Origin: Flavobacteriales bacterium
GTDB taxonomy: Bacteria; Bacteroidota; Bacteroidia; Flavobacteriales_D; Sanyastnellaceae
DNA length: 64,000 bases
Assembly: GCA_947462725.1 (NCBI GenBank)
Contig: CANHPZ010000002.1
Location: 1-64,000, forward strand
Direction: 5' to 3'
The notes under the pieces are model-generated. The model was given only the letters and a program-made list of their open reading frames with translations. It was not told the origin of the DNA and did no database searches. Every line of letters starts with the position of its first letter. Within the stretch, counting starts at the first letter, position 1. Made by a program: the position numbers and the translations under genes. Below, in pieces: positions 1 to 64,000 of this stretch.

Positions 1-2
1 CT

Positions 3-290
3 GAGCGGATTTCTGAGGATGTAATTGCACAATGTCATCAGTGTGGAAATCCTTTCGATCATCATACGAATTGCGCCAACCTGGCTTGCCACATTTTATT
101 TATCCAATGCCCGTCGTGCAAAGAGCAAATGCTCAGTTGTTGTTCTGATACATGCAAGGAAATGGTTCAACTACCCGAAGAACAACAAAAAGAGTTGCGA
201 AAAGGAAAGCTTCCGGGGCGCAACATTTTCAAAAAAGGCCGAGGCGAACACCTCACTTTTAAAACCAACCGCATCAAGGGAGAGGAATAA
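3..290 (+). CDS. trhO: C-terminal part of rhodanese-like tRNA uridine hydroxylase TrhO (YceA family), truncated by window start
   Basis: Frame 3 reads [54 protein letters not shown]...KTNRIKGEE*; Cys-rich C-terminal domain typical of TrhO. Confidence 0.75.
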
Positions 291-291
291 C

Positions 292-1407
292 TCAACCGCC
301 TATCTCATCGAGTTTGGGCACGCCTTGCATGCGCAAAAATTCAATATGTGCACGCAACGCTTGGCCAAAGGTTGTTTTCTCATGATAGGGCACGCCATAT
401 TCAGCGGCTGTTTTCTTCACTATTTCTGAAATTGCCGGATAGTGCACGTGGCAAATCTTAGTGAACAGGTGGTGTTCTATTTGAAAATTCAAGCCGCCTA
501 CATACCAAGAGAGCCATTTGTTTTTTCGTGAAAAATTCATGGTAGTTCTCAATTGGTGCTCTGCCCAGGAATAGGGTATTCGTCCTTCAGCATCCGGTTG
601 AGGGAAGTATGTATCAGGAACTACATGCGCCAACTGAAACACAACAGACAATATCCAACCACTCACCGCCTGCATAAGTAAGAACCCCACCACCGCTTGC
701 CAAATAGGCATTCCAAGATAAATCGGGATAAAAATCAAAACTCCGAAATACATCAATTTCACTAGTGTGGTCTTAACGAGCCAAATCAAATTACTCGCCT
801 TGGACTGGCGGTTCATTCCTGCCTTTTTATAATGAATAAACTGCACGAGGTCTTTCAACAATCCCCAGTACAACGTAAGAATGCTATACAGAAAAAAGGC
901 ATAAACCCATTGAAAACGATGGGCTTTGGTGGTTTTTCCGTGAGGCGATAGTTTCAATGCTAGCTTGGTATCGATGTCTTCATCAAGACCCGCAATATTG
1001 GTATAGGTATGATGAAGCACGTTGTGTTGCATTTTCCAATTCATCACCATACCACCCAGAAGATTCAGACTATATCCCATCCAGCGATTCACCTTGTCAT
1101 TGGCAGAATAGGCGCCGTGATTGGCATCATGCATCACACTCATACCGATTCCGGCAAGAAAAACGCCTGTAATTGCGTAAAGTAAAAAACTCAATGCCGG
1201 CGAGGGCAACAAAATAAATTGAACAACAATACATCCCAAGTAGCCCCCAATTAAAACAATAGTTTTAATAATCATGGAGCTATTCGCATATTGGCTCTGG
1301 CCCGTAGATTCGAAATAATCATCTACCCGCTGACGCAACTCCTTAAAAAATCCTTGCTGCTCGGGTGTTCCAAAGACAATTCCTGGTTTGGCTTTATTGT
1401 GCTTCAA
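292..1407 (-). CDS. Fatty acid desaturase (acyl-CoA/linoleoyl-CoA desaturase-like)
   Basis: His boxes HDANHG, HNVLHHTYTN, QIEHHLF; several hydrophobic segments. Confidence 0.9.
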   Translation of the reverse strand: MKHNKAKPGIVFGTPEQQGFFKELRQRVDDYFESTGQSQYANSSMIIKTIVLIGGYLGCIVVQFILLPSPALSFLLYAITGVFLAGIGMSVMHDANHGAYSANDKVNRWMGYSLNLLGGMVMNWKMQHNVLHHTYTNIAGLDEDIDTKLALKLSPHGKTTKAHRFQWVYAFFLYSILTLYWGLLKDLVQFIHYKKAGMNRQSKASNLIWLVKTTLVKLMYFGVLIFIPIYLGMPIWQAVVGFLLMQAVSGWILSVVFQLAHVVPDTYFPQPDAEGRIPYSWAEHQLRTTMNFSRKNKWLSWYVGGLNFQIEHHLFTKICHVHYPAISEIVKKTAAEYGVPYHEKTTFGQALRAHIEFLRMQGVPKLDEIGG

Positions 1408-1472
1408 TCGAAAAAATTTGTGCCGGCAAGTTAGTGCTCAACAAGGCCTCACACTTAGATTCGTATCATTTT

Positions 1473-2678
1473 GTGAAACATACCTCCGTGCGCTATATCA
1501 TTATTTTCATTGCTTGCCTAACCGCTGTATCCTGTCAACATCCCAACGGATTGAATGACTTAAGGGGAAATTTCATCTTGAATTTCGCCGTAGGCAAAAA
1601 CACTATTCCTGCCCGCCTTGCTATCGATGCTAAGGGCGCTTGGGCAATCCAAAACGCCGAAGAGACGATTAAGCTTGATTCAGTTGTTTTTCGATCAGAT
1701 TCCTTTTTCATCCAAATGCCTCTATTCGATAGTGATATCCAAGGTGTGCTAATTGGAGATTCCTTGGTTGGCGTTTGGACAGATCATTCACGCAAAGACT
1801 ATCACATCCCTTTCGTGGGTAAACGACATGAAGACGCCAAGGAATCAGCAACACCAGTTGACCTCCGCTTCATGATCACCCTCTCACCTGGCGACAGCGC
1901 AGCTTCCAGTGGAGGCATAGCTGAATTGGTTCAGCGCGGAAAAGTGATTACGGGAACGGTACTCACCGAAACCGGAGATTATCGTTATCTCGAGGGAGAG
2001 TTGAATGGCCACAAGCTTTGGCTCTCTGCATTTGACGGCACACATTTATTCTACCTGAATGGGACATTAAGAGGTGATAGTATTCTTGATGGTGTATTCC
2101 TAAGTGGGAAACACTGGCAGGAAACATGGGTTGGAATAAAAGACACATTATCGGCATTGCGCGATCCGTATTCAATAACGCAATGCAACACTTGCCGAAA
2201 TCCTGAATTCCAAGTCCTCAATGAACAAGGAGAACAGGTCGCTTTTGATTCAACACGCTGGAAAAACCACGTAAGTATCATTCAAATCATGGGCTCTTGG
2301 TGTCCCAACTGTACCGACGAAAGTCGTTTCTTCAAAACACTATTCAACCATTACCACACTCAAGGGCTTGAAATTATACCCGTAGCGTTTGAGCGCGGTG
2401 ATGATATAACGGCTTCTTGTATGCGCGTGCGCAAGCAATTCAATCAACTCGGATTGGAATATCCTTTTTACTACGGCGGAAAATCCGGTAAAAGCGAAGC
2501 GCTTCAAACACTCTCATTTCTCAGTGAGGTCAACTCGTTCCCAACCTCAATATTCATCGATAAATCCGGTGAAATTCGTAAAATTTATACCGGATTTTAT
2601 GGGCCTGGAACCGGGCAAGAATACACCAAACACTGCGCTTCAATAAGTGCTCTCGTGGATAGTCTTATTCGCGAGTGA
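1473..2678 (+). CDS. TlpA/thioredoxin-like lipoprotein
   Basis: GTG start gives lipoprotein signal VRYIIIFIACLTAVSC; WCPNC thioredoxin motif (SWCPNCTDE). Confidence 0.8.
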   Translation: MKHTSVRYIIIFIACLTAVSCQHPNGLNDLRGNFILNFAVGKNTIPARLAIDAKGAWAIQNAEETIKLDSVVFRSDSFFIQMPLFDSDIQGVLIGDSLVGVWTDHSRKDYHIPFVGKRHEDAKESATPVDLRFMITLSPGDSAASSGGIAELVQRGKVITGTVLTETGDYRYLEGELNGHKLWLSAFDGTHLFYLNGTLRGDSILDGVFLSGKHWQETWVGIKDTLSALRDPYSITQCNTCRNPEFQVLNEQGEQVAFDSTRWKNHVSIIQIMGSWCPNCTDESRFFKTLFNHYHTQGLEIIPVAFERGDDITASCMRVRKQFNQLGLEYPFYYGGKSGKSEALQTLSFLSEVNSFPTSIFIDKSGEIRKIYTGFYGPGTGQEYTKHCASISALVDSLIRE

Positions 2679-3257
2679 TTACAAATTCAGATATATAGCG
2701 ACGCCGCCGGAAATCGACATCAAGAAGCGATCATCCAAAATGGCGTTTGCATCATTGCTGTATTCATTAACCATATAAGCTCCATAGCCAGCGAACAAAT
2801 CAAAACTAAAAGCCTTCTGCACCACATGGAAGCCGGGACCGAATCCCATGTTCAAGCCCTTCCCATTCACACGATAGGTGTCATAGTAGCCGGTACTAGA
2901 ATATAGGTAGTTGTTCTCGGTGCGTGAGCGGTACTCGTACTCTACACCAGCATGCAGAAATAAATCGCCCACCGAATACCGCTTGATGCGCGCATAGCCG
3001 GTTATACCACCATTGTAGTACTTCTGATCACCCATGTCAGCCGGAACGAATGAGACATGAAAACCATAGATACCCGGCCAATACCGATAAGATAAACCCT
3101 TTCCGTTGGCAGAACTCAATACTAAACCAAGGCCGTGACCACCCTTGTCGTTTTTAATAATGTCGGTGTTGGACGAAGAAGGCTGGTTTTGTTGCGCAAC
3201 GATCTGATTAGAAAGAATAGAAGCAAAAATGATGATTAGCGAAAAAATGTATTTCAT
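2679..3257 (-). CDS. Small secreted outer-membrane beta-barrel-like protein
   Basis: Signal peptide, alternating aromatic/Gly-rich strands, terminal hydrophobic strand. Confidence 0.6.
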   Translation of the reverse strand: MKYIFSLIIIFASILSNQIVAQQNQPSSSNTDIIKNDKGGHGLGLVLSSANGKGLSYRYWPGIYGFHVSFVPADMGDQKYYNGGITGYARIKRYSVGDLFLHAGVEYEYRSRTENNYLYSSTGYYDTYRVNGKGLNMGFGPGFHVVQKAFSFDLFAGYGAYMVNEYSNDANAILDDRFLMSISGGVAIYLNL

Positions 3258-3271
3258 GTTTGATTGTTTTT

Positions 3272-4858
3272 TTAATTTTTAAAATCACTCACAACATCGA
3301 CACGCAAGCGGTTAGGCGTGTTCGCTACTTCCCAGGCTGTATGAAAAACTAAACGCGTTATGCGTTCCATTTTTTTGTAGCCAATTTTCTTTGCATCATC
3401 ACCCGGCTTGTGATAATCTTCATGCACACCGCTAAAATAAAAAATCACCGGAATATTGTGTTTCGCAAAATTGTAATGATCACTTCGGTAATAAAAACGA
3501 TTTGGATCATCGGGTTTATTGTAAGTGTAATCCAGACTCAACTTGCTATAAGATTGGTTGCAACTCTCGGAAATTTTATGGAGATCCGTACTCAATTTGT
3601 CAGAGCCTATCAAATAGACATAATTCGAATCTGTGTGCTCCGGATCAATTCTTCCAATCATGTCAATATTCAGATCACAAACCGTGTTTTCCAGCGGAAA
3701 TACGGGATGATCAGAATACCATTCACTGCCCAACAAACCCTTTTCTTCTCCGCTTACATGGAGTATTAAGATGCTTCGCTTTGGACCATGTCCTTCTCTC
3801 TTAGCCAGATTAAACGCTTCCGCTATTTCCATTGCTGCAGAAGTTCCACTGGCATCATCATCAGCGCCGTTATGAATTTCACCATTGATGATTCCAACGT
3901 GATCATAGTGTGCTGAAACAACAACAACCTCTTCTTTCAATTGTGGATCTGAACCTTCAATAAAAGCAAGTACGTTCTCCGCTTTGATTCGATCTATTTT
4001 CTGTTCCACATGAAAAAACAAGTCTTGTGAAACTACTACCGGCTTTTGTCTTTTTCCCTTATTGATTCTTGACTGCATCCCTTCAACTGTTTTACCGGAT
4101 GCTTGCATTATTTGATTGGCCATAGCGGGTGAAATATATATGATCGGTATGTGTTCGTCCTCTTTCACCTCCTTATCTCTTTCCAACCTCATGGGTGATT
4201 GTTCCAACCAATAACGCACTCGCTTCATGTACATGTTATAATTGGTATTCACAACCAACAAGATCTGGGCACCCATTTTCTCCGCCGCTTGCGCCTTTAG
4301 CAACACATCATCATTCCAATCCGAAGTTTCATTGCTTCCCGTGATCCTGCTCCGACCCTTGGCATCCATGGGTTCACCATTCAAACACATCACCACAGGT
4401 CTGATCAAATCAGATCGAAAACCCTTGTAATCGTTATGTCGTTCATCACGAATTCCATAACCCACAAATACAATTTGACTTGCGCTCAAATCCTGAGCAG
4501 GCATTCCGAAAAAATAGAAATCATCCAAGAAGCTCTTGCGCTCAGACCCTATCGTTGCCAACGATCCCATATTACTCTCTCGTCTGAGTGGATAGGATTG
4601 AAACCAACTCCCACTAACAACAGGACTTATCTTCAATGATTCATAGTATGTAGAAATATACTGTGCTGCCTTCTTCTGCCCAGGCATTCCTGTTTCCCTT
4701 CCCTCAAATTCATCCGATGCAAGGGTAAATAAATGCTTCGCTATGTGATCAGCCTTAATTGTCGAAGCATAGCGCATAGCCATTGTATCAGCTGATTGCG
4801 TTAAAAAATGATTCACGTGAAAAACACAGATAACCAAAATTATGTACCTCATACACAT
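3272..4858 (-). CDS. M28 family metallopeptidase (aminopeptidase)
   Basis: VVVSAHYDHVG, NGADDDASGT, HVSGEEKGLLGS, DHYNFAKHNIPVIFYFSG. Confidence 0.9.
   Translation of the reverse strand: MCMRYIILVICVFHVNHFLTQSADTMAMRYASTIKADHIAKHLFTLASDEFEGRETGMPGQKKAAQYISTYYESLKISPVVSGSWFQSYPLRRESNMGSLATIGSERKSFLDDFYFFGMPAQDLSASQIVFVGYGIRDERHNDYKGFRSDLIRPVVMCLNGEPMDAKGRSRITGSNETSDWNDDVLLKAQAAEKMGAQILLVVNTNYNMYMKRVRYWLEQSPMRLERDKEVKEDEHIPIIYISPAMANQIMQASGKTVEGMQSRINKGKRQKPVVVSQDLFFHVEQKIDRIKAENVLAFIEGSDPQLKEEVVVVSAHYDHVGIINGEIHNGADDDASGTSAAMEIAEAFNLAKREGHGPKRSILILHVSGEEKGLLGSEWYSDHPVFPLENTVCDLNIDMIGRIDPEHTDSNYVYLIGSDKLSTDLHKISESCNQSYSKLSLDYTYNKPDDPNRFYYRSDHYNFAKHNIPVIFYFSGVHEDYHKPGDDAKKIGYKKMERITRLVFHTAWEVANTPNRLRVDVVSDFKN
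4809..4824 (+). promoter_or_regulatory. parS-like site TGATTCACGTGAAAAA (14/16 to TGTTTCACGTGAAACA)
   Basis: Direct read, inside start of M28 peptidase CDS. Confidence 0.45.
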
Positions 4859-5277
4859 CCTATTTTATTGACTCGCGTTTCATGTCGTCCACCTTCAAAT
4901 GGTGTTTCAAAAAAAGTCTTTGTTATTGCAATTGCTTGCTCCTCACTTACAAACCGCGCAGGTATACAAAGAATATTGGCGTCGTTATGCTGACGCGCTA
5001 AGCGTGCTATCTCTTCCGTCCAACATATTGCTGCGCGTATTCCTGCATATTTATTTGCAGTCATTGCTACACCATTTGCAGAACCGCAAATCAATACACC
5101 CATCCTCCCATTTTGAAGAACCGATTGTGCTACAGGATGGGCATAATCCGGGTAGTCAACACTGTCTTTGGAGTATGCGCCATGATCAACCCAAGTGATA
5201 TTTTCACTTACAACTGCGAGTAGTCTTTCCTTCAATTCGAATCCAGCATGATCCGATCCTATATCTATAGTATTCAT
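4849..5277 (-). CDS. rpiB: Ribose-5-phosphate isomerase B
   Basis: GSDHAGFELKE..., GVLICGSANGVAMTANKYAGIRAA, RQHNDANILCIPARF. Confidence 0.92.
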   Translation of the reverse strand: MNTIDIGSDHAGFELKERLLAVVSENITWVDHGAYSKDSVDYPDYAHPVAQSVLQNGRMGVLICGSANGVAMTANKYAGIRAAICWTEEIARLARQHNDANILCIPARFVSEEQAIAITKTFFETPFEGGRHETRVNKIGCV

Positions 5278-5373
5278 ATGCAGTGTTTTTGCGTTGTCAA
5301 AAATACCACGCTAGACATAAGAGTCTGTTTTTGAATTTAAAATGATAGTTATCACCATAGCTACTGACTTTTT

Positions 5374-5382
5374 TGTGAATTA
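5374..5382 (-). promoter_or_regulatory. DnaA-box-like TAATTCACA (1 mismatch to TTATNCACA)
   Basis: + strand TGTGAATTA. Confidence 0.35.
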
Positions 5383-5507
5383 GCGTTGATGAATACACAA
5401 CAACTTTATTTGTTCTGAGCACATACATCATGTCATATGACAAAAGGAAACACCATCAAAGACAAAGTTGCTGCTTAATTTCACCGAGCTATGCACGAGC
5501 TCATCCA

Positions 5508-5516
5508 CTATTCACA
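5508..5516 (+). promoter_or_regulatory. DnaA-box-like CTATTCACA (1 mismatch)
   Basis: Direct read. Confidence 0.4.
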
Positions 5517-5535
5517 ACATTCATCAACAGCCATA

Positions 5536-5544
5536 TTATCCACT
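5536..5544 (+). promoter_or_regulatory. DnaA-box-like TTATCCACT (1 mismatch to TTATCCACA)
   Basis: Direct read. Confidence 0.45.
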
Positions 5545-5562
5545 ACCTAACTTATACCACCA

Positions 5563-5571
5563 TGTGAACAA
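5563..5571 (-). promoter_or_regulatory. DnaA-box-like TTGTTCACA (1 mismatch)
   Basis: + strand TGTGAACAA. Confidence 0.4.
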
Positions 5572-5700
5572 CAACATTAAACGACTAATTATCAGTCACA
5601 CCTACGTTGCATAAACTGTTTAAAAACTCTACCCAAACTTGAATAACGTCTGAAGTCAAGCATATCATACCCCACTTTCTAACAGAATGAACACCTCCTA

Positions 5701-5742
5701 TAATCTATAACTAACTATTTAAATAAATAGATAATTATATAC
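5701..5742. other. AT-rich tract (candidate DNA unwinding element) with inverted repeat CTATTTA-AA-TAAATAG (5715-5730)
   Basis: About 90% A+T over ~41 nt; perfect 7-bp inverted repeat. Confidence 0.5.
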
Positions 5743-5802
5743 TCATGAAAAGAAAGAACGAAAATTATGAATTGAAGATGCGGTGAGCAATAGTTTTGCC
5801 GA

Positions 5803-7323
5803 GTGATGAAAATGAAATTACTGTTCACGTTTTGGATGTTGGTTGTTTCGCTTGTTGCGGTTGCACAACCGGAATGGGTCCAATACCGCTTTGAAAGTGG
5901 TGTGGTCAGTAGCGAAGGTACAATGCGAAATGGAAGACCGGATGGCTATTGGAAAACGTATTACCCATCAGGTAAATTGAAAACAGAAGGCAGTAGGTTG
6001 AATTTTCAATTGGACTCCACGTGGAATTTCTTCAGGGAGGATGGAACGCTGGAGCGAGTTATTAATTACAAGGAGGACATCAAGCAAGGATTGGAAGAGA
6101 TTCACGATGATAAGGGAAGATTAATTGAAGAATATACCAATCAGAACAATCTACGCAATGGACCGGCTCGCTCGTATTACGATTCCGGTCAATTGAAGAA
6201 GTCATTTCAATTCATCAACAACAAAGAGGAAGGGAAGGCAATAGAATATGAACGTGATGGCCGAATCATTACTCTTATCACGTACAAGAGTGGTTTCATT
6301 TATACCGAAGAACGAATAAACCGCTATGATTTGCAAGGCAGGAGAACCGGTGTTTGGCGTGATTTATACGAAGATGGCTCCATACAGCTTGATGGCAACT
6401 GGGCTCGAGGAATGAAAAATGGGGTATTCAAGTTTTATAATCGAAAGGGAGAACTGGAAAAGTTGGAGCGTTACGAAGACGATGTGCTTGTAATTGATGA
6501 AGCGGCTACTGCTATCCTGGATATTAGGAAGGAATATCATGCGAATGGAAGTATCAAAGAATTGGGTACATATCGAGAGGGAAAGCGCCAAGGTAACTTT
6601 CGGTTGTACGATGAATTGGGTAAGGAAAACGGAGGACAGCTCTACGATAATGATATCCTGCTAGGTGAAGGTATGATTGATAGTTTGGGTAGAAGAATTG
6701 GAGATTGGAAGTTGTACTACCCCAATGGATCAACACGAGCAAAGGGAAAGTATGTTTCAGGTATGAAGGAAGGACCCTGGCAGTATTTTTTTATCGATGG
6801 CAAAACAGAGCAAATTGGAACGTATAAAAATGATTTGCCCACAGGTGCTTGGAAATGGTATTATCTCAATGGGGCTTTGCACCGCGATGAAATATATCGG
6901 AATGGCAAGGAAGACGGAATGGCGATAGAGTATGATTCATTAGGTGTAGTCATTAACGAAGGAGAGTATACATCAGGTGCTAAAAATGGTCCATGGAAAT
7001 TGACAATTAATGACCACCGTGAAGAAGGCGCTTATTTGGATGGTGAGCGCGATGGTGTTTGGGTTTGGTATCACACCAGCGGAAAAAAATCTTTTGAGGG
7101 AACCTTTCAATCCGGCATTCCTGTGGATCGACATAAGTATTGGTATGCCAATGGTCAAGTTCAAATGACCGGAAAATATGAGGCTGGTGAAATGAACGAA
7201 CGTTGGGATTATTACGATCCGAATGGTTTACTTTCGTTACAGTTGGATTATAAGGAAGGTCAGGTTATTAGAATTAACGGGCAGAAGATACGATTGCCGG
7301 AAAAAAGTGAATCGGAGCAGTAA
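5803..7323 (+). CDS. Secreted MORN-repeat-variant protein (YwqK-like)
   Basis: Signal peptide MKLLFTFWMLVVSLVAVAQ; many ~23-aa GxWKxYYPNGxLKxEG repeats. Confidence 0.85.
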   Translation: MMKMKLLFTFWMLVVSLVAVAQPEWVQYRFESGVVSSEGTMRNGRPDGYWKTYYPSGKLKTEGSRLNFQLDSTWNFFREDGTLERVINYKEDIKQGLEEIHDDKGRLIEEYTNQNNLRNGPARSYYDSGQLKKSFQFINNKEEGKAIEYERDGRIITLITYKSGFIYTEERINRYDLQGRRTGVWRDLYEDGSIQLDGNWARGMKNGVFKFYNRKGELEKLERYEDDVLVIDEAATAILDIRKEYHANGSIKELGTYREGKRQGNFRLYDELGKENGGQLYDNDILLGEGMIDSLGRRIGDWKLYYPNGSTRAKGKYVSGMKEGPWQYFFIDGKTEQIGTYKNDLPTGAWKWYYLNGALHRDEIYRNGKEDGMAIEYDSLGVVINEGEYTSGAKNGPWKLTINDHREEGAYLDGERDGVWVWYHTSGKKSFEGTFQSGIPVDRHKYWYANGQVQMTGKYEAGEMNERWDYYDPNGLLSLQLDYKEGQVIRINGQKIRLPEKSESEQ

Positions 7324-9521
7324 TGAGTGAGTATTGGAGCGACATACTAAATCACCCGGTAGATAAGTTGGCTGTTATCGAGCTTACTGAATTTCGATTA
7401 CTCGATGCTAATGCAGAGTTCTGCTCATATTTCGGACACAATAGAAGTGAGTTAATCAATAAATCCTTCATCTCTTTTATCTCACGCGATGCGTCCAGTG
7501 GACGTTTAGCCGCGTGGAATGAGACCCTCGAGACAAGCGGGTTTGTGAAGTATCACGACAAGGAGCACGGAAGGATAATCCAGATTCAACGGGTTATTCA
7601 TGACGGAAAGCCGTATGGCTTTGCGCGTGTTTTTGATATAGCAACGAATAAAAAAGTAATTGAGCAAGAGTTAGCAGATAGTGAGCGCCGCTTCAAAACG
7701 CTATCTGACGTGACCAGTGAAGGTGTTGCATTCGTTCAGGAAGGGAAACTTATTGATGCCAATGATCAGTTGGGTAGAATATTCAGCTATGATGATTCAC
7801 GTGAAATTATCCATAAAAAGTTAGCTGAGTTCATTGCTGTAACAGACATTCAACGCATCATGGCGAGCGCTGAGATATCTGTAACGAACAGGAACGAGGT
7901 GCGTGCCACAGATAGAAACGGAAGACCGATTTTTTTGGAAGTTACCGGGAGTTATCTGTCTTATCGCAATGAGCGCACCTTGGTATTGGTCTTTGATGAT
8001 ATTAGTATTCGAAAGCGCGCAGAACAAGCGCTTCAACAAAGCTTGGTCAGTTTCCAACGACTCTTGGAAGATTCTCCTAACGGCGTCATCATATTGACCG
8101 AAGGCAAAATCCAATACCTCAATCAAGCGGCTTGTACATTGCTCGAGGTAAGAGATGAGGATGAGGTGTTTGGGGATCCATTCGTTGATTTCATTGATGA
8201 TGAATTCAAATCCGCTGTTTTGGAGGATATCCAAAAAATCCGTGATGGCGGAGAAGTAGAGGACAAGGAAATTCGTATTCAGAACACATCGAAGGAAGTG
8301 ATAGATGTTGAAATAAAATCAACGCTAACAGTATACGAGAACAAGCCATCCATTCAGATTACACTGAATAATATTAGCGCTAGAAACCAACTCATTCAAG
8401 AACAGATTCGGGTTCGCTTTGTGGAGGAAATCAACTCAGCGTTGAAGGCCGAAATCGAGGAGCATCGCGCCACTCAATTGAAACTGGAAAAACAACAACG
8501 GCAAACACTCGAGCAAACAGCCAAGATCGAGTCGATTTTCAATAGCACGGAGAATATCATGATGTGGACCATCAACGCCAAGCATGAAATCACCGCAATG
8601 AACACCAACTTCATCAAGAGCATGAAGCAAACGTTTGGTGAAGATGTAAACCTTGGTGATAATATTTTGGAGGTCATCCAACATCACGTTGATCATAATT
8701 TTTATCAAGGGCAGATGCTGGCTTTTACCAATGGTTTTAAAGGCCGACCGCAACAATTCGAATTACCATTGTTGGATTGCGAAGGGGCAACCGTTTGGTG
8801 GCAATCTTTCTTGAATCCGGTATACCTGCATGGTGAATTGGAGGAGTTGTCGTGCTTGGTTTACGACAACACTGAACGTAAACAGATTGATCGGAAAATT
8901 CGTGATTCTCTAAAGGAAAAGGAAGTGCTTCTTCAGGAAGTACACCATCGCGTGAAGAATAACTTGCAGGTGATTTCGAGCATACTCAATTTGCAATCAT
9001 CATATGTGGATGACCCGAAAACACTAGAGATTCTGCGAGAAAGTCAGCAGCGGATTAAAAGCATGTCGTTCATTCATGAAACGATTTATCGCACGGCAGA
9101 TTTTAGTCGACTTGAGTTCATGGATTACATCAAGACGATTGCTTCCAATTTGATACAGAGCTACCGCACCGGTGGTGTACTTGTTGATTTTAGACAGGAA
9201 ATGGAATCTGTTGGACTTAACCTTGATCAAGCGATTCCGTGCGGACTTATCATCAACGAGCTGGTGAGCAACGCGCTGAAGTACGCGTTCAAAGGGAGGA
9301 AGAAGGGTGTTCTAACCATTGTATTGCGCGAAGAAAACAATGAAGTGTATATCGCGGTCAAGGATGATGGGGTCGGTCTGCCCAAGGATTTCGCATATGA
9401 GAAAAACAATTCTCTAGGCATCCAATTGGTTTATGCCCTGCTAGATCAACTTGATGCCACGGTGAACATAAATCAGTCGAATGGCACCGAATTTTTGATT
9501 CACTTCCAACGCAAACAGTAG
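7323..9521 (+). CDS. Multi-PAS sensor histidine kinase, HisKA_2/LytS-like class
   Basis: Repeated PAS-like segments; LLQEVHHRVKNNLQVISSILNLQ (DHp), HATPase NELVSNALKYAF and DDGVGLP; start overlaps MORN stop (TAATG). Confidence 0.88.
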   Translation: MSEYWSDILNHPVDKLAVIELTEFRLLDANAEFCSYFGHNRSELINKSFISFISRDASSGRLAAWNETLETSGFVKYHDKEHGRIIQIQRVIHDGKPYGFARVFDIATNKKVIEQELADSERRFKTLSDVTSEGVAFVQEGKLIDANDQLGRIFSYDDSREIIHKKLAEFIAVTDIQRIMASAEISVTNRNEVRATDRNGRPIFLEVTGSYLSYRNERTLVLVFDDISIRKRAEQALQQSLVSFQRLLEDSPNGVIILTEGKIQYLNQAACTLLEVRDEDEVFGDPFVDFIDDEFKSAVLEDIQKIRDGGEVEDKEIRIQNTSKEVIDVEIKSTLTVYENKPSIQITLNNISARNQLIQEQIRVRFVEEINSALKAEIEEHRATQLKLEKQQRQTLEQTAKIESIFNSTENIMMWTINAKHEITAMNTNFIKSMKQTFGEDVNLGDNILEVIQHHVDHNFYQGQMLAFTNGFKGRPQQFELPLLDCEGATVWWQSFLNPVYLHGELEELSCLVYDNTERKQIDRKIRDSLKEKEVLLQEVHHRVKNNLQVISSILNLQSSYVDDPKTLEILRESQQRIKSMSFIHETIYRTADFSRLEFMDYIKTIASNLIQSYRTGGVLVDFRQEMESVGLNLDQAIPCGLIINELVSNALKYAFKGRKKGVLTIVLREENNEVYIAVKDDGVGLPKDFAYEKNNSLGIQLVYALLDQLDATVNINQSNGTEFLIHFQRKQ

Positions 9522-9566
9522 AATTTAACGTTACATTGGCTCGGTCAAATAACTAAACCAATTCTT

Positions 9567-10316
9567 ATGGCGGTAAATATTCTTGTGGTTGAAGACGAAA
9601 GCATTGTTCGCAAAGACATTGAGCGTAGCTTGGAAAAATTGGGTTACAATGTAGTTGCTCAAGCGGATAATGGCGAAAAGGCTATTGAACTAGCAAGAGC
9701 AACACGCCCCGACATCGCTCTATTGGATATTCAAATCAAGGGAAATATGACAGGCATTGACACCGCCGAAGCCATCAAACAAGAAATGGATATTCCCGTA
9801 GTGTATCTCACCGCTTTTGCTGATGAGCCGACACTCAACAAGGCTAAGGCCACTGAACCGCACGGATATATTCTCAAGCCATTCAAAGAAATTGATTTAC
9901 ACACCACCATCGAAATGGCCATCCATAAGCATGGCAAAGAGCGTGAGGTGCGTGTCGAAAACGAGCTTCTTCGATCTCTTACAAGCTACAAGTCAAATGC
10001 GAATTATCTCTTCATTAAGCACCAATCGAAACTAGTGAAGGTGAATACAGCCGATATCTACTACGTGGAAGCGTTGAAGGATTATATGCAGATTGTGACC
10101 TCAGAAGTGAAATACACCATTCACGCTACGATGAAGGATATCGAGCGTAAGCTGCCAAAGACGGTGTTTCAACGCGTGCATCGCTCATTCATAGTAAACA
10201 TGGATAAGATTGCTCTCATTTCAGGTGGCGATGTTATCTTGGCTGATCTCAACAAAGAGATTCCGGTAGGAGGAAACTACCGCGATGAGTTTGGTGAGCG
10301 CATCAACATCCTTTGA
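9567..10316 (+). CDS. LytTR-family response regulator
   Basis: REC domain (VVEDESIVRKDIE, DIALLDIQIKG, LKPF) followed by LytTR (YYVEALKDYMQIVT...VHRSFIVNMDKI). Confidence 0.92.
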   Translation: MAVNILVVEDESIVRKDIERSLEKLGYNVVAQADNGEKAIELARATRPDIALLDIQIKGNMTGIDTAEAIKQEMDIPVVYLTAFADEPTLNKAKATEPHGYILKPFKEIDLHTTIEMAIHKHGKEREVRVENELLRSLTSYKSNANYLFIKHQSKLVKVNTADIYYVEALKDYMQIVTSEVKYTIHATMKDIERKLPKTVFQRVHRSFIVNMDKIALISGGDVILADLNKEIPVGGNYRDEFGERINIL

Positions 10317-10318
10317 TT

Positions 10319-13300
10319 TTATCGCAACAAGGTTACACTGCCTTTGGTATTGATTGGTTCGGGCCTGCCTAGAACAATCATGTCTACCGACCAAACATAA
10401 ACCCCATCTTCGACGGGTTGGTTTTTGAATGTACCATCCCAACCCTCACCAATGGCTTGTGTTGAGAACACTTCAATACCCCAGCGATTGTAAATTCGGA
10501 AAGTGTAAAGCGTAATATTCGATCCGGTGATTACGGGCAAAAACAATTCGTTATGGTTGTTGTTGTCCGGTGAGAATGCGCTTGGAATGTAGAACTGGTA
10601 ACCGTTGCTTGCCTCTATGCTTTGCACATATTCTGCGGTGCAACCAAATGCATTGGTTACCACTTGTGTGATTTCATACACGCCATCTTCTGCGTAGGTG
10701 TGCTGCGGAATTTCTGAACCTTCAGTATTATCACCCCAGTTGTAGCCGGTAAGCGTAACATCAGGGCTTGTTTGCGGAGTAACAACAATAGTTGGCGTGC
10801 TTGTGGACTGGTCTACCATGGCGCTGAATCCGGCGGTTGGAGAGGGATAAACAATCAACGGCTCATTCATAGAAGCTCGGGTCATACAACCACGATTAGA
10901 GCGCACAACCACATCAAGATTATAAGCTCCGATATCGCTTAAGGTGAAATGTGCGGGATTAGTATTACTAACCGCTTCATTGTCTAAAAACCATTCATAT
11001 GATTCAACGATTGAGGGCTGCGCAATGGCGGATTCACAAAGCACCCCAATAGATTGATTGTTGCAGAACTCAGTGTTGTCATTCAGAATCTTAGCAATGG
11101 GAAGCGGATAAACCTCAACAGAGTCAATGGTAACGTTTCTGCATCCATAGTTGCTTACTGCCGTGAATGTATAGTTGAATACACCGGCAGAATCAAACAA
11201 GTATTCGGTATCGAATCCCACTGATGTGAAGGGGTACCCCTCAATGCTCCAAGTGGTGGATGTAATCCCGCCATAGGCAAGCGCAACATCAGCACTAAAT
11301 TCAGTTTGCAAACCCAGGCAGTGGTCTTCTGTGGTAAATGCGATTTGTGGCATTGGGCGCACGTTGATTTGTTGGTGTGATACACCAGAACAACCATGAG
11401 CTGTGGTGATATGCAAGGCAACGGTGGCTGCGCCGTTGTTATTGAAGACATAGTATGAGGTGTCGTCGTCGATCCACTGATTTCCTTCAGCAAACCACAA
11501 CCAATTGACAATGGAATCGTTTCCGAAAGCGCTTTCATCAACCAATAGTGCGCTATCTTTTTCACATACATTAGTCATGCTGAATGAGGCGTTTGGCGTG
11601 TCATACACCATGAATTCGAAAGGTTGCTGAGCTGCGCATCCGTAATTGCTGGCTACATCCACAAGGCCATTGTGATGTCCGCCTTGCTCGAAAATTAGCC
11701 CATTCAGATTTGGGGTTGAGCCGGCCGCTGCACCATCCAATTGCCATTCGAATTCTGTGATTTGTCCTTCAACCACAGTAGCGTTTGCATTGATTTGAAC
11801 CTCTTGGCCGGTGCAGAAATGGGTTGAAACAATGTTGAGCTGCGGTTTCGGGCGCACCACAAACTCTGTAGATGATGACGCATAGCATCCATGACTATCG
11901 TAAAAATGCAGCACGACCGCATAGGGTGTTGGAGAATAGACGGGCATAAAAACACCGGTAATTGCGCCGTCGACGGTATAATGCGATTGCACCATGCTAT
12001 CCAAAACAAACGCATAGTCTTGATCTCCGTCGCAAAATGTTTGTTGAATCAAGCTTTCCACAACAGGAAGGGGCAATATGAAAACACTATCAATAGCGGA
12101 ACCCGTGCAGCCGGCATCATCCGTATAGCGATACTCTACTCGCTGAAACGAATTGGGTGTATGATTGCTGTTGAAAAAGCCAGCTTCAACAGAATTTACA
12201 AAGTAGTGGCCCGTTACGCCGGCGGGGTTTCCACCCAGCATGGCCACCAACCCGGAGTTGAAACAAATAGAGTCAACAAATTGCAATGAGACTGTTGGTT
12301 TAGGCAGGACGTTGATTCGAAGAGTATCTGTGCTGATACAATCCGAATAATTAGAGGTAATCACAATGTCGTAAGTGCTTTCAGCGGTCATGATAGCGAC
12401 ATTGGGTTGAGCGGCGGTCGACAATGGTTGTGAGGAGTTCCAAGAAATATTCTCGGCATTGAGGCTTGTAATTTCAATCAGGTCGCCCTCACAAATGTGC
12501 TCGGGAACACTGTAATGCGCTTGATAATTTTCTACCACAATTGGGGTAACACAGTGGATATAAACATCACAGCCATTTTGATCCGTCATGATTATCGAAG
12601 GACAATATTCACCGGGTTCAGTATACGTGTGCGCCGTAGTTGTTCCACCAAAGGGATCTCCCTGTCCATCATTAAAATCCCAGAAGTATTGAAACGAATT
12701 GTCGTTCAAATTGAACGCCTCAAACGATACGTCAAATGGTGCGCAACTTGCGCTGTCTAGGCTTTGATGAAACGGACCAACACTGGAGGAGTAATTCAAT
12801 ACATCGGGTATCGAGAGAGTATCCGCACAACCGTTTTGAGCGACTGTAATCATTACGGCGTCAAACACACCGATGGGATAGGTGTGTGCAACATGATATC
12901 CCAACCCTGATTGTGAATCACCAAAGTTCCAGTGCGTTTGCGCAACACTTCCCGCTGTGGTGTTATCAAACGAAACGGTGTAAAGGCAATTATTGATTAC
13001 AGGAGTTACTGCGGCTTGTGCATCTGGGCTAAGCACCTCCACTAGAGTTGGATGACAATACACGCTGCTGCAACCAATAGCATTCGTTGCGGTTAAACAC
13101 ACCTGATACGATCCGTTTTCGGGGTAGGCGTGCTGTGCGGTTTCGCCCAAATAGGCGCTAGAGGTGTCGCCGAAACTCCAGTTGAATTGAGTCCCTTGCG
13201 GCACAATGGAGGTGTTGCTAAACACGACCACTTCACCCCGACATACTTGAGGATTGGTGATTTGGAATTGTGCTTGTGGAGGCAGCGTTGTGTTTATTGC

Positions 13301-15967
13301 AATGGTTCGTGAAGAAGAACACCCATCGGCGTTACTGGCGGTTAGAGTTGCTGAAATACCCGATGCGTAATTGAATGGCGCCGCAAAAGCGTGCTCAGTA
13401 GCTGATAAGGAGCTTGATGCACCATCACTGAAGGCCCAGTTAAAAGTTGAGGCCTGTGGTGATGTTGCTTCAAAGTTTACCACCACAGAACCATTAGCAC
13501 AGGGGTCTGTAACAGCATAGGTGAAATCGGAAAATTCACCACCCTGCAGCACAGTTACAGCGTTGAGGTATGTGGTATCGGCAGTGCAACCCTGATAGTT
13601 TGTGGCAGACACCTGAATGTCGTAGGTGCCAGCGACTTCAAACAAAAGTGTTGGCCATTCGAATTGCATTGGATCATTGGAGTACGTCGTTTCCGATTGA
13701 CCGTTGTGGGTATACACTATCGTCCAAGGCGCAACCGAAGGGTTATAAACACGATCTACAACCACTTGATCTCCGTTTTCGACATTGAGTTCCCAATGCA
13801 CATTTCGCTTAATGTTTTCGATGTGCACCTCTAGTGGTGAGCACCCTACTTCGGGCGATATGGCGATTCGTGCACTTGGCGATGTGATGATGATGTTTTC
13901 TGTTTTACTATCGGAACATGGATCACCATTTTTATGGGCTTCGAGGGTAACCGTGTATTGACCGGGTTCATCGTAGTGGTGAGTAGGATTGGCTACGTTA
14001 ATCACAAGCGGTGATCCATCACCGAAATCCCAAACCAGCGAATCTCCCTCTATCGATTCGTTGGTGAATTGAACACCATTTTCTGCACAAGTCATTTCAA
14101 AAGAGAAAAGAGCTAATGGTGGAACCACATGAATGTAATCCTCGCGGGTTGCACTCACATTACATGCACCGTTTAGAATGGCTAATGAAACATCGTAGAA
14201 CCCCGTGTCTTCAAACATTCTAGAGTAGCAACTATCTTCTTCTTGCATGGTTTGTGGCCCGCTGCCATCATGAAAATCCCAGATGTAGGTGTTTCCGGGT
14301 TGATAGTCGATGCAGAACTCAAAGCTGATACCCGCGCAACCCAGTGTTTGATTTACTGTGAAACCAGGAAGTGCCGGTGCAAGAACAGTAAGAGCGGTGT
14401 CGCTGGTATCAGTGGCTGTGCATCCTTCGGCGGTGGTAACTGATAAGACTGGAAAAAACTCCCCAGATTCGATAAATACAAAATCAGGGTTGGCTCCTGT
14501 TGCGTCTTCTATGCCATCTCCATTGAAATCCCATGAATAAGAAACAATAGTACCGCCCGAGCTTAAAACAATATCAGTAACCTCCATGGTTTCACCGGTG
14601 CAAATAGCTTCTTCGTGCTCAAAGGAGAGGCTTGGCGTTTCGATGTGAATGTAATTATTGCGATTGCGATTGCGAATGCAGCCGTTCGCGGTGATGCGCC
14701 TTAACTTGATATCATAATAGCCTGGTGCTGTGAATAATTGAGTGAGGTTAACATCGTTAGAAACCTCTTCATTATTGACAAACCATGTGAAGGCACCATT
14801 GATTTGACCGGCAGCACCATTTGAAAAGTGAACTTCAAGAGGAACAGAACACCCTGAAGTAATATCTGCGGTGAAATCAATAGTGGGGTTGGGCATTACT
14901 GTGAGCGTGTCTGTAAAGGATACTGAGCAAGCCGCACCAAAATGGGCAACCATGCGAATTATAGGTGTTCCTGCGGCGCTAAAGGTGAATGACCCATTAA
15001 AACCCGTCCCATCCGTTGTTCCATCACCATTGTAATCCCATTCAACAGAAGTGGGAGCGGGGGTAGTGATGTTGGTGAATTGCAGGGTTTGACCAGCACA
15101 CGTGGTATCTACCGTGCTTGTGAAGCCAACTGTTGGCTGACTGGATATGGAAACATCACGACAAGTGGTGTCTGTGCAGCCAATCGTGTTTTCTACAGCA
15201 AGACACACACTGTAGGTTGCACTTTCATTAAAAGCAATCGAGGCAACGGCTGTGTTTTGGTTTGATTCAACGGTGTTGACCGACCATGTGTAGTTGGAGT
15301 AATCAACTTGAGAAGCGCTGAAATTAATTGTGGTTGGCAGGCTGCAGGTGCTTTGGCTTCCAACGGTGAAATTGGCTTGAGGATGTTGTGAAGACGCTTG
15401 AATGAGTTGGGGCATGCTGATGGATGAAAAACAACCATTGGCATCAGCAATCGACAACACGGGAGTGAAGCTTCCCGCTTGCGCATAACAGTGATTTGGG
15501 TTTGTTTCTTCAGAAAATGATCCATCACCAAAATCCCAACTCCACTCCACAATCGGTCCTGATCCAGGGGTTGATGCGTCTGCAAACTCAGCACAAAAGG
15601 GCAAGCACCCGGCAGAGTCGGTTAGCGTTATCGCTGCAGAAGGTTTGGCAAAAACAGTGATGAAATCATCGAAAACCTGAGCAGGACCGGATGAAAGGGT
15701 TACGCTGATATCATAGGTGCCTGGTGTGTTGAAAATGGCCACATACGGGTTGGTGTTTGATTGCAGCGCGACTCCGTTGGGGCCAGTAACTGTCCATGCG
15801 GTTGAACCGACCACAGAACCATCACTCATCGACGCGGTAATTATGACCCCATGGGGCGCACAACCCGCTGGTTGATTGCTCTGCAACGTCAATACTTGTG
15901 CAGATAATTCTCTCGGAGCAAGAACGATCAGCGCAATCGAAAGAAGGTATGTTAGGGTTTTTATCAA
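10319..15967 (-). CDS. 1882-aa multi-PKD-domain secreted adhesin-like protein with T9SS type B (gliding motility-associated) C-terminal domain
   Basis: Signal peptide; numerous WxFGDG/WDFNDG PKD motifs; C-terminus FYIPSAFSPDNNNHNELFLPV...YTFRIYNRWGIEVF...GWDGTFKNQPVEDGVYVW. Confidence 0.92.
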   Translation of the reverse strand: MIKTLTYLLSIALIVLAPRELSAQVLTLQSNQPAGCAPHGVIITASMSDGSVVGSTAWTVTGPNGVALQSNTNPYVAIFNTPGTYDISVTLSSGPAQVFDDFITVFAKPSAAITLTDSAGCLPFCAEFADASTPGSGPIVEWSWDFGDGSFSEETNPNHCYAQAGSFTPVLSIADANGCFSSISMPQLIQASSQHPQANFTVGSQSTCSLPTTINFSASQVDYSNYTWSVNTVESNQNTAVASIAFNESATYSVCLAVENTIGCTDTTCRDVSISSQPTVGFTSTVDTTCAGQTLQFTNITTPAPTSVEWDYNGDGTTDGTGFNGSFTFSAAGTPIIRMVAHFGAACSVSFTDTLTVMPNPTIDFTADITSGCSVPLEVHFSNGAAGQINGAFTWFVNNEEVSNDVNLTQLFTAPGYYDIKLRRITANGCIRNRNRNNYIHIETPSLSFEHEEAICTGETMEVTDIVLSSGGTIVSYSWDFNGDGIEDATGANPDFVFIESGEFFPVLSVTTAEGCTATDTSDTALTVLAPALPGFTVNQTLGCAGISFEFCIDYQPGNTYIWDFHDGSGPQTMQEEDSCYSRMFEDTGFYDVSLAILNGACNVSATREDYIHVVPPLALFSFEMTCAENGVQFTNESIEGDSLVWDFGDGSPLVINVANPTHHYDEPGQYTVTLEAHKNGDPCSDSKTENIIITSPSARIAISPEVGCSPLEVHIENIKRNVHWELNVENGDQVVVDRVYNPSVAPWTIVYTHNGQSETTYSNDPMQFEWPTLLFEVAGTYDIQVSATNYQGCTADTTYLNAVTVLQGGEFSDFTYAVTDPCANGSVVVNFEATSPQASTFNWAFSDGASSSLSATEHAFAAPFNYASGISATLTASNADGCSSSRTIAINTTLPPQAQFQITNPQVCRGEVVVFSNTSIVPQGTQFNWSFGDTSSAYLGETAQHAYPENGSYQVCLTATNAIGCSSVYCHPTLVEVLSPDAQAAVTPVINNCLYTVSFDNTTAGSVAQTHWNFGDSQSGLGYHVAHTYPIGVFDAVMITVAQNGCADTLSIPDVLNYSSSVGPFHQSLDSASCAPFDVSFEAFNLNDNSFQYFWDFNDGQGDPFGGTTTAHTYTEPGEYCPSIIMTDQNGCDVYIHCVTPIVVENYQAHYSVPEHICEGDLIEITSLNAENISWNSSQPLSTAAQPNVAIMTAESTYDIVITSNYSDCISTDTLRINVLPKPTVSLQFVDSICFNSGLVAMLGGNPAGVTGHYFVNSVEAGFFNSNHTPNSFQRVEYRYTDDAGCTGSAIDSVFILPLPVVESLIQQTFCDGDQDYAFVLDSMVQSHYTVDGAITGVFMPVYSPTPYAVVLHFYDSHGCYASSSTEFVVRPKPQLNIVSTHFCTGQEVQINANATVVEGQITEFEWQLDGAAAGSTPNLNGLIFEQGGHHNGLVDVASNYGCAAQQPFEFMVYDTPNASFSMTNVCEKDSALLVDESAFGNDSIVNWLWFAEGNQWIDDDTSYYVFNNNGAATVALHITTAHGCSGVSHQQINVRPMPQIAFTTEDHCLGLQTEFSADVALAYGGITSTTWSIEGYPFTSVGFDTEYLFDSAGVFNYTFTAVSNYGCRNVTIDSVEVYPLPIAKILNDNTEFCNNQSIGVLCESAIAQPSIVESYEWFLDNEAVSNTNPAHFTLSDIGAYNLDVVVRSNRGCMTRASMNEPLIVYPSPTAGFSAMVDQSTSTPTIVVTPQTSPDVTLTGYNWGDNTEGSEIPQHTYAEDGVYEITQVVTNAFGCTAEYVQSIEASNGYQFYIPSAFSPDNNNHNELFLPVITGSNITLYTFRIYNRWGIEVFSTQAIGEGWDGTFKNQPVEDGVYVWSVDMIVLGRPEPINTKGSVTLLR

Positions 15968-16109
15968 AATTCACACGACCACAACCACAGAGTTGGGGTG
16001 TGTTTTATACTGCCGAATGGCTTTCTGGGTTGCGAACAAAGAATAATAAATGACTCTAATCAAAGCACGCCCCTATCCAAGTGTAACTTTGGCTGCAAAT
16101 CCGAAAGGC

Positions 16110-16739
16110 ATGAAAAACCGATACGTTCGACGTTTTATCAATTATGTGCTCAATGGCATGATCATCTCGCTACCTGTTTTTGGCACGGGTTACATCGTCT
16201 ATAAGTTGTTTACGTTTTTGGACAGCATTGTTCCGCGAATCATTTATTCAGAAGATGAAATGCTGACCAAGGGCGAACACTTTTCGGGTTGGGGAATCTT
16301 GATGCTCGTTCTCGTATTGTTTATTTTGGGTTGGTTTGGAAGCATGTTCATCAACGACCGCATCAAAGGTTGGTTTTTGCGTTTGCTGGATAAGATTCCC
16401 GGTGTAAACAATCTGTATAAGGCGATTTCAGACGTTCTCAGCGCATTCGTTGGCAAGGAAAAAAAATTCAATCAACCTGTTTTAGTGAAAGTCAGCGACA
16501 ACATGGAATTGGAAATGATTGGATTCATTACAGACACAAACCTTTCGGATCTCGGAAACATTCAAGGCAAGGTGGCCGTCTACTTTCCCATGAGCTATAG
16601 TTTTTCGGGTCATATGATGATTGTACCAACCAAGAACATAACACCGATAGATCGGAACTCTGTGGATATTTTGAAGTATACCATGAGTGGCGGAATAGTC
16701 GAGTTAGATCACGACCATGAAGGGCAGGTACACCGCTAA
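16110..16739 (+). CDS. DUF502 family membrane protein (alternative start at 16050)
   Basis: MKNRYVRRFINYVLNGMIISLPVFGTGYIVYKLF...; PGVNNLYKAISDV; typical DUF502 layout. Confidence 0.8.
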   Translation: MKNRYVRRFINYVLNGMIISLPVFGTGYIVYKLFTFLDSIVPRIIYSEDEMLTKGEHFSGWGILMLVLVLFILGWFGSMFINDRIKGWFLRLLDKIPGVNNLYKAISDVLSAFVGKEKKFNQPVLVKVSDNMELEMIGFITDTNLSDLGNIQGKVAVYFPMSYSFSGHMMIVPTKNITPIDRNSVDILKYTMSGGIVELDHDHEGQVHR

Positions 16740-17607
16740 TTTACTTGTGCTTCATGCCATTGTGCTGGTTTGGGGACTTACCGGAATCTTGGGAAAGGAG
16801 ATTTCATTGCCGCCCGTTCCTTTGGTGTGGTGGCGAGTTCTCATCGCCGTTGTGACTATTGCTTGTATTGTAGGTTTTTCAGGCGCCTCATTCCGATCGG
16901 ACTACCGTCAATTGGTGCGCTATGCGGGGGTCGGCCTATTAACAGGTGCTCATTGGATTTGTTTTTTTGCGAGCATCAAGTATTCGAAAATCTCAGTGGC
17001 CTTGGTCGTGTTAAGCACGTCGGCTTTTTTTGTTTCATTGGTTGGACCGCTTATTCGTCGTGAGCGCATTCGATGGTATGAGATGTGGCTAGGTCTCATT
17101 GTTATTGCTGGTTTAGCAATGATTTTCAATTTTGAATCTGAATACACTTTGGGAATAGTTTTATCTCTTTTTGCCGCCTTGCTTGCAGCGCTTTTTTCCA
17201 CACTCAACTCTCGACTCGTCTTAAAAAGCGACCCACGGGAAATCGCATTTTGGGAGATGGTGTTTGCGCTTATCGGGCTAACGGTTTATTTGTTTGTCAG
17301 TGGTGAGATTCAAGTAGTCGCCAATGGTTTATCCATGCGCGACTTTCTGTTGTTGCTTGTGTTGGGTGTATTGTGCACCGGCGTTGCATTCATAGTTAGC
17401 ATCCGTGTAATGCGCGTTCTAAGCCCATTTACCTGCGCTTTGGCTATTAACCTCGAGCCGGTTTACACCATTATCATTGCGCTTTTTCTATACGGTGAAT
17501 CCGAATATATGAGCCCGCCGTTTTATTTAGGTGCGGCGATCATTTTGTCTACTTTATTCATCGACGCATACTTGAAGCGCAAGCGCATGAGGAAGGCCGC
17601 CCAATAG
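16717..17607 (+). CDS. EamA/DMT-family transporter
   Basis: About 10 TM segments, EamA pattern WGLTGILGKEIS...PLVWWRVLIA; overlaps upstream CDS. Confidence 0.85.
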   Translation: MKGRYTANLLVLHAIVLVWGLTGILGKEISLPPVPLVWWRVLIAVVTIACIVGFSGASFRSDYRQLVRYAGVGLLTGAHWICFFASIKYSKISVALVVLSTSAFFVSLVGPLIRRERIRWYEMWLGLIVIAGLAMIFNFESEYTLGIVLSLFAALLAALFSTLNSRLVLKSDPREIAFWEMVFALIGLTVYLFVSGEIQVVANGLSMRDFLLLLVLGVLCTGVAFIVSIRVMRVLSPFTCALAINLEPVYTIIIALFLYGESEYMSPPFYLGAAIILSTLFIDAYLKRKRMRKAAQ

Positions 17608-17614
17608 GCAGAAT

Positions 17615-18196
17615 TTATTGCCCGTAGAGGTGGTGGTCTCGGATGTAATGAAGAACATCCTCATTAATGAGATTGTCCACAGATTCATGCGCGCTTAATC
17701 GTTGCCTGATTTCAGTTGCTGAAAGGTGAAGCAGATTACCCTTGATCAATTTAACGGACGCATATAGCCGCTGATCAATCGATGGGTTTGCTGTTGCGCC
17801 TGATCTGTGATAAATGAGTACGGGGAAATTGTGCAGAATCCACTCATATTCTTTCCATAGATGAAAAGATTGCCAGTTGTCTTCACCCATGATGAGGTGA
17901 AAATGATGCGTGAATTCAGTGGTCAATTGTCTCAGTGTTGCGCATGTGTATGAGGGTCGGGGCATATTGAACTCAACATCGCTGGCGATTAGTTTTTCAT
18001 GCGCACTGCAAGCGATTTGAACCATGCTCATGCGATCGCCTTCGGGCGCGAGCATGCTGATCGGTTTAAATGGGTTTTGAGGACTAACAATGAACCAAAC
18101 TTCATCTAAATGAAATTGTTCAATGGCTTGAAGCCCAATGGCTGTATGACCGCTATGCGGTGGGTTGAATGAGCCGAAGTAAAGACCTACTTTCAT
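17615..18196 (-). CDS. nadD: Nicotinate-nucleotide adenylyltransferase
   Basis: MKVGLYFGSFNPPHSGH; SATEIRQRLS; ATGA overlap with gmk. Confidence 0.9.
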   Translation of the reverse strand: MKVGLYFGSFNPPHSGHTAIGLQAIEQFHLDEVWFIVSPQNPFKPISMLAPEGDRMSMVQIACSAHEKLIASDVEFNMPRPSYTCATLRQLTTEFTHHFHLIMGEDNWQSFHLWKEYEWILHNFPVLIYHRSGATANPSIDQRLYASVKLIKGNLLHLSATEIRQRLSAHESVDNLINEDVLHYIRDHHLYGQ

Positions 18197-18768
18197 TGAA
18201 TGCCGAGAAAATTGCGAACGCATGATTCTGCATCAATCAGTGCGGTGGGCAGGTCATCATTGACAACAACAACGTCGAAACGAGGCTCAAATTCCATTTC
18301 GTGATGTGCCTTAGCAATGCGCTGAGCAATTTTCTCAGTGGTTTCTGTGCTGCGTGCATTCAAGCGTTTGTCGAGCTCCTCGATACTGGGTGGTTTCACA
18401 AAAACCGCCAGGGCTTGATCACCAAGAATTTTCTTGAGATTCAACCCACCAACAACATCCAAATCGAAAATCACGTGCTCTCCCCTATCCCAGATTCGTT
18501 CGATTTCACTTTTAAGTGTTCCGTAGTATTGACCGGAATAAACTTCTTCCCATTCAATGAATTCGCCTGTGCGCGCTCGCTGAAGGAACTCGTCTGCGGA
18601 GATGAAGTAGTAGTCAACACCGTTTTTCTCGTAATCACGCATTGCGCGTGTAGTTGCAGAAACAGAGAACGCCAAACGCAAATCTGTAATACCCATCAAA
18701 TGCCTAACGATGGTTGTTTTGCCGGCACCGCTGGGAGCGGAAAATATGATTGCCTTGCCTTGGTTCAT
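18193..18768 (-). CDS. gmk: Guanylate kinase
   Basis: IIFSAPSGAGKTTIVRHL; SATTRAMRDYEKNGVDYYFIS. Confidence 0.93.
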   Translation of the reverse strand: MNQGKAIIFSAPSGAGKTTIVRHLMGITDLRLAFSVSATTRAMRDYEKNGVDYYFISADEFLQRARTGEFIEWEEVYSGQYYGTLKSEIERIWDRGEHVIFDLDVVGGLNLKKILGDQALAVFVKPPSIEELDKRLNARSTETTEKIAQRIAKAHHEMEFEPRFDVVVVNDDLPTALIDAESCVRNFLGIQ

Positions 18769-18792
18769 GATGGTTGTGGCGCGCAAAAATAC

Positions 18793-19662
18793 TTATAGCA
18801 CGTTGTTGATTTGTTCTTTGATTTTTTCCAATTCGTCTTTCATCACAACCACTAGTCGTTGCATGTCGGCGTCGTTTGCTTTACTGCCGATGGTATTGAT
18901 TTCGCGACCCATTTCTTGAGAAATAAAGCCTAGTTTTTTACCCTGTGACTCCCCTTTCAGCTCATCACTGAAGTGAGCGCAATTGGTATCGAGTCGTTGG
19001 TATTCCTCACTGATGTCGAGGCGTTCCAAGTAGTAAATTATTTCTTGCTCAAAGCGGTTGGGGTCTATTTTATCAATTGGAATAAGCTCCTCCAAATTAT
19101 TCCTAAGTTTTTCTCTTACGCGTTGATTGCGCGTTTTAATAGGCTCTTGCAATGCATTGCGGTTTTCGAGAATCGTCGCAACGCGATGTTCGAATTCCTT
19201 GGAAAGTTTTTCTCCCTCCAATTTACGGTAGGTATCAAATCGATGGAAGGCATCTTTGATCAATGAAAACAAAGCGGCCCATTCCTCTTCATTCAGCTCA
19301 GTCGACTCCGGTTTAAGCACATCAGGTATGCGCATGAGTGCGTTGAGATAATCGCCACCGGAAACACCAGCCTCATCGCTGAAAGCCTTGAGATCCTCGT
19401 AATACGCCAACATCAGCGGTTTATTGATGGACAAGCGCTTTTCTGCGTCTAGGCTTTCATAATACACCAGCAGATCCGCCTTACCGCGTTGAATGTTCTC
19501 GCTCAACCAGGACCTCAACTCAAGTTCTTTTTCGCGATAAGTGCTTGGGATACGCATATTCAAATCCAATTGCTTGCTGTTTAATGAGCGCAATTCAATC
19601 GTGAATTTTTTATTTCCAATAGTGCCTTCGGACTTACCGAATCCGGTCATTGATCGTAGCAT
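18793..19662 (-). CDS. YicC family protein
   Basis: MLRSMTGFGKSEG...; RLDTNCAHFSDEL...KKLGFISQEMGREINTIGSKAND. Confidence 0.92.
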   Translation of the reverse strand: MLRSMTGFGKSEGTIGNKKFTIELRSLNSKQLDLNMRIPSTYREKELELRSWLSENIQRGKADLLVYYESLDAEKRLSINKPLMLAYYEDLKAFSDEAGVSGGDYLNALMRIPDVLKPESTELNEEEWAALFSLIKDAFHRFDTYRKLEGEKLSKEFEHRVATILENRNALQEPIKTRNQRVREKLRNNLEELIPIDKIDPNRFEQEIIYYLERLDISEEYQRLDTNCAHFSDELKGESQGKKLGFISQEMGREINTIGSKANDADMQRLVVVMKDELEKIKEQINNVL

Positions 19663-19673
19663 GTTCTGTATTT

Positions 19674-21215
19674 TTAAAGAGGCATGTTGCTATGCTTTTT
19701 CTTGGGCATGCTATCTACTTTGTTTTCAAGCATAGCAAACGCACGAATCAGCTTTTCTCTAGTTTGTGATGGCAAGATAACCTCATCTACATAACCGCGT
19801 TGAGCGGCGCTATATGGGTTGGCAAAGAGCTCTGCGTATTCAGCCTCCTTTTCCTTCCATTTCTGTTCGGGATTAGAAGCCTCAGATATTTCTTTTTTGA
19901 AAATAATTTCGGCCGCGCCCTTAGCGCCCATAACAGCAATTTCGGCCGTTGGCCAAGCATAATTCATGTCGGCACCAATATGCTTGGAGTTCATGACGTC
20001 GTAAGCACCTCCGTATGCTTTTCTAGTAATCACGGTTACGCGAGGAACCGTGGCTTCACTGAATGCATAAAGCAGTTTTGCTCCATTAGAGATGATACCA
20101 TTCCACTCCTGATCTGTACCGGGTAAGAATCCCGGCACATCTTCAAACACGAGCAATGGAATATTAAACGCATCGCAGAAACGCACGAAACGAGCGCCTT
20201 TGGCCGAAGATTTAATATCCAGCACTCCGGCAAGAAATGCAGGTTGGTTAGCAACAAGACCAATGCTGCGTCCGGCTATACGGGCAAAACCTACAATAAT
20301 ATTTTCTGCGTAGTCTTTATGAACTTCAAACCACGAACCTTCGTCAATTGCCTCGGTAATGACCTCGTGCATATCGTAAGGTTGATTTGGATTTTCCGGA
20401 ATTATAGTGTCCAGCTTTGGACGCGACTCATTGCCGTGTGAGTAATTCGCAGCAGGAGCTTGGTCTTCGCAATTTTGTGGCATGTAGCCCATAAGCTCGC
20501 GAATCATCTTCAGACAAGCGACATCGTTTTCTGCTTTGAAATGTGTTACACCGCTTTTGGATGCGTGGGTAGAAGCACCTCCAAGTTCTTCGCTTGTTAC
20601 CTCTTCGTGTGTCACCGTCTTCACCACATTAGGCCCGGTCACAAACATGTAGCTTGTGTTTTCTACCATGAGAATGAAATCGGTAAGCGCTGGTGAATAA
20701 ACCGCACCACCCGCACACGGCCCCATGATTGCGCTGATTTGCGGCACAACTCCACTAGCGCGTGTGTTGCGATAAAATATATCAGCATATGCACCAAGTG
20801 AAACCACCCCCTCTTGAATACGCGCTCCTCCGCTATCATTGAGGCCAATAACAGGTGCGCCATTTTGCATAGCCAAATCCATGATGCGACATATTTTCTC
20901 AGCGTGTGCCTCCGCTAGTGAGCCACCCATTACGGTGAAGTCTTGAGAAAAAACATACACCAAACGACCATTGATTGTGCCGTATCCAGTGATAACACCA
21001 TCTCCGGGGTAAACCTCTTTGTCGAGACCGAAATTGGTAGATCGATGTGTGACAAGCATACCGAGCTCCTCGAATGAATTTTCATCGAGCAGAAAGTGCA
21101 GCCTCTCTCTAGCGGTGAGTTTGCCCTTTTTGTGTTGCGATTCGATTCGTTTTGCCCCACCACCCAAATGAGCGGATGCAATTTTATCTGCAAGAATTTT
21201 GTGCTTATTAGACAT
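19674..21215 (-). CDS. Acyl-CoA (propionyl-CoA) carboxylase beta subunit
   Basis: [56 protein letters not shown]. Confidence 0.92.
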
Positions 21216-21234
21216 GTTAAAATCTATGTGCGCG

Positions 21235-21242
21235 CAAATGTA
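21235..21242 (-). promoter_or_regulatory. Bacteroidota -7 box TACATTTG
   Basis: + strand CAAATGTA, 19 nt upstream of carboxylase ATG. Confidence 0.4.
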
Positions 21243-21279
21243 GTCGGCACAGTGTCATTCACACGCGGAAAGGCCTCGG

Positions 21280-22986
21280 TTATTTGCCCGGGATGGCATC
21301 AAGAAGCTTTTGGGTGTATTCAGATTTCGGTCGATTGAATACAGCATCAGCAATCCCTATTTCTTCTATTTTCCCTTTATTCATTACCAATATCCTATCA
21401 CTCATGTAATGCACAACACGCAGGTCGTGTGAAATGAAAAGATAGGTTAGCCCAAACTCAAACTTCAAATCGTTCAACAGATTGAGCACTTGTGCCTGCA
21501 CCGAAACATCTAGCGCAGAAACACTTTCGTCACAAATGATGAATGATGGCTTGCAGGCTAAGGCACGTGCGATCACGATTCGTTGTCGCTGCCCACCGCT
21601 AAACTCATGCGGGTAGCGGTCGAAATGTGAAGAATTAAGACCAACCTTTTCGAGCAGGTCAATTGCTTTACGTTTTCGGTCGTTGTCGCTATTACCAATG
21701 CCATGAACCAACATAGGCTCGGTGATGGCGCGACCAATCGAGTGTTTTGGGTTGAGCGCAGAATATGGGTCTTGAAATATGATTTGAATTTCTTTGCGAA
21801 TGTTGCGCAGGGCTTGGCCGGATAGGTTCGCCAAGTTGATAGGAGAGTTCTGGTCGAAGTGATAGTTGATAATACCTTCAGTGGCCGGAATCAAACCGAG
21901 AAGCATTCTGCTCAATGTGGTTTTTCCGCACCCGCTCTCTCCCACCAATCCGAGTGTCTCGCCCTTAAATATTTCAAATGAAACATGATCAACAGCGGTG
22001 TTGGTTTTGATGTTTCTGCGCAAGAACGCATGAGTAGAATATTGTTTCGAAAGGTTGTGCACCGATAGAAAGGGCAATTCACCCAAGGGCCTTTCCTGTC
22101 TGGGTTGAGCCGCTGGTTGAGGGTTGTTTTCGAAGTCGGCAATGGTTAGTAATCGCTGATGTTTTTTATCTGCGTTCGGACGGCATTGCAACAGGCCTCG
22201 TGTATACTCATTTTGAGGGCTATTCAACACGTCACTAACCGTCCCGTACTCAACCATTTTTCCGCTCTTCATAACCAAAACGTCATCAGCAATTTCTTCA
22301 ACCACGCCTAAATCGTGGGTTATGAAGATTATACCCATGCCTCGCGTATGCTGAAGCGATTTAAGGAGGTGCAGAATTTCACCCTGCACAGTGACGTCTA
22401 GCGCTGTTGTTGGCTCGTCTGCAATGAGAAGCAGTGGTTCACACGCAATGGCCATTGCAATCATTACGCGCTGGCGCTGACCGCCACTCAACTGATGTGG
22501 ATATTGATCGATCATCGCAGATGCGCGAGGAAGCTTCACCTCTTCAAATAATTCGAGTGTTCTATTGCGAGATTGTTCACGAGAAAAACCTAAGTGCTTC
22601 ATCAAAACCTCTGACACCTGCTGTCCGCAAGTGATTACGGGGTTAAGCGATGTCATAGGCTCCTGGAAGATCATAGCGATTTTGCTGCCCCTAAGTTGAA
22701 GTAGCATATTATCGCCGGGTAGGCATTCTTTTTTGTCGGCCACCCCCTCAATAATCGAAGAGTGAAAACGAAATGTTCCGGAAGTGAAAACTGTTTTTTC
22801 AGGGTTCAATAAGCCCATTATACTTAATGAAGACACGGATTTTCCGCTGCCCGACTCACCCACAATTGCTAAGGTTTTTCCTTGAGATACGGAGAATGAA
22901 CTATCCTCTACCGCTTGCAATAATCCGGTGTTGTTTGGAAAAGCAATTCCAAGATGGTTTACCTCAAGAATGACGTTTTCCTTCAT
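21280..22986 (-). CDS. Dual-ATPase ABC transporter ATP-binding protein (oligopeptide/dipeptide type)
   Basis: Two Walker A (GESGSGKS, GESGCGKT) and two LSGGQRQR/FSGGQRQR signatures. Confidence 0.92.
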   Translation of the reverse strand: MKENVILEVNHLGIAFPNNTGLLQAVEDSSFSVSQGKTLAIVGESGSGKSVSSLSIMGLLNPEKTVFTSGTFRFHSSIIEGVADKKECLPGDNMLLQLRGSKIAMIFQEPMTSLNPVITCGQQVSEVLMKHLGFSREQSRNRTLELFEEVKLPRASAMIDQYPHQLSGGQRQRVMIAMAIACEPLLLIADEPTTALDVTVQGEILHLLKSLQHTRGMGIIFITHDLGVVEEIADDVLVMKSGKMVEYGTVSDVLNSPQNEYTRGLLQCRPNADKKHQRLLTIADFENNPQPAAQPRQERPLGELPFLSVHNLSKQYSTHAFLRRNIKTNTAVDHVSFEIFKGETLGLVGESGCGKTTLSRMLLGLIPATEGIINYHFDQNSPINLANLSGQALRNIRKEIQIIFQDPYSALNPKHSIGRAITEPMLVHGIGNSDNDRKRKAIDLLEKVGLNSSHFDRYPHEFSGGQRQRIVIARALACKPSFIICDESVSALDVSVQAQVLNLLNDLKFEFGLTYLFISHDLRVVHYMSDRILVMNKGKIEEIGIADAVFNRPKSEYTQKLLDAIPGK

Positions 22987-23510
22987 TGCATAGATTCGTT
23001 GAAGAGCAGGCGGATGCAAGACCTATTTTCTTTGCCATGGCCCTTTGAAAGCGACACGGTAACTAGCCGGCCATGCTCTGTGAGCGACCGCCATTCGACG
23101 TGACTGCTGAGGGTTTTTCCATCGCCGAAACGCTGCTGGTAATAGTCTTGAAAATCTGACATCAGATGATCGAATAGCGCTTCGTTTGCAGGGTAAACAT
23201 CAAGGTGTATATGGTTCAATCCATCTAGATTGAAACTATACGATATTTCATACCACGTGGAGTCTATTTCCTTGGGTTCGAATCGATAGATGAGCTCATC
23301 AGGCATGCTGTAAACTGATGTTGCTTGCTCATTGCGCTTTATTGCTTTTGGCTCGTCTCCCATGTGAATACCCCTGAAGTCGCCGCCTTTTTCAGGCATT
23401 AGAATGGTCTCAGCATTCAACTGTGTTTGCGCTGTTTGACAACCGACCACCGCCTGCAAGGTCATTGCAGCGAAGCACAGTGGAATCAGTTGAATGGGAA
23501 CGAGGCGCAT
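22983..23510 (-). CDS. Hypothetical lipoprotein
   Basis: ORF with lipobox-like AVVGC; overlaps ABC gene start by 4 nt. Confidence 0.65.
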   Translation of the reverse strand: MRLVPIQLIPLCFAAMTLQAVVGCQTAQTQLNAETILMPEKGGDFRGIHMGDEPKAIKRNEQATSVYSMPDELIYRFEPKEIDSTWYEISYSFNLDGLNHIHLDVYPANEALFDHLMSDFQDYYQQRFGDGKTLSSHVEWRSLTEHGRLVTVSLSKGHGKENRSCIRLLFNESMQ

Positions 23511-23640
23511 GATTCAAATATCGGATGTGAAATTTATTATGGCGCATTGGGCCACAACAACAATGAGCCATTCAATGTTAATAGCCGCACACAATATTTG
23601 GAATACAGTTTTTGTTGGTTGATGCAAAACCAGAACGACC

Positions 23641-25086
23641 ATGAAGACTAAAACCCTAATCGCAGCCGCTACACTCTCTGTGCTTTTTGTTTACTACACG
23701 ACCCAATTATCGCAAGCTGTTGAGTCGAGTGTTGGAAGTCCAACAGCGGCAATTCAAGCAGTCTTTAACGACTCCGTAGCCACAACCGACGTTAATGATG
23801 CATTTCCGCAAGCGAAAACGGGTGAATGGCCGAAGTCGACATTCAATCGTTTTGTCGTGAATAACACGAGTAAATCAGACATTATATGCCGTAAAGGAAC
23901 TCGTATAAGTTTTCCATCGGAGTCTTTTGAGGATAGCAACGGCAATGTGGTTTATGATGTGGAGTTGATCGTAGAAGAGTGCTATGATTTGAAAGAGATG
24001 CTGGCTGAAAAACTATCAACAACAAGTGGCTCTAGGATTATCGAGACCGCAGGAATGGTGAATATTGTTGCCAACAAAAGCGGTGTAGAACTGAGGTTAA
24101 GAGATGGGGTGCAATACACCCTGGAATTTCCTAATGGCGGCAAACGTGAAGATGATTTTGAGTTGTTTTACGGTGAACGCAACGCCGATGGAATCATCAA
24201 CTGGGTAAGTGCAGGACAGAAAGCGAATAGCCGAGTTGTTAATTCATCCACCAACTCTGCACGATCGATTAAGGAGAGTTGTTTTATTCAAATTTGCGAG
24301 AGTGAGTTTAGACGAAGAACCCTAGTGAGTGAAATGGATTATTTCAATTGGCAGTTGCTTGGAGGACAAACGCTGAACCAGTGGTTTGTGTCGAATTTTA
24401 ATCCTGATGCGGAAATGGTCGATGATTTTTGTGCAGACAAGCTGTTGTCCCAGATTACTTTTCATGTAAATAGAGATGGAAGTTTTATGGATTATTACAT
24501 CTCTCACGAGTCTAAACCTTCTTATGATCGTGTAATTGCTGAGTTTCTATCTACTATGCCGCCATTGGATTTAAGCGCTGCCATGCCGAGTTATAGCACT
24601 GATCACGCTTGTATTTTGACGTTTGGGCACAAACAGGGTTCGAGTAATGATGATTTTGTTGAGCGTTTTGCAAAGAAATACGATTATTCAGATGCGGAAA
24701 AGGCAATGTCAGAGGTGAATACGTCTGACCTCGATTATTATATGTTTTCAAGTACCGAGTTAGGTTGGATCAATTGTGATCGGTTCTATCAGGAACAATC
24801 GCCATTAGTCGATTTCTATGTTGAAGCCAATAGCTCTGATGGCGCAAGTGTTTCTATGGTTTTGGAGGACAGGAAGAGCATTGTTCGCGGCTATCGAAAG
24901 GGTAATGAGTTTGTTTTTAATGGCGTTCCAAGTAATACAAACGTTCGACTGATTGGAGTGGAAAATTCGTCAGGAAAGCCAACCATGGATGTTAAACGCA
25001 CGAATACCTCGCGCATGCGTTGTAAGCTCGACCATTATGAGCCGATTACATTGGCTCGTCTGGACGGCGCGATGTGTTGGAAATGA
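23641..25086 (+). CDS. Hypothetical secreted/anchored protein, unknown domain architecture
   Basis: 481-aa ORF with N-terminal hydrophobic segment; no confident family. Confidence 0.7.
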   Translation: MKTKTLIAAATLSVLFVYYTTQLSQAVESSVGSPTAAIQAVFNDSVATTDVNDAFPQAKTGEWPKSTFNRFVVNNTSKSDIICRKGTRISFPSESFEDSNGNVVYDVELIVEECYDLKEMLAEKLSTTSGSRIIETAGMVNIVANKSGVELRLRDGVQYTLEFPNGGKREDDFELFYGERNADGIINWVSAGQKANSRVVNSSTNSARSIKESCFIQICESEFRRRTLVSEMDYFNWQLLGGQTLNQWFVSNFNPDAEMVDDFCADKLLSQITFHVNRDGSFMDYYISHESKPSYDRVIAEFLSTMPPLDLSAAMPSYSTDHACILTFGHKQGSSNDDFVERFAKKYDYSDAEKAMSEVNTSDLDYYMFSSTELGWINCDRFYQEQSPLVDFYVEANSSDGASVSMVLEDRKSIVRGYRKGNEFVFNGVPSNTNVRLIGVENSSGKPTMDVKRTNTSRMRCKLDHYEPITLARLDGAMCWK

Positions 25087-25115
25087 CTTCAGGTATGCGT
25101 GGGATATTTCGCGTG

Positions 25116-25123
25116 TATCTTTG
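25116..25123 (+). promoter_or_regulatory. Bacteroidota -7 box TATCTTTG
   Basis: TAnnTTTG 18 nt before ATG at 25141. Confidence 0.5.
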
Positions 25124-25140
25124 CGATATAAATACTATTC

Positions 25141-26673
25141 ATGAACATTGAACACTCCCTTAAAGTGCTGGGTTTGCAGAAGGAAAACCTTGGCACAAGT
25201 ACCGGTCGCGAATTTTTTGGAACCGGGGATTTAATCTCGTCGTATTCACCTGTTGATGGCAGTCTTATTGGCGCCGTCAGAGCAACAACACGAGAGGATT
25301 ACGATCGCGCCGTTGGTGCGGCTCAAGAAGCCTTTTCGACTTGGCGTTTGATGCCCGCGCCAAAGCGTGGTGAGATAGTCCGTCAATTCGGTGACAAGCT
25401 GAGAGCGAAAAAGCAAGAGCTTGGTCAGCTTGTTTCCTACGAAATGGGTAAGTCTTTGCAAGAGGGACTTGGAGAGGTTCAGGAGATGATTGACATATGT
25501 GATTTTGCTGTTGGATTGTCCCGTCAGTTGTATGGTTTGACTATGCATAGTGAGCGTCCGGGTCACCGTATGTATGAGCAATGGCACCCTCTTGGTGTAG
25601 TTGGAATTATTTCGGCTTTTAATTTTCCAGTTGCTGTTTGGAGCTGGAATAGCGCTCTGGCTTGGATTTGCGGTAATGTATCTATTTGGAAAGGAAGCGA
25701 AAAGACCCCACTTTGCTCAATTGCTTGTCAGAATATTTGGAATGAAGTTGCTGAAGACAATAACCTTCCTGAAGGCATTTCTTGCATTGTAACCGGTGAT
25801 GGTATAATTGGAAATTGGATGACAGAGGATAAGCGATTGCCTCTTATTTCAGCTACCGGAAGCACACGAATGGGGCGAATAGTTGGTGCTAAGGTGGCTG
25901 AGCGCTTTGGTAAAAGCCTTCTCGAATTGGGAGGCAACAATGCAATAATTGTAACGCCAAATGCGGACCTCAAAATGACCATAATCGGGGCAATTTTCGG
26001 TGCCTGTGGTACAGCTGGTCAGCGTTGCACTACAACACGCCGTTTGATTATTCACGATAGTGTATATGATGAGGTAAAGAATAAGCTTGCGCAGGCATAT
26101 GGTCAGTTGCGCATTGGAAACCCACTAGACCAGAATAATCACGTAGGTCCGTTGATTGATAAGGCTGCTGTTGAATTGTATCTTCAATCAATTGTACAAG
26201 CCAAGCAACAAGGCGGAAATGTTTTGGTTGAGGGTGGTGTATTGACTGGTTCTGGATATGAAAGTGGCTGTTATGTAAAGCCATGTATTATCGAGGTTAA
26301 AGATTCCTCACTTCCGATCGTACAGCACGAGACATTTGCACCGATTCTGTATATTATGAAGTACAGTGAGTTGGCTGATGCGGTTTCCATGCAGAATGGT
26401 GTTGTACAAGGTTTAAGCAGCAGCATCATGACAACCAATATGCGTGAAGCGGAGTATTTTCTATCAGTTGAGGGCAGTGATTGCGGTATAGCCAATGTCA
26501 ATATTGGTACAAGCGGGGCAGAAATAGGCGGCGCTTTTGGTGGAGAAAAGGAAACTGGAGGTGGCCGTGAATCCGGATCAGATAGCTGGAGAAATTACAT
26601 GCGTCGACAAACGAACACGATTAATTACAGTTCGCAATTACCTTTAGCTCAGGGTATTAAGTTTGACTTATAA
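25141..26673 (+). CDS. Aldehyde dehydrogenase, ALDH7-like (aminoadipate-semialdehyde dehydrogenase type)
   Basis: ELGGNNAIIV, FGACGTAGQRCTTTRRL, FNFPVAVWSWNSALAWICGN. Confidence 0.9.
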   Translation: MNIEHSLKVLGLQKENLGTSTGREFFGTGDLISSYSPVDGSLIGAVRATTREDYDRAVGAAQEAFSTWRLMPAPKRGEIVRQFGDKLRAKKQELGQLVSYEMGKSLQEGLGEVQEMIDICDFAVGLSRQLYGLTMHSERPGHRMYEQWHPLGVVGIISAFNFPVAVWSWNSALAWICGNVSIWKGSEKTPLCSIACQNIWNEVAEDNNLPEGISCIVTGDGIIGNWMTEDKRLPLISATGSTRMGRIVGAKVAERFGKSLLELGGNNAIIVTPNADLKMTIIGAIFGACGTAGQRCTTTRRLIIHDSVYDEVKNKLAQAYGQLRIGNPLDQNNHVGPLIDKAAVELYLQSIVQAKQQGGNVLVEGGVLTGSGYESGCYVKPCIIEVKDSSLPIVQHETFAPILYIMKYSELADAVSMQNGVVQGLSSSIMTTNMREAEYFLSVEGSDCGIANVNIGTSGAEIGGAFGGEKETGGGRESGSDSWRNYMRRQTNTINYSSQLPLAQGIKFDL

Positions 26674-26694
26674 CTCTTGTGTGTAAGGAAATAG

Positions 26695-26717
26695 AAAGGG
26701 GCGTATGCCCCTTTTTT
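26695..26717. terminator. Rho-independent, bidirectional-looking terminator AAAGGGGC-GTAT-GCCCCTTTTTT
   Basis: Perfect stem with 4-nt loop followed by T tract, between convergent genes. Confidence 0.8.
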
Positions 26718-28590
26718 AACGCCCTATTTTCATCAATAAGATCGAGATGTCTGCGGGATTAACTCCGCTAATCCGGGATGCTTGACCAAGTGTTTCAGGT
26801 TGGATGGCGGATAGTTTTTGTCTAGCTTCCGTGCTGATATTGCCTACGGCATTGAAATCAAATCCAGATGGAAATCGAATATGTTCCAGGCGAAGTAGTT
26901 TTTCAGCCATGTCTCTTTCTTTTGCTAGGTAACCGCTATATTTTATCTCAATTTCGGCTTGTTCCAAGATTTCGTCCATTATTTCTTGAGTGTTTTCGAG
27001 GCATTCAGCAATGGATGGATACAAGGGGGTAAAATCAGACAATCGCACCTCGGGCCGAGTGAGAACACCGGATAGCTTTACTTTTTGGCTTATTGGGGCG
27101 CTATTGCGATTTTGGAGCATTCCGTTCACCATTTCCGGTTCAATAGATAGTTTTTCGAGGTGCTTTATGAGTTTGTGCTTTCCGGCTAGCTTTTGTTCCA
27201 CGTGAAAAACGCGATCTGATTTCGCCAAACCGATTTGCTGCGCTCGTGGAGTTAACCGTTCATCGGCATTGTCTTGCCGCAATAATGTCCGAAATTCAGC
27301 TCTGCTAGTGAACATACGATAGGGCTCGTCAGTGCTTTTGGTAATCAGATCGTCGATTAGAACACCGATGTAGGCTTCATTTCGGTGCAATACGAACTCT
27401 TCTTTTTCTTGTATCCAATGTGCGGCATTAATACCCGCAATTAGACCTTGGCACGCTGCCTCTTCGTAGCCAGTGGTTCCGTTGATTTGTCCGGCCAGAA
27501 ACAATCCTGGTATTGCCTTGCTCTCGAGTGTGTGCTTGAGTTGATCGGGTGGAAAGTAATCGTATTCAATCGCATACCCTGGTCGAAACATTTTAGCGTT
27601 TTCAAAACCTGGAATATGTCTTATTGCCTTGAGTTGTATGTCATCTGGAAGACTGGTTGAAAAGCCGTTGACATAAATTTCTATGGTTTGCCATCCTTCA
27701 GGTTCTACGAATATTTGGTGCCTATCTTTATCAGCAAAGCGAGTGATTTTGTCTTCAATTGACGGACAGTATCGTGGACCGACGCCCTGTATGCGCCCAG
27801 CAAACATGGGGCTTTGCTCAAAACCCGTTGCTAATATGTCGTGTACTGTCGAATTTGTGTAGGTAATCCAGCAAGAGCGCTGTTGTGTTAATGGTTTGCT
27901 GGATGGAAGATAAGAGAATTTGGAAGGGACAGCATCACCAAGTTGCTCTTCCATTTTGCCATAATTGAGAGACCTACCATCGATTCTTGGTGGGGTACCG
28001 GTTTTCATGCGGCCACTTCTCAACCCTAATTCGTTGAGCTGTTCTGTAAGGCCCTCGGCCCTTTTCTCTCCCATTCTGCCGCCACCAAACTGTTTCTCGC
28101 CGATGTGGATTACCCCGTTGAGAAAGGTTCCGCTGGTTATAATTACGGAACGGCAATGGAAAGTAACTCCCATACCGGTAACAACCCCGGTGATTTGATT
28201 ATTCTCGATAATTACTGAGCTTACCATGTCTTGCCAGAAGTCAACTAAAGGTGTAGCTTCGAGCATATTGCGCCATTCTTCTGCGAAGCGCATTCTATCG
28301 TTTTGAGTGCGTGGGCTCCACATGGCTGGCCCTTTGGATTTGTTCAACATTCTGAATTGAATTGCTGAACGATCAGACACAATTCCAGAATAGCCACCGA
28401 GTGCATCGATTTCACGTATAATTTGACCCTTGGCAATACCTCCCATGGCTGGGTTACAACTCATCTGGCCAATCTTGTTCATATCCATGGTAATCAATAA
28501 GGTACGTGCACCTAAATTGGCCGCTGCCGAAGCTGCTTCGTTGCCGGCATGTCCAGCACCAACAACAATAATATCGTAAGAATTTTCCAT
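26716..28590 (-). CDS. mnmG: tRNA uridine-5-carboxymethylaminomethyl modification enzyme MnmG
   Basis: [46 protein letters not shown]. Confidence 0.95.
27194..27209 (+). promoter_or_regulatory. parS-like site TGTTCCACGTGAAAAA (15/16 to TGTTCCACGTGAAACA)
   Basis: Direct read, inside mnmG. Confidence 0.6.
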
Positions 28591-28599
28591 ATTAAATTA

Positions 28600-28615
28600 C
28601 GTTCCACGTGAAACG
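28600..28615 (+). promoter_or_regulatory. parS-like site CGTTCCACGTGAAACG (14/16; 14-bp core GTTCCACGTGAAAC perfect)
   Basis: Direct read, in the mnmG-ybeY intergenic gap. Confidence 0.65.
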
Positions 28616-29047
28616 CTAACCAAGGCCAAATTCATTCAACATTAGAATTGATTTTTGTTCTTGATTGCGCATTGTTAGACCCTCTGATTTTGTTTTATCT
28701 TTATATCCACACAAATGCATAACTCCATGAATTATAACGCGGTAGGTTTCTGTTATTGGAGTTGTGTTGTATGTAGTTGCATTCTCTAACACCCTATCCA
28801 AGCTTATGTATAAATCTCCGGATATTTGGTTATTTTGAGTATTGTCAAATGTAATAATGTCCGTGTAGTAATCGTGCTCCAGATGAGTGCGGTTGATTTC
28901 TAAAAGATGGTCATCTGAGCAGAAGATAATGTTGATGGTACCAATTGTTTTGCCTTCTGCAAAAACGCAGGCGCTTATCCAGCGTTTTAATGCGTTTTTT
29001 TGCTTCAGTTGGGACCGAACATCCATGTCGTGAAAGAAAATCGCCAT
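28616..29047 (-). CDS. ybeY: Endoribonuclease YbeY
   Basis: HGVMHLCGYKDKT zinc motif (H-x3-H-x5-like), small size. Confidence 0.9.
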   Translation of the reverse strand: MAIFFHDMDVRSQLKQKNALKRWISACVFAEGKTIGTINIIFCSDDHLLEINRTHLEHDYYTDIITFDNTQNNQISGDLYISLDRVLENATTYNTTPITETYRVIIHGVMHLCGYKDKTKSEGLTMRNQEQKSILMLNEFGLG

Positions 29048-29179
29048 AATGCCGCGAAAATAGCTTTTAGAACGAATCAACAGGGTGTTCACATGATTAA
29101 TTGGCTATATACTACGGATATGAACTGAATTTTGGTTGGAATGGGTTGTGGCTTGAGTTGATTTATTAATTTGCGGCCA

Positions 29180-29968
29180 ATGAAAAATCTAGTTGTGTTA
29201 GTTGACTATAGCGACGGTTGTAAGCACGCGCTGAATCAAGGAAGAATTTTAGCAGAGTTGGCGGGTTCACATGTTCATGTTTTACACGTTACGCCAAACA
29301 CGGTTAATGATGAGGAGCATGCGCGTTTGAGAGAATTTGCATTAATGGAATTAGGCTCAAGCCTTCCTATAACGACGCACGTGGCAGATGGCCGACTGAT
29401 GACCGCCTTAACAGAATCCCTGGAGTCCATTAATCCTGATTTAATCCTTTTGTGTACTCACGGTGTTAAGGGCATTGCGCAACATCTGTTTGGTGCAAGG
29501 ATTTTATCACTCGTGCAATCGCTCGAGAAGCCGTTTCTGGTGGTTCAGGAAAATAGTGAAATAGCAGAGGAGGGTTTCGGAAAGATTTTGTTTCCAGCTA
29601 CTCACAGCGCCTATGTCAATATCATGATTGATCAAGTCATGGCTATTGCTGCAGAGTGCGACAGCGAGGTTGTTTTCTATGAAATTGACAAGTATGTTGG
29701 CGATGTCGAAAACGACATCAAGATTAATTTTGATCAGGCGAAAAAAGCATTTAAGGCCAAAGGAATTCGATTTAGCAATGTGAAGGAAGAGGTGAACAAT
29801 CACTCACTTGGATTTGCGCGTCAAACCCTGGCTTTCGCAGCAAAAAATAGCATAGGACTTATTGCGACCCCCTCTGAAGTTGTAGACAATGGATTTCTGA
29901 TGATGAAATCGGATAAAGAGGCGCTACTGACGAATGAGCAGGGAATTCCGATTTTGGCCTGTGGTTAA
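29180..29968 (+). CDS. Universal stress protein family
   Basis: MKNLVVLVDYSDGCKHALNQGRILAELAGSHVHVLHVTP. Confidence 0.8.
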   Translation: MKNLVVLVDYSDGCKHALNQGRILAELAGSHVHVLHVTPNTVNDEEHARLREFALMELGSSLPITTHVADGRLMTALTESLESINPDLILLCTHGVKGIAQHLFGARILSLVQSLEKPFLVVQENSEIAEEGFGKILFPATHSAYVNIMIDQVMAIAAECDSEVVFYEIDKYVGDVENDIKINFDQAKKAFKAKGIRFSNVKEEVNNHSLGFARQTLAFAAKNSIGLIATPSEVVDNGFLMMKSDKEALLTNEQGIPILACG

Positions 29969-30390
29969 ACTGCGGCTTGCTCTAAAACGGAAAAATCGAG
30001 AATAACTATACGTCCATTATCTTCGAATGAACAAGTGTCCGCGAGTTTCTTCATTAGAAAAACACCTCGTCCATGCGGTTTTTCAATGTTCTCAGGAGCT
30101 GTAGGATCTGGCAGGTTATCGTAATCAAATCCAGGACCTTCGTCTTCAATCACAAAGCGAATAGCATTGCTTTCTGTTACGCTGAAATGAATTTGCACCT
30201 GTTTAGCCGGGTCCAATTTATTGCCGTGAACAATGGCGTTGTTTACAGCCTCAGTCATGGCGATGAGTAATTCGCCATAATAGTCTTCTTTCACGTGGAA
30301 CTCGGCGCAAACATCATCGATGAGTTGTTCTGCGATATGGATGTTTTCGAGTACCGAAGGAAATTGTAATGTTCTGTTTGCTGAAGCCAT
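29965..30390 (-). CDS. ATP-binding protein, anti-sigma regulatory factor (RsbW-like HATPase)
   Basis: MTEAVNNAIVHGNKLDP; IEDEGPGFDYDNLPDP; HGRGVFLMKKL. Confidence 0.88.
   Translation of the reverse strand: MASANRTLQFPSVLENIHIAEQLIDDVCAEFHVKEDYYGELLIAMTEAVNNAIVHGNKLDPAKQVQIHFSVTESNAIRFVIEDEGPGFDYDNLPDPTAPENIEKPHGRGVFLMKKLADTCSFEDNGRIVILDFSVLEQAAV
30287..30302 (-). promoter_or_regulatory. parS-like site AGTTCCACGTGAAAGA (14/16)
   Basis: + strand TCTTTCACGTGGAACT, inside RsbW-like CDS. Confidence 0.5.
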
Positions 30391-30397
30391 AATTGAA

Positions 30398-33300
30398 TTA
30401 TTGGTCGCCTAATTTATTGAAATACGAATTTACCTTTTCCTTGTAATAAGGCTTGAGGGAAGGTGGAACAGTTTTCAACAACTCGGTTTCCTGTTGTTTT
30501 TTCTTTAGATATTCATCGTACTTCATAGGGTTTGAAGTCGGAAAGTCGCGGGCTTCGTTGCTTTTTCGCTCGTTGTCTCTATCCCTTGTGCGCTCAGCCT
30601 CTTCAGCTTTGAGAAGCCTAATTTCTATATCGCGTTGACGACGAATGGATTCTTCACTGATTTGATTGTTCACGATGTCTTTTTGCAGTTGCTCCATTTC
30701 TTTGGCAATCTGCTTCATCTCATTCCCGTTGCCACTGCCATCCTGATTCAGTTCTGCAGCCTTTTCTTCAACAGCCTTGCGAATGGCGGCTTGCTTTGCG
30801 GCCATTTCAGCCAATTGGCGACTCATTTGTTGTCCTCCCGAATTGTTCTTTCCCTGATTTTTCCCCTGCTTCTTCATCTCTTCCAATTGCTTGGAAAGGC
30901 CTTCTTGCATTTTCTTGATTTGGCCGGCACTTGGCTTGGGTTTGCTACCGCTGCCCCCTGGTTTGTTGCAGCTACCGCTGCCTGGTTTGCTGTTCGCAGA
31001 TTGCTGTTGCATTTGCTTCAGGGCTTCGTCAAGCATCAATGCGAGATTATTGAAGCTGGTCATAACATATTGCTGCGATGCAGTAACTTGAGGCGTTTGA
31101 CGATCCGGGATGGACTCTAGCGCCTTTTCCATATTTTCATTTACTAAATTGATCTCTCTGTTAACTGCGGCGCTTACTTGAGGCACTCTTTTACTTAAGG
31201 CGAAAAGGGAGTCTTCCACCATCTTAGCGTCATCCTTCAGTTTGCGTTGTGTTTGTCCGAGTTTATTGTAATTCGGGTCTTTCGAATCGACCTTATTGAA
31301 ATTGTTCATCAAGGCCTCCTGATCGAAGCTTAGCGTAATGATGTTCTCGAGCAATGCACGCAGAGATTCCATGTCTTCCTCTTGTTGTTCTTGCTCTTGT
31401 GAGTTCATGGCCATTTGCATTTGACCGGCCATATCTTGCATTTTTTTGGCGGCGCTTTTCTGTGATTTGGATGCGCTGCTTTTTTTACTCTTACTTAGTT
31501 CTTCACTGCTTTTTTTCTGCTCCTGTTCAATTTCTTGTTCTTGACTATCGGTGTCGGGCATGCCGTTCGGATTCTCAAGCTCTTCATTCATTTTCTCCAG
31601 TTGGTCCATTTCCTTTTGGAGCTCATCAAACGCTTTGTTCAGCGAGTCTTGTTTGGATTTTAGCTCGTCACTATTTGATTCTTTTTTCTCTGCCTCGTTC
31701 GCTAGTTTTTCTTGTTCTTGGGCTAATTTCTCGAGCTTTTCAATGGTCTTTTCCATCTTTTGCTCAAACTCCAGTTGTTTGAACTGTTCGAGCGCCCGAT
31801 CAAGTTCCTTTTCGAGATCTTCATTGTTGAGATCCATCTTGTCGAGCTCCTTTTGAATTTCATCTTTGTTGAGTTCCTCCATCATGCGTTGCATTTCATC
31901 CATAAGCTTTTGAAGCTCCGGAGTCATGACTTGCTGCATCAGCTCTTCAAGCTGTTTTTGTTTTTCTTGCAGTTTTTCGTTGGGTTGATTGAACTCGTTT
32001 TCCTGTTGATTTTTCTGCTGATTTTGCTCTTGTATTTCTTCTACTTGCTTTTGAAGCTCTTGCTGGCGCTTCATTAATTCTTCTAATTTCTTCTTGTCCT
32101 GCCAGTTCATTTCCTTTTTATCCAATAACTGACGCTGTAGTTCTTCCAGCTGCTTTTCCAGCTCTTTGGCGTCTTTGATGCTTTCTTCTAGTTTGTCTTT
32201 GATGTCTTCATTCTGTGCATCGATTTTCTCTTCCAATTCAGCCTCGGTTGGAACCTCGTATTCGCGTTCGCCGGTTGTGGCTGACTTGGAGCCATTAAAT
32301 CCATCATTATCCCATACCTCGAAGTAGAAGGAATAGACATCGCCCGGAGCAATACCAACCGCACCGAGATCCCAACTATGGAAGAACACATCGCTATTGG
32401 ATGAGTTGTTTATCGGCAATTCAATAGTTTGAATAGCGTTTTGCACGGCAGCCCCGTTACGCTTGGTGAGGCGATAATTGAATGTAAGACGCTTGAATCC
32501 ATAATCGTCTTTAACATCACCAGAGAAATACAACCATTTGAAGCTTGAGCTGTCTTTCTCTTCTTGCATGCTGATGATCGGATGCAAATCGGGCACAACT
32601 TGGATGCGGTAATTCAAACTGTCTCCAAATGGAATGTATTGGTTGGAAGTCTGGATGCTATACCCGGTTGAGCTAATTGCAACTTGCTTGAAATCCGCCC
32701 TGTCATTGCCGCTGGGCAACGTATATGTGCTATCACCAAACTGAACGCGTAAATAGTCACTGTTTTGGGTGTTGAAGTTCCATTGAATCTTCGTTCCTTG
32801 TGGAACAACAAGATCGCCGGTATTTTGCACATCCTCACTGGATCTATTCAAGTAGGCCGGGAAAGAAAGCGCAATTCCAAAATCAATCAAACGCGGTGAA
32901 GGAATGACTTTAAGGTCATATTGATCAGAGAAAAACCCATTGGCGCTGAACGCGAATGTGATGTCGTCTTGAACGTTTTTGAATGTGTGGGAGAAAGCAA
33001 TTGGGCTCGACTTTTCTAATTGGAATTGTTGGTCGCCAATCATCACAAAAACCTTTTCCGGAATTTCCTTTCCACTGAGTTCTACGCTAACCGTGTAGTC
33101 CTCGTTTTCCGGTGTTGTGAGATTATCGTTAGTAACACGAATGATGAACGGGGCTTCTTCAGCAATGATTTGTCCGTGTTTAATCAATCGCTCTGTAGGC
33201 TTAGTAAGAATGCTTGGAGCGGCAAACAACAACAAGATAACTATGCCGACGGGAGGTAATACCCATTTCAGGTATTTGCGGTTCTCTCGAAAATCGACAG

Positions 33301-33745
33301 CGCTTGAAAATGGTACCGGTCGAAGTTCGCTGATTTTCTGAGCAATACTGGCAGTGATAAGGGAGTTTTCGGCCTCGGCTGCCATCGACTTCAACTGAAG
33401 CATATTGAGCAATTTGTCTTGCACATGCGGGAAGTGTTTTCCAATAATTTCTGCCGCCTGTTCGTGAGAAATTATTTTACCCAAACGAAAAATCTTCAAC
33501 AACGGGTCGATGAAGAATTTCGCAATGACCACAGTAACACCAGTAACGAAAGTCCAAAACAAAAGCGTGCGCACAGCGATATTAAACCGACCAAAATACT
33601 CAGCCAAAGCAACGAGAAGATAGGTCATGAAAATGATTGCGAGGCAATAGAGCGCGCCTCGAATCATCAAGTTTTTGTAGTATTTCCGAATGAAAACATC
33701 CAGCCGATGAATCAGTTGGTTGTATTCATTGTTGATGTTATTCAT
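30398..33745 (-). CDS. DUF4175 family membrane-anchored coiled-coil protein
   Basis: N-terminal TM segments, long Q/E/K-rich coiled coils, 1115 aa. Confidence 0.82.
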   Translation of the reverse strand: MNNINNEYNQLIHRLDVFIRKYYKNLMIRGALYCLAIIFMTYLLVALAEYFGRFNIAVRTLLFWTFVTGVTVVIAKFFIDPLLKIFRLGKIISHEQAAEIIGKHFPHVQDKLLNMLQLKSMAAEAENSLITASIAQKISELRPVPFSSAVDFRENRKYLKWVLPPVGIVILLLFAAPSILTKPTERLIKHGQIIAEEAPFIIRVTNDNLTTPENEDYTVSVELSGKEIPEKVFVMIGDQQFQLEKSSPIAFSHTFKNVQDDITFAFSANGFFSDQYDLKVIPSPRLIDFGIALSFPAYLNRSSEDVQNTGDLVVPQGTKIQWNFNTQNSDYLRVQFGDSTYTLPSGNDRADFKQVAISSTGYSIQTSNQYIPFGDSLNYRIQVVPDLHPIISMQEEKDSSSFKWLYFSGDVKDDYGFKRLTFNYRLTKRNGAAVQNAIQTIELPINNSSNSDVFFHSWDLGAVGIAPGDVYSFYFEVWDNDGFNGSKSATTGEREYEVPTEAELEEKIDAQNEDIKDKLEESIKDAKELEKQLEELQRQLLDKKEMNWQDKKKLEELMKRQQELQKQVEEIQEQNQQKNQQENEFNQPNEKLQEKQKQLEELMQQVMTPELQKLMDEMQRMMEELNKDEIQKELDKMDLNNEDLEKELDRALEQFKQLEFEQKMEKTIEKLEKLAQEQEKLANEAEKKESNSDELKSKQDSLNKAFDELQKEMDQLEKMNEELENPNGMPDTDSQEQEIEQEQKKSSEELSKSKKSSASKSQKSAAKKMQDMAGQMQMAMNSQEQEQQEEDMESLRALLENIITLSFDQEALMNNFNKVDSKDPNYNKLGQTQRKLKDDAKMVEDSLFALSKRVPQVSAAVNREINLVNENMEKALESIPDRQTPQVTASQQYVMTSFNNLALMLDEALKQMQQQSANSKPGSGSCNKPGGSGSKPKPSAGQIKKMQEGLSKQLEEMKKQGKNQGKNNSGGQQMSRQLAEMAAKQAAIRKAVEEKAAELNQDGSGNGNEMKQIAKEMEQLQKDIVNNQISEESIRRQRDIEIRLLKAEEAERTRDRDNERKSNEARDFPTSNPMKYDEYLKKKQQETELLKTVPPSLKPYYKEKVNSYFNKLGDQ

Positions 33746-33774
33746 AGCTTAAAGATCCGCATATCCAATCGCTT

Positions 33775-33782
33775 CAAAAATA
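33775..33782 (-). promoter_or_regulatory. Bacteroidota -7 box TATTTTTG
   Basis: + strand CAAAAATA upstream of DUF4175 ATG. Confidence 0.4.
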
Positions 33783-33854
33783 GTTCATGGCTCTAGTATT
33801 ATAACGAAGCTAAGAGCTGTTGGAGAAAATTAACGAACACCAGTGTGCGTTCAA

Positions 33855-34109
33855 TTATTTAAACTCAGCGTAGTTCCACACACCAATCATTTGTTCGCGC
33901 ACGAACTTGCGAGCGATGTCATACACATTGTCTTGAGTGATGTACCAAACCGTTTTGTTGAGGTTTGATTCTGCTTTGAATTTGCTTAGGCGTACGATTT
34001 CAATGCCATGTATAGGGCCTTCACTCCGCTCCATCAAGTCGATGTGGTCAAGCGATTCTTGTTTGTCACGATAGGTAGAACCGTCGCGTATAATCAATGC
34101 TTTTCTCAT
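33855..34109 (-). CDS. Small hypothetical protein (84 aa)
   Basis: Intact isolated ORF, soluble composition. Confidence 0.55.
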   Translation of the reverse strand: MRKALIIRDGSTYRDKQESLDHIDLMERSEGPIHGIEIVRLSKFKAESNLNKTVWYITQDNVYDIARKFVREQMIGVWNYAEFK

Positions 34110-34253
34110 TTTTATAGGAGCTTTTTCGGTTTGGCGTTGGCCGCGAAAAGTAGATGTAATTATGATTGTTGAAAATCACGAATGCATAAAAATCCAATAA
34201 GTTATTCCATGGCGGAATAAGGCTTTCAAAGTTCTCCGAATTACTTTCGCCTC

Positions 34254-34823
34254 ATGAAAACAATCCGCGAGCATTTTGATCAAGCGCAACAATTGTTGGA
34301 GCAAGTGCTTCGCGATGATGTTTTTGTGCAATCTGTAGAGCGTGCAGGCGCGTTGATGACGGAAAGATTGAGCGCGGGAAATAAGATTATTTCCTGCGGC
34401 AATGGAGGAAGCATGTGCGACGCGATGCATTTTGCTGAAGAGCTGACAGGTCGTTATCGGGATAATCGCCGTTCGATTCCCGCAATCAGTATTAGTGATC
34501 CTTCGCACATCACCTGTGTTGGAAACGACTACGGTTTTCAGTTTGTTTTCTCTCGCTTTGTCGAGGGCGTAGCTCAGCAAGGTGATGTACTGTTGGCTAT
34601 CTCAACCAGCGGTAATTCCGCGAATGTGCTTGAAGCAGCCAAGACCGCACGTCAAAGGGGTGTCTTTGTTGTTGCTCTCACAGGCAAGGATGGAGGTGTC
34701 TTGAAAGATAATTGTGACGTGGAGGTTCGTGTGCCATGGTCGGGCTATGCCGATCGCATTCAAGAGATTCATATCAAGGTTATACATGCCCTGATTGATT
34801 ATATCGAGCGACACATTTCGTAG
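34254..34823 (+). CDS. gmhA: Sedoheptulose-7-phosphate isomerase
   Basis: [25 protein letters not shown] domain [16 protein letters not shown]. Confidence 0.92.
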
Positions 34824-34862
34824 TTCGCCGTTCACACAAGTCTTACTTTAAATTTTCGTTTG

Positions 34863-36401
34863 ATGCTTATCAAAACGTATGGCAGCGCCGTGTTTGGCGT
34901 GAATGCCGCAACCATTATAATAGAAGTGCATGTTGATCGTGGCGCTCATTTGGCTATTGTCGGATTGCCCGATTCGGCCATCAAGGAAGCGCAACAGCGT
35001 ATTCGTGCTGCTTTGAGCAATAGTGGTTTTGAGTTACCCATCCGCAACATTACCATCAATATGGCTCCCGCAGATTTGCGCAAGGAGGGTACGGCGTATG
35101 ATTTACCCTTAGCTATCGCACTATTAGCCGCTACGGGCGCTTTTGAGTCGGAGTGTTTGGAGCAGTATATCATTATGGGTGAGCTGTCGTTGGATGGCGG
35201 TTTACGCCCCATTCGCGGCGTATTACCTATCGCTATTCAAGCGCAGAAGGAAGGGTTTAAAGGGATGATTGTTCCCCGGCACAATGCACGTGAGGCTGGA
35301 ATAGTGGAGGGCTTTCATGTATATGGTGTGGATCATATATCGGATGTAATAGCTTTTTTCAAAGGCAGCCAAACACTAGAACGTGTGGTAGTAAATGTCA
35401 AGGATGAGTTTGATATACGACCCATGCAGCATGGGTTGGATTTTACCGATGTAAAGGGACAGGAAAATATTAAGCGTGCGTTTGAAATTGCGGCAGCGGG
35501 AGGTCACAACGTAATTCTAATTGGACCACCGGGTGCGGGAAAGACCATGTTGGCCAAGCGGCTTTCGACCGTGCTTCCTCCGTTGACACTTGAAGAAGCG
35601 CTAGAGACAACCAAGATTCACAGCGTAGCAGGCAGGTTGCGGAAGGATGATGCATTGATCAACACACGCCCGTTTCGTGCGCCGCATCATACCATCAGCG
35701 ACGTGGCGTTAGTGGGCGGCGGCAGTTTTCCGCAGCCCGGAGAAATATCATTGGCGCATAATGGTGTATTGTTTTTGGATGAGTTGCCAGAGTTTAAGCG
35801 AACCGTTCTGGAGGTGATGCGCCAACCGTTGGAGGACCGCAACATTACCATATCACGCAGTAAATTCTCCATTGAATATCCCGCGAGTTTTATGTTGGTT
35901 GCGAGCATGAATCCTTGCCCCTGCGGTTATTACAATCATCCGGAAAAGGACTGTGTGTGTGGCCCGGGTGTGGTGCAGAAATACCTCAACAAGGTGAGTG
36001 GCCCTTTGCTCGACCGGATCGACATACACATTGAAGTCACACCCGTCGGTTTTGATGAACTTAGCGGAAAGCGCATGGGAGAGGGCAGTGCCTCAGTGCG
36101 CGAACGGGTTGTGCGGGCAAGAACCATTCAACAGCATCGATACAATTCTATTCCCGGCATGAACTGCAATGCACAGATGGACTCACAGCTTTTGAGGCGC
36201 TATTGCGATGTGGATGATGCGGGTAGAAGGATGTTGGGAATGGCGATGGATAAACTGAAGTTGAGCGCGCGTGCGTATGATCGTATTTTGAAAGTAGCAC
36301 GAACTATTGCTGATTTGGCCGGAAGTGAGCGTGTGTTACCCGAACATTTATCCGAAGCCATTCAGTATAGAAGTTTGGATCGCGAGAATTGGGCGGGGTA
36401 G
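34863..36401 (+). CDS. comM: YifB/ComM family Mg-chelatase-like AAA+ ATPase
   Basis: GPPGAGKTMLAKRL; SMNPCPCGY; RPFRAPHHTISDVALVGGG. Confidence 0.93.
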   Translation: MLIKTYGSAVFGVNAATIIIEVHVDRGAHLAIVGLPDSAIKEAQQRIRAALSNSGFELPIRNITINMAPADLRKEGTAYDLPLAIALLAATGAFESECLEQYIIMGELSLDGGLRPIRGVLPIAIQAQKEGFKGMIVPRHNAREAGIVEGFHVYGVDHISDVIAFFKGSQTLERVVVNVKDEFDIRPMQHGLDFTDVKGQENIKRAFEIAAAGGHNVILIGPPGAGKTMLAKRLSTVLPPLTLEEALETTKIHSVAGRLRKDDALINTRPFRAPHHTISDVALVGGGSFPQPGEISLAHNGVLFLDELPEFKRTVLEVMRQPLEDRNITISRSKFSIEYPASFMLVASMNPCPCGYYNHPEKDCVCGPGVVQKYLNKVSGPLLDRIDIHIEVTPVGFDELSGKRMGEGSASVRERVVRARTIQQHRYNSIPGMNCNAQMDSQLLRRYCDVDDAGRRMLGMAMDKLKLSARAYDRILKVARTIADLAGSERVLPEHLSEAIQYRSLDRENWAG

Positions 36402-36479
36402 TATGACGAGGCAATTTGCTGGAATTATCCGCTAAGTTTGAGCCTTATTTATTCAGTTCAGCAATAACAAGAAATTACA

Positions 36480-36992
36480 ATGGCACTTATCAAATCAGTG
36501 AATGGCATTACTCCACAGCACGGCAGCGATTGTTATTTCGCTGAAAACGCAACCATCGTGGGTCAGGTTAGCATGGGTGATCAATGCAGCGTATGGTTCA
36601 ACGCGGTTATACGTGGTGACGTAAACACCATAACCTTAGGAGATAAGGTGAATGTTCAGGATGGGGCGGTTATTCATTGCACTTACCAGAAGTCGGCTAC
36701 AGTAATAGGCAACAATGTTTCTATTGGACACAACGCATTGGTTCATGGTTGTACTATTCATGACAACGTGCTCATCGGAATGGGCAGCATTGTAATGGAT
36801 GGATGTGTGGTAGAGAGCAACAGTATCGTTGCTGCCGGAGCGGTTTTACTTGAGGGAACCCGCGTTGAAAGCGGCAGTGTGTATGCTGGTGTTCCCGCGA
36901 AAAAGGTGAAAGACATCAGTCCTGAACTATTCGAAGGAGAAGTGCAGCGTATCGCTAACAACTACGTTATGTATGCTTCTTGGTTTAAATAA
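36480..36992 (+). CDS. Gamma carbonic anhydrase family (hexapeptide repeat) protein
   Basis: SVWFNAVIRGDVNTITLGDKVNVQDGAVIHC; SIGHNALVHGCTI. Confidence 0.9.
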   Translation: MALIKSVNGITPQHGSDCYFAENATIVGQVSMGDQCSVWFNAVIRGDVNTITLGDKVNVQDGAVIHCTYQKSATVIGNNVSIGHNALVHGCTIHDNVLIGMGSIVMDGCVVESNSIVAAGAVLLEGTRVESGSVYAGVPAKKVKDISPELFEGEVQRIANNYVMYASWFK

Positions 36993-38027
36993 TTATAAGC
37001 GCTTGCGTAACATGTTTTCGAGTGCATCAATCCAGTCGTCACCAGCATTGAGGCTAGGCACGAGTTGGATTTTTTCACCACCATGTTCTTCAAACAGTTC
37101 TTGATACTCCACACCAATTTCAATAGTAGTTTCGAGACAATCAGCAACAAAGGCAGGAGAAAACACCAGCAGTTTTTTAGCACCTTCCTTAGCCAATTTT
37201 TCAATCACTTCATCACTGAAGGGCTCAATCCATCCTTTACCCAACCTTGATTGAAACGCAACCGTGTATTCGCTTTCCGATATTCCGCAGCGCTCAGCGA
37301 TGGCGCGCGCAGTGGCGTAGCAGGTTGCTTTATAGCAGAGTTTATTTTCGTCGTTGATTTCCGTTTCGCACGTGTGATTCTTGCAGTGACGATCGTCGTA
37401 AACTTTATCAACTTGACGCTCTGGTAGTCCGTGAAAACTGAACATCACATGGTCGTAATCCTTCGTGTTAAATTGCTTCCCGCGATTGGCGAATGCGTTG
37501 AGATATCCTTCATCGTCCCAGAACTGGTTGATGAATTGAATCTCCGGAAACACCCATAAATCGCGCATTATACGCATACACTTATCGATCACAGAGCCGG
37601 TAGATGCCGATGCATATTGGGGGAATAATGGCAAAACGATGAGCTTGTCGGGATTCCATTTCAATATGCTGGCTAGCGCTGCTTCAATGGATGGGTTTTT
37701 ATAGCGCATCGCCAAAAACACTTTGGTTTCTGAATCGGCGTCGTTAGAAAATCTTTCTTGCAATTTGGCGGTACATAGTCGGCCATAGTGGATTAATGGC
37801 GACCCGTCTTCCGTCCAAAGTTCTTCATATATTTTGGCGCTTTTGCGATGACGGAACGGCACAATGATGCCATTGACAAGCACTTTTCTACCCAGCCAAT
37901 TGATATCGATTACCCGCGAATCGTTGAGAAATTCGGTGAGGTAAGAAAACACGTCAGTAGGCTTCGGACTATCAGGTGATCCCAGGTTGACTAAAAGGAC
38001 CGCAGTTTTTTTCTTGTGTTGTACCAT
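36993..38027 (-). CDS. hemH: Ferrochelatase
   Basis: KKTAVLLVNLGSPDSPKPTDV; VMFSFHGLPERQV; SRLGKGWIEPFSDE. Confidence 0.93.
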   Translation of the reverse strand: MVQHKKKTAVLLVNLGSPDSPKPTDVFSYLTEFLNDSRVIDINWLGRKVLVNGIIVPFRHRKSAKIYEELWTEDGSPLIHYGRLCTAKLQERFSNDADSETKVFLAMRYKNPSIEAALASILKWNPDKLIVLPLFPQYASASTGSVIDKCMRIMRDLWVFPEIQFINQFWDDEGYLNAFANRGKQFNTKDYDHVMFSFHGLPERQVDKVYDDRHCKNHTCETEINDENKLCYKATCYATARAIAERCGISESEYTVAFQSRLGKGWIEPFSDEVIEKLAKEGAKKLLVFSPAFVADCLETTIEIGVEYQELFEEHGGEKIQLVPSLNAGDDWIDALENMLRKRL

Positions 38028-38064
38028 GCTTATCAAACAACGCAGCGCACCGCCGCGTTCATCT

Positions 38065-38937
38065 TCAGTAAAGTTTGGAGGCTTCGGTGCGAATGAAACG
38101 GTTGACCGCGTAGAGCGTGGCAATGCCGGATAGGAATAATCCAATAAAGAGCACACCACCGATGAGCACTAGTAATCTGCTGCGTTCTTGCAAGATGTTA
38201 ATGATGTCTTGCAATTCACCGCGGAATGAATAGAGCAACAAAAATATAATGACCAAAGCGAAAAGCGAGGCCAGAAATCCAAACCACAGCCCGCGACGGA
38301 TAAAGGGTTTTTGAATGAACCAATGCGTTGCTCCAACAAGCTGCATGCTCTTGATAATAAAGCGCTGTGAGAAAATGGCGAGCTGAATGGTATTTACGAT
38401 GAGAACAATGGCGATAATCAACAGCACGATGCCGACAAGCGAAATGCCGATACTCCATTTGCTGAGGTTCGCATTCATCTGACGCAATAGGTCGTGCTGG
38501 AAAACCACTTCGTTAATCGCGGCGTTTTCTTCCAATGCAGTTACTATTTCGGCTATTTTATTTTCCTCGCTGAATTCAGGCTTTATATGGATATCCAACG
38601 ATGCCGGTAGTGGATTGTATCCCAAGAAATCGACGAACTCCTCACCGAGTTCTTGCTCCATCATAGCAGCTGCCTCTTCCTTTGACAAGTAAATAACCTG
38701 TGATGCGTATGGCTCTCCTTCGACGTGTTTTTTCAGATGTTGAATTTCTGTTTCTTGTACGTCATCTGCGAGCATTACTTGGATAACAACCTGGCCTCTA
38801 TAATGGCTAGTTACAGAGCTGCCGAGCAATCCTACGATGAGCAGAGTACCCACCAATACAAGTACGAGCGTTATACCCACAATGGTGGATAACGACGAAA
38901 TCGTGTTGGCAGATGTTTTAAAAGTAGACTTGGCCAT
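38065..38937 (-). CDS. ftsX: Cell-division permease FtsX
   Basis: FtsX topology, LVNTIQLAIFSQRFIIKSMQLVGATHWFIQKPFI. Confidence 0.9.
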   Translation of the reverse strand: MAKSTFKTSANTISSLSTIVGITLVLVLVGTLLIVGLLGSSVTSHYRGQVVIQVMLADDVQETEIQHLKKHVEGEPYASQVIYLSKEEAAAMMEQELGEEFVDFLGYNPLPASLDIHIKPEFSEENKIAEIVTALEENAAINEVVFQHDLLRQMNANLSKWSIGISLVGIVLLIIAIVLIVNTIQLAIFSQRFIIKSMQLVGATHWFIQKPFIRRGLWFGFLASLFALVIIFLLLYSFRGELQDIINILQERSRLLVLIGGVLFIGLFLSGIATLYAVNRFIRTEASKLY

Positions 38938-39012
38938 GCAGAGCGAATTACGGAAATGCAAGAGAGAGTTAGCCTATCGAGCAAACCGTATTGTGAACAA
39001 CGCGCTATGAAT

Positions 39013-39462
39013 TTATTCCACAGATAATACTTCACCCTCAAACAATAGGTCTTCTCCGGCTAGTGGATGGTTGAAGTCCAACACGATTGAGTTTAGTTTC
39101 ACTTCACATACAACGCCCTCGATGATGTCGCCTTCTGGGCTTTCGAGCGGGATGATTTCCCCTTCTTGGAAGAGTTCCTCATCCAGCTCTCCCTCTTCAA
39201 TGAAAGTGCTTTTGGGGTATTCTATGAATAGCGCTTCTTGCTCATCGCCGTATGCCTCTGCAGCCGGAATAGCAATAGTGAACGTGTCGCCTGCTTCTAA
39301 ACCGAGCAAAGCGGCCTCGAATTTCGGCAGCATGGGGTCTTCACCGAAAGTGAATTGCATGGGATCGTCTTTGCGTGTCTCTTCGATGAGTTCCTTTTCG
39401 GGACCATCTGCGTAAAGTGAGTAGTTCACTGAAACGCGTTTTCCGGGTTCAATTTTCATTGC
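39013..39462 (-). CDS. FKBP-type peptidyl-prolyl isomerase (SlyD-like)
   Basis: VNYSLYADGPEKELIEET; DFNHPLAGEDLLFEGEVLSV. Confidence 0.88.
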   Translation of the reverse strand, partial: AMKIEPGKRVSVNYSLYADGPEKELIEETRKDDPMQFTFGEDPMLPKFEAALLGLEAGDTFTIAIPAAEAYGDEQEALFIEYPKSTFIEEGELDEELFQEGEIIPLESPEGDIIEGVVCEVKLNSIVLDFNHPLAGEDLLFEGEVLSVE

Positions 39463-39567
39463 CGCAAATTGAGGCACAAATGCTACGCGCTGCAAATTTT
39501 CAGTCGATTATTCCAAAATGGAATACGCACAATCTGACACGGTGGTAAATTGCCCAAAAAAGAGAGC

Positions 39568-40761
39568 ATGCGCATACTGAAACGAATCGTTCTTATTCTG
39601 GGTGTTATTGTCGGAATTGCTGTATTAGCGGCCATTGTAAGCGGCAAGTCTTATTTGCTAAGCGGTGTTAGGAAGACCTATCTCGTTGGCGAGAAAACGC
39701 CCGATATCGATGACATGAAGTATTTTGATGTCCGAAAAATTGCGCACGGAACACCTGTTCAACCACTTTTTTATTCCAATTATAGAGGAGTTTTATATCC
39801 GCCTACGTACGATGTTTTTGCTAACGAAATGGATAACTCAGCGTTCTTAGTTTTTTGGCGCGATTCCTTGGTGTTCGAGCATTATTGGGAAGGAGACACG
39901 TCAACCTTGACCAACTCGTTTTCAATGGCCAAAAGTTTTACATCCATGATGATTGGTGCGGCTATCGATGATGGGCTGATTCGAAACGTAGACCAGCCTG
40001 TGGGTGATTTTTTGCCTGAATACGCAGAAGGCTTGAACGGAAATTTGACCATCCGTCATTTGTTGCAAATGACGAGCGGTATTCCCTTTGGCGAATCATA
40101 CAGCAGTCCATTCGGATATATGGCTGAGGCTTATTTTGGACATGATTTGCAACCGCTCACAACGGCGTTCAAAGTGGAGAAAGAACCAGGCACCCAATGG
40201 GCCTATGAAGGTGGCAATACGGTTTTGTTGGGATTAATCATACAGAAAGCTACAGGAAAATCACCGTCCGCTTATTTCGAAGAAAAATTCTGGAGTAGAC
40301 TAGGTACATCTCACGATGCATATTGGAACTTGGATCATGAAGACGGTTTGGAGAAGACTTTCAGTGGGTTCTATGCTACAGCTCGTGATTTTTCGCGCAT
40401 TGGAACCTTGTTCATGCACAATGGGGTTTACCAGGGAGACACCTTGCTTTCTCCGGATTTCATCAAGCAAAGCATTACGCCACACTTGGTGCCTGATGAC
40501 AAGGGGGAAGCTTGCGGTTGGTATGGTTGGCAGTGGTGGATGGGCGAGCATCACGGATATGATATGTACATGTGTCGTGGTTTGCGAGGTCAGTATATCA
40601 TTTGCATACCGGAGGCCGAGGTAATGGTGGTGCGTATTGGGCACAAGCAGTCAAAGGATCGTTTAAACCACTTGCCTGAAGACATATATACTCATGTAGA
40701 TATTGCACTGGATATTTTGAAACAACAAACAGGAATCAGCTTTTATGAAGAAGGATATTGA
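39568..40761 (+). CDS. Serine hydrolase, class C beta-lactamase-like
   Basis: FSMAKSFTSMMIGAAIDDG (SxxK), YEGGN, LLQMTSGI. Confidence 0.9.
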   Translation: MRILKRIVLILGVIVGIAVLAAIVSGKSYLLSGVRKTYLVGEKTPDIDDMKYFDVRKIAHGTPVQPLFYSNYRGVLYPPTYDVFANEMDNSAFLVFWRDSLVFEHYWEGDTSTLTNSFSMAKSFTSMMIGAAIDDGLIRNVDQPVGDFLPEYAEGLNGNLTIRHLLQMTSGIPFGESYSSPFGYMAEAYFGHDLQPLTTAFKVEKEPGTQWAYEGGNTVLLGLIIQKATGKSPSAYFEEKFWSRLGTSHDAYWNLDHEDGLEKTFSGFYATARDFSRIGTLFMHNGVYQGDTLLSPDFIKQSITPHLVPDDKGEACGWYGWQWWMGEHHGYDMYMCRGLRGQYIICIPEAEVMVVRIGHKQSKDRLNHLPEDIYTHVDIALDILKQQTGISFYEEGY

Positions 40762-41131
40762 AATTACACCCGCAGAGGGTGTCTACATTGCTTTTGTGCC
40801 GAATCGAGATAATTGGTCGGTATACTTGGTCAATGATAGAAGTGAGACGTTGGAAACGGTTATCGTGAATGCTTCTGGAGAAGGCAAGTTGGAAGGCAAG
40901 GATAAGCAGACGGCGACTTTGCGGTTTCTGTTGAAGGATGTTGCTGCTAAGTCAGTTGTGCCGTTCGAAATACTTATGCCCGACTCGTTGAAGTTGAATC
41001 ATCGCTATTGGGTCAGCTTTTACTTGGGCGATCGTATCCTCGATAAAAAATTTATTTATGAGCCGGCGATGTATGATGACGACCTTTCAGATATACCCGT
41101 TTTTGGCTCGCCCGGGATTGTTTTGTATTAA
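40745..41131 (+). CDS. Conserved-looking hypothetical protein
   Basis: 128-aa ORF overlapping previous CDS by 17 nt; beta-rich. Confidence 0.7.
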   Translation: MKKDIEITPAEGVYIAFVPNRDNWSVYLVNDRSETLETVIVNASGEGKLEGKDKQTATLRFLLKDVAAKSVVPFEILMPDSLKLNHRYWVSFYLGDRILDKKFIYEPAMYDDDLSDIPVFGSPGIVLY

Positions 41132-41146
41132 TAAAAACCTTTTGCT

Positions 41147-41866
41147 ATGCTAGATCAACTGCGCATGGAGGAAGTGCTTTTCCTCGACATTGAAACTGTT
41201 CCACAATACGCGTCGTTTGACCTGCTCGACGATGACTACAAGCAATTGTGGGAGGACAAAAGCCGATACAGTCGTGAGAAGAACGGCACATCATTGTCTG
41301 ATAGCTATGGCGATGCTGGAATCTACGCGGAGTTCGGAAAGGTCATTTGCATTAGCGTTGGCTACTTCGCACAGAGGTTGCAGGAGCGTGTATTTCGTGT
41401 GACTTCATTTTATGGTCATGACGAAGAGAAGTTGTTGGCCGAATTTTCAGAGCTTCTGGAAACACGCACCAATCATCCGTTTCGCATTCTGTGTGCACAC
41501 AACGGAAAGGAGTTTGATTTTCCTTATTTGTGTCGCCGCATGTTGATTAATGGAATTCGCCTCCCGCAAATCTTGGACATTGCCGGAAAGAAACCTTGGG
41601 AAATTGCTCATCTCGATACCATGGAGCTGTGGAAGTTTGGCGACTTCAAGAACTACACATCCATAAAAATCTTATCCAAGGTTTTTGGTATTCCAACCCC
41701 CAAAGACGATATTGACGGAAGCCAAGTCCGCGGCGTTTATTATGAGCAGAATGATTTGGATCGCATAGAAATCTATTGCAAAAAGGACGTAGTAACTGTA
41801 GCGCGTCTAATGCAATGTTATCGAGGTGAAAAACCTGTTACTGACGAACAGATTGTTTACGTTTAG
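41147..41866 (+). CDS. Predicted 3'-5' exonuclease (PolB-like DnaQ fold)
   Basis: VLFLDIETVPQY (DxE), CAHNGKEFDFPYL, YCKKDVVTVARL. Confidence 0.88.
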   Translation: MLDQLRMEEVLFLDIETVPQYASFDLLDDDYKQLWEDKSRYSREKNGTSLSDSYGDAGIYAEFGKVICISVGYFAQRLQERVFRVTSFYGHDEEKLLAEFSELLETRTNHPFRILCAHNGKEFDFPYLCRRMLINGIRLPQILDIAGKKPWEIAHLDTMELWKFGDFKNYTSIKILSKVFGIPTPKDDIDGSQVRGVYYEQNDLDRIEIYCKKDVVTVARLMQCYRGEKPVTDEQIVYV

Positions 41867-42699
41867 AATTGTAGCAGTTGAATACCGAATGAAATGGGAA
41901 AAACCTTTTCACCTTGGTTTTTCTCAAATAGCGGCTGAAGGCTGTAGTTCAAGAACAACGAGGTTTTGTTGAATCCTACGCGGAAGGCCAAATCGAACGT
42001 GAATGGATTTAAGTTGAAATGATCACGACGTCTGGATGTGAAGCGCCCCAATTCATTATCCCATTTTTGTTTTTGAATGGAAGCGGTAACCCACCCTCCT
42101 TGCACACCTGCCGCAAGATGAAAGTGTTTTTTTACATTGGAACTGCTATTGAATTCGAGCATTAGCGGGATCTGAAGTGATGTTACTCGAAGCTTGTTTT
42201 TTTCGTACTGCCGAACCTCAGAACCAACAGGCAATGCATATGCCCCTAGCGAATCATTAACAGCAAGATCAACGTTATTGGAAAGTCCGTAACCACTGTA
42301 AGTCACGGAAAACCCCGTGAGAACACCAACGAAGTCTTGGTATAATCGAATTTTTTGTTCAAGAAGGTTTAATCGCCAAGTAACGGATTTGTTGGGGTTG
42401 GTTGAAAGCCAATCGGTGGCTTCATCACGCGATGCCACTCCGGCCTCATTCACCAAGCGACTGAACCCGAAGTCGACACCCGCGAAATGCGTGAGAAGAA
42501 GCTTTTGTTCGGAATAATCAGTTGTCTCGCTGTCCTCTGTTTGGTCTTCAGATGGGCTATTCTGTTCTTTTGTCGGATTGCTATCGATAACAATGATTGT
42601 TTTGTCACCGATTGTGATGTTCGTAGTGTCTGGCACCACTTGTGATAGGGCGCCAAGAGAGACGCTTAAAATGAAGATTGTAAGTAAACCGATTTTCAT
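41863..42699 (-). CDS. Secreted outer-membrane beta-barrel-like protein
   Basis: Signal peptide MKIGLLTIFILSVSLGALS; amphipathic strands, C-terminal FGIQLLQF. Confidence 0.65.
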   Translation of the reverse strand: MKIGLLTIFILSVSLGALSQVVPDTTNITIGDKTIIVIDSNPTKEQNSPSEDQTEDSETTDYSEQKLLLTHFAGVDFGFSRLVNEAGVASRDEATDWLSTNPNKSVTWRLNLLEQKIRLYQDFVGVLTGFSVTYSGYGLSNNVDLAVNDSLGAYALPVGSEVRQYEKNKLRVTSLQIPLMLEFNSSSNVKKHFHLAAGVQGGWVTASIQKQKWDNELGRFTSRRRDHFNLNPFTFDLAFRVGFNKTSLFLNYSLQPLFEKNQGEKVFPISFGIQLLQF

Positions 42700-42748
42700 T
42701 TGAGTTGTTTTAAAAACTGAAGCGAGTATAGCCCCCAAAGCGGAGCAT

Positions 42749-43162
42749 TTGACGAATCGAGGTATGAAAGAAATAACAAATACCTGTAATATTTTTGGAA
42801 AACTGTCGTCTTATCGGATGACATTGCTCGCGTTACCCGGATTAAGTATGATGCTCAGGTTGTTTTTTTTGATGATGATTATTGGCGTTACATCGGTAGC
42901 CACCGTTGCGGCAATACGCATTGAAACATCTCGCATGATAGAGCAGAAAAAGGATCCAGACCAACCTAATATGGATGGATTGGTTGAGGTGAGTTTCAAA
43001 GTAGATGCGACGGGGAAAATTCAAATTGTACACATCAATTCTACCAGTCCACAGCTTACGGAATATGTGGTGAAGAAGCTATCCAAAATCAAGCTCGACA
43101 ATAATGCGGGAGGCAATAGCAAAGTGATAACGTATCGCTTTGTATTCAAGAAGCAGGCTTAG
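42749..43162 (+). CDS. Small membrane-anchored protein with TonB C-terminal-like domain
   Basis: TM segment; LVEVSFKVDATGKIQIVHINSTSPQLTEYVVKKLSKIKL. Confidence 0.6.
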   Translation: MTNRGMKEITNTCNIFGKLSSYRMTLLALPGLSMMLRLFFLMMIIGVTSVATVAAIRIETSRMIEQKKDPDQPNMDGLVEVSFKVDATGKIQIVHINSTSPQLTEYVVKKLSKIKLDNNAGGNSKVITYRFVFKKQA

Positions 43163-43180
43163 CCTGGGGTCGCGCTGCCT

Positions 43181-43188
43181 TATCTTTG
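43181..43188 (+). promoter_or_regulatory. Bacteroidota -7 box TATCTTTG
   Basis: 11 nt upstream of rlmN ATG (43199). Confidence 0.5.
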
Positions 43189-43198
43189 GCGGATCATC

Positions 43199-44287
43199 AT
43201 GGAAAAGCCTCTCACCGATATCCGAACTATTACGATAGATGAACTCTCATCTTTTTTTGAGTCGCATGGCGAGAAGAAATTTCGTGCGAAGCAAGTGATG
43301 GAGTGGTTGTGGAAGAAGTCGGCAACGCGATACGACGAGATGACCAACTTATCGGCGGGCACGAGAGAATTGCTATCGCAGCATTTTTCACTCAAGGGAA
43401 TAACATTAGTAGATCAGCAAATCAGTGGTGATCGCACCATCAAATGCGCTTTTGAAGTAGATCCGGGGAAGGTTGTCGAAGGCGTGTTAATTCCAACTGC
43501 ATCGCGCATGACTGCTTGCATTTCCTCTCAGGTAGGATGCAGTCTATCGTGTGCGTTTTGTGCCACGGGTCGATTGAAAATGCTGCGCAATTTGACAGCA
43601 GGAGAAATTTATGATCAGGTGGTTTATTTGAAGCGCCAAGCAGACGAGCGCTACAACTTACCGCTTTCCAATATTGTATATATGGGCATGGGCGAGCCAT
43701 TGCTCAACTACAAGCAGGTACTGGCTTCGATTGAGAAAATCACTTCACCCGACGGCTTGGGCATGTCGCCACAGCGCATCACGGTGAGCACAGCTGGGGT
43801 GGCCAAGATGATTATGAAGCTTGGCGATGATGGTGTGAAATTCAACCTGGCTTTATCGCTGCACGCGGCAAGTGATGAGAAACGAAACAAGATTATGGAT
43901 ATCAATGAAAGCAACAACCTCGAAGCGTTGTCGGATGCATTGAAATATTTCCATGAAAAAACGGGCACACGTGTCACGTTTGAATACATCATTTTTAGAG
44001 ATTTCAACGACTCCATAAAGGATGCGCAGGAGCTGGCGAATTACTGCAAGCATCTTCCTGTAAAGATCAATATCATTGAATACAATCCGATTGATGATGG
44101 CGAGTACCAGCAGGCTAGTCCGGAGCGCGTTGATGCGTTTGCCAAGTTTCTGGAATCGCGCAATTTGATTGTAAACGTGCGTCGTTCACGAGGCAAGGAC
44201 ATCGATGCGGCTTGCGGGCAGCTAGCTAACAAAAACGCCGCATTGCTCAAAGATGAAGTTGTGCGAAAAGCGAAGCATACGTCTTAA
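43199..44287 (+). CDS. rlmN: 23S rRNA (adenine2503-C2)-methyltransferase
   Basis: Radical SAM CAFCATGRLKMLRNLTAGEI; SSQVGCSLSC; VRRSRGKDIDAACGQL. Confidence 0.95.
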   Translation: MEKPLTDIRTITIDELSSFFESHGEKKFRAKQVMEWLWKKSATRYDEMTNLSAGTRELLSQHFSLKGITLVDQQISGDRTIKCAFEVDPGKVVEGVLIPTASRMTACISSQVGCSLSCAFCATGRLKMLRNLTAGEIYDQVVYLKRQADERYNLPLSNIVYMGMGEPLLNYKQVLASIEKITSPDGLGMSPQRITVSTAGVAKMIMKLGDDGVKFNLALSLHAASDEKRNKIMDINESNNLEALSDALKYFHEKTGTRVTFEYIIFRDFNDSIKDAQELANYCKHLPVKINIIEYNPIDDGEYQQASPERVDAFAKFLESRNLIVNVRRSRGKDIDAACGQLANKNAALLKDEVVRKAKHTS

Positions 44288-44311
44288 CTTGGCTGCATTA
44301 ATCGCAGTCCT

Positions 44312-45562
44312 ATGACCAAATCGAATAAGCTTACTATCTGGATTTTTGTTGCATTGTTTACCGGTGTTTTGACCGGTGTTTTGCTCAATAGAAGTTACCC
44401 CGCGATGGCAGACGGAGCTTCCAACCCGGGTTTGATTGCTATACTCGAGAACATCACAATTCTGACGGACGTTTTCTTGCGGCTTATCAAGATGATTATT
44501 GCGCCGTTGGTGTTTTCTACCCTGGTTGTAGGCGTGGCTAAGCTTGGTGATATAAAGGCTGTTGGCCGAATTGGAGGCAAGACTATGCTTTGGTTTGTTT
44601 CTGCTTCGTTTGTTTCGTTGTTGCTGGGTTGTATGTTGGTGAATTTATTTCAACCGGGCACCATGATGCATCTGGAACTGCCGCCGGTAGATGCATCAAC
44701 AGGAATTGACAAAGCCGCCATGACATTTAAAGGAGTCATTACCCACATTTTCCCCAAGAGTGTTATTGAGGCTATGGCTGCTAATGAAATTCTTCAAATC
44801 GTTGTATTCTCTTTGTTTTTTGGCGTAGCCACAGCATCCCTTGGAGAGAAAGGAGAGATTGTAATCAAAGCCCTCGATGCCGTGGGGCATGTGATGCTAA
44901 AGATTACCGGATATGTGATGAACTTCGCCCCATTCGCGGTGTTCGCTGCAATGACGGCGGTAGTCGCTAAGAAGGGATTGGGTGTGTTGGTGACCTATGG
45001 TGTTTTCATTAGCGAGTTTTATTTCGGGCTTATGCTGTTGTGGTTGGTGTTGCTGTTTGCGGCCTATTTGCTAGTTGGAAAGCGAGTGGGTAATTTGGTG
45101 AGCCGCATCAAAGAGCCGCTATTACTCGCGTTTTCGACCGCCAGCAGTGAGGCGGCATTTCCCAAGACGCTAGAAGAGCTTGAACGATTTGGATGCCGCA
45201 ACCGCATTGTGAGTTTTGTGCTTCCTCTAGGTTATTCGTTCAACCTCGATGGTTCCATGATGTATATGACATTTGCGAGTTTGTTCATTGCGCAGAGCTA
45301 TGGTATTCACATGAGCTTTGATCAACAACTGACCATGCTGCTTGTGTTGATGATTACTAGTAAGGGCATAGCCGGTGTGCCACGTGCTTCGCTAGTAGTT
45401 ATTGCCGGCACACTCTCATCTTTTCACATTCCGGAAGCGGGATTGCTGCTTTTGCTTGGCATCGATCACCTGCTCGACATGGGGCGCAGCGCCACCAATG
45501 TGGTGGGCAACGCTGTAGCCACCGTTGCTGTGAGTAAATGGGAAAAGAGTCTTGACCACTAA
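44312..45562 (+). CDS. Dicarboxylate/amino acid:cation symporter (DAACS family)
   Basis: AFSTASSEAAFPKTLEELE; PLGYSFNLDGSMMYMTFASLFIAQ; LLGIDHLLDMGRSATNVVGNAVA. Confidence 0.93.
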   Translation: MTKSNKLTIWIFVALFTGVLTGVLLNRSYPAMADGASNPGLIAILENITILTDVFLRLIKMIIAPLVFSTLVVGVAKLGDIKAVGRIGGKTMLWFVSASFVSLLLGCMLVNLFQPGTMMHLELPPVDASTGIDKAAMTFKGVITHIFPKSVIEAMAANEILQIVVFSLFFGVATASLGEKGEIVIKALDAVGHVMLKITGYVMNFAPFAVFAAMTAVVAKKGLGVLVTYGVFISEFYFGLMLLWLVLLFAAYLLVGKRVGNLVSRIKEPLLLAFSTASSEAAFPKTLEELERFGCRNRIVSFVLPLGYSFNLDGSMMYMTFASLFIAQSYGIHMSFDQQLTMLLVLMITSKGIAGVPRASLVVIAGTLSSFHIPEAGLLLLLGIDHLLDMGRSATNVVGNAVATVAVSKWEKSLDH

Positions 45563-45586
45563 AGGCAGAGCGCGTAGTTCACTGAT

Positions 45587-45594
45587 TATCTTTG
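45587..45594 (+). promoter_or_regulatory. Bacteroidota -7 box TATCTTTG
   Basis: 19 nt upstream of purQ ATG (45613). Confidence 0.5.
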
Positions 45595-45612
45595 CCGCAA
45601 AATTTACCCACC

Positions 45613-46305
45613 ATGAAATTTGGCGTTGTAGTATTTCCGGGCAGCAATTGTGATGAAGATTTGGTGTACACCCTTCGCGATATTCTGCATCAGGATGTGG
45701 TGAAGTTGTGGCACAAAGACACCGATTTACAAGGAGTCGATTTTGTATTTATTCCGGGCGGATTTTCATACGGCGATTATTTGCGCAGTGGCGCTATTGC
45801 TCGTTTTTCACCTATTATGGACGCCGTAGTTGCACACGCCAATAAGGGTGGATATGTGATGGGGATTTGTAATGGTTTTCAGATTCTTTGTGAAGCGAAA
45901 TTGTTGCCAGGAGCGCTGTTGCATAATGAGAGCCGCAAGTTCATTTGTAAAAATGTCTATCTCAAGCCGGTTTCAAAAACTGCTTTGCCAACCAAGGGTT
46001 TAGATTTCTCCAAGGCGTATAAAGTTCCCATTGCACATGGTGAGGGCCGTTTTTTCGCGACAGATGAGCAATTGAAGGAAATCATTCAAAATGATCAGAT
46101 TTTATTTCGCTATTGCAATACGGATGGAGAAACAACTGAAGAGTCTAACCCCAACGGCGCAATGCTCAATATCGCCGGAATATGCAATAAGGAGCGCAAT
46201 GTTTTTGGAATGATGCCTCATCCGGAGCGCGCTGCAGATTTCGAATTGGAAAACACCGACGGTCGCGAAATATTCGAGAGCATTCTTTCGTTGGTTGGCG
46301 CATAA
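45613..46305 (+). CDS. purQ: Phosphoribosylformylglycinamidine synthase subunit PurQ
   Basis: MKFGVVVFPGSNCDED; GICNGFQILCEAKLLPGALLHN; MMPHPERA. Confidence 0.94.
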   Translation: MKFGVVVFPGSNCDEDLVYTLRDILHQDVVKLWHKDTDLQGVDFVFIPGGFSYGDYLRSGAIARFSPIMDAVVAHANKGGYVMGICNGFQILCEAKLLPGALLHNESRKFICKNVYLKPVSKTALPTKGLDFSKAYKVPIAHGEGRFFATDEQLKEIIQNDQILFRYCNTDGETTEESNPNGAMLNIAGICNKERNVFGMMPHPERAADFELENTDGREIFESILSLVGA

Positions 46306-46416
46306 ACGCTTAAAATTCGCCTTCGGCTCTTGGGCGCGAGCGTAATTTGAGCGAACTTTACACCTCACGTTTTGTTTAATACTTGCTGTTGTCAATTACA
46401 CTGCAGCCCACTGTTT

Positions 46417-48357
46417 ATGAGCAACCAATACACCCCCGGACCATTATTGGCCAATATCAATTCTCCTGAAGAATTGCGCAGCCAACTGAAGGTCGATCAA
46501 CTACCCCAGTTGTCGAAGGAGCTTCGTCAATATATCGTAGATATCGTAAGCGAGAAGGGCGGCCATTTTGGCGCCAGTTTGGGTGTGGTTGAGATGACGG
46601 TTGCGTTGCACTACGTATACAACACGCCATATGATCAATTGATTTGGGACGTAGGGCATCAGGCGTATGGTCACAAGATTTTGACCGGTCGTCGGGATGT
46701 GTTTCACACCAACAGGAAATATAAGGGCATCAGCGGATTTCCCAAGCGCAGCGAAAGCGAATATGACACGTTTGGCGTGGGTCACTCATCCACATCAATA
46801 AGCGCCGCGGTAGGAATGGCTGTTGCTTCTAAAGTGAAAAAGGAGCAAGACCGCAAAGTGATTGCTGTAATTGGTGATGGCGCCATGACGGCTGGACTTG
46901 CATTCGAAGGGCTGAATCACGGCGGAACATCGGATGCTGATATTTTGGTTATACTGAATGACAACTGCATGAGCATTGACCCCAATGTTGGGGCGTTGAA
47001 GGAATATTTAACCGACATCACAACATCGCACACCTACAACAAGGTAAAGGATGAGGTGTGGAATATGTTGGGTAAGCTTTCGACTTTTGGAACGAGTGCG
47101 CAGGCTATTGTGCACAAGGTTTCCGAATCACTGAAGTCTTCTTTGGTAAAGGAAAGCAACTTGTTTGAATCGTTGAAATGGCGCTATTTCGGTCCTATCG
47201 ACGGACACGATGTGGAGCATTTAGCAGCAGTACTTGAAGATTTGAAAGACATTCCCGGCCCTAAGATTTTGCATTGCGTAACCATGAAGGGCAAAGGATA
47301 TGAGCCCGCGGAGAAGGGCAGCCCAACCAAGTGGCACGCGCCGGGTTTGTTTAATAAGGAAACAGGAGAGATTGTGAAGGTGGTTCCAAAATCACCACAA
47401 CCACCGCTATATCAAGACGTTTTTGGACACACCATCATTGAGCTTGCTGAGAAGAATGAGAAGATTGTAGGTGTAACACCTGCGATGCCTTCAGGTTGTT
47501 CGTTGAAGTTTATGATGGAAGCTATGCCTGATCGCGCATTCGATGTGGGTATTGCAGAGCAGCACGCTGTTACATTCAGTGCCGGTATGGCTACACAGGG
47601 ATTAATTCCATTTTGTAACATATACAGTTCGTTTATGCAGCGCGCGTATGACCAGGTGGTGCACGATGTGGCTTTGCAAAAACTGCAAGTCGTGTTTTGT
47701 TTGGATCGCGGAGGTGTAGTGGGGGCCGATGGTCCAACTCACCATGGCGCCTATGATTTGGCTTACATGCGTTCAATCCCCAACATGATAGTCGCATCAC
47801 CAATGGATGAAAGTGAGTTGCGCAATTTGATGTATACGGCGCAATATGAAAATTATGGCCCATTTTCGATACGTTATCCACGTGGCAATGGAGTGATGAC
47901 AGAGTGGAAGACTCCTTTCCAGCTGATCAAGCCGGGCACAGGACGTAAAGTTCGCAGTGGCGCTGATATTGCCATTCTAAGCATAGGTCCAATGGGCAAT
48001 TATGCGCTGAAGGCTTGTGAAGAGCTGGAGACCCGCGGCATCAGTGCTGCGTTGTATGATATGCGCTTTGTGAAACCTATCGATGAGTTGTTGTTGCACG
48101 AGGTGTTTGGCAAGTTCAAGCATGTAGTAACAGTAGAGGACGGATGTCTGCAGGGCGGAATGGGCAGCGCTGTGCTCGAGTTTATGGTGGATAACGGATA
48201 TACTGCGCAAGTGAAGCGCCTTGGAATACCTGATCGCTTGGTAGAGCACGGCACACAAGATGAGCTCTATGCGGAGTGTCATTATGATGCGGCCGCTATG
48301 ATATCCACCTGCGAGGAGATGATAAAAGAGTCTGTTAGCGCTAAGCGCACAGCCTAA
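46417..48357 (+). CDS. dxs: 1-deoxy-D-xylulose-5-phosphate synthase
   Basis: GHQAYGHKILTGRRD; GDGAMTAGLAFEGLNH; DRGGVVGADGPTHHGAYDLAYMRSIPNM. Confidence 0.95.
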   Translation: MSNQYTPGPLLANINSPEELRSQLKVDQLPQLSKELRQYIVDIVSEKGGHFGASLGVVEMTVALHYVYNTPYDQLIWDVGHQAYGHKILTGRRDVFHTNRKYKGISGFPKRSESEYDTFGVGHSSTSISAAVGMAVASKVKKEQDRKVIAVIGDGAMTAGLAFEGLNHGGTSDADILVILNDNCMSIDPNVGALKEYLTDITTSHTYNKVKDEVWNMLGKLSTFGTSAQAIVHKVSESLKSSLVKESNLFESLKWRYFGPIDGHDVEHLAAVLEDLKDIPGPKILHCVTMKGKGYEPAEKGSPTKWHAPGLFNKETGEIVKVVPKSPQPPLYQDVFGHTIIELAEKNEKIVGVTPAMPSGCSLKFMMEAMPDRAFDVGIAEQHAVTFSAGMATQGLIPFCNIYSSFMQRAYDQVVHDVALQKLQVVFCLDRGGVVGADGPTHHGAYDLAYMRSIPNMIVASPMDESELRNLMYTAQYENYGPFSIRYPRGNGVMTEWKTPFQLIKPGTGRKVRSGADIAILSIGPMGNYALKACEELETRGISAALYDMRFVKPIDELLLHEVFGKFKHVVTVEDGCLQGGMGSAVLEFMVDNGYTAQVKRLGIPDRLVEHGTQDELYAECHYDAAAMISTCEEMIKESVSAKRTA

Positions 48358-48365
48358 TTGAATCC

Positions 48366-48869
48366 ATGGAAGAAATCGTCAATAAAGTAGCAGCGAGTGG
48401 ATTGGTCACGATCGACCTGGAAGAGATTTATCCCACAGGAGAGCGTGTTACAATTGATTTTGCATCACAACTTTGGCAAGGACTAGCGTTGCGGGAAAAG
48501 GATTTCAGAGATTGGATTGCTTCACACGATTGGAGTGTTTATCATGGTAAGCATGTAGCCTTTTATTGCAGCGCTGACGCTATCATTCAACCTTGGGCCT
48601 ACATGCTTATAGCTTCGAAATTGACTGGTGTTGCTAGGACGATGGTTCAAGGTGATGCGCGTGATTTGGAGCACTATCTTTTTCGCTCCTTGATAGATGG
48701 CTTAGACATTGAGCGGTTCAACGACAAGCGCTGTGTGATTAAAGGTTGCAGCAACAAACCTGTTCCCGCATCTGCGTATGCGTATTTGGTTGGGCGGTTG
48801 CAGCCGGTCGCTAAAAGCATCATGTTTGGTGAGCCTTGCAGCACGGTTCCTGTTTTCAAAAAAGCTTAG
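48366..48869 (+). CDS. DUF2480 family protein
   Basis: MEEIVNKVAASGLVTIDLEEIYP...WQGLALREKDFRDWIASHDW. Confidence 0.8.
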   Translation: MEEIVNKVAASGLVTIDLEEIYPTGERVTIDFASQLWQGLALREKDFRDWIASHDWSVYHGKHVAFYCSADAIIQPWAYMLIASKLTGVARTMVQGDARDLEHYLFRSLIDGLDIERFNDKRCVIKGCSNKPVPASAYAYLVGRLQPVAKSIMFGEPCSTVPVFKKA

Positions 48870-50755
48870 TAAGCCCTTTCGTTTCTTCCCTCCATGTAGT
48901 TGACGAACGCGCGGTTAACAACTCCGTTACCACCTGCCGTAGGATAGTTTCCACTGAAGTACCAATCACCCAAATGGAGTGGACACGCATTGTGCAATCC
49001 ATCCAACGTTTGGAAAATCACATCGACTTTAGCTCCGATATTTTGCGGCGTTACTAACTCCGCAATTTTATTCGAGATCTCTTCGGGCGTGAATGCGTCG
49101 TATAACGCTTTTACATGGTTGGTCGACTTGTCGCCCGCGCTACACTTTTCTAATACAGTTTTCGTAATCGAATCATAAGAACCTCTTTCCTTGTGCAGTG
49201 CAATGGCGGCCTGAAACGCAATGAAATCGCCTAGTTTGGCCATGTCAATGCCATAACAATCGGGGTAGCGAATTTGAGGGGCTGAAGAAACAATGATGAT
49301 ACGCTTAGGACCAAGTCGGTCGAGCATTTTGATGATGGACCGTTTTAATGTAGTGCCGCGCACAATCGAGTCATCAATAACTACAAGCGTATCCACGCCA
49401 CGTTTTACTGCGCCATGTGTGGTGTCGTAGACGTGCGCTACCATTTCATCACGCGCGCTATCTTGGGTGATGAACGTGCGCATTTTCACATCCTTAATGG
49501 CGATTTTTTCTAGTCGTGCACGTTTGCGAATGATTTGATTGATTGCCTCCATCGATGGGTTATTGCCCAGCGCTTGGATATCTGCCACCTTAACATCGTT
49601 GAGGTGGTCTTCGAGCGCCTTCATCATGCCGTAGAAGGCAATTTCAGCGGTGTTTGGTATGAAGGAGAATACCGTGTTTTCCAAGTCGTAGTCTACAGCC
49701 TTTAGAATGTGAGGCACAACATTTCTTCCAAGTTGCTGGCGCTCGGCATAAATTGATTCATCATTTCCGCGCGAGAAATAGATGCGTTCGAAAGAGCAAG
49801 CGAGTTTTTCTTTTGGTTCTATGATTTTCTTGACAGAAGTAGTCGAATCTTTTTTGATGATGAATGCGTGTCCGGGTTCAAGCTCGTGAATTTCACTCAA
49901 TGGTGCGTTGAATGCTGCTTGAATAGGTGGCCGTTCGGAAGCTACAACAGCGATTTCATCATTTTCATACCAGTATGCAGGGCGAATTCCTGAGGGGTCG
50001 CGCAATACGAAAGCATCGCCATGTCCAAGCAAGCCTGCGATGGCAAAACCACCATCGAAGTCTCTGGTAGCACGACTGAGCATGCGCTGTAAATCGAGGT
50101 GAGTTGAAATGAGTTCGGTGATTTTTTTATTGTCGTGACCTTCTTGCTTGAATTGATCGAAAAGAAGTTGGTTTTCTTCATCCAAGAAGTGACCAATTTT
50201 TTCCATCACCGTTACGGTGTCTGCTTTTTGTTTTGGGTGCTGGCCAAGATCGATGAGCAGTTGAAAAAGCTCATCCACGTTGGTGAGATTGAAGTTTCCA
50301 GCAACCACAAGATTCCTTGTCATCCAATTGTTTTCGCGCAAAAATGGATGACAATTTTCGATGCTGTTGCCACCGTATGTTCCGTAGCGGAGGTGGCCTA
50401 AAAACAATTCACCGGTGAAGGCGTAGTTGTCTTTGAGGTATTGTGTATCGGAGAGTTTATCGGGGCGTGTGCGTTCTAGTTCTTCGAAACGCGACATCAC
50501 CTGAGAAAACAAATCACGAATAGCTTGAGAATCGTTGCTGCGCAATCGGCTGATGTAGCGCTTACCCGGAGGCATGTCGATTTTGATGTTGGCGATGCCG
50601 GCGCCGTCTTGACCTCTGTTGTGTTGCTTCTCCATGAGGAGATACATTTTGTTGAGGCCGTAAAATGCTGTTCCGTATTTCTCGGTATAGTATTGAAGAG
50701 GTTTCTTCAAACGGAGGAGTGCGATACCGCACTCGTGCTTCAATTCATCGCTCAT
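48866..50755 (-). CDS. Amidophosphoribosyltransferase-like (PurF-type class II glutamine amidotransferase + PRTase)
   Basis: HECGIALLRL; GHLRYGTYGGNSIENCHPF; VVIDDSIVRGTTLKRSI. Confidence 0.88.
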   Translation of the reverse strand: MSDELKHECGIALLRLKKPLQYYTEKYGTAFYGLNKMYLLMEKQHNRGQDGAGIANIKIDMPPGKRYISRLRSNDSQAIRDLFSQVMSRFEELERTRPDKLSDTQYLKDNYAFTGELFLGHLRYGTYGGNSIENCHPFLRENNWMTRNLVVAGNFNLTNVDELFQLLIDLGQHPKQKADTVTVMEKIGHFLDEENQLLFDQFKQEGHDNKKITELISTHLDLQRMLSRATRDFDGGFAIAGLLGHGDAFVLRDPSGIRPAYWYENDEIAVVASERPPIQAAFNAPLSEIHELEPGHAFIIKKDSTTSVKKIIEPKEKLACSFERIYFSRGNDESIYAERQQLGRNVVPHILKAVDYDLENTVFSFIPNTAEIAFYGMMKALEDHLNDVKVADIQALGNNPSMEAINQIIRKRARLEKIAIKDVKMRTFITQDSARDEMVAHVYDTTHGAVKRGVDTLVVIDDSIVRGTTLKRSIIKMLDRLGPKRIIIVSSAPQIRYPDCYGIDMAKLGDFIAFQAAIALHKERGSYDSITKTVLEKCSAGDKSTNHVKALYDAFTPEEISNKIAELVTPQNIGAKVDVIFQTLDGLHNACPLHLGDWYFSGNYPTAGGNGVVNRAFVNYMEGRNERAY

Positions 50756-50802
50756 GATGCGCGTAAAGACTGAAATGAGAGTCAATCCCTATAAAGAGCA
50801 CG

Positions 50803-50810
50803 CAAAAGTA
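50803..50810 (-). promoter_or_regulatory. Bacteroidota -7 box TACTTTTG
   Basis: + strand CAAAAGTA upstream of PurF-like CDS. Confidence 0.4.
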
Positions 50811-50849
50811 CGCCTCACTTGTGGAGTTTAGAATGCGCAGATGTAAAAC

Positions 50850-53207
50850 TTAACGGATGATTGTGATTTTTCGCACCTCATCAGCTGTGCCGAGTGGAGT
50901 AGAAACGTAGACCAAATAGACTCCAGTGGCTGGTTTGCTGCCATCCGAAAGAAGTCCGTCCCAAACGGCACGACCGCCCTCACTTTCGGTTTCAAACAAG
51001 ATGTTGCCTTGTATGTCTGTTATCTTAACACTTGTGTTGTAGGCCAAACCATCGATGGTAATGTTGCCTGTATATTCAGGACGCACGGGATTGGGAAAAA
51101 CCCTCACGTTCGACATTTCGTTGTCGAAGTTGGTGGCAGTAGAGAAGAATCCGACAACACCATTTTCAGTTGCGAAGAATACCTCACCGTTGGAATGGTT
51201 AATGGCTATATCGTAAACCGTGTTGGAAAGGAGTGGACTGTTTTCTTCGGTGAAGTGATAAATCTGACGCAGACCATCATCACTGAGCAAATACACTCCG
51301 CTGTTTTGAGTGCCAATCCATTTTCTATTGCTACCGTCAATTTCGATGCAGTTGATGCTTTCAGTTTCAAGCAGGATCTGCGTGTTGCCGTCTTGTTCGA
51401 TGAGAATTTGCTCAGAGTCGAAGTTATCGCCTTCGAATATCGAAGCGGGATTATAGAATATAGATAATCCACTGGAAGTGCCCACCCAAACCTCTTCGTC
51501 GAGATCTTCTTCCATGCAGAGCACGTCGTTTGACGCTAGTTTTCCGTTTCCTTCCGCATCGGTCAAAAGGTTGAAATTATCATCGGAAAAAACAGGGAGC
51601 GTTCCATTGTTATTGAGTACCAGAAGCCCTTTACCAACTACGTTGGCCCAAATGAATCCATTGTTTCCAATGAGGATATCACCAACCTTTTCGTCGTTGC
51701 CGAGCAGCAAGCCAAAGTCGTAGTCATAGAATTTTCCATCTCGATCGAGCGCGTGAATTGCGCGGTCGGTGAGGCTATTTGTGCACCACAATATGCCTTC
51801 GTCGGAAAACGCAACACTGGCTACTTGTGTGCGCACGGCTGATGGATCTGCAGTGGTTGCATCAGGGCCTGTGGCGGCGCTGCCGTTTGTGGGTTTTAAG
51901 CGCCCGGTAGTGGTGTTCACGCGTACTAAACCATCGTCCCATGTGGCGGCATAGACCACCGAGTTGTCCAATGGATCAACAGCAACATCCATGACATCTG
52001 TTACGAAGTTGCTGCTGTTGTTGAATCCGGCTCCCGCGCTGTAGATTGTATCGGATGAAATGTGTTTCCATTGGTCATCAACGAAACCGGATATTCCATC
52101 TACATTAAATTGCGGACCCCAGTCGGCACGCACGCCGCCGTGTGCAATCCAAATATTGTTGTTGTAAGCTCCAATTCGTCGGCAGGAAGCAGAGAATGGG
52201 CCATCGGGTTCAATGGTGGCGTCGGCTGTACCCTCGGCATTGCGCGACCAGAATAAGCCAGCATATTTGTCGGCAGCCCAGATGTAGCCGTATTCACCAA
52301 CGATGCAGTTGTAAATATTGGGAAGGCGACCCGCGATGAGGGAGCGCTGCACGGGAAAGTCGAAGTTAAAGTGACAGAACCAATAGCCGTAATCGCCGGA
52401 AACGGTAAGCCATTCACCATTAGACCATATTTGGTTGATGCGGAAATTAACCAAAGGGTATCGTGCCGTCCAATCTGTGGCGCCGACGGATTTACTCCAG
52501 ATGGTGTCGGCTTGTGTGCCGGGGATATGCAAAACCATTTCGTTATTGAAGAACTCAATGTGTTTCACAATAGAATCTCCGGGAATAATTCCGAAGGGCA
52601 GCCAGTTTTGGAAGTTGGCCAAAAATGGGTTGTTGATGTAGGCCTTTTGCAAACCCTCTTCAGTGGCAGCGTAGAGTGTGTCGTTGAATATCGCCACATC
52701 ATTCACCCTAACCGGTCCTCCGTTGGGTCCGATGAAATAGGTTTCTTTCACTTCTTTGCGAATCATATCCAGCACTACGACGCCAAAACCGGTGCTGAGG
52801 TAAACGCGATTACCGAAAGGCAGGATGTCGTAAATGGCTTTATCGCCAATGATGGTGCTGAATTTAATATCAGGGATGTTGTAGCTTTTTTCTCCATCGA
52901 GTAAATCGATGTTTCCATTGGAGTAACCGATGATGACCAGGCCTGTAGCGGGATCAACCTCCAGGGCAGAAATACCGATGTCGGTAAGTTGTGTGGCTTT
53001 GGAGTATCGGATGATTTCGCCGCCGTCTTTGTTGTAAGAAAAAACAGCATAAGGAGTGGCCGCATAGACAATATGGTTCCATTCACACACATCGATGCAC
53101 TTGTTGTAGGGCAGGTGATCGCGCCATGTGCCGATGCTGAATTGCGCATGCACAAAAGAGCCAAAAGAGCACAGTGCAAAGAGGATAAAGTAGCAGAGGT
53201 GTTTCAT
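50850..53207 (-). CDS. porZ: PorZ-like two-component-regulator propeller protein with T9SS type A C-terminal domain
   Basis: Signal peptide, propeller repeats (VWVGTSSGLSIFYNP, KWIGTQNSGVYLL), C-terminus VRVFPNPVRPEYTGNITIDGL...GVYLVYV. Confidence 0.8.
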   Translation of the reverse strand: MKHLCYFILFALCSFGSFVHAQFSIGTWRDHLPYNKCIDVCEWNHIVYAATPYAVFSYNKDGGEIIRYSKATQLTDIGISALEVDPATGLVIIGYSNGNIDLLDGEKSYNIPDIKFSTIIGDKAIYDILPFGNRVYLSTGFGVVVLDMIRKEVKETYFIGPNGGPVRVNDVAIFNDTLYAATEEGLQKAYINNPFLANFQNWLPFGIIPGDSIVKHIEFFNNEMVLHIPGTQADTIWSKSVGATDWTARYPLVNFRINQIWSNGEWLTVSGDYGYWFCHFNFDFPVQRSLIAGRLPNIYNCIVGEYGYIWAADKYAGLFWSRNAEGTADATIEPDGPFSASCRRIGAYNNNIWIAHGGVRADWGPQFNVDGISGFVDDQWKHISSDTIYSAGAGFNNSSNFVTDVMDVAVDPLDNSVVYAATWDDGLVRVNTTTGRLKPTNGSAATGPDATTADPSAVRTQVASVAFSDEGILWCTNSLTDRAIHALDRDGKFYDYDFGLLLGNDEKVGDILIGNNGFIWANVVGKGLLVLNNNGTLPVFSDDNFNLLTDAEGNGKLASNDVLCMEEDLDEEVWVGTSSGLSIFYNPASIFEGDNFDSEQILIEQDGNTQILLETESINCIEIDGSNRKWIGTQNSGVYLLSDDGLRQIYHFTEENSPLLSNTVYDIAINHSNGEVFFATENGVVGFFSTATNFDNEMSNVRVFPNPVRPEYTGNITIDGLAYNTSVKITDIQGNILFETESEGGRAVWDGLLSDGSKPATGVYLVYVSTPLGTADEVRKITIIR

Positions 53208-53267
53208 GATAAGCGGCATGGCTAACGCAGCGAATTTGCAAATGTTATGGGCGATCAAAAAATAAGC

Positions 53268-54314
53268 TCAGATTTCATTTTGCAGTGCATCCCAACCCTG
53301 CGCTTTGAGTGCTATTGCTTCGCCGCTTTTGGTAATGAGCCTGCAACCCATAACATCTGCGGTGGCGTGACCAATCACAGTGAGGTCCGGATTGCCCTTA
53401 ATTTTATCGTAGTCGCCGGGCTTTATCGTGAAGAGGAGTTCATAGTCTTCGCCGCCGTTGAGGGCGCAAGTGAGGTAATCGATATTGAATTCTTTGGCGG
53501 CTTCAATGGTGCGGGGGGAAACCGGAATTTTTTCCTCATATAAGTCAAAGCCAACGCCGCTTTGTTCAGCGAGGTGCTTGATTTCAGAAGCCAATCCGTC
53601 GGAGATATCGATCATAGAAGTTGGTTTCACCTCCAGCGTTTCGAGTAAGCCGTGAACGTCGCGACGGGCTTCCGGTTTGAGTTGTCGTTCGAGCACGTAG
53701 TCGTAGCCTTCCAGATTGGGTTGTGCGCCCGGTGCAGCTTGGAACACAGCTTTTTCACGTTCCAGAATTTGCAAGCCCATGTATGCTGCGCCGAGGTCGC
53801 CTGAAACCACGAGGAGTTCGTTTTCACGGGCACCGGAGCGTGTTGCAATTTCCGCTTCTGGAGCATAACCGATAGCGGTAATGGAAATAACCAATCCACT
53901 GCGGCTGCTTGTGGTGTCGCCGCCAACGAGATCAATACCGTAGCGTTGGCAAGCCATAAGCATTCCTGCATAAAGCTCATCCACAGCCTCGAGCGAGAAT
54001 CGATTGCTGAGTGCCAATCCGACTACGATTTGATGAGGCACGGCGTTCATGGCGCAGATATCGCTGATATTGACGACTACGCTTTTGTAGCCGAGGTGCT
54101 TGAGCGGAACATAAGAAAGATCGAAGTGGACACCTTCCACTAGCATATCTGTGGAGACGAGGCACGATTGATTTTCAGGCGGGGTAAGGATAGCGGCATC
54201 GTCGCCCACGCCTTTGACGGAAGTTTTGTTTTGAATCAGGATGTTGTCGGTGAGGTGGTGTATCAAACCGAACTCGCCTAATTCGGAAAGTTCCGTGCGT
54301 GTAGTATTGGACAT
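53268..54314 (-). CDS. thiL: Thiamine-monophosphate kinase
   Basis: GVGDDAAIL; TDMLVEGVHFDL; GGDTTSSRSGLVISITAIG; DISDGLASEIKHLAE. Confidence 0.93.
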   Translation of the reverse strand: MSNTTRTELSELGEFGLIHHLTDNILIQNKTSVKGVGDDAAILTPPENQSCLVSTDMLVEGVHFDLSYVPLKHLGYKSVVVNISDICAMNAVPHQIVVGLALSNRFSLEAVDELYAGMLMACQRYGIDLVGGDTTSSRSGLVISITAIGYAPEAEIATRSGARENELLVVSGDLGAAYMGLQILEREKAVFQAAPGAQPNLEGYDYVLERQLKPEARRDVHGLLETLEVKPTSMIDISDGLASEIKHLAEQSGVGFDLYEEKIPVSPRTIEAAKEFNIDYLTCALNGGEDYELLFTIKPGDYDKIKGNPDLTVIGHATADVMGCRLITKSGEAIALKAQGWDALQNEI

Positions 54315-54365
54315 GTTGGAGAAATAATGAGGCGGCAAATTTCGATGAATTGAGGAGAATTCAAC

Positions 54366-56099
54366 CTATCCAGCAGTTGTCGTATTTGTTGTAAGTCGAA
54401 TGTCTTTAACCATGAGTTGAATGCTTGTGCGGTTGTTCCAGTAGTTTTCTTCCAATGCAAAAAGGAGATCAACAGCATTGTTGTTCAGCATGGGTTCTGC
54501 CCAATGGCCTAAATCGAAACCGATACCATCCATGGTGAGTCGTTTATTTCCGATTTGGTGAACATGCAATTTGAGATGTGTGTTGTGTTCACCTACCGTA
54601 CGTGTGTATTTATTGTTTTCAAGGTTTCTTACCAGGAACACGGGGTGCATGTTTTCCGGTCCGAATGGCTCGAATTGCTTGAGCACACGAAACATCTTGG
54701 GGTTGATATCCGCGAAGTTTATCTCTTGATCGAAATTCACTGCGGGGATTGGTTTTATGTTGTTGAGCTTTTGTCGGATGACCTCATCAAAACGCTGGCG
54801 AAAAGCGAGGAAGTTTTCTGCTTTCAGTGAAAGACCGGCCGCCATGGTGTGTCCGCCAAATTGTTCGAGCAAATCAGCGCATTCACCTAAGCACTCGAAC
54901 AAATCGATACCATCAATGGAGCGAGCGCTACCGGCCATTTTCTGACCATCGCTAACCAAAACAATCGTAGGCTTGTAGTAGTTTTCAACGAGACGAGAAG
55001 CCACAATTCCAACCACGCCTTTATGCCAGCTTTCATCAAAAACTACCGTACTGAGTGAATCTTGTTGAAAGGGGTCGGCTACAATTTTTTCCAAGGCGTC
55101 TATGGTAATATCCTTGTCGAGTGCCCTGCGTGTTGTATTGTACTCTTCGATGGCGTTGCTGATTTGAGCTGCCTGTTCTTCATCAACGCTCGTGAGCAGA
55201 TCAACAGCAGTTTTTCCCGAAAAAATTCGTCCTGCGGCGTTGATCCGCGGAGCCAACAGAAACACAACGTTGGTAATGGTCAGGTTATCGTTCTTGAATC
55301 CGGCGTTGCGCAGCATGGCTGCAATACCAGGTCTGCGCGTTGTTTGCAGCAGCTTGAGTCCATGGAATGCCAGGATGCGATTTTCCCCCGTGAGGGGCAC
55401 AATGTCGGCGCCGATGGCAATCGTCACTAGGTCGAGATATTGGAATAATTTAGTTGGATCTATGGAGTGTTGAATGCATAGCGCTTGCATGAATTTGAAT
55501 CCAACACCGGCTCCGCAGAGGCCTTTATAGGGATATGCACAGTCGGGTCGCTTCGGGTCGAGGACGGCTGCAGCCATTGGGATTTCTGCAGGATTGTGAT
55601 GATCGCACACAATGACATCGATATTCAATGAGCGCGCATATTCGATTTTTTGTCCATCGCGCACACCGCAATCGAGAGTAATAATGAGAGTGCAGTTGTT
55701 GTCGCGGGCATAGTCTACGCCTGCCATGGAGAATCCGTAGCCCTCTTTGTATCTATCGGGAATGTAGTAATCACAAGGCAGTCCGAGCTCTGTCAGAAAA
55801 CTATAAACCAGCGTTACAGCTGTAGTTCCATCCACATCATAGTCACCATAGATCAGTATTTTTTCGCCAGTATGCATAGCGGCTGTAAGGCGCTCAACCG
55901 CGCGATCCATATCCTGCATGAGAAAGGGGTCGTGCAGCTGTTCCAGGTCGGGTCTGAAGAAAGCCTTGGCCTCATCGAAGGTGCGGATGCCGCGCTGGAC
56001 GAGCAATTCCGCAACCAAGCTGTCAACATTGAGAGCGTCTTTCAACGTGTCTACAGCATCGGGTGTAGATGTTTTATTTTGGATCCATACTTTTTCCAT
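54366..56099 (-). CDS. recJ: Single-stranded-DNA-specific exonuclease RecJ
   Basis: IYGDYDVDGTTAVTLVYSFL; VCDHHNPAE; ESWHKGVVGIVASRLVE; FGGHTMAAGLSL. Confidence 0.94.
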   Translation of the reverse strand: MEKVWIQNKTSTPDAVDTLKDALNVDSLVAELLVQRGIRTFDEAKAFFRPDLEQLHDPFLMQDMDRAVERLTAAMHTGEKILIYGDYDVDGTTAVTLVYSFLTELGLPCDYYIPDRYKEGYGFSMAGVDYARDNNCTLIITLDCGVRDGQKIEYARSLNIDVIVCDHHNPAEIPMAAAVLDPKRPDCAYPYKGLCGAGVGFKFMQALCIQHSIDPTKLFQYLDLVTIAIGADIVPLTGENRILAFHGLKLLQTTRRPGIAAMLRNAGFKNDNLTITNVVFLLAPRINAAGRIFSGKTAVDLLTSVDEEQAAQISNAIEEYNTTRRALDKDITIDALEKIVADPFQQDSLSTVVFDESWHKGVVGIVASRLVENYYKPTIVLVSDGQKMAGSARSIDGIDLFECLGECADLLEQFGGHTMAAGLSLKAENFLAFRQRFDEVIRQKLNNIKPIPAVNFDQEINFADINPKMFRVLKQFEPFGPENMHPVFLVRNLENNKYTRTVGEHNTHLKLHVHQIGNKRLTMDGIGFDLGHWAEPMLNNNAVDLLFALEENYWNNRTSIQLMVKDIRLTTNTTTAG

Positions 56100-56264
56100 G
56101 CGGCGTAATTACTACAGAAACGAAAACCGTTTCGTCATGAAATATAAGCATTCGACATAATTTATATGGCATTCCAAGAATGGAAGCCTTAAATTAGAAT
56201 GCAACCAAAGTTTGGCTAAATATGACTTGTGTTTATATCTTCGAAACCTGAAAAGATTTTTTCT

Positions 56265-57356
56265 ATGAAATTACGTTCCTATATCGTCCTGTTTTTCGCC
56301 GTGCTTGCCGGTTCATTTTTCATGGCCAGCTGCCTGAACGAAGACAACAAAATTCCGGACAATTGCTACGATGGTGTTTTGAATAATGGCGAGATTAACA
56401 TCGACTGTGGTGGCCCAAACTGCACGGAATGTGACCACTGCACGAATGGAGTATATGAGCCATTGCGCGGTGAGACATGGGTTGATTGTGGTGGTGAATG
56501 TGCGGTATGTCCAACATGTGCCAATGGTATTCAGGATGAAGGTGAGGTTGGTATTGACTGCGGTGGAACCTGCGGTGGTTGCGAGCTTCTTTGTGATGAC
56601 GGTCTTTTGAATGGTCTCGAAGACACGACAGACTGTGAAAACGATATGGCTGCACCGTATGGTGGTTGCCCCATTTGCCCGAACTGTGAAGATGGCATAT
56701 TCAATGGTGACGAAACCGGTATCGATTGTGGTGGACCGCTTTGCGACCCATGCTGCTCAACAGGTAACTGCGGCAACGGCATTCAGGATGGTGCTGAGTT
56801 CTATGTGGATTGTGGTGGTAACTCTTGCCCTGATTGCGATACGATATTGAGTTTCAAAATAGGTTCAACCAATTACTACACCTTGCAGCAGTTGGTTTCA
56901 CCAGCCTACAATGCTGGCCCTCCGGGCGTCGTTACGTACTCGTTGCAGCCGGCTTTTGAGAATGATCCATCAGCTCCTTTGTTGCCACTGGGAACACTTT
57001 CCATTACAATGACAGAGTCTTCTTTGGTGAATTGGACCGCTATGGTTGGAGCACCCATTGACTTCCCTACAATTCCTTATCCGGCAACAGGCTACGTCAT
57101 AGAATGGGTTGATTCATCAACCGGTTATACCTATAGCTCGAGTACACCGGGCGCAACCGGACGATTCACGATTATCAAATACAAGGCATTGACTGTGACA
57201 TCGCAGATGGTTGTTGATGGCTGTAATAAAGTTCCCGGCACATACACGTTTTTCCGTGTGGCCTTTCAGGGAACCTTATTGTGTGCTGATCCAACAGCGC
57301 CAAGTCCATCAGTTAATCTGACACAGGGATTGTTCCAGTACACCTTCTTCCCATAA
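56265..57356 (+). CDS. Cys-rich repeat lipoprotein of unknown function
   Basis: Lipobox FFMASC; six C-x-NG...DCGG..C..C repeats followed by ~165-aa C-terminal domain. Confidence 0.8.
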   Translation: MKLRSYIVLFFAVLAGSFFMASCLNEDNKIPDNCYDGVLNNGEINIDCGGPNCTECDHCTNGVYEPLRGETWVDCGGECAVCPTCANGIQDEGEVGIDCGGTCGGCELLCDDGLLNGLEDTTDCENDMAAPYGGCPICPNCEDGIFNGDETGIDCGGPLCDPCCSTGNCGNGIQDGAEFYVDCGGNSCPDCDTILSFKIGSTNYYTLQQLVSPAYNAGPPGVVTYSLQPAFENDPSAPLLPLGTLSITMTESSLVNWTAMVGAPIDFPTIPYPATGYVIEWVDSSTGYTYSSSTPGATGRFTIIKYKALTVTSQMVVDGCNKVPGTYTFFRVAFQGTLLCADPTAPSPSVNLTQGLFQYTFFP

Positions 57357-57377
57357 GACATTCCGAGTTTCTCGTAT

Positions 57378-57407
57378 AAAAAGCCGGCAGTGATAGCCGG
57401 CTTTTTT
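57378..57407. terminator. Rho-independent terminator AAAAAGCCGGC-AGTGATA-GCCGGCTTTTTT
   Basis: Perfect 11-bp stem including A/T flanks, 7-nt loop, T tract, just after the Cys-rich CDS. Confidence 0.85.
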
Positions 57408-57456
57408 ATTCCATAAAAATTCCGAGAAACTTAATATATCATTGGGAGGCGCGGAC

Positions 57457-57464
57457 TATATTTG
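57457..57464 (+). promoter_or_regulatory. Bacteroidota -7 box TATATTTG
   Basis: Upstream of prs ATG (57495). Confidence 0.45.
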
Positions 57465-57494
57465 CGGCCCTCATAAACAGCATTTTACACAGCA

Positions 57495-58436
57495 ATGAAT
57501 GACATGGTGAAAATATTAGCGGGTTCGGCTTCGAAATACCTGGGCGAGAGCATTGCCAAGGAATTCGGTGTTGAATTGGGTAATGTTCTCATACAACATT
57601 TCAGTGATGGAGAGTTTCAGCCGTCTATTGAGGAGACGGTTCGTGGCAAGGACGTCATCATTGTGCAGTCTACATTTCCACCAAGTGATAATTTGATGGA
57701 GTTGTTGCTCTTGATTGATGCTGCTAAGCGCGCATCGGCCAGGCGCATAGTGGCGGTGATTCCATATTTTGGATTGGCTCGTCAAGACCGCAAGGACAAG
57801 CCTCGTGTAGCTATTGGTGCTAAGTTGGTGGCCAATCTGCTTACCGCTGCCGGTGTGGATCGCGTGATTACAATGGACCTGCATGCTGAACAGATTCAGG
57901 GCTTTTTTGAAGTCCCTGTGGATCATTTGTACGCATCAACCATTTTTGTACCTTACGTCAAATCATTGAACATTCCTGACCTGCTCATTGCGGCTCCTGA
58001 TACCGGAGGTACAAAGCGAGCGAATTCATATGCCAAGTTATTGGGCAGTGATTTGGCCATTTGCTACAAGCAGCGCAAGGTGGCGAATCAAGTGGAAAGC
58101 ATGACCGTGATTGGTGATGTGAAAGGAAAGAATGTAGTTATTGTGGATGACATGTGCGACACAGCCGGTACGTTGTGTAAGGCAGCAGAAGTGATGATGG
58201 AAAACGGAGCCCAATCGGTTCGCGCAATTTGCACACACCCTGTGTTAAGTGGCAAAGCATATGAGCGCATCCAAGATTCAGTACTCAAGGAAATTATCGT
58301 AACGGATAGCATTCCATTGAAGGCGGATGTTCCAAAGGACAAAATCAAAGTATTATCTATCGCCCCATTGTTTGGTGGTGTGTTGTCCAATTTGATTGAC
58401 AACCGCAGCATCAGTAGCAATTTTATTATTTCGTAA
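57495..58436 (+). CDS. prs: Ribose-phosphate pyrophosphokinase
   Basis: FSDGEFQPSIEETVRGKDVIIVQST; DRVITMDLHAEQIQGFF; VIVDDMCDTAGTLCKAAE. Confidence 0.95.
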   Translation: MNDMVKILAGSASKYLGESIAKEFGVELGNVLIQHFSDGEFQPSIEETVRGKDVIIVQSTFPPSDNLMELLLLIDAAKRASARRIVAVIPYFGLARQDRKDKPRVAIGAKLVANLLTAAGVDRVITMDLHAEQIQGFFEVPVDHLYASTIFVPYVKSLNIPDLLIAAPDTGGTKRANSYAKLLGSDLAICYKQRKVANQVESMTVIGDVKGKNVVIVDDMCDTAGTLCKAAEVMMENGAQSVRAICTHPVLSGKAYERIQDSVLKEIIVTDSIPLKADVPKDKIKVLSIAPLFGGVLSNLIDNRSISSNFIIS

Positions 58437-58457
58437 ATCATTTAAAAACCCATAAAC

Positions 58458-59048
58458 ATGAAACAAGTCTCATTGAGCGGTTCTTCAAGAGAGAACGTAG
58501 GAAGAAAAGGCGCAGCGGAATTGCGTAAAAGTGGTCGCATCCCAGGCGTGATTTATGGCGGTCAAACTCAAGTTCCATTCAGCGTGTCACGCAACGATTG
58601 GGATAAGATTATTGCTCGTCCTGATACCCTTCAAATCAACATTGATGTGAATGGTAAGGCGTATTCGACCATCATCCAGGAGATGCAATTGAACCCAGTA
58701 ACTGATTTGGTAACTCACATCGATTTGCTCGAGTTGATTCCGGGTAAAGAAGTGAGGACAACATTGCCTGTGCGCACTGTTGGTGTTTCTGAAGGTGTTC
58801 GCAGCGGTGGTAAGTTGATGATCAACTACCGTAAGGTGCGCGTGAGCGGCAAGCCCGAAGCAATTCCTGATGAAATTCAAGTGGACATCTCTGCGATGAA
58901 AATCGGCGATATGATTCGCGTGCGTGACATCAAATTGGATGGCTGCAAAGTGCTTGAGGCAGAAGCTTCTGCTATCGTATCTGTGCAGGTAACACGTGCC
59001 GCTATGGCTGATGCAGCTGCTGCGGCCGCTGCTGAAAAGAAGAAGTAA
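58458..59048 (+). CDS. rplY: 50S ribosomal protein L25/general stress protein Ctc
   Basis: RKGAAELRKSGRIPGVIYGG; HIDLLEL; C-terminal Ala/Lys tail. Confidence 0.92.
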   Translation: MKQVSLSGSSRENVGRKGAAELRKSGRIPGVIYGGQTQVPFSVSRNDWDKIIARPDTLQINIDVNGKAYSTIIQEMQLNPVTDLVTHIDLLELIPGKEVRTTLPVRTVGVSEGVRSGGKLMINYRKVRVSGKPEAIPDEIQVDISAMKIGDMIRVRDIKLDGCKVLEAEASAIVSVQVTRAAMADAAAAAAAEKKK

Positions 59049-59096
59049 TTGTGCGCTTAGCGCATTGAGTTTCGCGTATTGGACTAATATCGCTGC

Positions 59097-59660
59097 ATGA
59101 AATTCCTGATAGTAGGTTTAGGAAACATTGGAAGTGAATATGCCCAAACGCGGCACAACATAGGCTTTAAAGTATTGGACGCTCTTGCCGGGGCGTCCAA
59201 TCTTTTTTTTAAGACCGACCGTTATGGCGATGTGTGCGAATTGAAGCACAAGGGCAAGATGTTCTTTTTGCTGAAGCCGAGTACGTATATGAATCTTAGC
59301 GGAAACGCAGTGCGTTACTGGATGCAACAGGAGAAGATTCCGCTGGAGAACGTGCTTATCATTACTGATGATTTAGCGTTGCCGTTTGGAAAGCTGCGCA
59401 TGCGCGGACAGGGCAGCGACGGCGGTCACAACGGGTTGAAGCACATCAATCAAATTTTGCAAACGACTGCTTACGCTCGTTTACGCTTTGGAATAAGCGC
59501 AGAGTTCAGCAAAGGGCAGCAGGTCGATTATGTGCTTGGAGAATGGGATGACGAAGAGAAGAAAACCTTGCAGGAGCATATCGATCGTTCGTGCAAAGCA
59601 GTGTTTTCATTCGGGCTCATTGGCTTAGCTCGCACCATGAATGAGGTGAACACGAAGTAG
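59097..59660 (+). CDS. pth: Peptidyl-tRNA hydrolase
   Basis: FLIVGLGNIGSEYAQTRHNIGFKVLDALA; KPSTYMNLSGNAV; GSDGGHNGLKHI. Confidence 0.95.
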   Translation: MKFLIVGLGNIGSEYAQTRHNIGFKVLDALAGASNLFFKTDRYGDVCELKHKGKMFFLLKPSTYMNLSGNAVRYWMQQEKIPLENVLIITDDLALPFGKLRMRGQGSDGGHNGLKHINQILQTTAYARLRFGISAEFSKGQQVDYVLGEWDDEEKKTLQEHIDRSCKAVFSFGLIGLARTMNEVNTK

Positions 59661-59661
59661 T

Positions 59662-60540
59662 CTATTCACCACCAAACGACAGAAACTCCGTCGGATTTAC
59701 CGGAGCACCATTTTCCCACAGTTCGAAATGCAAATGTGGTCCCTCACTGTTTTCCCCTGAGTCGCCAATGAAAGCGATGGATTCCCCGGCTTTCACAATA
59801 TCACCAACCTTGCGCAGAAGAGCAGCGTTGTGTTTGTATACCGACACAATATTGTTGTTGTGTTGAATCGAAATAATGTTGCCATCGTCGGCAGTGAAAG
59901 AGGCTGAGATTATTGTTCCATCGAGCACGGCCTTTACCGGATCGTCTTTGGGTGCAACGAGATCAATCCCGTAATGTCCTGCCTTCGGGTCGAAGGCATT
60001 GAGGATGGTTCCGTTCACCGGCTTAAAGAGAATAACCCCCTTTCGACGTTCCTTCTCATTATCATCAGCGGAAATGTTGAATCGATCCTGCTCGGATATT
60101 TTTTGGCGCATGGCGTCATCGACATTGCTTACCTCATAGTTGAGATTGGCGTCTTGCACTGCAGAGGGCAAGGAGTCGGTGCCATTGCTGAGAGTTCCGC
60201 CGGAGATTATCACACGCAAGTCGCTGAGGTATCGGTCATTTTTGCGCGATACGTCGAGCAGAGAATCGGTGGTGAATCGCGCACGACGAGCCTCTTCACG
60301 AAACTCGGTAGCAGCAAAATCAGGAATCACATAATTCTTCAGAGGTGTGTAAGCAACGAGTAAATAAATGAGTGTGCCGAACACGATGAGCATACCACCA
60401 AACATGATGATGAGGTTGAGTGGCGTGAGGGAGTAAGAGAACTTTTCCTCAAAAGTATTCTCATTGAGCACAGTAAGCCTGAAGCGGCTTTTGAGCTTCT
60501 TGATGAGTTTTTTGCGTTTGTTCTGAGGAGTGGCTACCAT
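59662..60540 (-). CDS. M23 family metallopeptidase, bitopic membrane protein
   Basis: N-terminal basic cytoplasmic segment, one TM, LytM motifs HYGIDLVAPKDDPV and GPHLHFELW. Confidence 0.92.
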   Translation of the reverse strand: MVATPQNKRKKLIKKLKSRFRLTVLNENTFEEKFSYSLTPLNLIIMFGGMLIVFGTLIYLLVAYTPLKNYVIPDFAATEFREEARRARFTTDSLLDVSRKNDRYLSDLRVIISGGTLSNGTDSLPSAVQDANLNYEVSNVDDAMRQKISEQDRFNISADDNEKERRKGVILFKPVNGTILNAFDPKAGHYGIDLVAPKDDPVKAVLDGTIISASFTADDGNIISIQHNNNIVSVYKHNAALLRKVGDIVKAGESIAFIGDSGENSEGPHLHFELWENGAPVNPTEFLSFGGE

Positions 60541-60639
60541 TATTCGTTGCGAAACTTTCCGCTTGCTTAGCTAATGCGCGCAAAAATGAAATATTTTTGA
60601 CGCAATCCTGTTACAAGCGGGCAACAAATTACGGCTTTT

Positions 60640-63363
60640 GTGAAAATAAGTGCATTCGGTAGGTATTTCTCGTTATTGATGATGCTAGTATTTCTTGGAG
60701 GATGTTCCAACAAGAAGGATGGCACCGCGTATCGCCTATACCACAATATGACCGGGCACTACAATGGTTATTTCAATGCGAATGAACTTGTATTGAAGGG
60801 CGCAAATACACTCGCCGCCAATCACAAAGAGGATTACGACCAGGTTCTTCCCATTTTTATTCACGGCACCGAAGAGGAGGCCAAGGCTATTTTTCCTGAC
60901 ATGGAGAAGGCCATTACCAAGTGTGAAAAGGTTATCAGTCGTCACACGATTAAGGATGAAGGGGCAAAGGAGAAGAAGCATCCAGAGTTCAACAAATGGA
61001 TCGACGACAATTACATGGTGATTGGTCAGGCGTATTTCTACAAGAAGAGTTATTACAAGTCAGCGGATATTTTCCAATACGTCAACCGCAAATTCAAGAA
61101 GCCGGAAATTACAGTCAAGAGCAACACGTGGTTGGCTAAGACATACAACGAGCAAGGTGAGCATGGCAAGGCGATTCAAGCGCTGGTGAGAGCTGAAAAC
61201 GATGTGGAAGATGAGAAGGTACCCGCTAAGTTGAAGGCCGATTACTACATGACGTATGCCGACGCCTATGTGCATCAAAAGAAGTGGGACAAGGCTGCTG
61301 CAGAATTGGAGAAGGCGATAAAACACATTGAGCGCAAGAAGTATAGGGCCCGACCGCATTTCATACTCGCGCAAATTTATCAGGAGCTTAATCGCAGTAG
61401 CGATGCGATTACTCAGTTCGAATCCGTGATTCAATCGCACGCACCCTATGAACTGGAGTTTTACGCACGCATCAACAAGGCGCTGTCCTATAGCCGCACC
61501 GGAGGTAGTTCGGGTGAAATTCAGAAGCAGTTGTTCAAAATGTTGAAAGACGAGAAGAACGCGGATTATGTGGACCAGATTTATTACGCACTAGGCGACA
61601 TTGCTTGGGAAGAGCAAAGGAGAGATGACGCGATTGATTTCTACAAGAAATCGATATCAGCCAATACCACCAATGCTAAACAGCGCGCGAAGGCTTTCTT
61701 GCGCTTGGCGGATTTATACTTTGATGAGCGCGAGTATGCGAATGCGCAGATTTATTACGACAGCACCCTGGCCAAGATTGATGATAAACATGAGCGCTAC
61801 GACATCATCAAAATGCGCGCAGAGTCACTCACTGAATTGGTCAGTAATCTCAATGCCATAGCGTTGTATGATAGTTTGAATGTGCTATGTGCATTGGATC
61901 CTGCTGCTTTGGAAAAGAAGCTTGCCGATATGGTCAAGCAAATGGCCGCCGACATGGAGCAGCAACGCTTGGAAGATGAGCGCAAAGCAGCTGAAGCCGC
62001 GGCCGCCGCTGAGGCGAGCGGTATAAGTGGTAGTTTTTGGTGTTACAACGACAACTTGCGTGAAAGCGGTAAAAACACGTTTGAAGAAACCTGGGGTGAA
62101 CGGCCATTGAAAGACTATTGGCGTCTGCAATCGAAGCTCGCAGAGTCCTTTGGACCGGGGGAAGAAGTGGTAGCCACCACGGAAGCCGCTGTGGACAGCA
62201 CAGCTGCTGCGCCTCAAGAGAAGTACAAGACACCTACGTCCGATGAGCTCAAAGAATCGCTGCCGTGCGCCGATAATGCGCGCATGATTCAAATTAAGAA
62301 GGATGCTGCTGAAGGGTATTACAACGCTGGAGTGGTGTATAAAGAGAAGTTGGATGACGACGATAATGCCATCAGTACATGGGAGGAATTGCTGGCCAAT
62401 ATGGATGAGAGCAGCTACCACGCAACAACTTATTACCAGTTGTTCCGCACCTGGATGGCGAAGGAAGGCGCTAAGGGTTTTGTGAAGAATCCATTTTGTG
62501 AGAGTTGCAATTCGAAGTTTTGGGGCGATGAAATCAAGAGCCGCTATCCCGGAAGCGATTGGGCTATGCTCGTTGACAATCCAGGGTTTTTGGACATTCA
62601 AGACATGAAGAAGGCTAAGGAAAATGAAGACTACGAAAAAGCCTACGCCTATTACTCCTCAAGAAGCTATGGACGCGCTAAAAACTATTGCGATAGTGTG
62701 ATTACCCGGGATGCACAAAATGGACTTATCTGTAAGTACAAGCTGCTGCGCGCGGTGTGCGTGGGTTATTCGGATGCGACTTATGGTGTGAAAGAGAATT
62801 ATCAGAACGAATTGAATGCGTTGGTGCAAGAGTGCGCCGGCACTGATGAAGCAAAGCGGGCCGATCAGTTGTTGCGCGCAATGGCTGGCCCGGAGCAGCC
62901 AACAACCAACCCGTTGATTCCAACGAATCCTGCGGGGTTGGATAGTTTGCAAAACACACAGGCACCACTCGACTCAGCGTCGGCCGCCGCATTGGATGGC
63001 CCTTACAAATTTGATCGGAATGCAGAGCATTATTTAGCCGTGCTCATGCCCGTGCAAACTTCAGACATCAACGCTGCTAAGGCCGCTGCCGCCGATTATA
63101 ATTTAGTGAACTTCAACTCGTCGCAGCTGCGAGTGACCAACAATTTGCTCGATAAGGATTTTCATATGCTGTTGGTGAAATCGTTTAAGAAGCCCGAAGA
63201 CGCTGATCAATATTTCAAGGCATTTACCACTGACACCGATAAGTTGTCTTCCATAAATGTGGATGGCAATCATGTGTTTTTGATATCCAAGCAGAATTAC
63301 ATAGCTTTGTTCAAGGGGAAAGACTACATGTTGTATCTCGATTTTTTTGCGCGGTATTACTGA
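60640..63363 (+). CDS. sprE: SprE/PorW-like TPR lipoprotein (gliding motility/T9SS)
   Basis: GTG start; lipobox FLGGC; N-terminal region YRLYHNMTGHYNGYFNANELVLKGANTLAANHKEDYDQVLPIF; TPR repeats. Confidence 0.8.
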   Translation: MKISAFGRYFSLLMMLVFLGGCSNKKDGTAYRLYHNMTGHYNGYFNANELVLKGANTLAANHKEDYDQVLPIFIHGTEEEAKAIFPDMEKAITKCEKVISRHTIKDEGAKEKKHPEFNKWIDDNYMVIGQAYFYKKSYYKSADIFQYVNRKFKKPEITVKSNTWLAKTYNEQGEHGKAIQALVRAENDVEDEKVPAKLKADYYMTYADAYVHQKKWDKAAAELEKAIKHIERKKYRARPHFILAQIYQELNRSSDAITQFESVIQSHAPYELEFYARINKALSYSRTGGSSGEIQKQLFKMLKDEKNADYVDQIYYALGDIAWEEQRRDDAIDFYKKSISANTTNAKQRAKAFLRLADLYFDEREYANAQIYYDSTLAKIDDKHERYDIIKMRAESLTELVSNLNAIALYDSLNVLCALDPAALEKKLADMVKQMAADMEQQRLEDERKAAEAAAAAEASGISGSFWCYNDNLRESGKNTFEETWGERPLKDYWRLQSKLAESFGPGEEVVATTEAAVDSTAAAPQEKYKTPTSDELKESLPCADNARMIQIKKDAAEGYYNAGVVYKEKLDDDDNAISTWEELLANMDESSYHATTYYQLFRTWMAKEGAKGFVKNPFCESCNSKFWGDEIKSRYPGSDWAMLVDNPGFLDIQDMKKAKENEDYEKAYAYYSSRSYGRAKNYCDSVITRDAQNGLICKYKLLRAVCVGYSDATYGVKENYQNELNALVQECAGTDEAKRADQLLRAMAGPEQPTTNPLIPTNPAGLDSLQNTQAPLDSASAAALDGPYKFDRNAEHYLAVLMPVQTSDINAAKAAAADYNLVNFNSSQLRVTNNLLDKDFHMLLVKSFKKPEDADQYFKAFTTDTDKLSSINVDGNHVFLISKQNYIALFKGKDYMLYLDFFARYY

Positions 63364-63396
63364 CGGTGCTTTTTCCACAACTAACCTGATCAAACC

Positions 63397-63822
63397 ATGT
63401 TTCCTAAACAATCAAAACCAATGGCAAAACACACAGAAGCGATTACCGATATGGGCATCAATCGCATAGTGGAAGGCACCAGCATTGAAGGTGAAATCCG
63501 CTGCGAAAGCAACATTCGAATTGATGGGTCTTTTGTAGGTAACCTCACAACCAAAGGTCGTTTGGTGATTGGTCCTGCAGGCCGCATAGAAGGTATTGTC
63601 AATTGCCAGAATGCCGAAATCGAAGGTTTGGTGAAGGGCAAGTTGTATGTGCAACAAATGCTTTCTTTGAAAGGAACAGCGAAGGTGGAAGGCGACATCT
63701 TCACCGACAAGCTTGCGGTAGAGCCGGGTTCATCATTCACCGGAGCCTGCAACATGGGGGCAAAGGTGAAGGAAATGAAAAAGGAAGGCCAAGCCGATGC
63801 AGCCATCTCAGCAGCCCAATAA
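63397..63822 (+). CDS. Bactofilin (polymer-forming cytoskeletal protein)
   Basis: IVEGTSIEGEIRCESNIRIDGSFVGNLTTKGRLVIGPAGRIEGIVNCQNAEIEG. Confidence 0.93.
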   Translation: MFPKQSKPMAKHTEAITDMGINRIVEGTSIEGEIRCESNIRIDGSFVGNLTTKGRLVIGPAGRIEGIVNCQNAEIEGLVKGKLYVQQMLSLKGTAKVEGDIFTDKLAVEPGSSFTGACNMGAKVKEMKKEGQADAAISAAQ

Positions 63823-64000
63823 GGGCGGCACCAATTCAGTTTTACGCTATACCTCTGTTGCCACACAGATGGGCCTAACCATTTTTTTGGGCGTCTGGGG
63901 AGGTATGAAGCTCGATCATCACTTTGGCTTTAAAACACCCATAATGACTTTGGTGCTTTCCCTCCTGGGGGTTGTTTTGGCAGTGTATTTAGTCATCCGC
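63797..64000 (+). CDS. atpZ: AtpZ/AtpI-family F1Fo ATP synthase-associated membrane protein, truncated by window end
   Basis: MQPSQQPNKGGTNSVLRYTSVATQMGLTIFLGVWGGMKLDHHFGFKTPIMTLVLSLLGVVLAVYLVIR; overlaps bactofilin by 26 nt. Confidence 0.8.
   Translation, partial: MQPSQQPNKGGTNSVLRYTSVATQMGLTIFLGVWGGMKLDHHFGFKTPIMTLVLSLLGVVLAVYLVIR

What the first reader, a model, noticed from the sequence alone, without database searches (positions are those of the whole stretch)
5278..5802. Candidate chromosomal replication origin between rpiB and a MORN-repeat gene, away from dnaA
Seen: a 525 bp non-coding gap between divergent genes. Within 5374-5571 there are four 9-mers one mismatch from TTATNCACA (TAATTCACA -, CTATTCACA +, TTATCCACT +, TTGTTCACA -). 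They are followed by a ~90% AT tract (5701-5742) containing CTATTTA-AA-TAAATAG. G/C composition flips at that tract: hand count C68:G24 over 5461-5700 versus C25:G52 over 5761-5940. The flip seems to persist outside the gap. The + strand gene to the left (1473-2678) has C>G in most sampled lines. The minus gene 10319-15967 has G>C on the + strand in several sampled lines. Established: bacterial oriC typically combines DnaA boxes, an AT-rich unwinding element and a negative-to-positive GC-skew transition. Inference: this is oriC. No dnaA is in the window, so the origin would lie apart from dnaA.
Basis: partly seen in the sequence, partly recalled or inferred. Interest (0 to 1): 0.8.

Follow-up and report, generated by a model that had tools for sequence, protein, structure and literature searches.

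The report
Chromosome replication origin beside rpiB
The gap next to the rpiB gene is very probably where this bacterium starts copying its chromosome; close relatives use the same spot, far from the usual initiator gene, which is already known to be common in this phylum, so it is a well-supported but not revolutionary find.

Summary
The 525-bp gap is very probably oriC. The described features are real, but the DnaA-box count alone is weak (4 one-mismatch boxes, shuffle P about 0.04) and the palindrome is not conserved. Stronger evidence: (1) the window's cumulative GC-skew minimum is at 5744, inside the AT tract, and third-codon skew flips there largely regardless of gene strand. (2) In three sampled complete relatives the chromosome-wide skew switches at or near the rpiB gap, with dnaA 0.46-1.65 Mb away (Flavobacterium covae: minimum 989,292, rpiB 990,047, dnaA 1,886,966). 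(3) In 9 of 14 other genomes the local minimum lies 0.26-0.72 kb upstream of rpiB. (4) Genus members share a footprint: conserved box blocks and CTATAACTAACTATTTAAA, one copy per genome. (5) A box / C-rich / CTA-repeat / TTTAAA module resembling the BUS (DnaA-trio) system recurs about 400-550 bp upstream of rpiB in many relatives. In these origins TTATNAACA is enriched more than TTATNCACA, and DnaA residue 435 (E. coli numbering) is Ala instead of Thr; a causal link is unproven. Origins away from dnaA are already reported as common in Bacteroidetes, so this is a new member of a known kind. No experiment shows initiation here.

The parts
4849..5277 (-). rpiB, ribose-5-phosphate isomerase B; left border of the origin, transcribed away from it
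   Evidence: Pfam LacAB_rpiB E 1.6e-53
5278..5805 (.). candidate oriC (intergenic gap)
   Evidence: cumulative skew minimum at 5744; same gap holds the skew switch in complete relatives; genus footprint
5374..5382 (-). DnaA-box-like TAATTCACA inside the conserved block TTTTTTGTGAA
   Evidence: one mismatch to TTATNCACA; block conserved in genus
5404..5413 (+). conserved block around ACTTTATTTG, role unknown
   Evidence: genus footprint
5508..5516 (+). DnaA-box-like CTATTCACA, core of the box array
5521..5529 (+). DnaA-box-like TCATCAACA (TTATNAACA type), conserved core TCAACA
5536..5544 (+). DnaA-box-like TTATCCACT; not conserved in the genus
5563..5571 (-). DnaA-box-like TTGTTCACA; relatives G006 and G001 have exact TTATTCACA / TTATACACA at this place
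5685..5698 (+). degenerate box GAATGAACA (2 mismatches to TTATNAACA) followed by the C-rich spacer CCTCC; first half of the BUS-like module
   Evidence: structured pattern hit at 5690, the only one in the window
5698..5723 (+). CTA-rich tract CTATAATCTATAACTAACTATTTAAA; opposite strand reads 3'-GAT repeats with register slips (DnaA-trio-like)
   Evidence: CTATAACTAACTATTTAAA at 5705-5723, once in this genome and beside rpiB in 7 of 8 genus members
5699..5745 (.). AT-rich putative unwinding element; skew minimum at 5744
5791..5799 (+). TAGTTTTGC, matches the Bacteroidetes -7 promoter motif TAnnTTTG (consensus recalled from memory); likely promoter element of the MORN gene
   Evidence: conserved in genus
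5806..7323 (+). MORN-repeat protein gene; right border, transcribed away from the origin
   Evidence: Pfam MORN_2 E 1.4e-30; homologues beside rpiB in nearly all family members

Best explanation
The gap is the chromosomal replication origin of a Flavobacteriales-type Bacteroidota bacterium. DnaA, encoded far away, would bind the box array (about 5374-5571) and a degenerate box at 5685. It would then assemble from that box across the C-rich spacer onto single-stranded 3'-GAT-like repeats (opposite strand of 5698-5723) and open the AT-rich tract up to about 5745, where helicase loads and two forks leave, one along rpiB and one along the MORN gene. Shown: sequence anatomy, conservation, and the skew switch at this gap here and in relatives. 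Inferred: DnaA binding, unwinding, initiation.
For: Window cumulative skew minimum at 5744; largely strand-independent third-position skew. Sampled complete relatives: G018 (same family) skew mostly negative from 1.8 to 3.63 Mb and mostly positive after 3.65 Mb, with a local minimum at 3,633 kb in the rpiB gap and the deepest at 3,647 kb, dnaA at 1.98 Mb; G038 minimum about 570 bp upstream of rpiB, dnaA at 462 kb. F. covae minimum 989,292, rpiB 990,047, dnaA 1,886,966, and the only cluster of at least 4 TTATNAACA within 650 bp in the 400 kb sampled lies there (5 boxes, Poisson P 2e-7). In 9 of 14 other genomes the local minimum is 261-718 bp upstream of rpiB, in one 1.7 kb. Genus footprint and a 19-mer beside rpiB in 7 of 8 genus members. 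BUS-like module pattern: one hit in the 64-kb window, one in 800 kb of G018, one in 400 kb of G038, all in the rpiB gap.
Against: No marker-frequency, binding or plasmid-replication data. The own genome is in 238 contigs and only 5.3 kb lies left of the gap, so its global skew could not be drawn. Relatives' chromosomes were sampled (10-20%), not read whole. In 4 of 14 genomes the local minimum is 8-14 kb on the rpiB side, and in G018 the deepest point is 14 kb beyond the gap. Box count alone is barely above chance. The CTA repeats of this genus slip out of the three-base register of true DnaA-trios. The module pattern was designed after seeing the sequences, gave one hit in 113 kb of other own-genome contigs, and is unspecific in AT-rich F. 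covae.
Confidence: 0.94

Rival explanations
1. An ordinary divergent promoter region: the skew flip only reflects genes on opposite strands, and the conserved blocks are promoters and regulator sites of rpiB and the MORN gene.
For: The genes are divergent; a conserved TAGTTTTGC promoter-like motif sits before the MORN gene.
Against: Skew at third codon positions mostly keeps its sign for genes on both strands over 58 kb. The switch is chromosome-wide in complete relatives. The conserved blocks are box-like and AT-rich, and the module recurs at the same place across families.
Confidence: 0.03
2. The true origin lies near, but a few to 15 kb away; rpiB is only a close marker.
For: The local minimum is displaced 8-14 kb in 4 of 14 genomes, and the deepest point in G018 is 14 kb off.
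Against: 9 of 14 genomes and the window itself put the minimum within 0.72 kb upstream of rpiB, and the box cluster of F. covae coincides with the minimum.
Confidence: 0.03
3. A DnaA titration or regulatory cluster (datA/DARS-like) and not the start site.
For: Box arrays also occur at such sites (general knowledge).
Against: Such sites are not expected to carry the chromosome-wide skew minimum together with a box / C-rich / CTA-repeat / AT-rich unwinding layout.
Confidence: 0.01

Closest known systems
Predicted oriC regions of Bacteroidetes far from dnaA (DoriC / Ori-Finder; e.g. Prevotella intermedia, PMC4755523; Elizabethkingia meningoseptica, PMC8994065)
   Same: At a skew transition, several DnaA boxes, far from dnaA; PMC4755523 states this is common in the phylum.
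   Different: The flanking genes rpiB and MORN, and the TTATNAACA preference, were not found described in the papers that could be searched.
BUS, basal origin unwinding system of Bacillus subtilis and others (PMC8287927)
   Same: Box, short spacer, then 3'-GAT-like repeats and an AT-rich tract in a fixed order. Relative G026 reads CTA TTA CTA TTA CTA.
   Different: In this genus the repeat slips (CTA at spacings 7, 6, 4) and the adjoining box has 2 mismatches.
E. coli oriC (gidA-mioC)
   Same: Also separated from dnaA; here gidA/mnmG lies about 21 kb to the right.
   Different: Different flanking genes and a different preferred box.

Membership tests
bacterial oriC | Negative-to-positive GC-skew transition, chromosome-wide | tested here: met
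   Window minimum 5744; sampled complete relatives. Own whole chromosome not assembled, so indirect for this genome.
bacterial oriC | Cluster of DnaA boxes | tested here: met
   4 one-mismatch boxes, P 0.04 alone; conservation and strong enrichment across relatives
bacterial oriC | AT-rich unwinding element next to the boxes | tested here: met
   Most AT-rich 42-mer of the window starts at 5699-5700
bacterial oriC | Replication starts there in the cell | not testable with these tools
   Needs marker frequency or an oriC plasmid
BUS (DnaA-trio) origin | At least three 3'-NAN-5' trinucleotides within 16 bp of a DnaA box with at most 2 mismatches (search rule of PMC8287927) | tested here: inconclusive
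   Box GAATGAACA (2 mismatches to the TTATNAACA form), 4-5 bp spacer, GAT-like units with broken register; clean in relatives such as G026
dnaA-linked origin | dnaA adjacent to the origin | tested here: not met
   Own dnaA on contig C169; 0.46-1.65 Mb away in complete relatives

The most novel reading that the evidence does not exclude
Flavobacteriales origins, this one included, use a shifted DnaA box, TTATNAACA more than TTATNCACA, and the shift goes with a Thr-to-Ala change at DnaA residue 435 (E. coli numbering), a residue at which another substitution (T435M) makes E. coli DnaA defective in box binding (PMC5742627). The rpiB/MORN neighbourhood would then be a lineage-wide origin landmark.
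Probability: 0.35. Interest if true: 0.5.

Novelty: new member of a known kind. Interest (0 to 1): 0.38.

Why it matters
It gives a gene landmark (the rpiB / MORN gap) for the origin in this family and many Flavobacteriales. That would allow growth-rate estimates (peak-to-trough) and oriC vectors even where only fragmented metagenome assemblies exist and where origin finders that look for dnaA and E. coli-type boxes may fail. The box preference makes DnaA-DNA recognition directly testable.

Tried and rejected
Profile search (nhmmer) with an outgroup-trained module: too short and AT-rich, no hit in the window gap. Significance from box counts alone: rejected as weak (P 0.04). The palindrome CTATTTA-AA-TAAATAG as a functional hairpin: rejected; right arm not conserved and folding z only -1.7. 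The genus 19-mer across the order: genus-specific. A clean correlation of residue 435 with box type: not established; 29 of 30 best-scoring loci sampled from the wider phylum have Ser, and loci without a strong skew flip, which include other orders, also favour TTATNAACA. Literature search for rpiB with oriC: no listed paper was evidently about a Bacteroidota origin; subscription papers and DoriC entries themselves were not searchable.

Full report
OBSERVATION. The gap, the four 9-mers, the AT tract and the base counts are as described, with small corrections: G is 53 not 52 in 5761-5940, AT over 5701-5742 is 88%, and no box is exact. Four one-mismatch boxes against 1.24 expected by dinucleotide shuffling gives P 0.0375, so the boxes alone would not carry the claim. 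In a scan of 605 windows of 525 bp only those overlapping this gap reach four. The cumulative GC-skew minimum of the 64-kb window is at 5744.

IS THE SKEW FLIP MORE THAN GENE DIRECTION? Divergent genes alone can give a local flip. At third codon positions, however, the + strand skew is mostly positive for genes of both orientations over the 58 kb to the right (minus gene 10319-15967, +0.29; minus genes between 48866 and 56099, +0.29 to +0.49). To the left it is negative for four of five genes, including the + strand gene 1365-2678 at -0.33.

WHERE IS THE MINIMUM IN COMPLETE CHROMOSOMES? The window is contig C2 (65,919 bp) of a 238-contig, 2.53-Mb assembly. Its own dnaA is on contig C169. Relatives in one contig were therefore sampled. 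G018 (same family, 4.098 Mb): skew mostly negative from 1.8 to 3.63 Mb and mostly positive from about 3.65 Mb round to about 1 Mb; rpiB at 3.633 Mb, dnaA at 1.983 Mb, nearer the terminus. A local minimum lies at 3,633 kb, in the rpiB gap; the deepest point of the contiguous 360 kb is 14 kb further on. G038 (same order, 3.980 Mb): minimum at contig position about 315, rpiB starting at 886, dnaA at 462 kb. Flavobacterium covae CP067379 (3.40 Mb): minimum at 989,292, rpiB at 990,047, dnaA at 1,886,966.

OTHER GENOMES. In 14 further genomes the minimum of the 17-40 kb around rpiB lies 261-718 bp upstream of the rpiB start in nine (G003, G012, G017, G039, G042, G058, G045, G015, G030), 1.7 kb upstream in one (G044), and 8-14 kb on the rpiB side in four (G049, G050, G054, G057). 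A negative-to-positive flip appears in every same-family locus measured on 1-2 kb flanks, while many loci from elsewhere in the phylum lack it. rpiB is thus an origin marker in this lineage and not across the phylum.

FOOTPRINT. Aligning the gap from genus members (rpiB protein identity 63-70%) shows islands of conservation in otherwise freely diverging DNA: TTATCA and TTTTTTGTGAA around 5350-5380, ACTTTATTTG at 5404-5413, a box array within 5491-5560, the tract at 5690-5725, and a promoter-like AATAGTTTTGC just before the MORN gene. CTATAACTAACTATTTAAA (up to 2 mismatches) occurs once in each of 7 of 8 genus members, always beside rpiB; the eighth has a more divergent variant there. The MORN gene sits on the other side of the gap in nearly all family members.

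A MODULE SHARED ACROSS FAMILIES. About 400-550 bp upstream of rpiB many relatives have ...AACA - C-rich - CTA repeats - ...TTTAAA. In G026 it reads AATTAACA GCC CTA TTA CTA TTA CTA TTT, i.e. 3'-GAT AAT GAT AAT GAT-5' on the other strand, a close match to the DnaA-trio layout of the basal unwinding system (PMC8287927). A structured pattern of this module hits once in the window (5690), once in 800 kb of G018 and once in 400 kb of G038, each time in the rpiB gap. It also hits once in 113 kb of other contigs of this genome, and it is unspecific in AT-rich F. covae. The pattern was written after seeing the sequences, so its presence in the gaps is not independent; its rarity elsewhere is.

BOX TYPE. 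In rpiB gaps of skew-flip loci outside the family, TTATNAACA occurs 34 times against 3.1 expected and TTATNCACA 9 against 1.2; in the rest of the family 13 against 1.35 and 6 against 0.78. In F. covae the only cluster of at least four TTATNAACA within 650 bp in 400 kb sampled is at the rpiB gap. In the Flavobacteriales DnaA proteins examined, the recognition helix reads DHATV where E. coli has DHTTV, i.e. residue 435 is Ala (the E. coli sequence was entered from memory and matched PDB 1j1v). In E. coli, T435M is defective in box binding and the helix from residue 434 reads the TnCACA part of the box (PMC5742627). A causal link is only an inference: other loci sampled from the phylum mostly have Ser there, and loci without a strong flip also favour TTATNAACA.

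KNOWN OR NEW. Bacteroidetes origins far from dnaA are reported as common (PMC4755523; example PMC8994065). The present case is therefore a new member of a known kind. The rpiB/MORN landmark and the box preference were not found in the papers that could be searched.

MECHANISM. Shown: anatomy, conservation, skew. Inferred: DnaA loads on the array and on the degenerate box at 5685, extends onto the GAT-like strand, melts 5699-5745, and forks leave in both directions, co-oriented with rpiB and the MORN gene. No experiment was available.

Noticed in passing
window 3272-5277; L238:9996-12032: rpiB and the M28 peptidase gene overlap by 10 bp in the window. In G015 they appear fused into one 678-aa frame, and nine same-family genomes show rpiB in frames of 655-734 aa.
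   Followed up: partly
window 26716-28590: gidA/mnmG, an origin-proximal indicator gene in Gammaproteobacteria, lies about 21 kb from the proposed origin.
   Followed up: no
window 5791-5799: TAGTTTTGC, a few bases before the MORN start codon, fits a Bacteroidetes -7 promoter element, suggesting a nearly leaderless transcript beginning beside the unwinding tract.
   Followed up: partly
window 5404-5413: Conserved ACTTTATTTG block between the first box and the box array; no known binding site recognised.
   Followed up: no
window 10319-15967 and 50850-53258: Giant PKD-repeat protein with a CHU_C type IX secretion signal, and a PorZ-like type IX secretion component.
   Followed up: no
DnaA loci L119-L130, L241-L270: DnaA residue 435 (E. 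coli numbering) is Ala in the Flavobacteriales sampled, Ser in most other loci sampled from the phylum, Thr in one.
   Followed up: partly
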